Source: Botryotinia globosa
Taxonomy: Eukaryota > Ascomycota > Leotiomycetes > Helotiales > Sclerotiniaceae
Reading direction: 5' to 3'
Assembly: GCA_014898425.1 (NCBI GenBank)
Contig: RCSZ01000002.1
Span: forward strand, 2,542,001-2,606,000
DNA: 64,000 nucleotides
The notes below the pieces were generated by a model that searched no databases, was not told the origin of the DNA, and saw only the letters and a list, made by a program, of their open reading frames with translations. Shown piece after piece: positions 1-64,000 of this stretch (the first letter of the stretch is position 1; every line of letters starts with the position of its first letter). The position numbers were made by a program, and so were the translations under genes.

Positions 1-2656
1 CTTACCTACCTACGTGGGCTCATTGTACAGACTATCGTTATATAAATATCTATATCCCGTCTTCCGAAACCAATCAGTGAATATCATCTATCTTCTGCAA
101 TAACCATCTCTCATTACGAGTGGACCTGGTAGATAGATAGATACACACACATATATACATATATACATATATACATTGTCCCTAGTTCGCTTAGGTAGAC
201 ATGCTTCACGATGCTGGAAAGGTTAACATCTCAACGGGAGTACAACAAGGAACTTCTTTGAACGTTGAATGCATCTTACTTTTTTCCATCACAACACTCA
301 TTTCGTTACTTCGGTGGTATTATCATTGATATACCTATACTTTGGCCAAGCTATATCAAACAGTCGGATCCATGGATGTTTCCTAGAGTAACAATATGCC
401 AAATTCTCTACTCGGTCGGCTTGCATGACTTCGCTAACTACATAGTGTGGAGTGTGCTATCAGTCTGATATCGGTGTGATAGCGATATCTATTTACCTGG
501 ATCATCTCGGTCATCATGACTAGGTATCAACCTCCAATTGATTCTATACCCAACCTTACGCGAAGGATCTGGTTGGTTTACTTCTTCCTTCTGACTTGGA
601 ACAAACGAACTTCACAGTTTCTCTCGTCTAAAGATCAAAGTACATATTAACTTCTACAGATTGATTGATTGATTGATTGATTGATTGACCAATTGATTTC
701 TTCGCCAGCTTTACTCCGTACCTCGTACATACAGGATTCCCCTAGGAGTCTAGGACCCATCTTCAGACCCTCATTGTTGTCAACGGTTCCTGACTACTCC
801 GTGTAGCTGCTAGCACCCCTTCATTCCTGCACCACTCTTCCATCTCCACACTTCCATCCACACCGCCGTGAGTCCATGACTCATCGGAACGGAATTCCCC
901 AAAACGTTTGATAAAGAAACTTCTGAGTTCTGGCCGACCTGAGCCGACCTATTAAGGAAGGTGCTGTCGGAAATAGTAGCCGCCTCTTTCACCTTGTACA
1001 GTGGACACGATCGTGTTCAGGAATGAATTTTGGTTTCATTAGATACTTGCACAACACAAACACCTATTGTACAAAGCCATTCATTTTCTGATTCGTCGAA
1101 AATCCCCCACCCTTATCTGTGCATTACAGAAAACCATGTGCGATAACGGCTCTGACTCAAATGTCAAAACCACCCGATGCTTCGCTCTGTGTACCTAGGT
1201 AACGGAAAACGTCCATTTTGTGGCTTTTCATCGTGTCACCTGCTTTGGCTCGTGGAATTGATCCCTCCGAAGCCATGCATGACGGCACTTATAAGAGGTG
1301 ATTGTTTATTAATCCAGCAGGCTCATTGGGCAATCGATAGATTTGAGATCTAATATTTGACCTGTCATAAACAGATAGTCGTCTTGAAGAGGAAAATAAA
1401 TCCTCATGCCTTGGGTTCAATTCATCTTGAGAGTCGTTGAGAGAGATCATCGACGATGGAAGCCTAGTAAGTTTACTAGATACTTCAAAAATTACTAAGT
1501 CTTAGTAGATGGCTAGTCTGAAATAGTCTCCCCGACTTACACAAGCATTTTCTCATGCCAGAGGATATCACGTCACATCTTCTGTCTACTCTTCATACTC
1601 CTGTTCATCTCTCAGCTCAATTCAATGCAGAACTTACCATGTTATAAATCAGTTAAAATAAGTTGAGTCTGTTCCGAGAGTGGGAAGTAGGCACCCGAGC
1701 CGGCAAGTTGAAAAGTTGACAATATTCTCACGGCTTCCGAACCGTGTATTATTCAGAGATACACTCCATACCATCTTCTTGATTGCTATACTTTTGCACT
1801 CTTGTCTTACATCCGACCTCACCTTTGTTACCTTCCGTTGGCCCATTCCTGTTCGAAACAGCAAACAAGTCTCAACGTTCCATACCTTCTTAAACAATCC
1901 TCCTTTGCCGTCTAAATTTTCCGAATGGCACGATGCATACCGAAACAGCGCATTGTATTCTCCGAGATGACCTGCCAAGCAAGCTTCTGTGGCTGATGCT
2001 TACGATATGTCTTCTTACAGTCTATGACTTTAGCTTTTTGAGGCGTCATCATACACTTCAATGACTGCATACGCAACCTGGAATTTGTTCTTAGGATCTT
2101 ACCGCACATATGATCAATCAAAGCTACTTACGTAACATCCACAATTATATCAATAACTGTCTATATATCACATCCAGTGTTCACCAGATGACCCCTTTCT
2201 TTCCCAAAGGCGCATCGACCCTAGATTTCACGGAGAAAATCGCACCTGGAAAGGACATTATGGTATAACGTATTAACTGGATTAGGTGATAATATCTTAT
2301 AGCCAAAAAATCCGTCTCAAGCTAAGGTCGAACATGGTCTTATAAACCAGTTAATATCTTATAATTCAAAATAATAATTAGATATTATAGTCTTTATAGC
2401 TTATTGTATACCTATGGAAAGCTGGAGGCGAGCCAGGAGATGAATGAAGGAAACAACCAATAAACCACTATATGGGGACCCCAGATTCGCAGGTCATTCC
2501 CTTATATACACCCGACATCGAGATGTATTCAACTGCTTCGATTCGTGAGGGATTGGTAAAAATCCTATTCTGCCCCTCCCCGATGAATGTTATAATCTAT
2601 CTATCATTCCCTGTCCTGAATCCTGATACCTACTTTCCCAATTACACTTCATGGAA
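1..2656. other. Gene-poor AT-rich intergenic DNA
   Basis: No open frame here is longer than about 110 codons, none resembles a known family, and the two longest (about 1650-1978) overlap on opposite strands with neither supported. Short simple repeats are visible: a GATT tetranucleotide run at about 658-689 and GATA/CACA/ATAC runs at about 131-176. One copy of the dispersed 9-mer TACTCCGTA lies at 712-720. I see no RNA gene. Confidence 0.6.
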
Positions 2657-3523
2657 TTATGGACCACAATGCGTCGCACCGGCTGTTGCTTGCGTGATCA
2701 TTAGGAGGGCGACGATTAATCCGTAGAGGCCTGATTTCGGGGGATATTTGTGTCAGATTTGTCTCCTTTTTAAATTCACTTATTTTTTTTGCATTCTTCG
2801 CTTCCCTTCCATTCATCTCCCTCCTAATCTTTCAGTCTCAAAAATTCCGACGCGAAAACGTGGAGGGGGAAAAGGGTAAGACTCACCCAACCCCTCCGCA
2901 AAAATCAACACCAACGCCATCCCCACAAACATCTTCGGCTGCATTGCCGCGCCCCTTACACCCGCATCGCCAATGACCCCAATGCTAAAGCCAGACGCGA
3001 GACGGCTGAGTCCGACGGAGAGGCCCGCGGCGAGATGCAGGAAATTTGTGTGCAGAGCGGAGGGAGCGACGAGCGTGGAGGCGATGAGGATGCTGGTTAT
3101 CAGGCCGAAGATGGAGAGAACGGAGGAGAGGATTATGGGGAGGAGGTCTGTGGTGGGGTTAGAGTGGTTGGATGGAGGGTAAAGAGAGGAGGGAACGATA
3201 ATGGAGGGGGTACTGCGAATCATGTTCTGTGGTTGCATGACACTGACTGCAGAGATTCCGATGCTACTTCTGGCCATGCCGTATGCGGCGCCGATGTTGG
3301 AGAGGACGATTGCACAGCAGCAGCCCATTGCCCCGAAGGACTGGATGGTTAATGAGTTGATTGTTAGAACACGGGTGGGGGTATGAGGGGAGGAAAAGAA
3401 GGTGGTGACTAACGGTGTAGACGGGACTTTAGGACAGAGAGATATGTAAGCATAGTGTTTGATGAAGTTTTGATGAAGTTGTAAGTGAAATTCTCCCCAT
3501 CTATCATTGAGATATGGATCCAT
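2657..3523 (-). CDS. V-type ATPase proteolipid subunit (c / c' family), divergent copy
   Basis: Member of the vacuolar H+-ATPase membrane-rotor proteolipids, which carry protons across the vacuolar membrane. The core reads like subunit c (FGAMGC, GAAYG, SIGISA, FVGMALVLIFAEGLG, LYGLIVALL) with four membrane helices, and the proton-carrying Glu of helix 4 (IFAEGLG) is kept. Two introns are supported. Intron 2731-2886 (GTGAGT donor, CTGAC branch, CAG acceptor) joins EGLG to LYGLIVALL and gives a TAA at 2657-2659. Intron 3148-3213 is 66 nt, in frame and stop-free; removing it restores MIRNLLPIILSSV, which fits the family, where the unspliced frame adds 22 extra residues. The 5' end is uncertain: an acceptor at about 3354 (CATCCAG) lies just before SFGAMGC, so an N-terminal exon holding SLCPKVPSTP may be spliced on through a weak donor. 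It is more divergent than usual for this very conserved family, so it is probably a paralogue and not the main VMA3/VMA11 gene. The start is tentative. Confidence 0.7.
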
Positions 3524-6500
3524 TGTGATCGTCTGGTTATTACTTTAGAACGAGTGGGAGTAGTGGAAAATAGATGCTTGAGCAATGTATCAGGTCTTGT
3601 GCAACCTGCAGTGGGACTACTAAGAAGGCATAGATTTTTCGCAAGAGGAGAATTAAGTGGGCAAAATGTTTTCTTCAAAACTGAGGAACGAATTCGATTG
3701 AGAACTACGCTTTCAAGATTCAAGAGGAATCATATCATATGGTGTAAAACTACACGCTCATCCGTCTTACATCGCTGGAGGGTAAGCCCTACGAATACAT
3801 GTAATCAGGCAGCCGTCGTATCAGATCAACATCAATTTTGATTCGATGAACATGCAAAGAATGATTGAATTCCAAGTTTTGGAATCTTATTGGCAACGCG
3901 CGTGCATTTGTACATCAACGAAATAAATTCCTTCAGTGAAAGATATCTCGTAGGCTCGAGGGCTTTGATTGATTGATTTCTGCGCACTGGATGCCTAATT
4001 TCAAAAATTTCAACTTGGCAGGTGTTTGAAATGATGGTTGCGATGCTTAGTATGATGGAGTTGGACGTCAGCCAGATAGATACCACTATCATGTAGGTGA
4101 CGGATGTTCCGAATATATACGTACTGCTGCCTTCGGTCACCAAGTCGATGATTACGTGGTCTGCGCTACACAATCAATGCAGATCATGATCAACCTTACT
4201 GCTGACGAAAATTGTGATCAATGGCCATGCTAATTACGACGCCAGGAATCATCACAACTTTGCATACTTTTCAGCCTTGAAGAGTTTGACTGTCAGACAG
4301 ATCGTGTGTGATGAAAGAGATGAGCATGATTGCTGAGCATTTTTTTTAGCAGTCAAGTAATTTCTCAAATTGCTATAGCTGCCTTGGAGGTGGTCCAAAA
4401 TGGTACAACGTGGTTCCTGGGCAACGGCAGTGACCAAGGCGAGTATAACTCTGCGTGCTTTCATCCTGATTGAGGTGAGATACGTTGCAACCCGAACACA
4501 TAGTTTCCAAAATGGGGCCATGCTATCGTTGATACTTGCCACGCCTCCTCCTGACTCCGCCATCTTTCAGAACCTCGATTTGGTTTGCACGATATGCAGG
4601 AACTCAGGAGAGAGTGAACAATGTGTGCGAAGCAATGCTCCACTCCTACAATATTCAACACACCAAACACGAAAGCAAACGCGTACATGTCAACTTAAAA
4701 CGAAACGAAAAGAAAAGAAAAGAAAGTTCTCACGCTTGTAAGAAGTTTGCTGTGCCGTAAACCAACAACGTTGAGTTGGATATTTGGGTTGATGTACGCA
4801 ATCTCAAGTATCCATTGAACAACTTGACTTCCATACGAGGACTCTTTAGGAACGTAAATCGAGTGATAGGACGAATCTGCTACAACATCGCCGCGATAGA
4901 TGCAACACATTAACACAACGCTGTTGAAGGTGTTGGTGTAAAGAACTTAGGTAGGCGCAGCGACCGACTTCATATGTCAAGACCACCTCCCCCACCGAGG
5001 CATACTTAGTCAATATTACCATAAAAACCAAGCTTTTGAATCTCCATCTGATTGAAAATCCGTGCCTCGATTTTCGAGATCAGTCATACCAAGAATCCAA
5101 GACGTGATAAAGTCTCCGATGTTTGAGTAGGAAGTTTTGAAACGAATTGCAAGATTTGAAAAGAAGAGGTCACAGCTGGAGGCTGCCGCTTAGACTTGTG
5201 CGGCGGTCTCGTTCAAAACGTTTGGAGTATGGGGTAGGAAGATGTGATGATTTGAGTTCGTCAATGCTCACGATATTTAGGTAATAGCTCAGATGAGTAT
5301 GGTGTTCCAAATTCGCAATGAGATTTTCTGAAGTTCAAATGTTTGCGAATCCTTTCCTTTGGTCAGTTGTCAAGCTTATAAGTTAGTAAGGATTCTTGGC
5401 GAGACAAGAAGCACCTCCTGGCACGTGCCTAGTACGTACTAAAGTGGTTGTAGCAAAAGTCGTGATAGTCAGTCAAAGTCTGATATCCTATAGACCAAGA
5501 CCATTCCTACCTAGGCATCTAGATAATCATCGAAATTTCTTATTTTGGAGTGTGGCTGTGATTGAGTTATACCTACTTCGTACGTAGGTACCTAGCGAAG
5601 TGCTGGCATCTTAAAAAAGTCTTAATACACCCGATCAGTCTATCATACTTTGTCGGTATGGGGAGTAGGGAGGAAAATCCCTATGGAGGACGGAACGATC
5701 CTTTTAGAGTTTAGTACGAACAGATTCGATCCAATCTCACTACCATTCATTGGATTTATCATTTATGGCACAGGCACTTTGCAAAGTACTACCTCCAACA
5801 AATGAAAGGTAGGGGGCTACATACACTCGTACACATATATCGTACACATCATATCCCTCCCCTTTTCAAATACTTTAGTTACTCTCTTGAAGCTTCATCC
5901 GATAAAACGGGTTTTTACTTTCCACTGGAGCGATCTACCGAGGTAGATGCAAGATCACAAAATGGCTTTGGCGTGAGAGAAACTATTCGCGTCTCTTCTC
6001 GGTCAAGTTCAAACAACTTCAATTCATGCTTTGTATCATGGATTTGTGGTTCTCGCTTTATTACTGGGAGTTTGGAAAAGGACTGTGTGATGAACCCGGA
6101 TGGTGTTTCAAGCAAATGCGCTTTTGTCTTTAGTCTACAAAATATCCCATCCTCAATGCTTCATGCTATGTTTCTAGGTCTGAGGGTCGAAGACTCGGAG
6201 GAAAAGAAAGGCATGAGGAGCCATACAAATTCATTTATCGCAATAGTCCGAAAATAGCATGTTTCCTCTTTCCCCCCTCCTTTCCTATGAGATCCCTGGA
6301 AAGTTAGGTATGTTGGAACTGGTGCAGGTAACGAAGTACGGATTCGTGTGGCACCCTTCCGCGAGTCTAGTATGCACACCCAGATTCGTCAATATCAAGA
6401 TGTCAAGCAGGTATGATAGATCAGGACAGTGTGAATAAGAATCTCAATTCGTTGAAATATCAGAGTGTCTGTACCTCGCCTCTTCCTCTTGAAGGGACCT

Positions 6501-6858
6501 GAAAGGCTGAAAGCTATCTAGGAAGAAAGTCTAGGGCGCAGGATTTACAGCGAAGAGGATTTCGTTTGATATGATTGGTTATTGAATGATATCTCATGGA
6601 TTCTAACCTCTTTTTTTTATAGATCAGATGTTTCAATGTTCTAATATTCAAAATACGTTCCCCTTTATATCATTATTATGGATGTCCTTATTATCTCGTT
6701 AATATCGACTACCTGTCTAGTAACCCTTTTAAGATTGATTTTTCCATACAAAGTCTCCGTTCCCGCTTGAGCTTCGCAGTTGGTTGGTACTTGGTTGTAC
6801 ATGGTAGGCCGCGTCATATTGCGGATCCTTGACCTTGAATCATCTCAGACAACAACCC

Positions 6859-6962
6859 TAGCATTTATACCAAGTAGCATTTATACCAACTAGCATTTAT
6901 ACTAGCATTTATACTAGCATTTATACTAGCATTTATACTAGCATTTATACTAGCATTTATAC
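6859..6962. repeat. 12-nt minisatellite, unit TAGCATTTATAC, 8 copies
   Basis: Eight exact copies of TAGCATTTATAC. The first two are each followed by a 4-nt spacer (CAAG, CAAC); the last six are perfectly head to tail. The exact identity of the copies suggests recent expansion by slippage or unequal exchange. Confidence 0.95.
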
Positions 6963-7217
6963 ACTCTGTCTGTACTTCGTATGTCAACCAACAAACTTGC
7001 CAAGATATAGAAAAGAGGATCGAACCTTGGGATTGGAATCACTCTTTGCATTGGATTTGGTCTTTTTGTATGAGAAATATTATTCCACAGGTTCAAAGCT
7101 CTTTGGACCGTCGGGTCTTCTTGCATTTTCATATACTATACAGTACCTTGAGAGAATTCCACTTTTACATTTCTACTCGATCGTTTCAATCCTCGTCCTT
7201 GATAGTAACACAATTTG

Positions 7218-7330
7218 ACTACTATTATTACTACTACTACTACTACTATTACTACTACTATTATTATTACTATTATTATTACTATTACTATTACTACTAT
7301 TATTATTACTATTACTATTACTATTACTAT

Positions 7331-7385
<55 letters not shown>
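7218..7385. repeat. TAC/TAT trinucleotide microsatellite
   Basis: About 165 bp of ACT/ATT (TAC/TAT) triplets. The 5' part is a mix of TAT and TAC; the 3' part is a pure run of CTA triplets. Long Tyr-only or Thr/Ile-only open frames across it are artefacts of the repeat. Confidence 0.95.
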
Positions 7386-7386
<1 letters not shown>

Positions 7387-8072
7387 ACTGTATCTACCTA
7401 GTAAAAGCTCTTGTCATCTTATATTGTATTACTTTCTATCCTTCCTTCCTTCCAACCATCTCCATATTTATATCTTTCTCTCAGCCGCTGCGCTTCCTGA
7501 AAAGTCAACCACGCCACCATTTGATACAGGACAAGAACGGATTTCACGGCGTGCCAGCCTTACAGTAGAAAAACGCTTGAAGATCTTAGAACAATAGGAA
7601 AGATACTCCACAAATTTGTATAAAATACGATTCTCTTGCCTGCACCTCGTACTCTCAGCCACAATTAAGAGTTTCGTCATCTGTCGCAGGCTCTCTTTGC
7701 TGTACAAAAGCTTTACTCTTACCTAGTGCTACTCAGTCAGTCCGAGATTTGAGAACTTATACAAAACATCGCATCACATCACACTCGTTCCGAATTTTGG
7801 GTTCTAAAAGTACAACTTTTCATATCAACCTCACTACCAACAACCCATTTTTTTTAAACTCGTTTGAGCATATTGGTTATTACTTTTTACATTGGATTTT
7901 CTTGGCTCTATTTTCCAAATTTTTGGGTCTTCGGGGTCTTCCAAGCTAAATTAATTAGCGCCTACTGTCCGCGTCATCTGGACCAACCCGAACAATATAT
8001 ACCAATTTCATATCCCATATAGGATTTCATAAAAGGGTATTTCTTTTTCATCAATATATTTTACCTCCAATC

Positions 8073-9574
8073 ATGAGGACGACAACATTCATCACCGCTG
8101 CCGTGGGAATATTATCAACACGTACAGATGCAATACAATTACAGAAGCGAACCGATGGACCAGCACGAGTAGTTGGACTAGATGTGGTACGAAAACAAGT
8201 GGAAAATCCTTTAGCAAGAGATAAATTAAGGAAATTAAGAAGGAGGTCGAAGACTGTTACTGCTACTTTAGATAATGAGGTTCGTGAAATTCATTTGGAC
8301 TTTAAGTGAAGCTATATACTAACGTCGTTCAGGAAACTTTATATTTCGCCAATGGAACATTAGGTACACCAGCACAGAGTTTACGATTACATATCGACAC
8401 AGGAAGCAGTGATTTATGGGTTAATACTGCTAGCTCAACATTATGTAGTAAAAAGACAAACCCATGTCAGCTGGCTGGAACATATACGGCCAACTCATCG
8501 TCTACATACGCATATGTAGCCAGCGATTTTAATATTTCTTACGTGGATGGATCTGGAGCATCGGGAGATTATGTCACTGATACATTTACGATTGGATCAA
8601 CGACGTTGGACAAGTTACAATTTGGCATTGGATATACCAGTTCTTCGCCTGAAGGTATTTTAGGAATCGGTTACGAGATTAACGAGGTTCAGGTGGGAAG
8701 AGCGGGAAAGAAGGCATATAATAACTTACCAGCACAAATGGTTGCTGATGGTCTGATCAATTCAAATGCTTACTCCTTATGGCTTAACGATTTGGATGCT
8801 AGCACTGGAAGTATTTTATTCGGTGGTGTCGATACTGCTCAATATCACGGGAAATTGGAAACTCTCCCGGTCGAGAAAGAATCCGGATATTACGCCGAAT
8901 TTCTCATCACCTTAACCGAGATCACGCTAGGCAATACCGTCATCGCCCAAGACCAAGCTCTCGCCGTGCTCCTCGATTCCGGAAGTTCCCTCACCTACCT
9001 CCCCGACGCCATGGCCGAAGCCATCTACGAACAAGTCGATGCTCAATACGATGCTAGCGAAGGCGCCGCCTACGTCCCCTGTTCCCTCGCTTCCAACACC
9101 AGCGCTTTGAACTTCACCTTCACATCCCCTACCATTCAAGTCACCATGGACGAACTCGTCATCCCTGTCACCAGTACCACAGGTCAACAACTACAGTTCA
9201 CCGACGGCACCGCAGCCTGTCTCTTCGGTATCGCTCCCGCAGGTGACAGTACCTCGGTTTTGGGAGATACCTTTATCCGCTCCGCATACATCGTCTACGA
9301 TCTCGATAACAATGAAATTTCCCTCGCTCAAACAAATTTCAACGCTACCAGTACGAGCGTAGTGGAAATCACCACGGGCACCGCGGCAGTTCCAGATGCA
9401 ACATTGGTTGCGAACGCCGCAACAGCTATCTCAGGTTCAACGGGTGGCGAGATCAGCGGATCGGTCACTTTGAGCTCAGGTTCAAAGTCGAAAAATGCAG
9501 GCGCCAGGCAGACGCCGCCTCCGTTGGCGTATGGTATGGCTGCATTAGGTGCGGGATTGTATTATGCTATGTAA
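8073..9574 (+). CDS. Yapsin/candidapepsin-like aspartyl protease, probably GPI-anchored
   Basis: Secreted pepsin-family (A1) aspartic protease, likely acting at the cell surface. Two exons: 8073-8279 and 8333-9574. The 53-nt intron has an ACTAAC branch and TTCAG acceptor; its donor GTTCGT is non-typical. Product 482 residues. Residues 1-20 look like a signal peptide, followed by a basic propeptide (KLRKLRRRSK). Both catalytic Asp motifs are present: DTGSS at D91 and DSGSS at D284, with YVDGSGASGDYVTD as the flap. The tail is Ser/Gly-rich and ends in a short hydrophobic stretch (AYGMAALGAGLYYAM), as expected for a GPI-attachment signal. Splicing joins ATLDNE to ETLYFANGTLGTP, a strong fit to the family. 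The second half, from about 8890, uses many more C-ending codons than the first. Confidence 0.93.
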
Positions 9575-11757
9575 AGATCTTCCTCTTTGCTCGGCAACAT
9601 GGAATGTCATCTCATGTCATGAGATGAGGTGGCGAAATTCATCTGGAAAAACTTTTATCATTTTTATTATTTTTCTTTGCAGCGGATTGCATTGCGTGAG
9701 ATGGGATGGCATGGTATGGCATTTTAAAGTTTTATACACACAAGAGTTGCATTAAAAGGCGTTTCCCTTTTTTCGATCTTTCTTTTCATATATATAATTT
9801 TTCTACATTTTTATGAGATGAGAGCGTTCATTCTCCTTTTGATGATGAGGGATTTTTCTTCTCCATAACTTTTTGAAATATGGATGGATGGTTGGGTTGC
9901 ATGGGTTGCTTGCTTGCATAGCATCGGAGTCTTTCTTTCCTTATGATTTGGATGGCATGGGAACTTTTGGGAGGATTGGAGAATGAGAAGTAATAAATAT
10001 GAGATGAGATAGGATGGGATGAGAAGTGATGCGGTTGTTGATGTGATGGAATATAGAGGGGTTAGATGTGAATTCGATATTCTCGAATAGAAAGAGAAAA
10101 GATATACACATACATATACACATATATGCAAGAATAGAGAGATAATAATAAGAATCAATACAAGACAGAGATCCAAAATATGTTTATCTATCCAGTTATC
10201 TATCTATCTTCACTACATCACATATCAGATTTTGAACAAATAAATGAACTCTAAAAAATTTCAAGATGAGATGATGTTGAATGTTACCACGGGTATGCAA
10301 TATACATCCTGGTACATTGAACATTGGACAAGCCTCAAGCTGGGAAAAACTACGAATCTAGGGATATAAACGGTTTTTTCGGTACTGGCGGCTTGGACTC
10401 TAAGATCCGAAGGGGGAGCTTGGCTTCTTGGCGTGGTGGTAAGGGGGTGAGGATTTTGAGGTAAAGGGGGGAGAGAGGGGGAAGGATATAAGAAGAAGAA
10501 GAGTGAAAGAAAAAGGGAAAATGTGAATGCTTACAAACTTGTTATAGACCCAGATACCCGTTAGATCTTTTCTTTCTATCTATCCATCCATCCATCTGAC
10601 CACAGTACTAGGTATCTAATCCACCATCTGCAGTTTCCTTGATAAATATATATGATAATAAATGCAACACAGTAAAGATAAAATCCGCAAGCCCACTACA
10701 TACATACACACTACCGAATTCCGAATAAAACAAGCATACAGATATGAAGTCGCGATAGTTTGAAGGAGATATATATACATCTCCTTATATATCCCGATAT
10801 CAACATCGATTCTCCAAGTGAAAGGAGGAAATGAAAGATGATTAAATATCTAGATATCCATATATCCAATGATTAATGATTCCGGAAACACAATCATACT
10901 TGCTTCCTACTATTATGATTCAAAATCTCAATTTCTTCTTCCTTTATTCATGGTGCTTTCCCTCCCTTTTCTCTCCGCTTCGTCGACATTATCTGTTTCT
11001 GTATGAATGATTGATTTTCCATGCCCTCTCTTCTAATCATAAAATAGATGAATAAGATGAATGATATAAATATCTATTAGATAGGGTATCAAATCAGATA
11101 TCAGATGATTCATATAAATATAAATATAAATATAAATATATATAAAAAATATAAATATAAATATAAATATAAATAGAAATTAAAATAATAAATATAAATA
11201 GAAATATAAATATAAAATATAAATATAAATATAAATATAAATATAAATATAAATATAAATATAAATATAATATAAAATATAAATATAAATATAATATAAA
11301 TATAAATATAAATATAAATATAAATATAAATATAAATATAAATATAAATATAAATATAATATAATAAAATATAAATATAAATATAAATATAATATAAAAT
11401 ATAACTAATAATATAATGAAATATAAATATAAATATAAATATAAATTAAATATAAAATATAATATAATATAAATATACATATAAATAATAAGCCAGCATC
11501 CAAAATGATATCATAATTTTTCCACCCTGCCGAACCACTACTTCGTACAATGCAATCCACTCCACCACTCCACCCCACCAAGATCAAAAAAAGTTTAAAC
11601 TCCCCACCAAATCCCTCTCACGGTTTTCTACCCCTCCATCTTCCTCCGTCACTCTTTTCCACCACCCCTCTCTCATTCTTCATCTGCCCATTCCCAACCC
11701 TCATAGGAAAACAAAATCAAAAAAAAATCAAAAAGTACAAGCTAATGTAGGGAATTG
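9575..11757. other. Intergenic region dominated by simple repeats
   Basis: The first few hundred bases are presumably the 3' UTR of the aspartyl protease (T-rich, with ATGAGATG-like repeats). The rest is AT-rich with short runs and a long AAATAT tract at 11111-11480. No supported gene. Long frames such as the one at about 11094-11480 consist only of translated repeat. Confidence 0.6.
11111..11480. repeat. AT-rich hexanucleotide microsatellite (ATAAAT)n
   Basis: About 370 bp of near-perfect ATAAAT/AAATAT repeats with occasional single-base indels that shift phase. It ends about 280 bp before the tRNA-Lys gene. Confidence 0.93.
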
Positions 11758-11853
11758 AGCCCAACGCGGGGGTCGAACCCGCAACCTTGTGATTGACTTT
11801 GCACATCTTCCAATGATAAGAGTCACACGCTCTACCGATTGAGCTAGCCGGGC
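11758..11853 (-). tRNA. tRNA-Lys (anticodon CUU) with a 23-nt intron
   Basis: Read on the minus strand it folds as a full tRNA. The acceptor stem starts GCCCGGC and ends GTTGGGC (with G-U pairs). The D arm is AGCTCAATCGGTAGAGC, the anticodon stem TGTGA/TCACA has loop CTCTTAA, and the T arm contains GGGTTCGACCC. The anticodon CTT gives Lys. An intron of 23 nt sits after position 37, the canonical place for nuclear tRNA introns; with it removed the RNA is 73 nt. The T-arm and D-arm sequences double as internal B and A boxes for RNA polymerase III. A T-rich stretch for termination follows (the plus-strand A run at about 11721-11734). Confidence 0.95.
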
Positions 11854-12116
11854 AGGCTATGCTTGATAAATTGACAGAGAGAACACCGGAATTTAATTAT
11901 ATACATCCATTTCATTTTTGGGTACCTAGATAGGGATATGTGAGGAAGGAAATGTATTTCGGATGGAGAGGTAGAATAGCAAAGAACTATGGCAAAAAAA
12001 ATGAGCGTGAGAAATCCAAATTTTAGATACATACATGGAGGAGACAAAGATAAGTGGTATGTGAACAGTAGAAAAGCAGACACACCTGGATCATTGAACC
12101 ATCGAGTAGACGTCAG

Positions 12117-12160
12117 CCAAGCCAGCTCAATCGGTAGAGCGTATGTATGACTTTTATCTT
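12117..12160 (+). pseudogene. Relic of the 5' half of a tRNA-Lys gene
   Basis: Positions 12124-12142 repeat 19 nt of the D arm of the intact tRNA-Lys exactly, but on the opposite strand and about 270 bp away. The following GTATGACTTTTATC resembles the anticodon arm of a Lys(UUU) tRNA, but a GTAT duplication disturbs the stem. There is no T arm (no GGTTCGANTCC) within the next 100 bp, and the 5' acceptor strand is degraded. It is therefore a broken copy, more likely of the UUU isoacceptor than of the neighbouring CUU gene. Confidence 0.7.
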
Positions 12161-12601
12161 TCAAGAAAAGATTGACACACAGATGGGAGACAATGCTTAT
12201 ATTATGTATATATGTGCTTGTTAGATGATATGATGTCGATGTGATGTTGGCCGGAGTTTATGAAGTGTCTTCGCTTCGATGGAAGGAAGGGGCAATTGAT
12301 CATGGAATGTATTTATGTATTTATGTACTTGTAGGCAGATGGTTTATTTCCTGAAGTATCAGAATGAGAAGTTGAGGATATGACTACTGGAGATGTGCAA
12401 TTCACGCCGGAGTGAATTAATTATCCTGTTCAGTTTTCAATCAAGTGAGCTCAAATATTAACACACAACCTCTCCCTAAACGCAGACTGGAGATTTCGCA
12501 ATATCTTCATTTCTACTCGGGTATCAACATACATACATGAATTCCTTTCCCAGCGCCTTTTCTTCTCCCTTCTAGATTTCCTTCCCCGCACCATCTTAAC
12601 A

Positions 12602-15600
12602 TTACGCTCCCAAATCGTAATAAATACACATACCCGTTCTAAAATTATAAACGAAAGCATTCCTCGTATTATCTTTATTCTGGAATGCTAAACCACTCAT
12701 CAAATCATGGATTTCACCTATATAGCGACGTTCAGCTGTGGGAACTGAATGGGTAAGTTTGCGCCAGGACTCCGGATCCGAAAGCTTGGTTTCGCGGATT
12801 AGATCCATCACCTAGAGAAGTCGGTGTTAGTTCATTGGTTGGGATAAGATATGAATCGCGAGATAAAGGGGTGGAAGAGGAGGGGTATAGAGCTGTGTGG
12901 ACTAGCCATAAGATGCGATAAGGTAATGAATAAGGAAGTACAGGAGTGCTTAGATTAGGGATAAATATTTCTTAGGCGGCTTACGTGGTCTGTTGTTTCA
13001 ACGGCAGCGATAGGGCCATCTAAGAATGAATGAACGACTGGTTGGAGATGTTAGTATGAGTATCGCAAAAGACAGACGTAACAAAGGATTCAAGTATGCA
13101 ACTCACGAGTCGCAGCTCTTCCTTGAGCTTGCTCTACAATGTTTCTTCTATTCGACTTCTTGCTCTTTGTACCGGCAAACAAAACTCGTACATCCTGTTC
13201 ATGATCGCTTGGTCCTGTATCTGGCTGACTATGTTGACGAGATAATCTGAGAGATGTATTAATATCCATATATTAGAAGAGATCCAGATATGCTTACTTC
13301 GCTCGGTTGTAAGTACCTTCTCTCTGGTCTCTTTCACGCATTTCGCCACGAAGCCACGAAACTAATTGTGTAGAAGGTATATCGGCATCCGGAATGTCCT
13401 TCCTACCAGTAGTCTTACATCTTACCACAGAATCTTGCTTGATGATGATTATCCAAGAATAACTATCATCTCGGTATTTGGATAGGAGATCTTCAGGGGA
13501 TCTTGAGTCTCGTGCTAGCTCGGCACTTATGTCATGCGACCATAAGTTCGACACCAATTCAACTCCAGTTGACCTTAGTATTGCTGCATCATGACTTGCG
13601 ACAAGTACATCACACTAGCAAATAAATCAGCTGTGTGTCATTTGATGAAGGATTTATGGTGTTATTGTAATTCGAAGATAACGAAGATTGCAATACTTAC
13701 TCTCTTTGTGCTCCAAATACCTTGCACTTCCTCATCAGCTTTCTTTAAGAATCCCTTCGAATTTGCTTTAGGAAGTCGAGCCATCTTCTCCCATGCTAGA
13801 TTGAAACCTACAGCGTGGCGTTCCTCGTTGATGTTCTTGTGATGTCGATTTTCTCGAATCAAAGAATCATATCGACCTCCTGCTGCAAATACATCCCGAA
13901 CTTTTCTATCATATAAACAAGAAAACAGTATTCCGCCTTTGTAGAACTTTTCCTTTAGACTTCCTAAAGGATTGATATATATCTTTCTCTGGACCTCAAA
14001 CCGTTTTGTATATCTACACCCGCACGTTAATGATGCTTGGTGGAGATATTAGAGGAACCAAATACATACGCAATTACATCACGTAGATGTGCGATAGAAG
14101 ATGAAGCCTTATCGAACATTTCGGTACCTTCGAAAATTACCTTTAGTTTTTGAAAGGCTTTAGTAGGGGTGTCTCTAAAGTCGAAACGTTGAAGATCCTC
14201 GACACTTGTGGCAGAAACCTGAAATATGGGTTAGCAAGTGATTACCATTGAGAAATTCAAACTAATCATACTCCAACTAGTGGTGATCTAAGTTCAGCTC
14301 TTATCTTCTGCCATGTCCATTGCTGTACATTAAGCTTACTTAATGTATCAGCAGCAGCTTGTCGTATACTAGGTTCGATGCGACAGAAGTCAAAGATTAG
14401 ACCGAGTAAATCTGCATGATTGATGTGAAAGCACATTTGCGACGAAGGTAAGGACGGAAAGCTAGCAACAATTTCATCTAAAACTTTAATGACCTCAGCC
14501 TCCTTTAGTGCTAGATCTAGGCTGTCAGATGTTACAACATCAAAGTCCACTTCGCTAAATGTTTGTGGACATGCGCCGTCGTGCTTATCGCGAAAAACGG
14601 TACCAAAAGCAAAAGACCTTTCCACGGGAGGCTGGTGTTTCGCGATGGCGCGAGCATTTGGAACAGTGAGGTCATAGGGTAGTTGTAGAAGAGTACCACT
14701 CTTGTCTAACAATTGAACAGCGTTGACACCGTAATGATCCGAAGATGGGAACAGAATACTTCGAGGAGTTTCCACAGCTCCGTGGTTACGAAAAATTGAG
14801 ATCAACTTTTGTTTGACAAGCCCTTGTAGCAATAAGTCGTTACCACTTGGAGTCGGAACTCCCATGTCCCAAGCATAATCCTTTGCTTGTTTTGTCGGTC
14901 TAGAGAAGAGAGCACTCATCATCTTTTGATGATATGGTGATTTCGAATCAGACAGACCAGCTAAAGTTTGACGGATTGTTTCGCTTTCCATCTGAACTGG
15001 AAGTTTCCTGCTTTGAAGAAGTTCGGAACTTGAGGGTCGTTCTTTTGGATTATGGTTGAGGAGGGACAAGATAATATCTGCTTGGACAGCTTTTCCGATC
15101 TTGTCAAAACTCGCTGGGAATACTGGATCCTTCTTTCTTAGACCATCAATAACTTGAGCCTAAGTGGGGGGTTAGTATGGAATTGGCAGATTGCATAAGA
15201 TATTAATCGTTTGTTTCTATTTGGATCCAGGAATAAAAGCTATAAAGCCAAATCACGAATATCAATCGCAAGGAAATATATGAGCAATGAACTTACCCTC
15301 TCCATCCCTACAAGCGGAGTATAGCACATCTCGAAAAAAATCACACCGAGAGAATACATATCGACCTTGCCAGTGTACGGTCCTCCAGAAACTGCTGAAC
15401 GAATTTCGGGTGCAATATAGGAGAAAGTGCCAATACTTCGTGTTAAATCCCCACTATTCTGCATTCCAGATGCTGAAACCTTGTCGATTGCTGAGTATTG
15501 GCCCCTTGTAGCCAAACCTAGATCGCCTATCTTGACGTTTGAAGCACCATCGATGAAAACGTTCTCTGGTTTGAGATCGCGATGAACAAAATTCAAGCTA

Positions 15601-18575
15601 TGAATGTGGGCAAGGCCCTCAAGAATTTGACGAAAAACACGCCATATTTCCTCGTTATCTTTATATAGTCCTCGTCGAATGAGATCACGAAGCGTTCGCT
15701 TCTCACAATATTCCATAGAAATATATAGAATGGTTTTGAATGGGCGTGGGGGTCTCGGACTAGATCTACTTTCCCTATGTGCCAAAGTAAGTCGCCCATG
15801 GCCTCGATTTCGAACATGTCCATTGGGTTCTGCGGAATACTCGTCGTCTTCGTCATCATCATCGGACTCATCATCGCTATCGGTTGCCTCATCGTAACCG
15901 AATTCAATTTGGTATCCGCTAGTCGACATGAAGTCAAGCCCCCCTGTACTCGTCGCAAATTCGACATGGGGTCCCGATCCTCCAGGGGAGTTATTACTGA
16001 TAGATTCTTCTGTGGCAGCATCCGTTGTTGTATTTTCATCGTCTGTTTCGGAAAGATCTGGAACTTCCTCCGTCCATGTACTAAAGTAACCTAAGAGAGC
16101 GTAAGCACCAAACCGGGTCAAGGAAATACTATGATTGGAACATCTTTCTCTAGCTCACTCCTTGAATTCAGGGGATCGAGAATTATGTTGATATGACTTC
16201 CAACTTTGGCTCAAATGTTTTGTTCTGTAGTAGAGAATACGAAGGAACAACTACTCACGAACAACGGAAGGATGATTGAGCTGAGAGAGTAGGCGAGCCT
16301 CTTTTAGTACATCATCTAGCTGAGCGGATGACTTTTGAGTAATCTTTTTGATGGCATATATCTGTCCATCTAATTTTTGCCTTGCTTTTACGACTTCCCC
16401 AAAACCTCCTTTTCCTAAGCGACCCTCTTCGACAAAATCATGAGCATATCTTGAAAAAGGTCCTGTGAGACTCATGGAATCATGTCGGGGTCTACGTGGT
16501 GTTATGGGTGCTAACGATGATGTTGATCCGATCCTCGACAATATAGCAGACGTATCTTCGTCCATTATGGTAGCATCAGTAACAAGAAATTTACACGAAC
16601 CTATCCAAATTAGTCAGGCTGGTTTAAAAAAGATTTGGAGATTCAACGAAAACCTAAAGCAAACAGGAGGAGCACTTACTGAGCGCGAAAGCTCGCGGCC
16701 GTTTCTTCGGATCTGGATTGAATAGTTTGAGCATAAAATCGTTTAAAGCGTCGGATAAATCCAATGAGTCTAGCATAGCCTTTGGAGATGAGTATTTTCG
16801 AGTAACATTCAACCCAAAAGCCATCTGAAGAAAAACGATGCCAAGCTCCCATATATCAGTTTTCGCGGTTCGTAGGCCGTCCCCCAAGTTAGCAATTTCC
16901 GGAGGAAACCAGTACGCAGATTTTGCCATGGCAGAGCTATCAATTTTTCTTTTTGTTATTTTACCACTCAAAGCATGTAGCTTTCGTTGATATCCGGCAT
17001 CAGCAAGTTTTGGCCTGACCACTCCATCTGATTCCCGGAAAAGAAGTACATTTCCACTATGTATATCCTAGAAAGAGGGGCATCAGTACTCGAAGAACAT
17101 GGGAATATAACAAATGTGTTTACCTCGTGAATAATTCCGTTTTCTTCGTGGAGGAATCTTAAAGCATCCAGTAGCTCTATAGTCCATGAACGAACTTTGT
17201 TGACATTCATGTTCTCAACGATATCTAGGAATTCCTCCAAGGATCCTTTCTCGGCATACTCGCTTAAGATACTGACAGTCCAGGAAGAATCATTCCTATG
17301 CGTCCCAAAATTAATCAACTTCAGCTACACAGAAAACTCAATGAAACTATATTAACAAAATAATAGCTAAAAACTCACTCTTCTTTTTCTACCTTAAAAT
17401 CTAGAAGATTAAGGATATTGTCATGTCTAATGCTCCTGAGCTTTTCTAATTCATTTTCCATCGCTTGCAATTGTCCCTTGACACTACGATCACCCAAGTT
17501 CGTATCAAGCAACGTCTGCTTCAATACCAATAAAGGGGCGTGAGAGCTGACTGCGGGTCTTACGGTGTAGCAACGAGATACAGGACCTTGGCGAATAAAT
17601 GACTTACCAGTAACCGCCTGAAAGTATATCGGATTACCCTCAGCATCCAGAACTGAGACTTGGCGATCTAGCACCTCGTGATCATGAGTCATCTTTCCAA
17701 TTCCAGAATTCGAGACGGTGATTGAAGGAGGAGGTTGATTTTTCCGCTTTGTCTCTTTTGCTTTTGCACGTTGTCTTTTCAATTCATCTTGCACCAATGA
17801 GCCAAGCATTCTCTCTTCTTCCTGGGATTCCAACCTATCGTAAATTTAGCACTTTTGAGGGGCGATGATACTCTGAGATACCGAGAGCGATCAGCTGATC
17901 CCAAAGGGGGAAGAAAGAAAAGGGGATATACTAACATTTTTTTCTTCTCTTCTTCTAAACGTTGATCTTCGAGTATCTGAGCAGCAGCCGCTTCATGAGC
18001 TGCACGCTCTTCTTGTAAAGTGGGCAGTTCTCTTCCTGCAGCTTTCGCTTCAGCAGCTTGCTCTAAAACATCCTGACAAGCAGTAACAATTTCCATAATC
18101 ATGGCTTGTTCCTCCTTGACCAGTTCTTTAGGTAATGCCTCGATAATCTTCTGAAGCTTGAATTTAGTAGACTCTCGAAGACCGTCGGTATTCTTTAAAG
18201 TCAACAATGGCGCCGACTTGGGATAGGTCAGGGTCAGGGTGACTCCTAAAGTTACTGAGAAATCCTCATCAGAAGTTTTGATAGATATTTCAAATGATGG
18301 TTCTGATTTCTGTACAAAATCAGATATATGTCATGCATCTGTTATGAAGAGAATTTACGAACCTTCCATGCTGAGTGATGTGTTTCAATACGCCGGAAGT
18401 CATCACCGTATATTGAGGCGAGAGCAATTAACTCGTCATCTTGGGTCTCTTGATATGGGGATTTTGGTGAGTCATTTGCGACATCACTGTTTTTCGTTGA
18501 AGGAAACGTATTTAAGGGCTTTTTCTGCAGTGCTTTCTTTCCCCATGGGTTATTTGCTGGAGGCATGATGGACAT
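12602..18575 (-). CDS. GCN2: eIF2-alpha kinase GCN2 (general amino-acid control sensor)
   Basis: Senses uncharged tRNA and phosphorylates eIF2-alpha, raising translation of the Gcn4/CPC1 activator. Fourteen exons: 18575-18363, 18309-17936, 17834-17379, 17295-17124, 17067-16680, 16600-16259, 16090-15297, 15159-14272, 14218-14070, 14013-13701, 13614-13298, 13246-13107, 13019-12985, 12811-12602. All phases agree and give 1596 residues, the normal family size. Domains in order: N-terminal RWD (binds Gcn1), charged linker (RLEEEKKK), pseudokinase (IIHEDIHSGN in place of HRD), then the active kinase. Kinase landmarks are GKGGFG at ~597, Lys ~619, a very acidic insert (SDDESDDDDEDDE), HRDLKPEN with D~820, DLG ~838 and GTFSYIAPE. 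After it come a HisRS-like domain (GGRYDSLI) and the C-terminal ribosome/dimer region ending NAFVYNFRTGMCIYYDLGA. It is divergent from argJ. Confidence 0.97.
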
Positions 18576-19069
18576 AGGGTTGTGGCGCTTATTTGATATG
18601 GTATTGATTTATATATTTCAATATCTAAATTCGTCGTTGAGATTCAAAAAGCAACAAATGCGTGCGGCCGAGGCCACAGCTATGCAGACATTATCGGTTT
18701 TCTCGAGTTTAATTATGTTAGAAAGTTTATATGTCGTCCAAGTCACACTCCTTTCCTGCCGTCAAATATAAATGGTAACGCATGAGGCGAGGCAGGCAAG
18801 GCTGATTGACTACTAGCCTATCAAATATGACTAACAGCCTTGTCGTCATATGGTGGCGCTAATCTCTTTGTAGCATAAGCTCCGTGGTCCGATCTTTGTA
18901 TCGCACAAGGCTCAAAATTTCTGGTGAGTCAATTCCTTATCTGTTGAGAGTACTTTTATTATTATTATTGAAATAAAGTGCTAGGTAGGTCAATTGATCT
19001 GATCTTTCCTGAATCAATTGAGTTACTATCGCCCTCGCAGAATAGTTTGTAGATCATCATCTTTCCGCA
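18576..19069. promoter_or_regulatory. Shared divergent promoter of GCN2 and argJ with a Gcn4/CPC1 site
   Basis: The 494 bp between the two start codons must hold both promoters. TGAGTCA at 18925-18931 is a perfect match to the Gcn4/CPC1/CpcA binding site (TGASTCA), 139 bp upstream of the argJ ATG. Near-matches (TGACTA at about 18807, TGACTAA at about 18829) lie closer to the middle. That argJ is a Gcn4-type target is established for arginine genes in yeast. That the site also acts on GCN2 is inference. Confidence 0.7.
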
Positions 19070-20616
19070 ATGCCTCTCAACGCATGTACAAAGCTTCCAG
19101 TAGCTCGATTGATCAGACCAACAGCTTCCCATCACCCCGCAATTAGTAGTATCCGATACTACTCTGCACCCCCCGAGAGCACGATACCGGCCGCAAAGCT
19201 GAAATACATTCCCACAAGTGGTACATACCCCAAAGGATTTTTGGTTTCTGGAACTCATGTGGGAGTTAAACCCACCAACAAATCTACGCCAGATCTTGCT
19301 TTCCTGGCCTCAGAGACACCATGTGCGGCCGCAGCTGTGTTCACAAAGAACAAATTCCAAGCGGCTCCAGTCACTGTGAGCAGGAAGATGCTACAAAGAA
19401 GGAACAATACTGGAATCCGTTCAGTCATTATCAATTCAGGATGTGCAAATGCTGTGACCGGAAAGGGTGGAATGGAAGATGCTGAGAAGATGGGTGCTGA
19501 AGCTGATAGATGTTTCGACACACCAAGTGATGGTAAAGGTGGTAGTTCAATAGTGATGAGCACTGGTGTAATTGGTCAAAGGTTCGAAGACCTGCTTCTA
19601 CCTTGTTCAATCTTAACTTCACTTAAACATTGACTAAACCTTTCATATCAGACTGCCGATCCAGAAAATATTACTCAAAATACCTACCGCATTTGATGGT
19701 CTAGGAAGTTCTCACGAGCATTGGTTGGCGACTGCAACCGCGATCTGTACCACCGATACGTTTCCAAAGCTCTTATCCCGAACATTCTCCTTACCCTCTT
19801 CTCCAGAAGTGGAATACAGGATGGCTGGTATGACAAAAGGTGCCGGAATGATTCACCCAAACATGGCTACTTTATTAGGAATGATCGCAACAGATGCACC
19901 CATCGCACCTGCATTACTGCCATCCCTACTTACAAAGGCCGTTAACAAGTCATTCAATAGCATCTCTATTGATGGTGATACTTCTACGAATGACACTGTT
20001 GCTGTATTGGCAAATGGAGCAGCTGGAGGAAAAGAGGTTACTTCTGAATCTTCTGAAGATCATGCTGCATTCCAGAAAGTTTTGACCGAGTTCGCTACAG
20101 ATCTTGCCAAGCTTGTAGTTCGCGATGGTGAAGGTGCCACTAAGTTTGTCACCATTCGTGTGACAGAGGCCCCATCAGAAATTGGAGCACGCAAAATTGC
20201 CAGCACGATCGCAAGATCTCCCTTAGTAAAGACTGCATTGTATGGTAAAGATGCAAACTGGGGCCGTATTCTCTGTGCTACTGGCTATTCCCAAATCTCG
20301 GAACCAGGCGAGCCCATAAATGAGGTTCCAGAAATCATCCCTGAGAAGACTAGTGTCTCATTCATTCCCTCAGACGGCTCACCAGAACTTAAGCTTCTTG
20401 TGAACGGAGAGCCAGAATCAGTGGACGAGGCTCGCGCTGCTGAAATCTTGGAACATGAAGATCTCGAAATCTTGATAAAACTTGGTGGTGGAAAGGAGGA
20501 GGCAGTGTACTGGACTTGTGATTTCAGGTAGGACCCCAACGCCCACACTGACGAGACAAATACTAACTTTATATAGTCATGAATACGTCACAATTAACGG
20601 AGACTACAGGACATAA
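19070..20616 (+). CDS. ARG7: Bifunctional ornithine acetyltransferase / N-acetylglutamate synthase (ArgJ), mitochondrial
   Basis: Catalyses the acetyl-recycling step of arginine synthesis: transfer of acetyl from N-acetylornithine to glutamate, and also acetyl-CoA plus glutamate to N-acetylglutamate. Exons 19070-19581, 19652-20527 and 20577-20616; 475 residues. The 5' end encodes an N-terminal basic/Ser-rich mitochondrial presequence. Hallmarks are [23 protein letters not shown] and [16 protein letters not shown]. The precursor of this family cuts itself at the Ala-Thr bond of MATLL, making Thr244 the N-terminal nucleophile of the beta chain. The last coding exon is only 40 nt and ends [10 protein letters not shown], the usual family C terminus. 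Yeast calls the gene ARG7, bacteria argJ. It shares its promoter with GCN2 and is convergent with NDUFA12. Confidence 0.97.
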
Positions 20617-21026
20617 AGAATGAGAACAACAAGTTCAACAATAGGAGAACTCAAAATTTGTGATTTCTTTTGAGGAACATGTTTTGATCGTACATAGAAG
20701 AAATGTGAAGGGGGACGCATAACAGTGAAAGCGCAACCCAAGGAGAACATAGCGAGATGATAGAAATACCCAAGCTTGCATATCAGAGACCACTATAAAG
20801 AATTCAATTCGACCCTTACCTTGTGCACAAGTAAATTAGATGTACATGTCTTCTCGTGTCGCTCTAATCAATCCTCGAGATGTTCATCCTGCCAGAGTCA
20901 GGCTTGTTAGAATCTCCCCCTCAACTCAATTCTCACTAAAATTTCTGCAAGCAATCTGAGAAGGGGACACATGCAATGCTAATCTCATTCTCTTCGCGTA
21001 TGTACATCACAGACCATATTTCCATC
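20617..21026. other. Convergent 3' flank between argJ and NDUFA12
   Basis: About 410 bp between two stop codons, presumably the two 3' UTRs. I see no coding signal, RNA gene or long repeat. Confidence 0.6.
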
Positions 21027-21785
21027 TCACGCTCTTTCAACAGTCTGAGGGGTCCAGGCAGTAATCTTTGGTTTGACACTAAAAGAAAACATCAGCTCAA
21101 ACGCACATACTTGACCAACAGTCTGTACATCAGCACTCACGTAGAATAAGTCTTGAAAGCAGCACGGCTCATAGTGAAAGTTGGTCTGTGATCCGGTAAC
21201 TGCCAAGGTTGTTTTTGCTGCAAGAGAAGATCTTCAGTCGGTGGCTTATCTACCATGTATGAGATCCATGCGTGCCATCCGGGCTCGATTTGACATCTAC
21301 GGATAGTAGGTTAGAACGAGACAACTCGGCGAGAGGCGCTGGATATTCCTTACGGGCTGAACTCGTCGTCCTTGTAGTCTACCCATCTTGTGCGTACTGT
21401 ATGTTGGTGTAAGCGTAGTCAGACACGTAGATGACATATTATGGCAGGTTCGTACGTGGTAATTCATCCTCGAGGTTCTCAAAATACTTGTTGCCATATC
21501 GATCCTTTGCGATGAAGGTTCCGGCCTTGGTATCACCTGTTTCCCATGAGCTTCAGTCTCTCGGCTGTCTTTTCGAGCATTGAATACCTTGGTACTATAT
21601 TTCAAAATCCATTTATCAGCAACGGTGCTCGCTTTGTGGTGGACTCGTTATAAGGTGTACTTACGTGCATTTGATGAAGAGCATCCTATATTTTGATCAG
21701 CAATCTGGCAGGCGCATCTCGAGGGTCTTCATACCTTGATACCTACTCTGCGCAGATTGCGCAAAGTCCGCAGAATTGTAGACAT
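21027..21785 (-). CDS. NADH:ubiquinone oxidoreductase subunit NDUFA12 (B17.2 family), mitochondrial complex I
   Basis: Accessory subunit of respiratory complex I at the matrix arm. Seven exons: 21785-21735, 21685-21665, 21594-21588, 21536-21456, 21396-21354, 21296-21141, 21078-21027. Together they give 136 residues in one frame. Exon 3 is a 7-nt microexon (TACCAAG), needed to join QMH to GDTKAGTFIAKDRYGNKYFEN. Family hallmarks are DRYGNKYFE, LRTRWVDYKDDEF, PGWHAWISYMVDKPP, a proline-rich LPDHRPTFTM and the KTYST tail. All introns are 49-70 nt with GT donors (GTATGA, GTAAGT, GTATTC, GTACGA, GTAAGG, GTGAGT). Its start lies 207 bp from the PGS1 start on the other strand, so the two mitochondrial genes share a promoter region. 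Confidence 0.93.
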
Positions 21786-21992
21786 CTTGTTGAAGTTGCA
21801 ATGGGGTTTCTCAATTGTTAACAATCAATGAAAGTTGAGGTTCATGAAGTCGTCGCTCATTCGGCACGCCGCTTTTGCGCTAGCGATATCAAAACGCTAT
21901 CACTACTGTATCCTATCGGCTTATCGAAATTTCAAATCTTCAACATCGCAAATCGAGGATTTATAGAGGAATTCCGAAACATACAGAAAGAC
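21786..21992. promoter_or_regulatory. Short divergent promoter of NDUFA12 and PGS1
   Basis: Only 207 bp separate the two start codons. The frame on the plus strand is open back to an ATG at 21828, but the residues before 21993 look like leader, not presequence, so I place the PGS1 start at 21993. No known factor site stands out. Confidence 0.5.
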
Positions 21993-23782
21993 ATGATCGT
22001 TAGGATTATTACACGCTGTTCTCGCATTCGAAAGGTTCCCTCCTTTCAACCACCATTACAACGAATGAAACAGCGAGCACATTCGACATCTACAGGTTCT
22101 ACCGCTGCTACGCCCATAGCACCCTCTCCTGCTTCAATACTAGGCGCTTTTACAAATGAGTGTGATAAAATAGCTCCCAAGTTTGAGGTGGATGGCTCGC
22201 AGATACAAATTTTACGGACGCCATCAGAATTCTACGAGACGTTGAAGGTTGGCATATACTGCAATTGGACATTGGCGGATGGGACAGATGCTGATGGACG
22301 GATATAGAGCAAAATACTGGCAGCAGAGACACGAATTTTCTTATCGACTTTGTATATAGGAAAAACAGAACATGAATTAGTACATACAGATATTCTCCCA
22401 GTTTAATAGTATACATGAGTAATAACTATATGTGTAGATATCCACACTTCAGCAAGCTCTGCGTGCAAAACCGGGTTTGAAACTTAATATTCTTACTGAT
22501 GCCTTAAGAGGTACGAGAGAGTCTCCCAATGCGTCATGTGCTTCACTTCTCGCCCCGTTGGTGTCAGAGTTTGGTGCAGATAGGGTCGAGATTCGTATGT
22601 ACCATACCCCGAATCTGAATGGGTTAAGGAAGAAGTATATTCCCAAAAGAATTAATGAGGGATGGGGTTTGCAACACATGAAGTTATATGGAGTGGATGA
22701 TGAAATTATCATATCCGGGTATGTCATCGAATCAAATTTTGAGTAGGTTTGAATACTAATAGGACCCGAAAAGAGCAAATCTCTCCAGTGACTATTTCAC
22801 AAACCGGCAAGATAGATATCATGTGTTTTCATCTAAAGAAGTCACTCAGTATTTTTACAACATCCAGAATGCAGTCTCGAGTTTGAGCTTCTTGGTATCG
22901 CCAGACCCTCAACTGCCTGCTGGATACACGCTTGAGTGGCCCTCCTCAAACTCCTGTCCTTCTCCTCTGACAGACCCCCAAAAATACATTTCTCATGCAT
23001 CATCCGTTCTCACACCCTTGATTCAAGCTTCAACAATATCGAACTCGACATCCAGCAATCCTCAAGCTAACACAACGATCTATCCCATCTCCCAATTTAC
23101 ACCGTTATTCCCTTCGACCTCCGACACATCCACCGAGCTTCCCCTTCTCACCCGTCTCCTTACCTTCCTCAATTCTCCCACCACTCCTTCGTCCTGGACT
23201 TTCACAGCCGGCTATTTCAATCCGTCGCCAACTCTTACCTCCCTGCTCCTCCACGCAGCATCAAAAAATAACACCGTCCTAACCGCTTCCCCTCACGCCA
23301 ACGGCTTCTACAATTCCCCTGGAGTCTCCGGCATGCTCCCCGCAGCCTACACCCTTCTCCTCCGCAAATTTCTCGTTGCAGCTCAGAAAATTCAGGGGCC
23401 TTCTCCATCCATCACTCTACGAGAATGGAAAAGGGGAACTGTCAACGAGCCTGAAGGTTGGACGTATCACGCTAAGGGACTTTGGGTATCGTTCCCCACC
23501 CAATCATCCTCCTCATCCTCAACCGAGACTCCCAAGCCAGCAATCACGGTACTGGGTAGTAGTAACTACACCAAACGATCCTATACATTAGACCTCGAAA
23601 CAGGTGTCATGATCGTAACCCGAGATCCGGAGTTGCAAGAGAGACTAAGACAGGAAAGAGATGGGTTGGGAGAGTGGGCAAGCGAGATTGGGATGAAGGA
23701 GTTCCAGAGTAGTGAGAGGAGGGTGGGGTTGCATGTTAGGATTGCGATGTGGATTGTGGGGGTTGTGGGCGGTGCTTTGTAA
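21993..23782 (+). CDS. PGS1: CDP-diacylglycerol-glycerol-3-phosphate 3-phosphatidyltransferase (PGS1), mitochondrial
   Basis: Makes phosphatidylglycerophosphate, the committed step toward phosphatidylglycerol and cardiolipin in mitochondria. Exons 21993-22247, 22308-22379, 22438-22718 and 22774-23782; 538 residues. The start gives an Arg/Ser-rich presequence (MIVRIITRCSRIRKVPSF). Two phospholipase D-type HKD motifs are visible: HMKLYGVDDE at H189 and HAKGLWVSF at H435. The third intron ends at a plain AAAAG acceptor; it is accepted because it joins IIISG to ANLSSDYFTNRQDRYH, as the family requires. The middle of exon 4 uses markedly more C-ending codons than the rest. Confidence 0.95.
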
Positions 23783-24052
23783 AAGGGACTTTATGTCTTA
23801 CAGTTATCCCGACACACTGGAAAAGTATTACTCAAGAGAGGGTAGAATTAGCTTATGGATGTCGTGATACATCTAACGACATATCTAGATATCACACCGA
23901 ATTTTCGCAGAAATTCGATTCTTTGGGTTCCAAAATGTACGATTTGTGCGAAACTTTTTGATTATTACGTGATTTTATATAATTTTTAACAACTACAACA
24001 ATTCTGGAAGTTGTTTTCACCTTATTTGCATTACAACGCTCGGAACCCCGAA

Positions 24053-25778
24053 CTACAATTCATCCCTCTTCCTCAAACCAGTTTCCACCGGTCTCATTCT
24101 AAACATCTTCACCCCGTGCGCCTCCACATCCGCAATCACTGTTCCACTAGGTTTAACCGTCCCCGTCAAATTCCCCAACAGCTCACTTCTTCCTGCCGCC
24201 AACCCAGCCTCATAACTCATTTCCGTGGCATTATATCTTCCCTCCCCAACGGTCGTAGCGTTATAGCCCGTCGTCGCATTTCCAGTCGCGGTACTTGCGC
24301 CAATGATTGCTTGAGCAGTAGCATTATCCATGCGATTTGCCCATAGATCACGTAATTCCCATTCCATGGAGACTTGTTTGGCTGTGCCTCCGGTTCCATA
24401 ATCAATGAAGATATCGGCCAGTGTGGCGTTCATGGTAAGAGTTTCATTGCCACCATTGATGAGGAGGAGAACAAAGTCACTGGTCGTGCTGTTGGTGGTG
24501 GATTGGAGAGCACCGGACCACATTTGGATTGTGGCAACGCCGTTCTCGTCCGTAGCATCAGTAGCGTACATCCAGCGACGAGCAGCGCTGCTACCTAGCG
24601 GATCTTGGTTCACGGCGATAACGGCCGGGTTGGAGATGATTGCTAGATCGGCTGGTTGGATTTTGCGGAGGTCGTTGCCGAGAATGAGGGGACTTTTTGC
24701 GATTGCCCCTTTTTGTTGTTAGAATTTTGATCTTCATACATTTCTTGACTGGGAAATAAATTTGAGAGACTTACACATGCTAAAGTGAGCTACATATTCC
24801 GAGTCGGTCATTCCTCCATTGCCAACCTCCAACATATCCAGATCGTTCCAGGCACCTGGTTGGGCTTTTGATACGATGAAAGAAGCTTTATTCATAATGT
24901 TGACAATTGAGCACTATATAGTTTGCTTTAGTTAGGTGTTCAAAGTATGTCGGTAGACGGATAGCTTACATGGAAGCCGGGTAATACGCAGTTGAATGCA
25001 TCAGGGCCATCGCATGGACATCTTGCGTCTGCTCTGTCCCATGAATCGTACACATCACCGGATATTCTCCAACTGTTTGCTGTAGTCGATCCCCAATTCC
25101 ATGGAGAGTCCTCTCCCCAGTTACAAAGGGAGTAAAGAATAGGTCGACCAGTAGCATTGAGTGCTTTCGCCATCACCTGGTATCTGAAACATAGAATTAG
25201 CCTGATTTGACAAAAACATCTAAAATTACCAGTCTCCAATACAGTTGTATCTGCCCGCGGAGTAGTAATGTTTCTTACCTTTGAGAACTCAAATACTGAG
25301 TTCCTGCTTGTCCAGTGTTGTAACAATTATCATATTTCAAATAATCAACTCCCACCAAAGCAAAATAATTCGCATCGACAGTTTCATATCCTAGACTTCC
25401 AGCGTATCCACCACAGGTGTATTCGCCAGCGTCTGAGTACATGCCAAATTTCAAACCGAGATCATGAATTGCATCTGCTACAGCCTTCATGCCCTGCGGA
25501 AATTTATCCGCATTGGCGACAAGAGTGTTATTGTCGCTAGCGTTTCGCCCGTTGCTCCAACAATCATCGAGAATGACATATTGATATCCTAAGTCTTTAA
25601 GACCATAATCAACAATCAAATCGGCTGTTTGAAGAAGAAGCTCCTCGGACACGTCACAACCTAAGGCATTCCAATTGTCCCATCCCATTTGGGGGGTTCT
25701 AGCTAGACCATTGTTGACAGCATGCACTCTGGAAACTAACAAGGTAGCGAGAACGCCGAAGATACTTCTTGTCGACAT
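24053..25778 (-). CDS. Secreted alpha-galactosidase (GH27, melibiase)
   Basis: Releases terminal alpha-1,6-linked galactose from melibiose, raffinose-type sugars and galactomannan outside the cell. Exons 25778-25279, 25183-24970, 24913-24775 and 24708-24053; 502 residues. Residues 1-20 are a signal peptide (cut near SRVHA/VNNG). GH27 hallmarks are [31 protein letters not shown] and YLKYDNC with nucleophile D150. The acid/base is D210 in WRISGDV, followed by a disulfide-rich insert ([13 protein letters not shown]) and [17 protein letters not shown]-terminal beta domain with many N-glycosylation sequons follows. All splice phases agree. A cluster of CreA-type sites lies about 510 bp upstream. 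Confidence 0.96.
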
Positions 25779-28309
25779 CTTCAATTCTAAGAAATTGAGA
25801 AAAGTGTGCGAAGAAAATTTACTGGAGAAACACCAGCTTTTATAGGTCAAAAAACTCCAATCGGAGTATTTACTCGTTGCATCCAGGTACAATCCACTTG
25901 TCTACCAATGACTTCACAGACCGAGTAAAAGCAAGATTCCTAGCGGGGGTAATGCTGCACTCCGTAGCTCAACATAAGGTTACATGTCACTACTGAAAGA
26001 TACGAAGAGTATCCGGAGTTAGACATGTAAATTTTGCATAAATGGTACAAATAACTCTTACAGACGAAATCTCTTTTTGCAGAATGATCAGACAATCTAA
26101 CATAGTTTGCGATGCATTAGAAACTGTTCCAAACTCTTCACTTGAACCGTTGAACGGCATGGGAGACACCGTACAGATCTCTAGCACTGGTAAATCCCAC
26201 TTACTTTTGGAAATGATCAACAATTACCAAGTTATGTAAACTCAAGTACCTAGGTAGGTACATGGATTCGGCTCGGATTATTTGTTCAACCCCGCATCCC
26301 CACCAACCCCGGCGTAGGTAGGTTTAAATGCTCGGAGTACAAACTACAAGTGGAGAGACACTTGCATGGCAGGAGACAAACAAGAAGCAGAAGACAGTAC
26401 ACTGTACAGGCACAACGGCTCTAATAGCTTGGCTGTTTTTGACAGTTAAACCGACCTCGGTGCGAAATGTCCCACCTTCTTAGACCGGGGTTGAACTACC
26501 GGTAATTTTACTTGTTCCTAGATTGCTGCCGACCATATTACTGTAAGCTTAGAGCTAACTATGCACAGCAATATCAAGCGTGTATGCCATAGCCATTGAA
26601 GTTTAAAACAATGCTGACATCGGAAAGGCTCGATCCGCACCAACCTCGTCAGAGGAAGCTGAGACGAGCCCCCATCACTTGCTAGGTGACTACTGTACAG
26701 ATTTGTCGTACGAAGTCGCTTGAATAGCGGTAAAGCTTTCATACGCCACTCCTACTGAATAAAGAGTTGGCTTATATGGTCTTCATAGCCGGCGCTTAAA
26801 ATTTGTAAAGTCTCTGTTGGTCACTCCGTCGCGGACCCCGAGACATACGGGCCGAACAAATATTGAAACAGTTGCAATTGTTGGTCATTCTATTGAGTGG
26901 AGTGCATGTAGCGTTGACGTGGTGTGAAAATAGGCGGCTACCATTTTAGATCATCCTTAGTAAGCGACCTCTTCACGTGTCGCCATTATCGTCCGAACTC
27001 TTTTGTTCGAGAAGCTCCTTCAATGATGTCCGATATATTTTATTCTCACCATAGACTCATAGATTGTTTAAGTTTCGACAAACATCGAAGTTAGACATCA
27101 TTTGGAAGTATTCCTATACAATTGAAAATCTCTCAGGCGTCATCATTCTACCCATATGCGACAGGTACGCCAGCCCAGCTAAGAATCCCACATTAGTCTT
27201 ACAATTCGACGATGGAAACAAGTCGTTGAGAGCTTCTTACACAAACGCATCCAGCATCATAAAACACGAACTTGCAGAAGCTGACGATCGGCAGTAAGAT
27301 ACGGCCCCATCCTGCCGTTCCGCGCGCTCGAGCTGGTCAAGGATTTTAGGGCCTTTTGATCTACATGATCGCGAGCTTTCTCTCGATCCAAACTCAACAC
27401 GCCGGAAATACTCCAACACGAATGCGCTTGGGCGAGCTTTACAATAGCATTTTTCGTGTCGTATTTCTTTTCCTGGTAGTGCTGGGAATACTGACTTTTT
27501 TTTGATCCGAATACTAGTTCTCAGAGTTAGATGTTGGAGGCAGTGCAAAGTTGCTAATCGAGCCACAAGGTGTCCTCGTACAAATGACAAAGCTGTGATA
27601 TATATAGAGCTTCATGCATCATAACTATCTTAAGAGTTACGATTTGTGGTTTGAAACGTCGACTATTCCTTAGCACTGCAGCTGTTTAGCTTCTCTGCTT
27701 ATCATCGTACTTTGTACTGTTATTTTCGCTCGTCATCTTCTCACCCCCTTAGAAGGCTTCTAGACCCAAATCCGCATCGTAATGTGGCGCTGGGCATAGA
27801 CGAGTGGATGTTGGGGTTCGACCCGAAGCATACCTCGTGAGATCCCTAGCATAAATAGCCTTAAGTGTCGGGTTTAGGAGTCGAATCCTAGGGATACTAC
27901 CCAAATCCGATCGATCCGGAAGGTGAATTCCACCATCAAAAATGTGGGCACGAGAATTTATAGAGAGAATGTGCTTTCTAATTGAGTAGCCTGAAAACAA
28001 GTGGTGGGTATTCATTGGTTATGAAACCTTAAAAAGAGCTATGATTGGGAGATTGTACCACTATCCTTTACTATTGGATAACTGTACGATGCAAAATTAC
28101 TCGCGCGACCGCAGCCTCAGCTCAGAGGTGTCCCGGGGGGTCTACAATGACTATGGATTGAAAATTCGCGTTTTGATGGCCATGGTCTCTCAGCACACTG
28201 TTGGAGGTATTCCGGGTGTAAAGATGGATTTCTCTATATATGTAGCAGGTGTTCGAAGTATATTGTTTCCATCATCAATCGGATCATTTCCACTGAATCA
28301 ACTGTCTCA
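25779..28309. other. Intergenic region upstream of two genes; no supported gene
   Basis: About 2.5 kb. The part next to 25778 should contain the alpha-galactosidase promoter. Open frames at 27064-27297, 27237-27590 and 28041-28511 overlap each other or the next gene and show no family resemblance or splice support. GC-richer patches occur around 26290-26500 and 27300-27420. No tRNA arm pair could be folded around the GTCGAATCC-like string at 27870. Confidence 0.5.
26290..26312. promoter_or_regulatory. Cluster of three CreA/Mig1-type sites upstream of alpha-galactosidase
   Basis: CCCCGC (26290-26295), CCCCAC (26298-26303) and CCCCGG (26307-26312) each match the complement of the CreA consensus SYGGRG. 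They lie within 23 bp, about 512-534 bp upstream of the alpha-galactosidase start. Closely paired CreA sites are typical of glucose-repressed glycosidase genes. The role here is inferred. Confidence 0.4.
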
Positions 28310-29296
28310 ATGTCTATGCCTACGTTCGTGTGTGTTCCTGGCTTTTGCCACACTTCAGCTATATTTGATCCCCTCAGAACCCTTCTCGGACACTACGGTT
28401 ATCCTGTACTTCCAGTTCAGCTTCCATCAGTACTTACGAATGGAAATCACGCGTCAAACGATCCTGCGCAGGATACTAGAGCAATTCGAAGTTCAGTGTC
28501 ACATCTTGTAGAAGCAGGTCACGATGTCATTTTGGTCTTACATTCTTATGCTGGAGTTCCAGGCGGTGATGCTTTGCAAGGCTTAGGGAAAACAGAGAGG
28601 GCACAAAGAGGCTTTAAAGGTGGAGTTTTACGAATCGTTTTCGTCATGGCATGGATTGTGCAGGAAGGGTTTAAAATGTGCGAGGAAGGAGACTATAGTT
28701 CTTTTCCACCATATATGCAGTATAATACAGCTTCACGTGTAAGTCAATCAATCCACACTTTTTATTCCGCCGGATATCTTTTATGAAACTCGCGATTACA
28801 ATGTAGTCGAGAAGTATTGGTTCCTCGTTCCAGCTTGGATTTTTGCGCTTGTTCTGTATTGAGTTCTAACTTACGTTCACTAAACGATAGAAAAAGGCTG
28901 TTACTGTGTCTATTCCATCTACATCGGCAATTCAATACTTCTACAATGATCTACCGCATGAGCACGCCGAATGTGTGAGTTATTACAGCCATATCAAAGC
29001 ATCGTTTACTAACCATTCAGTATGCACACATCATGCGCCCCCAAGCCACATCGGTGTTATATCACAGAACGACAATGGCGGCATGGCGCACAATTCCCAC
29101 CACATACGTTCTGTGCCCACTAGATAACGTACTAACAGATGCATACGCCCGACTCATGCTTAGTTCGGCCCAAGAATCAGGTAGTAATATCGATACTATA
29201 GAGGTATGCGAGGGGGCGGGGAGTTGCTGTTGGTTGGGGTCCGGAGCCGATTCGTTTGCGGGGATCTTGAGGCGGGCCGCAGGCGAGTTGGTATGA
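28310..29296 (+). CDS. Small alpha/beta-hydrolase (AB hydrolase-1 type, methyl-esterase-like)
   Basis: Cytosolic alpha/beta-hydrolase of unknown substrate. Exons 28310-28738, 28891-28974 and 29021-29296, all phase 0; 262 residues. The N-terminal FVCVPGFCHTSAIFDPL is the usual oxyanion-loop start. The nucleophile elbow is LHSYAGVPGG (Ser kept). The acid is probably the Asp of CPLDNVLTD. The C terminus (EGAGSCCWLG...ILRRAAGELV) aligns by eye with the family's GAGH region, but Ser-Cys stands where the catalytic His is expected. The last frame is continuous, so the change is not explained by a missed intron; a GTATGC donor-like string at 29204 leaves some doubt. It is either a non-catalytic member or uses another His. 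Confidence 0.8.
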
Positions 29297-32200
29297 GCGC
29301 GTAAGGCAACGAAGCATGGATCGGCACTTTGAAATGCATGTAAGATTGAAATTTGGCATTGGATTTAAATGGACGGAAGGTTGGAACTTGATATGGCGGG
29401 GATAAATCTTGGCGTGGAGGCGGAAATCTTTTGGGGTCGGAGTTTCGGTTTACGAGACGGACATTATATCATTGGGTAGTCAACATTTCATGTGGAGTTC
29501 ATATAAAAAGTTTCAAGGCCATGGTCGCCAACATATCGCGTTTATTGCAAAATCTCTGATCGAATTGGGCCCAATATTACGATGAGAGAATACCTGCCTC
29601 ACTTCAGCAGCGGCCTAGAAATACTTTGACCCGCCTTGATACATATGGTCGTTCTTCTCAGTCTGGAACCCAACCCATGCCATTTAAAGGAAATTTTCTG
29701 CCCAATATCATTTTCTTCCTTGTATACCCATCATCTCTCATCCACCCCGGGTATTATCCAGGAATTTCCGCACACATGACTCTTAACTTGGGTATCATTA
29801 TAAAGGCTCTGATCTTGCAATTCTTATCTATGGGAACAGTTGCGGCATTTCGTGAAAAATTAGCAGATACAATCAATTATCATCAGTCATAGAATCAGTG
29901 CCCAAATTTTTGAGTCGAAGACGGATCCTGCTTTCCTTACGTCGCTCGGCTTGATAAATTGATCTTATTACATGTACACATTCTGTCAACGACATTCAAT
30001 GCAGAAATGACCGCGAATGTTCGTCATCCTATCACAAAATTTCGGGTATAAATCTTAAGACTTCATGATAACCCCCGAGGATAAGACTACAACGCGTGGC
30101 AGTGGCGAAGGATCCTCGTTACTCCCGGATCACCCCTTTACTCAAAGAATTCATGCCAAAAAACGCAATTTCGAGGGTCTTCCTCGTATGATTCTTGGGT
30201 GAGTCGGGTCTAGTCCAGAGGCAAAAGTGAGGACAATGGGAAGCTTGAACTTTTACGTTGAGATGGGATCTTCAGGGGCGTGTAGGGGGCATTTACAAAT
30301 CACTTCAAGAATAGTTGTTTCATTATATAGAGAATAGAAAGTTTCATGTCTTGACGTGATTTCTTCTGATCAAAGAACTAAACTTATTAGTGAGCAATAT
30401 CCTTCACCTATGCTAATTGATGCACACATTCGACATTATATGGTCAATTCTCAGTCTGATACTGAGACAAATAATCAATAGCGTCCTTGCTTGAGTGATT
30501 GTTACTGCTGCTAGTGATCTTCGCTGTAGACAATATATTCTCGTTGGGGAGTGGAAAGTGCGATCAGTGACATAGAACGGGCCATGAAAGAGTGCAGACT
30601 GACATCTCTTACTTATTCAAGCATTGTGTACCTTCCATTCACATGATTTTTTGAAGACGAGACCCAATGATGTCGCACAGGTGATCTATTCAAGAACCGC
30701 AAATACATTTTGTTCATTGTCGGCACTGTTCAAAAGACAGTTTTCTTCAATTTTATTGTCCATTCACTCTTTTGGCGCATTCACACCACTGAAAAGCATG
30801 TCAACAACCCGAAGAAAACTTACCAAAAACACTTACCAATAATAACAAGAGCCTATGAAATAATTTCTGGTCTGTAGGTTCTTTCAGGCGCCCCCAGGCA
30901 GCAAGAAAAGTATCTCAAAGGTGACATACAATACCTTTATCATCCAGCACGCCCCACCGAGACTCTACTATATATACCGTGGTAAGATTGTTTCCCTCGT
31001 CCAAACCGCAAAGGCAGCAAACAGGCTTGTTTGTCCAGGTCAAATGCGGTTTGGCGGAGGAGTTAGCACGCCTGGTTCGAATCGAAAAAAACCCGTCCGG
31101 GGGTTTCCTTACCGTCCCTCGAGGGACGGTAAGGTTTTGCTTCGATGAACTATATTATATATTTTTATTATCTGGATCCTAGAATTCAAAATGAGGAGTT
31201 GATGGATTTTTTTCTGTTTGTATACTTCATTTTTGGGTGAAAGCGGTGTAAGTGTAGTGAATATGAAGAGTAGTGACGAGACTAGATGGGATGGGAGAGG
31301 GGTGATTGGATGTTAGCGAGAATTTGTGAAGTGTGATATTAGTGAATGGCGGACTTGATCAGATCGTTACTGACGTAGCCGAGATGTGTCAGGAACTTAA
31401 AATGCATACTCAATGAAGAACATGTGTAGTTCAGATGTAGATAGAGATGGTTAAATTTCAATAATTCTATCCTGCCTATAATACCAAGAGAACAGGATTT
31501 ATAAATTGAGAATTAGTGAAGGGATAGGAGATGAGAATTGAATGTTTGAGAGAAGTGATGGAGTCGAGATTAAGAAAGGCAGGGAAAGGATGAACGGGTA
31601 GTAAATTTTGTCACTGAGATTCCATATGCTCAGTTGTTTCATCTAGAAAACTACTCTTGTTTTTGTAATTAGATGATTGTGGCTTCAAGTTTACAAGTTA
31701 TTTTAAAACCGCTGATGATTTTGATCTTAATACATCTATCCGTATTGTTTAGAAATACAGTATGATGGATTTCAACGGGCATATGAAGGTACGAGTAGAT
31801 TCTAAGACTAGGTAAAGCAGGGGGCAAATTTGAGTGGGAGACGGGTGACTTGTAGCGATGAGGAACAAGATATACCTGCGATTAAGATTGTATGTTCAAC
31901 AATCAAGAGGATAAGGTGGTGGAGTGCTGGCCGTATTGGTTAGCCCGGTTTCCCTTGATAATTCGGAGACAGTGGTCATCTCAAACTTTTGGCTCCTAGA
32001 AAACACGTACAAATACGCAGGTCTCTACAGTATTTACTCTCTGTGAGGGACAATTTTCAGATTGCTTTGGCTATCAAGATACACCAGCTATACCGTTCGC
32101 TCTTTCTCTTCTTCTTTCTCTTTTTTTTGTGAATGCCAGCATGCTTCGTGAGGGGGTGGAGGGAAATTAAACTAGAGGCGAGCTTACTTTCAGTAGAACC

Positions 32201-33905
32201 TTGAATGATGGAGCCCCCTGCCCGTTATAAATGAATCTAATCCCAGACGAGCCGATCTCCCTACTCACAGGAATCTACAGAGCCTACTTTCCCACCTTTT
32301 TCAAAAATCATGATGCAGACATCTCGCCTGCCCTCTTTCATCATATGATTCAATAACGATTATGATGGCCAGTCAATTTTCAGATGATTTTTCGAATGTA
32401 TCTTCGACTTCTGGATTCTTCCCATTCATCCTCCCTAAAGGACGCTCTTTTTTTACTGGGAAGAGGGCGGATTGAGATGGGAGATTCCCTGTTAGGAGTT
32501 CCCCTAAAAAATACTCGCTTAGTGGGGGTGCTGCAACGCAAAGTGGAATGATCAATTTTTCAAGATTTGGCCCGGTCGAGTTGGACTCAGATGAAAGAGT
32601 AGATGAAACAAAATTTCTCCATCTACTATATACGTGTTTATATGTATCAAGTATCTATGAACAAAAGTTTGTGAGGCATCTTCTCGGCTGTCCTGTTCAT
32701 CAGGATTCGCAAATTTAAGTTATTGATCTATCAAAGATGTTGCATTCCGGCTAAATTAACTTTCTCATTTGAGGTCAATTTCTTATCTTGATTTTCAACT
32801 AGCAAGTGATTACTGTACATCATACTTTGAAAGCAAAATCGTAGCGATGGAGTCATGACGCAGGAGACGACGAATGAACGCGGGCGAAAAGCTCTTTTAT
32901 TTGATTGATCATTTATAGGAAATTCCACATATTATGAGTCACATGTAGCAAACAGTATAGCAGAAGTATACACCTAGTACAAACGATTAATTGTCAAAAT
33001 GTTAATATTTGTACTACCTGGTAAAAACTGCCTACATAATGGCTCTTCTTCCTGGACTAGACACCAGTCACTGTAAATTCCTTGCCCCTTGATCAGACTG
33101 AGATTATAATCATGAATTGGGCTTTATCTGTTGAGGTTAATGGATTCATTCAATTCAAAAGCCGGCCTCCGGAAAAGCATTGTTAGAGTGGAGGAGAAAA
33201 TCACTTGATCCAAATACGTGTTACAAAATGTTGTTAAAAACATAACAAGGTCAAACATCATAACAATCAAGCAGTACCTATATATTCCACCATTCGAACT
33301 CAATCTAACCACGAGAGAGACCTCTGGAGATTATCGTAAACTTGAATATCAAAGGTCTTTCAAGCATTTTGTTTGATTTAATCTGAACATTAAATCTATC
33401 TTGAAAACTGAAATTAGACTAGAGTTCGAAACGGTCCCAGAAATCAAGATGATGTTGAACATTGAAGTTTCCTGGAAGATCTACAATTAATTTAAACATC
33501 AAATTCCTAGAAGAGTCATACCATCAAAATTTGATCCAAATCGAAACGTATCCTAGATTACAGTCCAATAATACACCTTTACTGCAATAGCAGTGTTGTA
33601 TGACACCTTCTTCATTCTCCGCTAGCTTATCGGTTCGGGAAGGCCAGCCTAAGCAGGCTATTTCCATAACTAGAAGTAGGAAAGAGCGAGAAGGGTAAGA
33701 AATAACTCTAGGAATTTAAGCGCTCTCTACTTTATCGACAGCTTTCAAAAAATCAAAATCAAAATCAACAAAAACAACATGTTACGCATCATTCATTAAG
33801 CCAGCATAAGAGATTGCACACCAAGATTACGATCTCAAGATACCTGTTATCCAAACTCGAAAAAATTTAACGACCACATACAAATCATTTTTTTCGATTA
33901 CAACA
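29297..33905. other. Long gene-poor AT-rich region
   Basis: About 4.6 kb without a convincing gene. Frames are all under 90 codons and lack family resemblance. Many stretches are stop-rich in all frames and TpA-rich, as in old decayed repeats, though I found no terminal repeats or transposase/reverse-transcriptase motif. A GC-richer island at about 31000-31140 contains a perfect 28-bp palindrome, listed separately. Confidence 0.5.
31107..31134. repeat. Perfect 28-bp palindrome preceded by a second hairpin
   Basis: Two 14-nt arms (CCTTACCGTCCCTC and its exact reverse complement) abut with no loop. Just upstream, AAACCC and GGGTTT form a second inverted repeat around GTCCGG (about 31089-31106), and before that GGTTCGAATC (about 31074-31083) matches the polymerase III B box. 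The island is GC-rich in AT-rich surroundings. Confidence 0.9.
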
Positions 33906-34355
33906 ATGTGTCTGCGACAGTGGGTTCAATTTTGTTGCGGCGATTTACGCTGTGCTGAAATCCGCTGCGACCAAAACCCAGCCGATCGGCCATTCGAGAG
34001 TTGTGCCGCTCGCCAGACTACAAAACGACTAAGGGATGCGCGAGGCCCGATGGGACATTGCGATCCAGACATATATAGCTGTCCAGGAAGTTGCATCGAT
34101 TGGGGAAGAATCCCTGGTAAGACGTTTGGCAGCGTGAAGGACGTGATATTAGATAAGCTCACTTGGATTCCTTGCAATGTGGAATGGCATGACGCAAATG
34201 CCGACCATCTAAGCAATTTCGCTCCCCTTTTCTGTCCTGAAAGGGCTTCAAGAAAAAGATTATTTATGATTGATGAGCGCGCTCAAAAGAAATTGAAAGG
34301 TAGGATTGGTGAAGTACTCTGCTTTGAATCTCAGTCGCTGACATCCGAACAGTGA
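33906..34355 (+). CDS. Small Cys-rich protein of unknown function (paralogue A)
   Basis: Single open frame of 149 residues starting MCLRQWVQFCCGDLRC. I do not recognise a named family. Cysteines lie at 2, 10, 11, 16, 21 and 33, with more at about 52, 59 and 63 and in the second half. The pattern W..F.CGD....RC..NP..P.E.C is shared with the frame at 35401-35646. No signal peptide or membrane segment is visible, so it is likely intracellular and perhaps metal-binding. Upstream, about 33745-33905, is A-rich with CAAAATCAA-type runs. The relation to the neighbour supports a real gene, but no intron or functional motif confirms it. Confidence 0.5.
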   Translation: MCLRQWVQFCCGDLRCAEIRCDQNPADRPFESCAARQTTKRLRDARGPMGHCDPDIYSCPGSCIDWGRIPGKTFGSVKDVILDKLTWIPCNVEWHDANADHLSNFAPLFCPERASRKRLFMIDERAQKKLKGRIGEVLCFESQSLTSEQ

Positions 34356-35400
34356 ACCCCTGAAGATATCATCGCCAAGACTAGCGACGTTGTCGACTGC
34401 GATTCTTCGCCCAGACCTTAGACACTCAGAGGTCGTTTTTCTTTTGATAATATGAAGGCGGCGAGCAAGAAAGTAACATCACATGTAGTGGAGTAAGCCC
34501 ATGGGAATTGGCGATGAGGAAATGGTATGTACAAAGTTTTTCCTTCACGAGGTAGCGCCAGCACAATGTTCGAATAGAACGAGCAGGCTAATATGGAAAC
34601 TGCAGGTAGACATCTCTGAGATCCCAGACAATATGGTGCGCTACAAAAAGTCTTTTCCGGCTAGATTAGCGTGCTTCGAAAGTGTTGCGACGGAAACCAC
34701 CTGGAGACTTGAGACAGAGAAACGAATATAGATTATTTGAGCCCTGCTAGAGAGTATCCCAATGTTTTAGATTGCAGTCGAAAATAAAAGCTCTTAAACT
34801 ACAGTATCAAAAGAGAAGAATCAAGCTATCAAATCAAAATCGTTGATTTCACTTTGGGTTGAGTAAAGTTCAGACATTGAAACTTCACATTCACCACTTG
34901 GCAGGGAGAAAGCCGATATCCATCCTTTCGTTCGATACCAAAGATTGCAACGTAGAGTGTAGTATGTCTTCGCAATGCCAGTACGACAAATTGGTAGTTT
35001 TCAATCGATAGATCTCACGTCATTTTGGAATAGGTCTTTTCTCTACCCCTATGATCTCTTTGTCACCGTGTATCAATCGTCATGTTTTGAAATTGTGTGT
35101 ATGCCCCGCACGAATCCGCCGGCAGATTCCGTGGTGGAAGCCATGAAAACTCTTTCAGGTTCTTGATATTGGTAGAGCAGTAAACTATTTATTTAGAAAG
35201 ATTTCTCCTAAATCAGACATTTTTGTAAAGATATGAGCAAACACAAATACTCTGGATCCTATCTGGAACACAAATTCAAAACTTCACTCCAAGCGCTCGC
35301 TCAGAGATCAATCTTGTCAGGAGGTTCGCGTCACCAAACGCATGAATAAACTCTATCAGAAAAGCAGTTACTGACGCGAAACCAAACCATACCATTCTAC
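34356..35400. other. Spacer between the two Cys-rich frames
   Basis: About 1 kb with short frames only (76 codons at 34501, 63 at 34975), neither supported. Possibly decayed material of the same small-gene family, but I cannot show similarity by eye. Confidence 0.4.
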
Positions 35401-35646
35401 ATGTGCGGCGATAAGTTGTGGATACAGTACGAGTGCGGGGACGTCGACCCACAAACGTTAAGATGTTCTCTAAATCCTGAAGGGCCATTGGAGACTTGCA
35501 AGAACTGGCAAAAGGACCCAAAGCTCTCAATTACCAACAAGTCAGGGAAATGTCCGGCATGTACTCAGGAAGATGATGAATGGGTGGGAGGATCTAGCAT
35601 GAGGCTGTCGGTAAAGACCCCTAGTAAAGATACAAATACGAGATAA
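35401..35646 (+). CDS. Small Cys-rich protein of unknown function (paralogue B)
   Basis: 81 residues, starting MCGDKLWIQYECGDVD. It shares the spacing W..(F/Y).CGD......RC..NP..P.E.C with the frame at 33906 and has a further CPAC pair at residues 51-54. It is shorter than paralogue A and ends in a Lys/Thr-rich tail, so it may be C-terminally truncated or extended by an unseen intron. Function unknown. Confidence 0.45.
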   Translation: MCGDKLWIQYECGDVDPQTLRCSLNPEGPLETCKNWQKDPKLSITNKSGKCPACTQEDDEWVGGSSMRLSVKTPSKDTNTR

Positions 35647-36944
35647 TAATTCGCCATAGACGTGATTTTGCACCATCAATCAATCGTTTGATCCAAAGTA
35701 TATCAAGATATACGCTGAAACTGGACAGCCAGAAGCTTTGTGGCGGAAATGATCGTACAGAGAATGGCAAAAGGCTAGGGGTTATATTAATTGCTCAAAG
35801 TATCTAATAGTAGGACCACAAGAACTTCTGTACTTTCTTTGAATGGTGGAATTCAATATCGCAATTCATGTATTTTACATGCTTAGCAATTGAACATAAC
35901 GATACCTGTCATTATTGAAACAATCTTCTCACTCTCAGAAGTCGATCTCTCTAACATTCTGAATATTTCGCTGATATGAGCCCACTGCTCGAACACTCCC
36001 AAATGAAATAGTTCTGACTTAGCTGTGACAAGCCAGTATCTAAAGGACTTCATGACAAGATTCTATCCATTTAGATAGGCTGTTCAAAGATGAATATTCG
36101 GGACTCCCCGCAAAGTGAAGGTGGTGCTTAAGCTAGAACAAAGAAACCGAGCCTAGGCATGGAAAACTTTTGAGATCATTACCTCTGCTCTCTGCTCTCT
36201 GATATAGTTGCTGTTCGAATCATGTGGAAAATAATGACGAAACGTCCCTCATGAGATGCCTGTATGACACAACGGAAGTGTCGCAAGTTCCCGTAGACAC
36301 CATATGAAGCTTGAGAGGAGATTATTCTTGAACCCGAAGAACAAAGATTTAGCTTCAAAGCTCATTATTGCTAGGAACGCGGGAACATCCTGCACTTCCA
36401 AGCTCGAGTAAATCTACTGAAATGTATAAGATCTCGCAGATTGAGCTGGATATTCGGACTTGTCTCCGATAGAGAAACTTGAACACCAGGACGAATGGCC
36501 ATCGATGACTTGGGCTGGACCTAACAACAATAGTCTGGTGTTGGAAGACCTATGGGGGATCAAGCTAATAATTAATCAAGCAGACTAGAGTTGCATTCAC
36601 CTACTCAGCAGAAACTTGTAGCATTCCGAAAATTGAATAGTTCCAATTTCGGATTCAATTTGACCGACCGGTTGTTCATCCACGAAATAGATGTAGAATC
36701 GGCATTTACTGCCAGATTGTGACTTAGACTATCAAAATGGTACAGTGCAAGAAATCAGCCGTGAGGCATGGTAAGAGGAGCTTCTTTTTTTTGGTGAGAG
36801 CTTCATGAGTCATTATTTCAGGACATGCAAACAAGAAAGAGTAAGGTGACAACGGCGTCCGAAGAAATCCGAGGCCTGGTCTTGTACGAGTTGTATGACT
36901 GAATATTTTGAACAGGATATGATATGTGAGTTCTGTACTTTAAG

Positions 36945-36983
36945 ACTTGAGATGGTGACTTGAGATGGTGACTTGAGATGGTG
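36945..36983. repeat. 13-nt tandem repeat, 3 copies
   Basis: Three exact copies of ACTTGAGATGGTG, head to tail. Confidence 0.9.
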
Positions 36984-37360
36984 ACTTTAGATACCACAAT
37001 GCACTGCAATGCCGCTCTTAGCCCAATCGTCACAATTTCAACAGGGCGATGCGAAACAAGATACGAGGAAACCTCGGAGTGCTGCAATGCCTTGAAACGA
37101 CGCAGAGAAGAAACGGTGATAGATATTTGCAATGGGGTGAGGTGGGATGAAGAGACATACAAAGCTGGAAATATTATATTGTGGACAACCGTTACTGAAG
37201 AGAGCCATCTGCCGTGGAAACTCTATACAGCGCAGTATTGTATCATAGATGGCCACCATCTCCTCAACATACAGATTACAGGGCGTACTGTAGTGTTTGC
37301 GGAGGCATTCATTGAAGAAACTGATGTATATCGTATTGTCGGCATCACCCTCACCCTCAT

Positions 37361-37422
37361 CATTGTCAATGTGTTAGAATGTAGGTACCATCACCATTGT
37401 CAATGTGTTGGAATGTAGGTAT
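37361..37422. repeat. 34-nt tandem duplication
   Basis: Two copies starting CATTGTCAATGTGTT at 37361 and 37395, with one A/G difference (GTTAGAATG versus GTTGGAATG). Confidence 0.85.
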
Positions 37423-37834
37423 CATACCTACCCGACCTAGTTGATGCTGAGATGCATGCATTTTCATATAACTTGAAATGTTAAATTGAAATATCAATCT
37501 CGTGATATTATCATGATTTTGAGAGAATGTAAAATTTTCTCCACTACTGTAAAATTCATTCCAGTGACGTTATGAGTTTACCTACGGAGTACACTCACTT
37601 TGAAAGTTCCCGACCCCTCGCCTAACCTTTACTAGCACACTAAATTTCTTCTAACCACCACCCACACTCTGACCCTAAGCCCACGTCACAAATACGACAA
37701 AGGCAAGTCGAATAGATTATATCTTGACAACTGTAATAAATTGCAGAGTCAACGGATATTTTCCAACCACTTACAGGTCAAATCATTCCTAAAGGTCAAA
37801 TTGTCCAAGTGGTTTTGTCTCATTATCCGCCAAT

Positions 37835-39308
37835 ATGAGTGACGCTCAGGCAAATGAGGCCGAGAAGAATATCGAGATATGGAAGGTGAAAAAATTGATT
37901 AAGCGCCTCGAAGCTGCGCGTGGAAATGGAACCTCCATGATTTCTCTTATTATTCGTAAGATGTCACGTCGATATACTATCTACATACTTTCTAACATAT
38001 CATGTAGCGCCAAAGGATCAAGTCTCCCGTGCGGCGAAAATGTTGGCAGAAGAATACGTATGTTGCCGCTTTTTCTTGATATCTGCCTATTATATACTGA
38101 CTCAAACTTGGATATAGGGTACCGCATCGAACATCAAGTCTCGTGTGAATCGACAATCCGTCCTTTCTGCTATCACGTCTACCCAACAAACACTGAAGTT
38201 GTACAACAAAGTCCCGCCCAATGGATTGGTTGTTTACTGTGGTGAAATTTTAACATCGGAAGGAAAGGAAAGAAAGGTCAACATCGATTTCGAGCCCTTC
38301 AAGCCCATCAACACATCTCTCTACCTTTGCGACAATAAATTCCACACGGAAGCTCTTGCTGAATTGTTGGAGTCTGACCAGAAGTTCGGCTTCATCATCA
38401 TGGACGGAAATGGAGCCCTCTTCGGTACATTGAGTGGAAACACCAGAGACGTTGTTCACAAATTTTCTGTCGATTTGCCAAAGAAGCACGGACGTGGTGG
38501 ACAATCTGCTCTTCGTTTCGCGCGTCTTCGTGAGGAAAAGCGTCATAACTATGTCAGAAAGGTTGCCGAATTAGCTGTACAGAACTTCATTACAGCAGAT
38601 AAAGTCAACGTAGCTGGCATTATCTTGGCTGGCTCTGCCGACTTCAAGAACGATCTTAACCAGTCTGATTTGTTTGACAACCGTTTGGCTACAAAGGTTA
38701 TCAAAGTTGTTGATGTTTCGTATGGTGGTGAGAACGGATTCAATCAAGCTATTGAGCTTTCAGCCGAGACACTTAGCAATGTCAAATTCATCCAGGAGAA
38801 GAAGCTCATTGGAAAGTACTTCGAGGAGATCAGTCAAGACACAGGACGAGTTTGTTATGGTGTTGAGGATACTTTGAAGGCTCTGGAACTAGGTGCTGTT
38901 GAGGTCTTGATCGTTTTTGAGAACCTCGAGATCAACCGTTGGGTGTTGAAGGATAGCAATGGTGTCCAAACAATTCTTCATACTACCAAGCAATCCGAGG
39001 CCTCAAACCGAGAACAATTTATGGACAAGGAGACTGGCCAAGAAATGGAAGTCGTTTCCTCGGAATCGTTCTTGGAATGGATCGCCGAGAAGTACAGAGA
39101 TTTTGGAACAACATTAGAGTTTGTCTCGGACAGATCCAGTGAGGGTAACCAATTCGTTAAGGGCTTTGGTGGTATTGGTGGCCTCTTGCGCTACAAGGTC
39201 AATTTTGAACAATTGGCCGAAGTTGATGACGATGATGACTACTACGACGGTATGTTATAAGCATTCATATACAAAAATTACTTCAGAGACTAATATGATA
39301 TAGATTGA
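37835..39308 (+). CDS. SUP45: Eukaryotic translation termination factor eRF1 (SUP45)
   Basis: Recognises all three stop codons in the ribosomal A site and triggers peptide release together with eRF3. Exons 37835-37955, 38008-38057, 38118-39249 and 39304-39308; 435 residues, the normal size. Functional motifs: GTS at 32-34, TASNIKS at 59-65 and YLCDNKF at 126-132 (stop-codon decoding), then GRGGQ with GGQ at 184-186 (peptidyl-tRNA hydrolysis). An acidic tail ends DDDDDYYDD. The last coding exon contributes only AT plus the TGA stop; the intron before it (39250-39303, GTATGT...ATATAG) splits the final Asp codon. The frame continues open after the TGA into a possible readthrough extension and a 3'-UTR intron (separate entries), suggesting autoregulation. 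Confidence 0.98.
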
Positions 39309-39628
39309 CAGTTTGATGCCCTCGCATTGGGCGAGGAGCCAACTCCAGTCGAACCGTCAAGCCAAATTCTGTCACACCGCCCTCGTGCCGTGCAACAGAC
39401 GACCCAAGCGCAGCCGGCTTCCCCAGCTGGCTTGGGACTAAGAGGGAACACAGGGAATGCCCGTCCCAGCCCTCTCCGGTCCGTCATGACGGCTTCGTAA
39501 GTCGGAGAAACCATATTTCAGGTATGTGATCCATCGTTGATCTTTCTGTACCTTTTCTGACAAATTCGTGCAGAATATATGATTCCGTGAAAACTAGGCG
39601 ATACCCTGATGTTTCTCATGTGTGTTAA
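39309..39628 (+). promoter_or_regulatory. Candidate readthrough extension of eRF1 after UGA
   Basis: Directly after the UGA (39306-39308) the same frame stays open through 39309-39496. With the intron at 39497-39573 removed it continues to TAA at 39626-39628, adding 80 codons beyond the stop. The first part is GC-rich and reads like real protein: FDALALGEEPTPVEPSS, then Gln/Pro/Ala-rich segments. That is unlike the AT-rich 3' flanks elsewhere in the window. The context UGA-CAG-UUU partly matches the known readthrough context (stop followed by CAR YYA). If UGA is read through, the ribosome crosses the downstream exon junction before stopping. Translation of the extension is inferred, not shown. 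Confidence 0.6.
39497..39573 (+). promoter_or_regulatory. Candidate 3'-UTR intron of eRF1
   Basis: A 77-nt interval with strong signals: donor GTAAGT, branch CTGAC about 12 nt before the end, acceptor TGCAG. Its donor lies 188 nt after the normal stop, beyond the roughly 50-55 nt limit at which a downstream exon junction marks an mRNA for nonsense-mediated decay. If unspliced, the extended frame would stop at the TAA that overlaps the donor (39498-39500). Confidence 0.65.
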
Positions 39629-40228
39629 GGTCGAGGAAAGATTGCGTTTTGGCAGAATTGCTTGCTATTAAAGTGTATAGAAGGTTATCTGAAGTTCAGT
39701 ATCAATAGATCAGCCATAGATAGATCGGGTTACCAGAACTCAAATATCAGACAGCTTTTATACTAAGTTTAGTGCTTCATACTGTGTTTCTCATTTGGGG
39801 CTACATACTGTGAAATCCTTGAATGTTCCCGAATTTACCCCAAATTCTCATGATGACAGAAGCCAGTACACAGCCCCATACACAAAAGAGCCATATCTCC
39901 TTGATTGACACTTTCTTGAATGATGACCGGATCCGAAGAACCTAGTAATACCTTCCGCGGAAATCGTGTCCAGGTGGGGTTTCTTCTCATGTTTACAGGT
40001 AGCGGGGTGAGCCAGCAACAGTAGCAAAATAAATATCAAAGATTTCCGTGACTTTCTCACGAGTGACCACAACTTTCTTCTACAAACAATTCGACCGTAT
40101 GAGTGGTACGCGAGTCTTCCCGAAATGCAGTGAACCCAATTATTATTTAACACCGGAATTATATTAGTCTTTTCCGAACCACCACCGAACAACGTCAACA
40201 CTGAGAAGGAGTGAAGACAAGCTAAACA
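39629..40228. other. Intergenic region between eRF1 and prephenate dehydratase
   Basis: About 600 bp: the 3' flank of eRF1 and the promoter of the next gene. A minus-strand frame at 39848-40300 runs into the next coding exon and is not accepted. No Gcn4-type TGASTCA site was found here. Confidence 0.5.
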
Positions 40229-41374
40229 ATGCAGTCCAGAACCAACTCCTCTAGCACACCAGCTATCTCTTTCCTTGGGCCCATTTCTTCTTATACTCAT
40301 CAGGTACTTGATCTTCGTTTAATTCAGTGTCCATCGCCCTTCAATTGTCGACATTATGAGCAATATGCAATTCCAATGGGACTAACAGATGACTGTCACC
40401 CCCAGGCCGCTCTTGGACGCTTCGATAAAGAGAAATACGAGTACCAACCAGCCATTGGAATACCAGGTATTGCGATCTTCATATCATCGCTAACCCGTTG
40501 CTGATGGCGTACAGATGTTTTCGAGGCTGTTCAATCGGGCAAAGCAGAGTTAGGTGTTGTACCTTTTGAAAATTCTACAAATGGAGCTGTGATCTTTACC
40601 CTAGAACTCCTCGCAGACCGCCATTCCTTGTATAAAGATGTCACAATATGCGGCGAGGCCTATCTTGATGTTAGTCACTGTCTGTTAGGTTATGTTTCGA
40701 CGGCAGATTCTCCAGTAATGTCTGGCACTTGTACTCCTACCACGTCCACTCCTTCTCCTGTCAAACCGAAGACTACGCCGCTATCTAGTCTCAATCACAT
40801 TCAACGTATTTACACCCATCCACAGGCATACGGCCAATGCGAGGCATTTCTAGGAACATACTTAAAGGGAGTTGAGAGACTGGACGTCAGTTCCACAAGC
40901 AAGGCAGCCGAAATCGTCAAAGCAGATAAGACTGGTACAAGTGCAGCCATTGCTAGTTCGCTCGCAGCAGATATCCACACATTGGATATTCTGGCAAAAG
41001 GAATAGAGGATCGTGATGATAATACTACCAGATTTCTCATTTTGCGCAAAGGTGTAGATACATCTGCGACAAAGGTTGATGTTGCCGCCAAGTCGATGGT
41101 TACTTTCACTATTGATCATAGAACACCGGGTGCACTCGCAGATGTACTGGATTGCTTCAGGAGATACCAGGTCAATTTGACAAGTATTAACAGTCGCCCA
41201 ACGAAAATAGTTCCGTTCCAATACATTTTCTTCGTTGAGTTTGAGGGAAGTAAGCTGAGTGATTCAGAGGGAAAAGTAGCTGGGGCATTGGACAGCCTCG
41301 GGAAATATACTCAGGATTGGCACTGGCTTGGGAGCTGGGAAGATAAACTTGTGGATAGACAAAAGAAAACATAA
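40229..41374 (+). CDS. PHA2: Prephenate dehydratase (phenylalanine biosynthesis)
   Basis: Converts prephenate to phenylpyruvate, the last committed step to phenylalanine, in the cytosol. Exons 40229-40303, 40406-40466 and 40515-41374; 331 residues. The N-terminal catalytic domain begins ISFLGPISSYTHQAALGRF and includes VPFENSTNGAV. The catalytic TRF motif is at ~216-218 (NTTRFLILRKG). A C-terminal ACT domain (residues ~240-315) contains HRTPGALADVLDCFRRYQVNLTSINSRP, the phenylalanine-sensing region (usually ESRP, here NSRP), so feedback inhibition by phenylalanine is expected. All three introns or joins have consistent phase. The order of eRF1, this gene and the HTD2-like gene on one strand looks coincidental; fungal genes are not in operons. 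Confidence 0.96.
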
Positions 41375-41632
41375 TGGAGTATCAATGGCATGGATGGTAT
41401 TTATGGTATGGCTATATCGAAGGAAATTTAGACCAACATCCGCCTTTATCGGATTCTTATCGATAAGGATGACGCTTTTCTTGGCATTCAGGTCGCGGGT
41501 TTTTTCACGTCGTTTAGATCTTCGGAATCTTCTTCCTACAATACATCTTTTATGTGCTACTTCTTCTACCAATCACAGTCATAATGACGAATTTATGATA
41601 TTCTCGCAGATGTTTTCTGCATAAAATCTAGC

Positions 41633-42900
41633 ATGAAGTTTTTCAATTTCTTTTATTCTCGATCATATGGTCTTCGTACCATCCATCGCTCCTTGATACT
41701 ACCTGCGCATGCTCGAAAATCTTCCACACAGTCAATTCTCCACAAGGAACTCACATCCCGCCAGCCCAACATTATATATGATTATTTGTCGCCGACTCCT
41801 TCTCATCTTTTAAATATATCTCTAGCGGATTTCCTTCCACCTACATGCTACCCTGATAATTTCAAAGTCCAAGACCTCACCCTTCCGTACACTACTACAC
41901 TCGGACATGAGTGTAGTGAAGTAGCACTTCTCCCCCAGTCGCATCATCTAGTCTATTTCTCTCCGCAAATTCCTCATGATGCTCTACTTCCAGATGGCAC
42001 AGATCCTCTGCAGTCCCCAGGGCCGCCATTTGCGCGCCGGATGTGGGCTGGTGGGTCTCTGGTTTTCAATACTACGAGTGGAGAGCAACTTCGTCTTGGT
42101 AACATGCGAGCAGCTTGTATAGAACGAATCGTGGATGTTTCGGTCAAAGGGCGTGAAGGCGACGAGAAAGTGTATGTAAACATTGAGAGACGGGTTGGCC
42201 TCGCTGATACCGAAGACGAACTGCGGATGAATCCAGATGCAAAGAGCAGCGCAATCGCTTCAGGAAAGATCTCTGTAAGTGATCGAAATTACATGGCCGA
42301 TCAACAATTACTGAAGCGTCACCATGTCGATAACAACGACGACATCGGACAAGCATCCTTAGTGGAGACGCGGAATATCGTCTTCATGCGGGAGAAAGAC
42401 ACAACTACTGCCAAAGAGGATCGCGCTAGGCTTCCAAAGATCTTGAGGCGTAAGCTATTTCCACACTGTTGCCCAAGGATTTCTTCGTCCCATTAACCAA
42501 GCTTATAGCCACGCGTAAACCAGACTTTGATGTGCGAATGACACCTACACAATCCCTTTTATTTAGATTTTCGGCCCTGACATTTAATGCTCACGCGATA
42601 CATCTGGATCCCCAATACTGCCGGGAGTCTGAAGGATATAGGAATCTCCTCCTTCATGGACCCCTCTCATTGGTGCTCATGTTCTCCGTCTTGCGATCAC
42701 AACTTCAGCCTGGTGAGATGATAAAAAAGTTCAATTACAGAAACTTGGCTCCACTTTACGCAAATGAAGAACTAAGAGTCTGTGTGGGGAAGAATGCCGA
42801 CAAAAGCAACAAATACGAAGTGTGGATTGAAGGAAAGGAAGGCGGATATGCTGTCAAGGGGTCTGCGGTTGTTGGGCCCCTTGACAGTGGTGATAGGTAG
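41633..42900 (+). CDS. HTD2-like mitochondrial 3-hydroxyacyl-thioester dehydratase (MaoC/hotdog fold)
   Basis: Probably the dehydratase of mitochondrial type II fatty-acid synthesis, or a related acyl-CoA hydratase. Exons 41633-42449 and 42509-42900 (intron GTAAGC...TTATAG); 402 residues. The N terminus (MKFFNFFYSRSYGLRTIHRS) is a typical mitochondrial presequence. The N-terminal hotdog half has FARRMWAGGSLVF; the C-terminal half has the active-site-like FRFSALTFNAHAIHLDPQY followed by LLLHGPLSLVLM. These match the fungal HTD2-type family, in which Asn/His near FNAHAIH are catalytic. Substrate assignment is inferred from family resemblance. Confidence 0.85.
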
Positions 42901-43850
42901 TAATTGAGTAGTAATGGACAACAAGGCTGAACAGTGAACACATCCCGGAGGATTTAATCTCTCTCGAATATTCTCCGATGTTTGAGGAGGTAAAACAAGC
43001 CACTTTCGTAGGGTTATGCAGATCTGAAGAAATTTGATGTTGGGAATATAATTTGGGTAGCTGTTTTGAAAAGATGAGACGAAATCAAGATCATCCCTTT
43101 CGTCCCTGACACTACAGTAAGGTACCGAAAAGCACTGTGCAGCATAAGCTGTGTACAAAGCGATCATTTAGATGAAGCTGCAGGGGATAGCAGGCCCTGA
43201 GATCCTCTGACACGATTCACAAAATCAGAACCACCCGCAGCATGAATGCTAATCTTCATACGAATGGACGGATGTAGGATGTGATGCAGCGTAACCAACA
43301 TGGCTCGTATTTCGGGAGAGGCTCGATACTAGCACTCGATTGATGAAATCAAAAGCAACAGCAACACATGCTTCTTTCTATACTCTGAGTATTCCCGTCT
43401 GAGAGGACATTAGACCATCAAACCTAAATGAGGAGATTGGGGGTATTGAAGAGGGTTTACTCGGCATCAGGAATCTAAGTTTTGAAGAGATCGAATCATG
43501 CGACGGCGAAGGTTGAATTAGGACATTATCGGCCTTAGCATATTGCGATGGTGATATACGATGGGTGAGCGACGATCACACGGAAAGACAGCTGGAGAAT
43601 ACGGTAAAATGATTGTATGACCGACCCAGTTTATGCTGGCGCCTCTTGAACATGGTCATTTATAAAGATATTGCTCATCACCACGCAGATGATTCAGACG
43701 GTTCAGGGGAATTAACTCCTGTTGTTGATTTGAGCTTGACTGCGGAGTGTGGCATAGCCAGTAAGGTAGGTTACAGCTGGAGAAGCTAGGTATTCCAAAT
43801 GGATTTTGTGATGAGAGTAGAGTAGGTAGATGGGTAGAGTACATGTAGTA

Positions 43851-44040
43851 GAATATAGTAGAATATAGTAGAATATAGTAGAATATAGTAGAATATAGTA
43901 GAATATAGTAGAATATAGTAGAATATAGTAGAATATAGTAGAATATAGTAGAATATAGTAAAATACAGTAAAATACAGTAGAATATAGTAGAATATAGTA
44001 AAATACAGTAAAATACAGTAAACGTAAAATACAGTAAAAT
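43851..44040. repeat. 10-nt satellite, unit GAATATAGTA
   Basis: Eleven exact copies at 43851-43960, followed by a mix of the original unit and the variant AAATACAGTA to about 44040. The variant copies are grouped at the 3' end. Confidence 0.95.
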
Positions 44041-44739
44041 ACAATCAAGTACAAAATAGATGCATTGGTACCGACCGACGGGGGCAGATAATCTTCAAAA
44101 TCCCAAAACATGGCGTGGATACATCATAGGTCTCTCTCTCTCTCCTCTCTCTCTGCATGCATAATAGACAGGTGCACCATTCTCTGTGCTAATTACATAC
44201 ATACGTTTACTAGGGGATGACTAGGGAATTACTAGGGAATTACCTAGTAAACAGGGTTGGATGTCCCGCTCCGGCAAGAATATACCAAAGCACAAGACCA
44301 CAGAATACATTCCAAGGTTCTTATTATACAACACCACACTGCGTTCGTTGCATGCATGCACTGCACCCGTGAGATGACTCTCACCCTTTTCTTCTTTTCT
44401 TCTTTTCTTGGTATCAATGGGTAGTCATTGGTAGTCAGTGGTAGTCAGTGGTTGTCGGGAAACACATGGGGAAACATACAACTGCAACCGGTAGCAGCGA
44501 CTACTATAGGTAGGTAGGTAGGTAGGTGTAGATATACGTGTAGGTACCTCATGGCTCATAGTATTTACTGTTTGTATGACCCGACCATACAATATGATAC
44601 CTCTCTTTCGGTGATACCTAGGTATATATACATAAAGGACGAGAGAGAGAGAGACTCGTATCATAATCACATCCTAATTATAAATCATCTCAATCATTTC
44701 ATCAACCCACACCCAACGCCATTCTCCTCCCCACCAAAA

Positions 44740-45090
44740 TCGTCTATTCATACATCCCATTCATCTATCCATACATTCAATCCATCCATTTATAGATCCC
44801 ATCCATTCATTTATAGATCCTATCCATCCCATCCATACATCCCATCCATCCTATTCATCTATCCATACATTCAATCCATACATTCAATCCATACATTTAT
44901 AAATCCCATTCATCTATTTATAAATCCCTTCTATTTAATCTATACATTCAATCTATACATCCAATCCATACATCCAATCCATACATTCAATCTATACATC
45001 CTATCCATACATCCCATCCATCCATACATCCCATCTATCCATATATCCCATCCCATCCCATCTCATCCCATCCCATCCATACACCCCAAC
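44740..45090. repeat. Degenerate CATCCATACATTC repeat array
   Basis: Irregular words of CATCCATACAT, TCAATC, CATTTATAGATCC and CCCATCCATC. They make all three plus frames open and rich in Ile/His/Pro/Ser, which is not a real protein. Confidence 0.8.
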
Positions 45091-45603
45091 TTGGTATATA
45101 ATAATATTTAATTCTATAGTCGATCAATTAATTCATTTAAAGCTCAATTTCTGATCCTCAACTTTAATTAATTCACTGCAAACAAACAGTACACCTTTTT
45201 TCTAGCTTTTTCGTTTTTTGATTTTACTTTTCATCTTCCTATTCCATACATTCATTCTCTTCAATTGTGTATTTTTGTTTCACCTTCAGATCTTCATTAA
45301 TTCGCAATTCCGCTTTCATCAGATGCTCGTCCAGCAAGCAAGCAACCAACCAACCAACCAACCATCCATCCATCCATCCATACCATCCATACCATCCATA
45401 CCATCCATACCTACCTCTCCAGCTATACATTTGCAGCTATCGTAGCTTAATCCGGTGAAATTTCCCATCTCCTCACCAAACTTCACATACATTAAAACCC
45501 GCAACGTCTGCCGCATGAATGTTCCTGAAGAACCTAATCATTCATATTTGGCTTTGCAGTCCAGCTTAGCAAGAGTTTTTCCCGTCGAAAGAAAAGTTAT
45601 GAG

Positions 45604-48600
45604 ATGGCGCCCAAAGGTTCTCGGCGAAAGAGTTTAAGTCTCCTTTCCAGAGCATCATTTTCCAATCTCGCCCACATCAACACCGACATCAACCATGGCA
45701 ACACGAACGACAAGGAACAGAAGGATAAGAAGAAGCTGAGCAAAAGAGGTTCGATCTTTGGCAGTCTGACGCCTTCAATGTACGTCGATACAGAAAATAC
45801 AAGCCATAGTCCTACGAAAGCCGACGCCCACTCTCCCAAGCTGCGACCTCGTACACTGCAAAAAGGCAGACCAACTTCATTATTCGGCTCCTTGGGGAGA
45901 AGGTCCATGACCGATGTGGATGAGGATAAGGAGGTTACCGGCACAACTCCTGAATCTCCTGAAGAGGAGTATCACTATCTTGCCGCGGGGATTCTCAATG
46001 CGAGCAGTGCCGTTTCGATACTGCACCATGGCGAAGTCCAGACGACGACTTCGATGTTTCGAAAGAAAAAGGAATACCTGGTCCTGACGGATACACACTT
46101 GACACGATTCAAGAGCATGGCGCGAGCGATAGAGGCATTCCCAAATATACAACCGGCGCACTTGCGTCAATCTCATCGCCAGTCATCCACTGCATCGATA
46201 GGGTCGCTGCAAGAAGTACAGTCTCAAGCTTCGCATGCATCCACGGAGGGCGAAAATAGAATTCCTCTGGGTCAGGTTGTCACCGTCTACAAGATGGAGG
46301 ATGGGCGGCCATTTTTCACAACCGAGGTCGTGTTTCTAGACGAGGATTACCATGGAGTAGGATCCATTCAGCTCATGTTACATGACCCAAAGGATGCAGA
46401 TCTATGGTCCACTTCAATCAGAGCGGCTGCGCAGAAAGCCAGACTCATGATGCCGGAGCCATACCCCGAACGAGTTGTCCGATACCTGGTGCAGACCCTG
46501 GAGGGCGTTGATGACTACGATTCGAACCATTTTCAGGTATTCAGAGTTGTCAAACGAGCTCCATTGGCAAAGAGCGCGCGCTCCTCATCGGACGATCTTC
46601 AAAAACTTGGATCTTCAGTGTTCTATATGGTTATTGGTATAAATCGATTGCATCTGATACCCCTACCCGATTTTAGCCTGCCTTCCGGGGCCCTTTTTCA
46701 TCCAAAATCAAGTCGAAATTCGTACGGCCTTGTGTCCCTAGTTGCAATGAACGTGCAGTATTCTGATGATCGATTTGAGCTCGCATTCAGGTTAGTTTAG
46801 ATCTCCTCGTGTACTTCATGTTCGCCTTCTTGTGCAGTGTTCGTCGCGTGGTGTAGGAAATCCATGTGTGACACTTGACGGTTGCGAGTGCCATTGTCTG
46901 TCCAAGCATGGCAATTGCAGCCCCTTGTGTCTGGGATTGTTTCTATGTTCGCTTTGTGCTTTCATAAGAATCAGGTCTAAACGCCTACATGTATCTAGAT
47001 AGCCCTCATATCCAGTGATCGTATAACTTGGCATTAATTGCAAATGCAGAGATAGAGACTAATTCAAACGTAGAACACCACTTCAACAAGCCAAGATGCT
47101 CGAGTTGGCAGCTTCAGCCACACACGATATTGCGGTGGTCATCTTTCAAGCCATACAGTATCTCAAACCAGCATGGCTGGACTATAACTTCACGTTCAAC
47201 GGGCCCATGCGTCTATTGGACTCTGGCGATATCCCTCTGGTTCACGAAGAAGAGGAGTATGGGTGTTTTGATAGAACCTTGGTTGCTTATTGCATGGCCT
47301 ATAACGTAAGATACGGCGTGTTGGCTTGCGAAATTTATCTGGCTGACATAACTAGTGCAACCCCGTGAATATAAAATATGCAGTTGATTGGAACGTTGAG
47401 GATGCTCCAGAATTTCGTCTCTACCCTCCTTCCATGACGGCCAAGTATACGATTTACGAACTGCTTGCTATTTTGAGGTCTTTACGATATAACGAATCTT
47501 TTCGCTCAATTTCGTTTGCAGATATCGATCTTCATTGTATGCATGGGATTGTGGATTCCTACGGCATAGATCACGTAGCTTGGACTACTCGAGTAGGGAT
47601 CGCGATAGATACCTACTTCACCATGAAGCCACAGGATGGATCACTATTATATCAAGAAGTCCAAGCACTTGCTCTCAAGTCACTACAGCTTCGAAAGGTA
47701 GATTTCAGCAATGCTCTTCCCAGAAGAAGACCGCGAGACACTTTTGATGATGAAGGGGGTGTTCTACAGAAAGATCCGGGTTGTGAAATTACTGCAGCAT
47801 TGATGCCATTGTGCCGCGCACAATTGACCCATGTCAATTGGATTGTTCTGAACGGAATTGAGTTGGGAGAGACAGATCTTGATGCGATGATTCCTGCGCT
47901 GAACAATCCAAAAGCTGAGATTAGAGCGATCGAGTGCTCGCGCTGTGGACTTAGTGATCGAGGGATAATGCAACTCTTGACTCATTTGGAGCGACAAAAC
48001 CAAACACTAGAGTGCATCAACATATCTAACAACCCCGGGAGGATTCTTCTCGAAAGATTCCAAGTATCCATGAGTCGTTTCTCGCACGTTCGCAAGCTCG
48101 ACCTTTCCATGATCACTCGTACATCTGGTGATCAACCACTTTTTGTCCCTGAAGTTATGCTCTCTTGGAGATTGGAGGAGCTGATTTTGAATGGCATTCC
48201 TGTAAGTGTGCTACTACTCTTGTTTTGAAACTTTTGGCTGACTCGACAGGTAAACGATCAAACTTTGGACACCATTTCTGCCTATCTCACAAGTGATATG
48301 TCAGATCAACTTCGCACCTTACAGATGGACCAGTGCAATTTGAGTGGATCGCATGTTGCTCTTCTCATGAGAGCTATGACTCGAGTCGCTGGCCAACCTC
48401 GTGATTTGGAGCTTCACGTAAGTGCCAACCGACTTGAGAAGGGGATAAGTGATTTTGTGAAAGCTATTCAAGAAAATTACACGCCCACCAAACTCGTGGT
48501 TCGGATGATTGAATTTACCAAAGAGGACTACTTCAAGCGATTACTGGAAGCCCTGCGCACCAATACTACGATTCAGGTCCTGGATATTTCGAAAGCGTCC

Positions 48601-49701
48601 CTTCCATATGATGCAAGTCCGGAGACATGTGAAACCATGCAGAGAGTTTTCGCTGAGAACACCACACTTGAGGACTTGGATATTTCTGGAGAACAGGCAC
48701 ATCTGGAGGTCACTCGATTCGGAATAGGCTTGAATCAGGCACTGACCGGTCTCAAAAAGAACAATACTTTGAAATCTCTTCGTATAGAGTACCAAAACTT
48801 AGGTCTGGAAGGAGCGAACACCCTCTCCTCTGTTTTGGAAGAGAATAGGGGCTTGACTCATATCTTCTGTGAACACAACGATATCAATCTTCAAGGATTC
48901 ACCATACTCGTCAATGCTATTGCAAACAACCACACTGTTCTTGAAGTTCCCTATATGCGAGACGATCAAGATATCGCTATGAAACGAATGAGTGCCAGTA
49001 TGAGGGATACACGCCGTGCCACGAGCTCTTCGGGCCGCGAAAACCACCACGTAAAAAGTTCAGTGAAGCGAACGTTGAAAACCTTTGGGGTCGGGGTTGA
49101 GAAGCCTATAAAACTAGAATTGACACCACAAGATGTTGATCAAGTGGTAAAGGTCTTGGCTGAGAAGTGGAATACGGAGATTGGGAGATTGTCTATGTTC
49201 TTGGAAAGAAACAGAAACATAGCTATGGGCGTGGAGGGATACGATCCTGTTGAAATCATAGGCGAACATGCCATGCGTCCTACCACAGCCATGAGTGACC
49301 GAGGAATTTTAGAACAGGTTTTAAGCAACACGACGCCTAGGATTGAACTGGGAAATCCAGTCGAAATCACAAATGATCGATTTTCTGGCATGACGCCTTT
49401 AGCAGAGGTACTCAATCCTATGGAAATGGAAAACGAGAGGCCCGTGGATGAAATGGAGAATATTCAATTCAAACGTATACATTACAAACGCAGTAAGGAT
49501 GGAGGTCTACTGCCTGATTTGCCTTCTTTGGGCAGTGAAAGTATGTTTGGATTGGAGGAAAGAGAAGATACTACTCAACTTAAACCCAAACGCATATCTT
49601 ACAAACGCAGTAAGGATGGGGGCTTACTACCTGATTTGGGTCCGTTGGGTAATGAGAAGATGTTTGAGTTGGACAATGGGTTGTTTGAAATGGAATCTTG
49701 A
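45604..49701 (+). CDS. Large leucine-rich-repeat protein with N-terminal PH-like region
   Basis: Exons 45604-46790, 47074-47305, 47356-48201 and 48250-49701; 1238 residues. The basic, Ser-rich N terminus is followed by a PH-like segment (~120-270; ILNASSAVSILHHGEV, REYLVLTD-like KKKEYLVLTDTHLTRF). The second half carries degenerate leucine-rich repeats (for example LDISKASLPYDASPETCETM, LEDLDISGEQAHLE, LKSLRIEYQNLGLEGANTL). PH plus LRR recalls CARMIL-type actin regulators, but I do not recognise the gene, so function is unassigned. The C terminus holds two copies of a KRI.YKRSKDGGLLPDL motif, 39 codons apart. Exon 1 to 2 uses a longer intron (283 nt); a microexon inside it cannot be excluded. 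The exon 3 start (TAG acceptor at 47355) is chosen by phase and is less certain. Confidence 0.88.
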
Positions 49702-50428
49702 TTCTTGGAATTCAGATTTAGTACTTTGCACATGGTTTATTTGTGCGACCATTGCTTGTTTTGAGTCGCGTTGCATTGGGATGGAGTTACGGAATTGGTT
49801 TACTACTTTACTCGCTCTAAAAGCAAAAAAGTGAATGCATACTTGCAAGCGCGCGTGGCATAGAATACAGCTCTACGGCTAGTAACAGGGATAGGGAATA
49901 CTTCTTACTTTTGTCTCATGGTTGGATTAATGGAAGGGCAGTCGGGAAGTGCAGTCGCATGCATATCTGTATATTGAGGGATGGGCGGATTGGGATGGTT
50001 GGCGAGGGATACAATCACTGAATTGGGTGAACTTGACTATATTAAAGATACAGGTACATGGAGGGGGGAATGGTGTTCTTGGGAGTATTTATGCTTGCAT
50101 TGTTCATTGATAGGCGTTGGAAGATTTGGGGGATTTTGATAGGGCGTTAGGAAACGAGATTTTGAGATGTTGAATAGAGTGCACTTTGTTGCACACATAG
50201 CTTGAGCGATTGGTGAGGAATCTTTGTGTTCTGGAAGTTTGTTGAATATATTATGAAGGGGGGATGCATGGTTAGTTGGTTGGATGGATGCGTGATGGAT
50301 GGATATACCAAATGAGCAAGCATTTCGTACAGTCATGAATTGAAAATACCTAGGTAGATTGAAATCAATTTATTTTACATACATTACATGTATATTTTTA
50401 CTTTTTTGTCTTGCTTCACTACCTATTC

Positions 50429-50432
<4 letters not shown>

Positions 50433-50472
<40 letters not shown>
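50433..50472. repeat. CT dinucleotide microsatellite
   Basis: Uninterrupted run of about 20 CT units, followed by a short interrupted extension. Confidence 0.95.
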
Positions 50473-50474
<2 letters not shown>

Positions 50475-51058
50475 ATCTCTCTCTGGTATTTTCATGGTAA
50501 AGGTTGATTTATTCACACCCTGTGTTTATTATTAGGTATCTAGGTATCTATCTGAGGTAGGTAGGTAAATAGGAATGTGGTTTCAGTTTTGAAATTCCGA
50601 AGTTCTGAAGTTGGAGTATTTTGAATGGGTCGAAGAATTGGTGCATTGGAGAATTATTAGAGGGGATTGATTCTATCGAGTTTCTTGGTTGAGGGTTTCT
50701 TGGTTGAGGGCTTGTAGATATGGATTGGATTGGTTTGGTTTGGATATCTAGGTAGCTGGATGTTGAAATTTTGAGATACTGGATAGGGAGGTAGGGAGGT
50801 AGGGAGGTACGTATTTGTTGTTTTGTTTTGTCTTGAGAGTTGGGATGGGATTGGGAAGGGGGTTAGAGGGAAGGGGGCACGTGGGGGGTTTCTTCGTCTC
50901 TTTGTCTTTTGGTTTTATTAGTGTTTTTATTGTCTTTTTAAGAAATGCGATGTGATGTGATGGATGGATGGGATGAGATGGGATGGGATGGAATAAATGG
51001 GTTGATAGTGAAAGTTGAAGGGAAAGAGAAAGAGAAAGGAGTGAATTTTCTATGCTTT

Positions 51059-51123
51059 TTTCTTTCTTTTCTTTTCTTTTCTTTTCTTTCTTCTTCTTCT
51101 TCTTCTTCTTCTTCTTCTTTCTT
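51059..51123. repeat. CTTTT / CTT pyrimidine tract
   Basis: Pyrimidine-only tract changing from TTTTC pentamers to TTC triplets. Confidence 0.9.
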
Positions 51124-51677
51124 CTACTTTTAATTCATAAGATTAATTAATAAATAAATAAAACAATGAATTAACTAACTTAACATATTTAATATCCTAC
51201 TAAAAATTATTTCACAAGATGATTTATTATTATATTTATATATAATTATATAATCGAGATTAATATCGATATTAATAGAATGAATATATTTAGAATCAGA
51301 ATTGAATAGGAAGAATAGATTTAAAATTGAAATAGAATAAATTAAATAAATCAGATACTTAAATTATAAGTACAAATACTAGTACGAGAGATTTAATGAA
51401 ATGTTATACTATCTGTTTATATATTCTTTAATTGGGGATATATAAATCGGTTTATATTTATATGTGTTTTCTTATTCCAGGTTGAGGGGATTTTTTACCT
51501 CAGTTTTGGGCGTGAGGTGAAGTAGATAGAAGGTGAATGTACGGTTTTGGTTTTGGTTTTGATTTTGGTCTTCTTCTTCTTCTTCTTCTTCTCCTTCTCC
51601 TTCTCTTCGATATCGTCACCATCATCATCATCACCATCAACACACAAACAAAAGCAAAAGCAAAAGCAAAATAAAAA

Positions 51678-52565
51678 ATGCCCCCCCCCTCTCCCTCCCC
51701 CAAGCCACAAACCCTCTACTTCGCCTACGGATCCAACCTCTCACACACACAGATGAAAACCCGATGTCCAGACTCGACATATGTAGGCATGGGGGTATTG
51801 CAAAACCATTGCTGGATTGTGAACCAGAGGGGCTACGCAAATATTGTATTCTGTGGGGATTCCGGGGTTTTGTTTCAGTCTGATTGTGATGCTGGAGAGG
51901 GAGAGGGAGAAGATTCTGGAGATGGGAAGGATGTTAAAAATGGAAATGGAAATGGAAATGGAAAAGCAAACACAAATCCCTCGACTTCTACCCCCCAAGA
52001 ACCCAAAGCAATACATCTCCACGCCACCAAACAAACAGCAGCCAATCTCCTCTCCACCCCCCCTCAAAATCCTCAACCCAACGTCTACGGACTCATCTAC
52101 ACACTCTCCCACCAAGACGAAACGCTCCTCGACAGGAGCGAAGGCGTCCCCTTCGCATACACGAAAATGCATCCTCTGATCACCCTCCTATCCGTTTCGC
52201 CATCACTTGCTGCCCCCACCATTTCATTTCTATTATCTTTGTTACCCGGTTCTGTTTCCGGAATTTCGAGTGCCGGGTTGGCATATCCATCTCTCCTTCC
52301 ATCCGCATCTTTCTCTGCGCGCTCTCCTCCTCCGCTCTCTCCCCCCGCCGCCTCCCAACCATCTCAACCATCTCCATCCCTCCAAATCCGCGCACTAACC
52401 TACATCGATACCCAGCGTATCACCCCCTCGACTCCAAATCCAGAATACATCACGCGCATGAATCGCGGGATTCGGGATGCGATTTCCGAGGGATTTCCTC
52501 CATCATATGTACGGGATGTGATGCGTCTTTACATTCCCGCTCGCGAAGAGGGAGGGGGCTTCTAA
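51678..52565 (+). CDS. Gamma-glutamylcyclotransferase-like protein (GGCT/AIG2 fold) with low-complexity inserts
   Basis: Single-exon gene, 295 residues. The substrate-binding loop YFAYGSNLS (residues 14-22) and the likely catalytic Glu (E155 in LDRSEGVPFAY) identify the GGCT fold. Members convert gamma-glutamyl amines or peptides to 5-oxoproline in glutathione metabolism. Two low-complexity insertions interrupt the fold: residues ~71-134 (Gly/Asn/Asp, then Pro/Thr) and a Ser/Pro-rich stretch at ~175-235. The C terminus (TYIDTQRITPSTPNPEYITR...PPSYV) is conserved in fungal members. The exact substrate is unknown. Pro/Ser repeats follow the ATG directly, and no upstream ATG is in frame. Confidence 0.87.
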   Translation: MPPPSPSPKPQTLYFAYGSNLSHTQMKTRCPDSTYVGMGVLQNHCWIVNQRGYANIVFCGDSGVLFQSDCDAGEGEGEDSGDGKDVKNGNGNGNGKANTNPSTSTPQEPKAIHLHATKQTAANLLSTPPQNPQPNVYGLIYTLSHQDETLLDRSEGVPFAYTKMHPLITLLSVSPSLAAPTISFLLSLLPGSVSGISSAGLAYPSLLPSASFSARSPPPLSPPAASQPSQPSPSLQIRALTYIDTQRITPSTPNPEYITRMNRGIRDAISEGFPPSYVRDVMRLYIPAREEGGGF

Positions 52566-53209
52566 TGGTGGTGACGATGATGATGTGCTGGATGATTTGA
52601 AGAGTTCAAATAGAGAGACGAGACAGGATGATGGCTTACATAGATGTGTTCTAAAAGTTAAGAAGAGATAACCCATATTTTCACAGCTATCAAAACTGAA
52701 AATCACATTGAAACAATAGATCAAGTACATTTTGAACGTGTGTTTCGGTGTAATTTTGAATCATGATGATCATATCGGTTACTACCCTATATTTGTACAC
52801 TTTGAAATCCCGCGACTTTTTCATACGTATCTTCCATCTTTCCATTTCACCCCCTTTGGATACATTGTTTCATAATGTCCGCCTTCATTTTTCATACCCT
52901 CCTAAAATGTACCTGCTTGCCACCAAAAGAGGAGATCAACCAGTGATGTCACAGTTCACCCCTCCCGTCATCCATGCGTCTATGTTATGTACCCTTATTA
53001 TGCCTAAATCCATAGGAAGCGTTGGGTATCGTGTTTCGTTACGACATCAAAAAAAAAAGAGGAAAAAGAAAAAAGAGAAAAAAGTGTACAAGAAAATGAA
53101 TATGCTGAAAGTAGAAACTCCAATACGATGCAATTCCCAGCGCTTGCAATGCATTTGAAGCATATACTAACTTAATACAGGTGCTGCAAAAGATTCATCA
53201 ATAACTTAA
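52566..53209. other. Convergent 3' flank between the GGCT-like gene and STE11
   Basis: About 640 bp with no supported gene. The frame at 52763-53158 crosses an A-rich run and has no family resemblance. Confidence 0.55.
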
Positions 53210-56139
53210 TCAAGTGATTGAGTTCAAAAATGGACTGAGTAACAGCTCGTCAGCACTTGGTCGTTTAGTATGTTCAACTTCAAAAGTTGAAGCCAAAAAG
53301 ATCTTTGCATCGGAGCTAGCCTCATCTGGTACTGTAGGACTGATTCTTGCACCACCAATCTTGAAAATGGCCTGCAGTTGAGAGCAATCAGGGAATGGGT
53401 GAGTACCTGTCATCATTTCAATGACAAGGCAGCCGAGTGACCAAATATCGGCTTTGCGTGTATAGGCGGTTTGTTTGACGACCTCAGGTGCCATCCAAAA
53501 GACAGAACCTTGTAGAGAAGGTCGGTTCTTGTTGTTGCCAGGTCCATTGAGAAGATTTGATGCCTCAATCTTCTTCGAAATTCCAAAATCAGAGATTTTG
53601 ATACCACCCTTGTTGTCAACAAGGATGTTTGCCCCTTTAATATCTCTGTGGATAATATCTTTACCATGGAGATAAGCCAAGCCAGTAACGATTTGTCGCA
53701 CAAAACTTCGAATTAAAGGCTCTCCCAATGCTCCATAGGAATTAAGCATGGTCTGGACAGAACCACCAGGGACATATTCGAGGAAAATATTGAGATGTTT
53801 ATCAGATGAGCTTGCTCCAAGGTACTGGACGATGTTGGGATGCTGGAGATCACGAAGGAAACTGATCTCGCGCTTCAAAGCGTCAATCATACTCTTTTTG
53901 CGAGCATCATTTTTGCTGTCTGTACTTGGCGAAGGTGTCTCGACTTGCTTAACCGCAAGAAGTTCACCAGTGACAGCGTGCAAAGCCAAGAAAACACTAC
54001 CAAAGGAACCTTGTCCAATGAGTGCACCCTTCATCCATTTACTGTCATCCCAAGAATCACCCTGCAGGAAACTCTCTAGTTCCTCATCTAATTCCTCTCC
54101 ATCATTATTTAGAGCTTGGGTAATCTCTTTCAGAGAATCTCCAGCTTCTGTACTGCCGTCTTCAAAGTAGCTATCTCTCACGCTACTTGAATCGTCAGTA
54201 GTCACATTAACATTGGTAGTGTCAGATCCGCTGTCAGTCGCAAATGAGACATAAGATTTGCGGTTTGGCTCGGTTGGTGATTCTTCTTGAACGATGTCAA
54301 GCAATGAGGAAGCCACCGAATCTCTAAATCGACTACTAGTTGCCCTCGCAAGGTCCAATGGCCTTATTTTTGCCAACTGGCTATTGCCCATGAGCCAAGT
54401 ATCGGCAATCGTTGGCATTGGAGGCGCATCAGCTACGCTCGAAGCAAAGCTCAAATTACTGGCAACGCTCAATCGACTGTTGACCTTACTAAGGCGAGTG
54501 GATCTCCGCAGTGAAAGCCTGGCAGTACGATCAATCTCTTCACGAGGATGGTCAGGGAAGTATGTCGTCAGATCCGATGTGATCAATTCACTTGGAGGCC
54601 TTTGTCCAAAGAAGTGGCGTAGACCACCACCTTTCTTGCTCGCCTTTTGTCTTGAGCTCTCCCTCATGTCGGCTGGCAATGGCCTTTCAAGATCCTTCGC
54701 CGCATTATATACGTTACGTTCTCGCTCGGTAATGGACAAGTTGGATCCAGTGGATTGAAATGAGGCAGGGGATAGTGGATGCTGAAGATTGTCATTCCAG
54801 GTTTCTCCGAGCATTTTCTGAACTTTGAGTTGACTTCGTTTGTTATCGGATGTTTCAATGGCGCGGTTATGAGTTGTTGTAGCCTCCTCCAACGCGATGC
54901 TAGCGGCTCGCTGTAGCTCGTCGTCGCCAGGCTCACCTGCGTGTATCTTTCGCAGGATGAGTCGGTTTCTTTCTGCCCTCTTTTGATCTTTGATGATACG
55001 CCAAAGTTCAGCTTCTGGCAATCGGCGACATTGGCTAGGATCCGGATCAACACCAGCAAGAACCCAGAAACAATAGTTCCGATCATGATCCTCACGGTAG
55101 CCGAATTTTCTCAGAGTCAATCGCATCACCTCGTCACAAGAGCTACAATCTGCAACCTTGACCACCTTTGTGACACCCTTGGAAGATATCACCCTGATGA
55201 CATCTTGGTTTGTTGGCAATGAAGCCATGAGTGAGCCGTCAATGCTGGGATTGGCTCGAGTATGGCCAGTAGCTAGCCGAGCTATCTGTGGTTGTGTGGG
55301 ATCAGACGGAGTGGTGGGACGTCTTCCGGAAATAGTTGCAGCGCTGCCTGGTATGCTAATGTTACTTGAACCATTGAAGTATCCTTGATTTTGGTCTCGC
55401 TTCATTTGTTCTGCGGGGCTCATAACGCCATATCTTTGTTGTTGTCGTACGGGCCGAACTTCAGAGTTTGTTAATGGTGAGACAGGTCGCGAAACTGCTT
55501 TGCTAACGTTCTCGGGAATCGCTGTAGCGGTATTGAATGTATCAAACTGCCTTGAGAATCTCTTATTGGCAGACGTAGACATGTTTCGACTTCCAGAGTT
55601 TGTGGGGCGAGGTGAACCAGAGGAAGATGGAGTGTGTGCAAAAGTATCCAAGGTCGCGAAAGAATCCTGTGATTGAATGGTCAATATCGATCCGCTGCAA
55701 TGAGAAGCAAACAAATACTTACCCTGTTTCTTTTCTTCTGGTTGGCATACGCCTTCGTCCTGAGCTTCTTGATGCCCAAGAATAAACGAACGCGATCTCC
55801 TATCTTTTCAATACCCATTTCCTGAAGTACTGCTTTGTCCATCTCCAAAAGATTCTCGCCATTTATGTTATTTTTCTTGAATAACTTCTCATAGTCGCCA
55901 CAGTTGATGCTCCTTAGCCAGTCGCCAACTTGATCCTCGTCCCATCTTTTCGCAGACTCTGGGCCATCAACATCTGAAAACTCCGATTCTGTCGGGCTCG
56001 CGAATGTTTGATTCGTGGCCAACATGGCGGGCGCTCTTCTACTCGATTGAGCAGTGGCTGTTTGTGAATTAGAAGGAAAGGAAGATGAGGACGGGCCCAG
56101 CGATGCGGGAAAGGGGTTCTTTGAAGCTAGCATTGCCAT
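53210..56139 (-). CDS. STE11: MAP kinase kinase kinase of the STE11 family
   Basis: Top kinase of the Ste11-Ste7-Fus3/Kss1-type cascade. In filamentous fungi this controls mating, hyphal fusion and, in plant pathogens, infection structures. Exons 56139-55723 and 55666-53210; 957 residues. Order: Ser-rich N terminus, SAM domain (~66-128, VGDWLRSINCGDYEKLF; binds the Ste50 adaptor), Ras-binding-like domain (~294-375, VISSKGVTKVVKVADC...LTLRKFGY), Ser/Thr-rich linker, C-terminal kinase (~684-950). Kinase landmarks are IGQGSFGSVFLA, AVKQ, HRDIKGANIL, DFG in ISDFGIS, and SVFWMAPEVV. The 56-nt intron uses GTAAGT and the second CAG. The nearer CAG would leave a 28-nt intron and break phase. Confidence 0.96.
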
Positions 56140-56903
56140 TGCGTGGATGTCATTAAATAAGCATGAAGGTGATTGATTAAATATGCGAAATCGGGTTGGA
56201 AAAGCAGGAGCGAATTGGTAATGAAAGTGAATAAACTTGGCGAGATGATTATTTGCGAAAAGAAGTCAGAAGATCTGAGGGCCGACGAATGAATATAAAG
56301 ATCAGATGGCAGTTGTTTGTTTGAAAGATTGAAGATCAAATGCTTCCAAGGGAGTGTCGATAGGTTGGCGTAAAATGGAAGTAGTTTGGGACGACTTCTG
56401 ATTAGATAGGTAGGTAGGTAGGTAGGTAGGTATTTTGTGTGTGCGAATGAATGCTCAATTGCTCAATGATTGTCTTGCAAGATATGTCGTCCTTCTTGTG
56501 AGGTCGATATAGATCTTCCAGGATCTATTTTAACAAGAGTTTATAGATATAACACCTGGTAGAGATCTATCGAGGATTCGTGGATTGTGGAGTTGGGTGG
56601 GATAGAATTTAAAGAAGAGACACTGAGAGGTAGGAGGTGGAGGCACTGAAGGGTTGAGTGATACAAGTACGTGCGAGCGTGCCCATGTGAGTGGGATTTG
56701 GGATTTGGGATTAGGGATTAGGGATTGGGTCAATCCGAGGTGGATTGGTGTTGTGAATTAAGTTTGGAAGTGGAAGTGGAAGTGGAGAGGAGAGGAGAGG
56801 GAGGAGAGGCTCAGAGGGTTTAGACTCTAGAGGATTATCCAGGGAGCCAGGGAAGGCGTTGAGAGTATACTAGTGACTAAACGAGAAAGAGAAGAAAGAA
56901 ATA

Positions 56904-56939
<36 letters not shown>

Positions 56940-56965
56940 AATAAAGAAAGAAATAAAGAAAGAAA

Positions 56966-57016
<51 letters not shown>

Positions 57017-57197
57017 AGAAAGAAATAAATAAAGAAAGAAATAAAGAAATAAATAAAGAAATAAATAAAGAAATAAATAAAGAAATAATAAAGAAATAAG
57101 AATAATAAATAAAAAATAAAGAAATAAATAAATAAATAAATAAAATAAATAAATAATCAATAAATAATAAATAAATAAATAATAAATAAATAAATAA

Positions 57198-57249
<52 letters not shown>

Positions 57250-60200
57250 AAATAAATAAATAAATAAATAATAAATAAATAAATAGCATCAAATAAAATG
57301 ATAGCAGAAATTGGATATGAATAGATGGAATACGTATGTAGAATTAATAACAATCGCAAACTGCTATCATCTGCTGGATACTAGATCGGTATTATAGTAG
57401 GGTAGATACCTAGATAGATCAAGGTTTTTATGAATAATGACAGACCGAATTCTTGGGTCTCTGACTCTCTCTCTCTCTGTGTAATACCTCGATGCAACTA
57501 CAGTAATGTCTGATTCAACTTTCAAGGTTCGACGCTGCTGATTGAAGGGAGCGACGACTGGCTTCACCACGAATCCACGAATCCACGATATACGAAGTTT
57601 TATTAAGCTATTTTCTGAGACAATCATGGACGCGGCTGCCAAAGTAAGCTATCACGCTATGTTTTGTATGAGTGGATCCGATCCGAGGGAAAAAGGGTAA
57701 AGAGGCGATGAGTGAGGATAGTCAGATCAATTCTGATTTGCCTTGGGATGAAGATGAAGGGAACAAGGATCAAACAAATATGTACATGCTAAGGCAAAGA
57801 GAGGGAAAGGCGTAATCATAAGATTAACTCAATACGGTCAAGGGTCAAATGATTATGCATCTAGCAAGCCTTTTCCCAGCGAGAAAACTCTTATGATGCT
57901 GAGTGCTGGGTGGGTAGATGCCAGATGGATAGATAGATAGATAGGTAGGTAGATAGATAGATACAGATACTTCGTAAATAGCTGTTCATTTTAGTTGCAA
58001 CTTGCCTTACCGAGCCGACCTACTTACTCCCTAGCACTCTGTAGTAAGCCCATATGCGAGTTGGAGAGTGCTATGCTGCTGCTATGCTGCTGCTATGCTG
58101 CTGCTATCTGCAGTTCTGCTTTGGACTCTGCAACTAAAATCATTCTAGATCGCAGCAACTGATGGAGGAAGCATATCAACGTAATCTGACTTTCCACATT
58201 GGTCAAAGTGCGTCGAAAGCTACTAGGGATGCGATGCTTCTACTCGGCAAACATGTAGGATGACTCCCAAATGTTTCTCCGGAGACCAAAACCGATCCGT
58301 CTAGATCATGTGAGGTGGGGATTGGATTTGTGTTTCTGTTCCTCATTACGAGGTGAGGACTCAAGACTCAAGACTCAAGACTCAAGACTCAAGAGAGAGA
58401 CCTTCGGGCCAGAGATAGATAGGGTCTCGGGATGGAAGAGGTGGCTTCATCAGAAATGATTCAGCTATCGTTATCAATATTTCTAAATATCATAATCATC
58501 ACGACTTTTCCCCACGCTTTGGATTAATACACGGATGAATGTGGGATGATCCAGTGTTTGAGGAATTTTGGTACAGTCTGTCTATCTATTTGTCTGTATG
58601 TGCGTTTACCCCCATCTCGAGGAGAGAAAAGCAAGGAAAGACATAGCGGTCCCAAAGGCTGTACATGTACATACAGTATATCCTACCAGATTTCTACCTT
58701 ATGCGCTGGCAACAAATTTTCATGCAACCGGTAGTCAGGTAGTCAGATCAATATAAAAAGTTGAATACTTTCATAAATCTTATTTGTCGAAACAAATCAC
58801 TTGCCTCTTTGCCTCCTCTCTTCAAAATGTCGCACAGTCTCAACTTTTTTGGTCGTCCTAGAGATGACCCTGATCTTCAACTTTCAATTGGTTCTGACAT
58901 AGACTCACGGCGTTTGATAGTCGCTGATTATCTTTTACCTAGAGAGATATGAAACGTCCCAAAGTCGGTTGGTCAAAATAGCTTGTGCGCGCGAATGGTC
59001 GGGGGAGGCGTGGCTCTGGAAAATGGCATCATAAATCAGATAGCATAGCCTTAGGAACTTTAGCTGTCAGTGCCAAAGGGAAAACAGTCAAGACTCAAGA
59101 GAAAGTCGGAAAAATACTACGGAGTAAAGCGTCGACTAGTATGGAAGGGTAATTTCAAAATTGGAGTTTAGCTCAAGGGTACGGAGTACGGGTCATCTGA
59201 ATATTCCAGACTTTATATGTTCTCATTTTTACAGACTAATACTTCCCCTATGTCATACCATACCTACGTACATAGCATTGTCGTAAATTCGTAATATGAA
59301 CAATCAATTCGAACTTTGATAGAACAGAAGAACTATTCGTAGGATCGTATCAACAGCATGAACCTGCCGATGAGCTCTCGCTAAGCAACCGTATGGTGAG
59401 TCGTGACGGCTAGACCATGCATCACTTCAGTGGCGGCGACATCCTGCAACTAGGTACACATTACAACAAGTTTATCTTTCCTTCGGCCTCCCACCGAAAG
59501 CTACCCACACTTCTGTGTACTCCGTAATCCATTATCCACAACTATATAAAGCTACTGGGTACATAGTATGTAGCATCGAGCCCAACGTGAAAAAGGCCCA
59601 AATGTAATCGCCGAGTGATTTAACAAGATTGATAAATAAATAAAACTCAATGGGCATGATAGAATAACCGGTACCATTCAGTTGATGATCTCAGTTGATG
59701 ATTCTGTTTGATCACTGGCTGGTGGATGTTTGAGAACTGGTCCAATGATCTAATAATCCTAATGACCGTAGATCAATTATGAAACTTCAAGGGTCGCGAA
59801 AGCATTGACCCAAAAAATAGGAGGACATTTTTTGACCAATCAATTTATTCGCTAGACTATTAGTCTTTCAATCCGGACTGATTCGAAATTCTTTGACTAC
59901 ATATGTACATTGTACATACATTGTACATTTGTACTTCTTCGTACTGTACCGAGAAAAGTATAAAAGGAATCATGTCGTGAACACTTGTACATATGTACTA
60001 ATTTCATGTGCTATGTGATTTCTTGGGAAAATTAAAGTTTACGTTGCTTTCAAAAGCCGCAAAAGATCCTTCCAGATTCAGATCCATAAAAGATTGATAT
60101 TCGGTACATATGTCTGTTTCAACTCCTCTTTCGCGTCGTCTTTTGTTTGTTTGACAAAGATTTTGCGCATCATCAGTCTCGCTGTCTTTCTCTCTTTTGG

Positions 60201-61575
60201 CCTGGGTCAGTAGTACTCCGTACAACACAAAGTATCATTTCCTTTTAGCACGATCTACACTATATCTGAAGATATGAGCTCACCTGTTTGAGTTCATCTG
60301 AAGAGGAAATCAGATTCTCCTTATCAAAACTCGTTTCATGCATTCTTAATCTCTTTTTCTCAATGCTATCACTGTTGCCTCGATATTCCTTGTCTTTCGA
60401 TCTTTCTTGGCCTATCTTCTTTTCACAAGCCCTTTTCGTTCCTACTGATCTAAACATAGTATTGGTAGCATGTGAAGCCCCCGCAAATCAAAATATATTA
60501 TAAACATTGTTTTCATATTTTGGCTCAGGGGTGGTGAAACCTCCGCCCCCATTTGACACCTTAACTTTCCAAGAGCCGGAGGAAATTTGCGACCTTGCCC
60601 ATGAAAATATATCTTCAATATGGCTGAACCATGATACACCGAAATACACTGTGCTTACAAACCCAATGCCCAGGCCAAGAGGTTTTCAAAGTTCTCCTGC
60701 TGACGTTTGACTTCGTATTCATGATTCCGCACAGATGGACAAAAATCGGCAACTCAAGAAGTGGACTGACTAGTGGGTTCCATACCAAGTCGTCCCGCCG
60801 ATACTGATTACGATCATGCTTCACATTGGGATCTAGGACTACCCCAGTGGGATTAGTGGGAGGACCGGGAGAGGGTGTTTACTCTCTCCCGCAAACCTCG
60901 AGACAGTACGACAGATGCTAACGACCTCGGACAACGAGGGTTGTAGCTACCAACACGTACCGGTACCACCAAGAGTGGTCGTAAGCTTCAGGAAATGTAT
61001 CCAAATTTGACACACGAGATGAATCATGCTGTGGAATTCATATCTATTTCACGAGTACGGTGCTTCGGGGTGACATCAGAGAGTTCTCGCTTTGGTTTTA
61101 GATACACAGCCTCGTAGAAGTAGAGTACAGCTGTGGGATATAACAAGTACTGGCAATAGGAGAGCAGAAAGTATCTTTCTTATATGAAGAGTGCAGAGGG
61201 TAGTTAGGTCATTTGTCATTGTCTAATCCTAACCAGACTTGGGTAGAATTCTTGAGCCTGGAGGGAACTTCAAGTTGCATGTTGTAGAACTTCAAATTAG
61301 ATGCTGCATATAAATACACCGCATTCAGGATGATAAAATGTTATTACTCGCAGAATAGGAACCCTCGTACTCTCACTTTGTACAAGGACGGTATAGCTCC
61401 AGGCATGTCGAAAGGCCCCAGACGTCGATTGCTATGTAGCTATAAATCACGTGATATTGATACGGCCTACCCTTAAGTCATCAAGTGCAATTCGAAGCTA
61501 TGGCTTGCCAGCCTTGGACAGCGAATTACAGCCTTGGGCTCAACGACCATGAGGTAGCTCATATAGCAACGACGG
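56140..61575. other. Long gene-free, repeat-rich region before VPS18
   Basis: About 5.4 kb with no supported gene. Simple repeats: GTAG run (56408-56432), a large AAATA/AAAGA tract (56884-57288), GATA/GTAG run (57930-57962), GCTGCTAT units (58075-58110) and ACTCAAG units (about 58357-58395). Four exact copies of TACGGAGTA or its complement lie between 59118 and 60222. A 41-codon frame from an ATG at 58827 (MSHSLNFFGRPRDD...) is too short to support. Many TGTACA/TACATATGTAC words occur at 59900-60000. Confidence 0.55.
56884..57288. repeat. AAAT/AAAG tetranucleotide microsatellite
   Basis: About 400 bp of AAAG, AAAT and AAATA units. The AAAG type dominates at the 5' end and AAAT at the 3' end. 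Long Leu/Ile/Phe/Tyr-only frames on the minus strand are artefacts. Confidence 0.95.
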
Positions 61576-64000
61576 ATGGCTCTCGACCCGTCAAGCGGCT
61601 ACGTAGCCGCAAGAAATCTACAAGATCTCAATCTCAATGAGATTGCACTTCCTATATTTAATGTCGAAAAGGTACAACTTCAATTCTCTATAGCCTCCGA
61701 CTTCGTAGCGGCGCAGGTTGCAAATAATGTCCTGGTTTTGGCACTTTCGAATGGCAGGATTCTCCGAATCGACTTGGACAATCCTGCAGATATAGATGGT
61801 GAGACTTTAAAACGTTTCCGTCTCTTCGACCAGCTAGTTGACTGTTAATCCAGATATTGATCTTCCTAAAAAGACCTCGGAAGTTGGAGTGATACGGCGC
61901 ATGTTTCTCGACCCAACAGCTTCACATTTGATCATATGCACTTCACAGGGGGAGAACTATTACCTTCATACACAATCCAGGCAGCCCAGGCCTCTTTCAC
62001 GACTACGAGGCGTGTCGATAGAATGTATTGCTTGGAATCCCTCGTTACCGACATCCTCGACCAGGGAAATACTCATTGGGACTTCGGATGGAATGATTTA
62101 TGAAGGGTATATCGAAACAGCTACGGAATTTTACCGTAAAGAGGACAAATACCTAAAAGCACTTATGAGACTTCCAGATGGGCCTGTTACCGGACTGTGG
62201 GTAGATCTCATTACTGGTAGGCCTGACGCCAAAGAAGTTCGACGAGTAATGGTAGCTACACAAAGTCGGGTGCTTCACTTAATAGGCAAGATTGGCCGGG
62301 TGGCACATGAAGGAGGTGCATCAATATTTACACGGCTTTTCGAGACGGAACAGCCCACGGTTCATGAGTTGTCTAGGATATCTACAACTGCAGCTTCTTC
62401 TCTTGTGGTGTCTCCAAATCATCCCGACTCTGCGTCTATGGAAAGTTTGACCCCAGATCGTACCTTTGCGTGGCTATCATCGCAAGGTGTATACTACGGT
62501 ACATTAATGACCGCACCAGCAACCTCGGATTTAGGTGCAAGATTGTTTACCGAGGCGAAATTGTTACCCAGATCTCAATTGCCAGCTTCAGAGAACTCGA
62601 TGGGTCGCAAGAAGCCAGTTCCAGATTCAATCGATTCGATTGCGTTGACTCAATGGCATATTCTTCACCTGATCGGGGGACGTGTTGTTGCCGTCAATCG
62701 ACTGGATGATAGAGTGATATTTGATCAAGTGGTCTTGGAACCTGGTCAACAAGCACTGGGACTGTTCGCTGATCAAGAGAAGAACACGTTTTGGCTCTTC
62801 ACTACACAAGAAATTTATGAAATTGTTGTCACAGACGAAGATAGAGATGTATGGAAAGTAATGCTGCAGACAGAACATTTTGATGCAGCCCTACGTTATG
62901 CCAAAGGACCAGCTCAGAAGGATGCTGTTGCTACAGCATCTGGGGACTATCTCATTAGTAAAGGCTCATATCTTGAAGCTGCGGGGGTTTATGGAAAGAG
63001 TAGCAAACCATTTGAACAAGTTGCACTCACATTCGTTGATAACGATCAGCAAGATGCCTTACGAAAGTATCTCCTCACAAAACTCACAACTTACAGAAAG
63101 GCCTCAATTATGCAACGCATCATGATTGCAAGTTGGCTTGTTGAGATTTTCATGTCGAAGCTTAACTCTCTTGACGATACGATCGTCACTAAGGCAGAGT
63201 TATCGGAGAACTTGAATCCTACAGAGACGAGAAATCAATTGGACACAATTCGAGCTGAATATCAAGATTTCGTCACAAAATACAAAAGTGACCTTGACAA
63301 GAAGACCACCTACGATATAATTAGCAGTCACGGCAGGGAAGATGAACTTCTTTTCTTTGCTAGTGCTGTAAACGACTACAATTACGTTCTCTCCTATTGG
63401 ATTCAAAGAGAACGTTGGAAGGAGGCGTTGGATGTATTGAAGAAGCAGACAGCACCCGAAATCTTTTACAGATACAGCAGTGGACTCATGACACATGTGG
63501 CCACTGATCTTGTAGATATTCTTATAAGACACTCGGACTTGAAGCCTCGAAATCTCATTCCTGCTTTGCTGAACTACGACAAGTATTTTGAAGGGTCTCT
63601 CTCACAAAACCAAGCCATTCGTTACCTTCTGCATGTCATCAATCACCTAAACTCAACCGATGCTGCCGTGCATAATACACTAATTTCAATTTATGCCTCT
63701 CATCCATCAAAGGACGAATCGGCTCTCCTTTCGTATCTCGAATCACAAGGTGACGAGCCAAGTTTTGATTCAGACTTTGCGCTTCGACTCTGCATTCAAC
63801 ACTCGCGAGTTCAATCATGTGTACACATATATAGCACTATGGGTCAATATCTACAAGCAGTGGAACTCGCTCTAGCACATTCAGAGATAGATCTCGCCTC
63901 ACTCGTTGCCGATCGCCCTCTTTCAAATCCCCCATTACGCAAAAAACTGTGGCTCGCCGTGGCAAAGAAAGTAATTTCTCAGTCAAATGGCATTAAAACC
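61576..64000 (+). CDS. VPS18: Vacuolar sorting protein VPS18 (class C Vps core, HOPS/CORVET), 3' end beyond window
   Basis: Core subunit of the HOPS and CORVET tethering complexes, needed for fusion at endosomes and the vacuole. Exon 1 is 61576-61798, the intron 61799-61853 (GTGAGA...CCAG, 55 nt), and exon 2 runs open from 61854 to the window end; 790 codons are visible. The N-terminal beta-propeller region includes VQLQFSIASDFVAAQVANNV, GRILRIDLDNPADIDDIDLP, CIAWNP and ILIGTSDGMIYEG. From about residue 430 an alpha-solenoid follows (DVWKVMLQTEHFDAALRYAK, GDYLISKGSYLEAAGVYGKS, DELLFFASAVNDYNYVLSYW). The C-terminal RING finger typical of VPS18 is not yet reached. An ATG at 61500 is in another frame, so 61576 is the best start. 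Confidence 0.95.

Follow-up and report, generated by a model that had tools for sequence, protein, structure and literature searches.

Termination of protein synthesis depends on eRF1, and the eRF1 gene of Botryotinia globosa raises the question of whether the level of this factor could be set at the stop codon of its own mRNA. The gene lies in a stretch of 64,000 nt, referred to here as the window, and its UGA is followed by an in-frame open extension and by the signals of a short intron. An initial annotation of the locus had read this arrangement as a switch in which readthrough of the UGA protects the mRNA from nonsense-mediated decay (NMD). Here the parts of that proposal are examined in turn.

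The eRF1 gene and its relatives

The gene occupies the following positions:

37835-39308, plus strand: eRF1 gene, with four coding exons (37835-37955, 38008-38057, 38118-39249 and 39304-39308)

Joined, the exons give a coding frame of 1308 nt (435 codons and the UGA) for a protein ending in YYDD, and they are separated by introns of 52, 60 and 54 nt (37956-38007, 38058-38117 and 39250-39303). The identity assigned initially holds: the protein carries the Pfam domains eRF1_1 (PF03463), eRF1_2 (PF03464) and eRF1_3 (PF03465) in that order, each over the cut-off, and the sequence from GTASN onwards hits eRF1 proteins of solved structure at E 5e-184. By eye, an alternative acceptor can be recognized 8 nt further on (CAG, 39309-39311), with which the protein would end in YYDV and the stop codon would be the UGA at 39314-39316. 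The same-strand downstream neighbour in the window (40505-41374) encodes a prephenate dehydratase, with a Pfam PDT domain and an ACT domain slightly below the cut-off.

No relatives were found among viral contigs and plasmids, and a search of genome contigs returned one distant eukaryotic contaminant (L049) and two archaeal sequences (L050 and L051). The first of these is a eukaryotic eRF1 of 68% identity within a Verrucomicrobiaceae MAG, in which, by eye, a TAA is directly followed by an in-frame TAG. The gene (L049:2800-4383) apparently bears introns and probably contaminates the MAG assembly.

Genome and control samples

The genome in which the window lies comprises 45.7 Mb in 27 contigs. 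Control stops were the ends of mechanically called open reading frames (ORFs) of at least 200 amino acids, taken from the window and from fetched pieces of the genome; they are not curated gene ends, and some belong to antisense ORFs, chiefly in the GC comparison, or to ORFs that end in introns. Their number was 78 for the GC comparison, 58 for the intron pattern, 63 for the fold at the stop, and 65 for open codons and for the fold at +6 to +45, the differences arising from the flank required and from the later addition of L057 and L058. One of the 65 is the ORF of the third eRF1 exon (end at 39258-39260); 64 are left when it is removed, and the fold and CAR counts hold. Duplicate or foreign loci (L001, L003, L048 and L049-L051) were excluded throughout, and further ones in the composition, codon-score and donor-candidate runs.

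Stop codon context and the open frame

The stop codon and the sequences that readthrough would translate are as follows:

39306-39308, plus strand: UGA stop codon of eRF1, followed by CAG UUU
39309-39500, plus strand: in-frame open extension of 63 codons, closed by the TAA at 39498-39500 if the RNA is unspliced or spliced from a donor at 39522
39574-39628, plus strand: region past the candidate acceptor, which with a donor at 39497 contributes 17 more in-frame codons and the TAA at 39626-39628

UGA-C and CAR contexts are leaky. Both are present at the eRF1 stop, where YYA is matched in part, so that the sequence is not a full CAR YYA context; a CAR directly 3′ of the stop was encountered in 1 of 64 control ORFs. 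The UGA with its CAGUUU, the 63 in-frame codons up to 39497, rich in GC and in Pro, Ala and Gln, and the in-phase TAA at 39626-39628, 52 nt beyond the junction of donor 39497, are all present as first described, and with that donor the tail would have 80 residues in all. The TAA at 39498-39500 sits within the GTAAGT of the same donor.

The further claim that this open frame is hard to explain by chance is not supported by shuffles that keep the composition of the extension: 63 open codons arose in 18% of them when mononucleotides were shuffled and in 36% when dinucleotides were, and an open run beyond the junction in 22%. At least 63 open codons also follow the stop in 6 of 65 control ORFs. 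On its own the frame thus carries little weight, and its openness, being explained by composition, was rejected as an argument for readthrough.

The oddity of the extension is its composition rather than its openness. Its GC content is 62.4% versus 40.0% in 322,600 sampled bases, the GC-richest 189 nt of the window begin within it at 39317, and a stretch of this length and GC content was seen in 0.085% of 313,576 sampled stretches and 3′ of the stop in 1 of 65 control ORFs. The coding statistics of the frame are weak: its codon score (frame 0) of -0.227, versus 0.05 +/- 0.15 for coding sequence, falls between coding and off-frame values. These data bear on the proposal that readthrough yields a functional C-terminal isoform of eRF1, whose Pro/Ala/Gln-rich tail of 63 or 80 residues would have a role of its own. 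Such an isoform, which would be compatible with a regulatory circuit, appears improbable; 63 sense codons of a composition unlike their surroundings (GC 62% versus 40%) and a score for frame 0 that is the highest of the six frames speak for it, and are set against a Pfam search of the extension that gave no match and a synonymous codon choice barely over that expected from composition (0.675 versus 0.640 +/- 0.030; 0.837 in eRF1).

Other identities for the stretch were also considered. A gene on the minus strand or in another frame is unsupported: two minus-strand frames and one other plus-strand frame gave no Pfam match, and frame scores were lower. No known RNA family was detected between 36500 and 41500 with an E value of 1 or lower, no tRNA within the window, and no copy of the extension in the genome other than its own. 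Readthrough adds peroxisomal tails to some fungal enzymes; this explanation was rejected by eye, as neither possible tail, one ending in MTAS and the other in SHVC, is SKL-like. Elsewhere in the window, the long ORFs 47356-48228 and 48229-49701 are separated by an in-frame TGA at 48226-48228. A 48-nt stretch at 48202-48249 with GTAAGT, GGCTGAC and CAG spans this TGA, which is therefore most likely part of an ordinary phase-preserving intron and not a readthrough site.

Predicted RNA fold at the stop codon

RNA folding predicts two nested elements at the stop:

39306-39359, plus strand: predicted RNA hairpin around the stop codon (z about -3.5)
39318-39325 with 39331-39339, plus strand: inner stem of the hairpin, 8 pairs, starting 9 nt past the UGA

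A 60-nt segment from 39304 has a predicted energy of -24.0 kcal/mol (z -3.5), a stability that none of 63 control ORF stops reached by z or by energy (minima -2.27 and -17.6 kcal/mol), and along the spliced mRNA the segment at the stop ranks first of 165 (z -3.66; runner-up -2.69). Random 60-mers (n=1499) had a z of -3.4 or lower in nine cases, an energy of -23.1 kcal/mol or lower in one, and both in none. From +6 to +45 after the stop the energy is -13.0 kcal/mol, as low a value occurring in none of 64 controls (minimum -9.2 among the full 65) and in 32 of 5000 random 40-mers. Over the 194 nt from 39304 the predicted energy is -76 kcal/mol (z -3.1 to -3.2); two of 240 random stretches had a z of -3.2 or lower, and none an energy that low.

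In the longer mRNA the predicted pairing probability is 0.90-0.93 for the inner stem and 0.39-0.45 for the outer helix, of which the UGA is part. With a UGA in the A site, a stem starting 9 nt downstream lies approximately at the ribosome entry edge. Taken by itself, the inner stem does not exceed GC-matched shuffles in strength (z -0.7 to 0.1 for 60-nt segments starting at 39312-39318), and neither 39309-39428 (z -0.55) nor 39420-39521 (z 0.13) stands out. The opposite strand folds equally strongly (z -3.45), so the fold may reflect a property of the DNA and not of the mRNA. On the 3′ side of the hairpin, at 39337-39379 of the window, lies a 20-nt direct repeat that is imperfect (75%, 23-nt spacing).

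Intron signals in the 3′ untranslated region

Two donors that share one acceptor define the candidate introns of the 3′ untranslated region (UTR), both recognized by their signals:

39497-39573, plus strand: candidate 3′-UTR intron of 77 nt, donor GTAAGT (9.66 bits), with CTGAC and TGCAG
39522-39573, plus strand: candidate 3′-UTR intron of 52 nt, donor CAG|GTATGT (9.50 bits), same acceptor

The first of these was recognized initially, and its GTAAGT at 39497, CTGAC and TGCAG ending at 39573 were found again, as was the distance of 188 nt between the UGA and the resulting junction. Donor scores come from a matrix of 29 donors of the same genome, hand-picked from 38 automatic candidates by dropping eight that looked false and one duplicate, and some of the 29 may themselves be false. 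Among the 29 training introns 59% are at most 60 nt long and 21% are 70-85 nt long, and the 52-nt candidate resembles the coding introns of eRF1 in length. With the second donor the junction would lie 213 nt from the UGA, and either distance exceeds about 50 nt.

The extension had been said to cross the junction in frame. This would be so with donor 39497; with the equally strong donor 39522, readthrough would stop at the TAA at 39498-39500, 21 nt upstream of the junction, and would not cross it. Either donor would nevertheless let readthrough clear the junction, since the stop lies past it or 21 nt before it.

A strict intron pattern occurs by chance in 2-3% of 300-nt sequences (23 of 1160 after shuffling and 67 of 2162 tiled from the genome, the tiles taking in real introns of coding regions), and it follows the stop in 4 of 58 control ORFs, one of them the ORF of eIF4A3. 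The pattern misses one of the three coding introns of eRF1 (37956-38007). A 3′-UTR intron of eRF1, as predicted from its signals, is well supported.

Intron signals shared with eIF4A3 and Y14

In Neurospora crassa, eIF4A3, Y14 and eRF1 are reportedly under the control of the exon junction complex (EJC) and NMD through introns in their 3′ UTRs, and eIF4A3 and Y14 were for this reason examined here. The strict pattern is present 3′ of the stops of all three genes: it begins 109 nt past the stop of eIF4A3 (GTGAGT, GCTAAC and TAG; L016:2718-2773) and 235 nt past that of Y14 (GTAAGT, ACTAAT and TTTAG; L035:2191-2249). Y14 was recognized by a 75%-identical exon, and L016 is what we take to be eIF4A3, as distinct from the eIF4A-like L020, on the basis of a motif and of the sequence known for eIF4A3. 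No intron pattern was found after the stop of the paralogue L020, within 400 nt of the Mago stop, or within 300, 300 and 243 nt of the ends of the UPF1 ORF (L047), the UPF2 piece (L057) and the UPF3 piece (L058), ends which may not be those of the proteins. Domains of UPF1, UPF2, UPF3 and Mago are encoded in the genome (Pfam, over the cut-off).

That the eRF1 locus holds no regulated feature, and that an intron-like pattern and an open frame arose by chance in a GC-rich patch of UTR, is very unlikely. The occurrence of the pattern after control stops and the ease with which composition yields an open frame speak for such a coincidence; against it stand the pattern in both of two comparison genes picked beforehand and a fold at the stop that was matched at none of the 63 controls. 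We consider it likely, from the signals in the sequence, that a spliced 3′-UTR intron marks the eRF1 mRNA for decay.

The open frame is a different matter, with 2 open codons after the stop in eIF4A3 and 12 in Y14, so that among the three genes, a small sample, eRF1, the termination factor itself, is alone in having a frame that extends to the junction. This speaks for a part of readthrough in the control of eRF1. In a rival account, the 3′-UTR intron drives EJC-dependent decay, as reported for Neurospora, without readthrough: feedback would arise since decay itself needs eRF1-dependent termination, and the frame would follow from the GC-rich, structured character of the UTR. We give this account a substantial chance, somewhat short of even. 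It draws on the sharing of the intron signals by two genes that lack a readthrough frame to the junction, on the openness obtained in 18-36% of composition shuffles and on the weak coding signal of the extension. Against it stand the UGA-CAG, the strongest stop-proximal fold among the sampled stops and a frame extending to the junction, of which the account has no need.

A possible autoregulatory circuit

In the circuit that combines decay with readthrough, a UGA read as a stop would leave the EJC in place 188 or 213 nt further on, at the splice junction, and the retained complex would mark the eRF1 mRNA for NMD. The UGA-CAG stop would be leaky, aided by the hairpin with its stable stem 9 nt downstream. 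When eRF1 is scarce, ribosomes would read through the open frame and terminate either beyond the junction or 21 nt short of it, stripping the EJC so that the mRNA is spared. Splicing, decay, readthrough and its dependence on eRF1 are steps that we infer from the features described above.

The two halves of this interpretation, as first put forward, fared differently. The designation of the mRNA as an NMD target is strengthened by a rare intron pattern that recurs in eIF4A3 and Y14 and by the domains of UPF1, UPF2, UPF3 and Mago; relief of decay by readthrough, which rests on the UGA-CAG, the predicted hairpin and the position at which the frame ends, is plausible. We lean slightly towards the full circuit, in which EJC-dependent decay of the eRF1 mRNA would be relieved by eRF1-sensitive readthrough at the UGA. 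If it operates, the level of eRF1 would give fungi a set point for readthrough that can be measured, and the 3′-UTR introns of eRF1, eIF4A3 and Y14 would share one explanation, in that each product joins the decay that limits it.

Comparison with known systems

Some viral readthrough signals consist of a leaky stop codon with a downstream stem-loop or pseudoknot. The eRF1 stop resembles them in a possibly leaky codon, a short spacer (9 nt) and a predicted stable downstream stem, and it differs in belonging to a cellular eRF1 gene and in having a structure that is a prediction.

The logic of the circuit is reportedly on record for plant eRF1-1, as is its intron part for eRF1 of Neurospora. Plant eRF1-1 is said to be governed by an autoregulatory circuit of readthrough and NMD, and the locus described here shares with it an eRF1 gene, a possibly leaky stop, a 3′ UTR expected to trigger NMD and a readthrough frame that may relieve it. 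In contrast to the plant circuit, the present one would operate in a fungus with a short 3′-UTR intron as its trigger, a hairpin is predicted around the stop, and decay and readthrough are predictions from sequence. Like the Neurospora crassa set, eRF1, eIF4A3 and Y14 carry 3′-UTR intron signals 109 to 235 nt past their stops; to the Neurospora-type intron the present locus may add the readthrough frame and the predicted stop-proximal hairpin.

It is a tentative and rather doubtful suggestion that the switch joins a leaky-stop sensor of the plant type to an EJC decay signal of the Neurospora type, with the hairpin setting the level of readthrough and the competing donors choosing a tail of 63 or 80 residues, which would amount to an eRF1 gauge contained in a single 3′ end. 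The hairpin at the stop and the competing donors are possibly what is new here. Were the circuit confirmed, one termination factor would be regulated along shared lines in plants and in filamentous fungi, through a leaky stop and an NMD signal, though with different parts.
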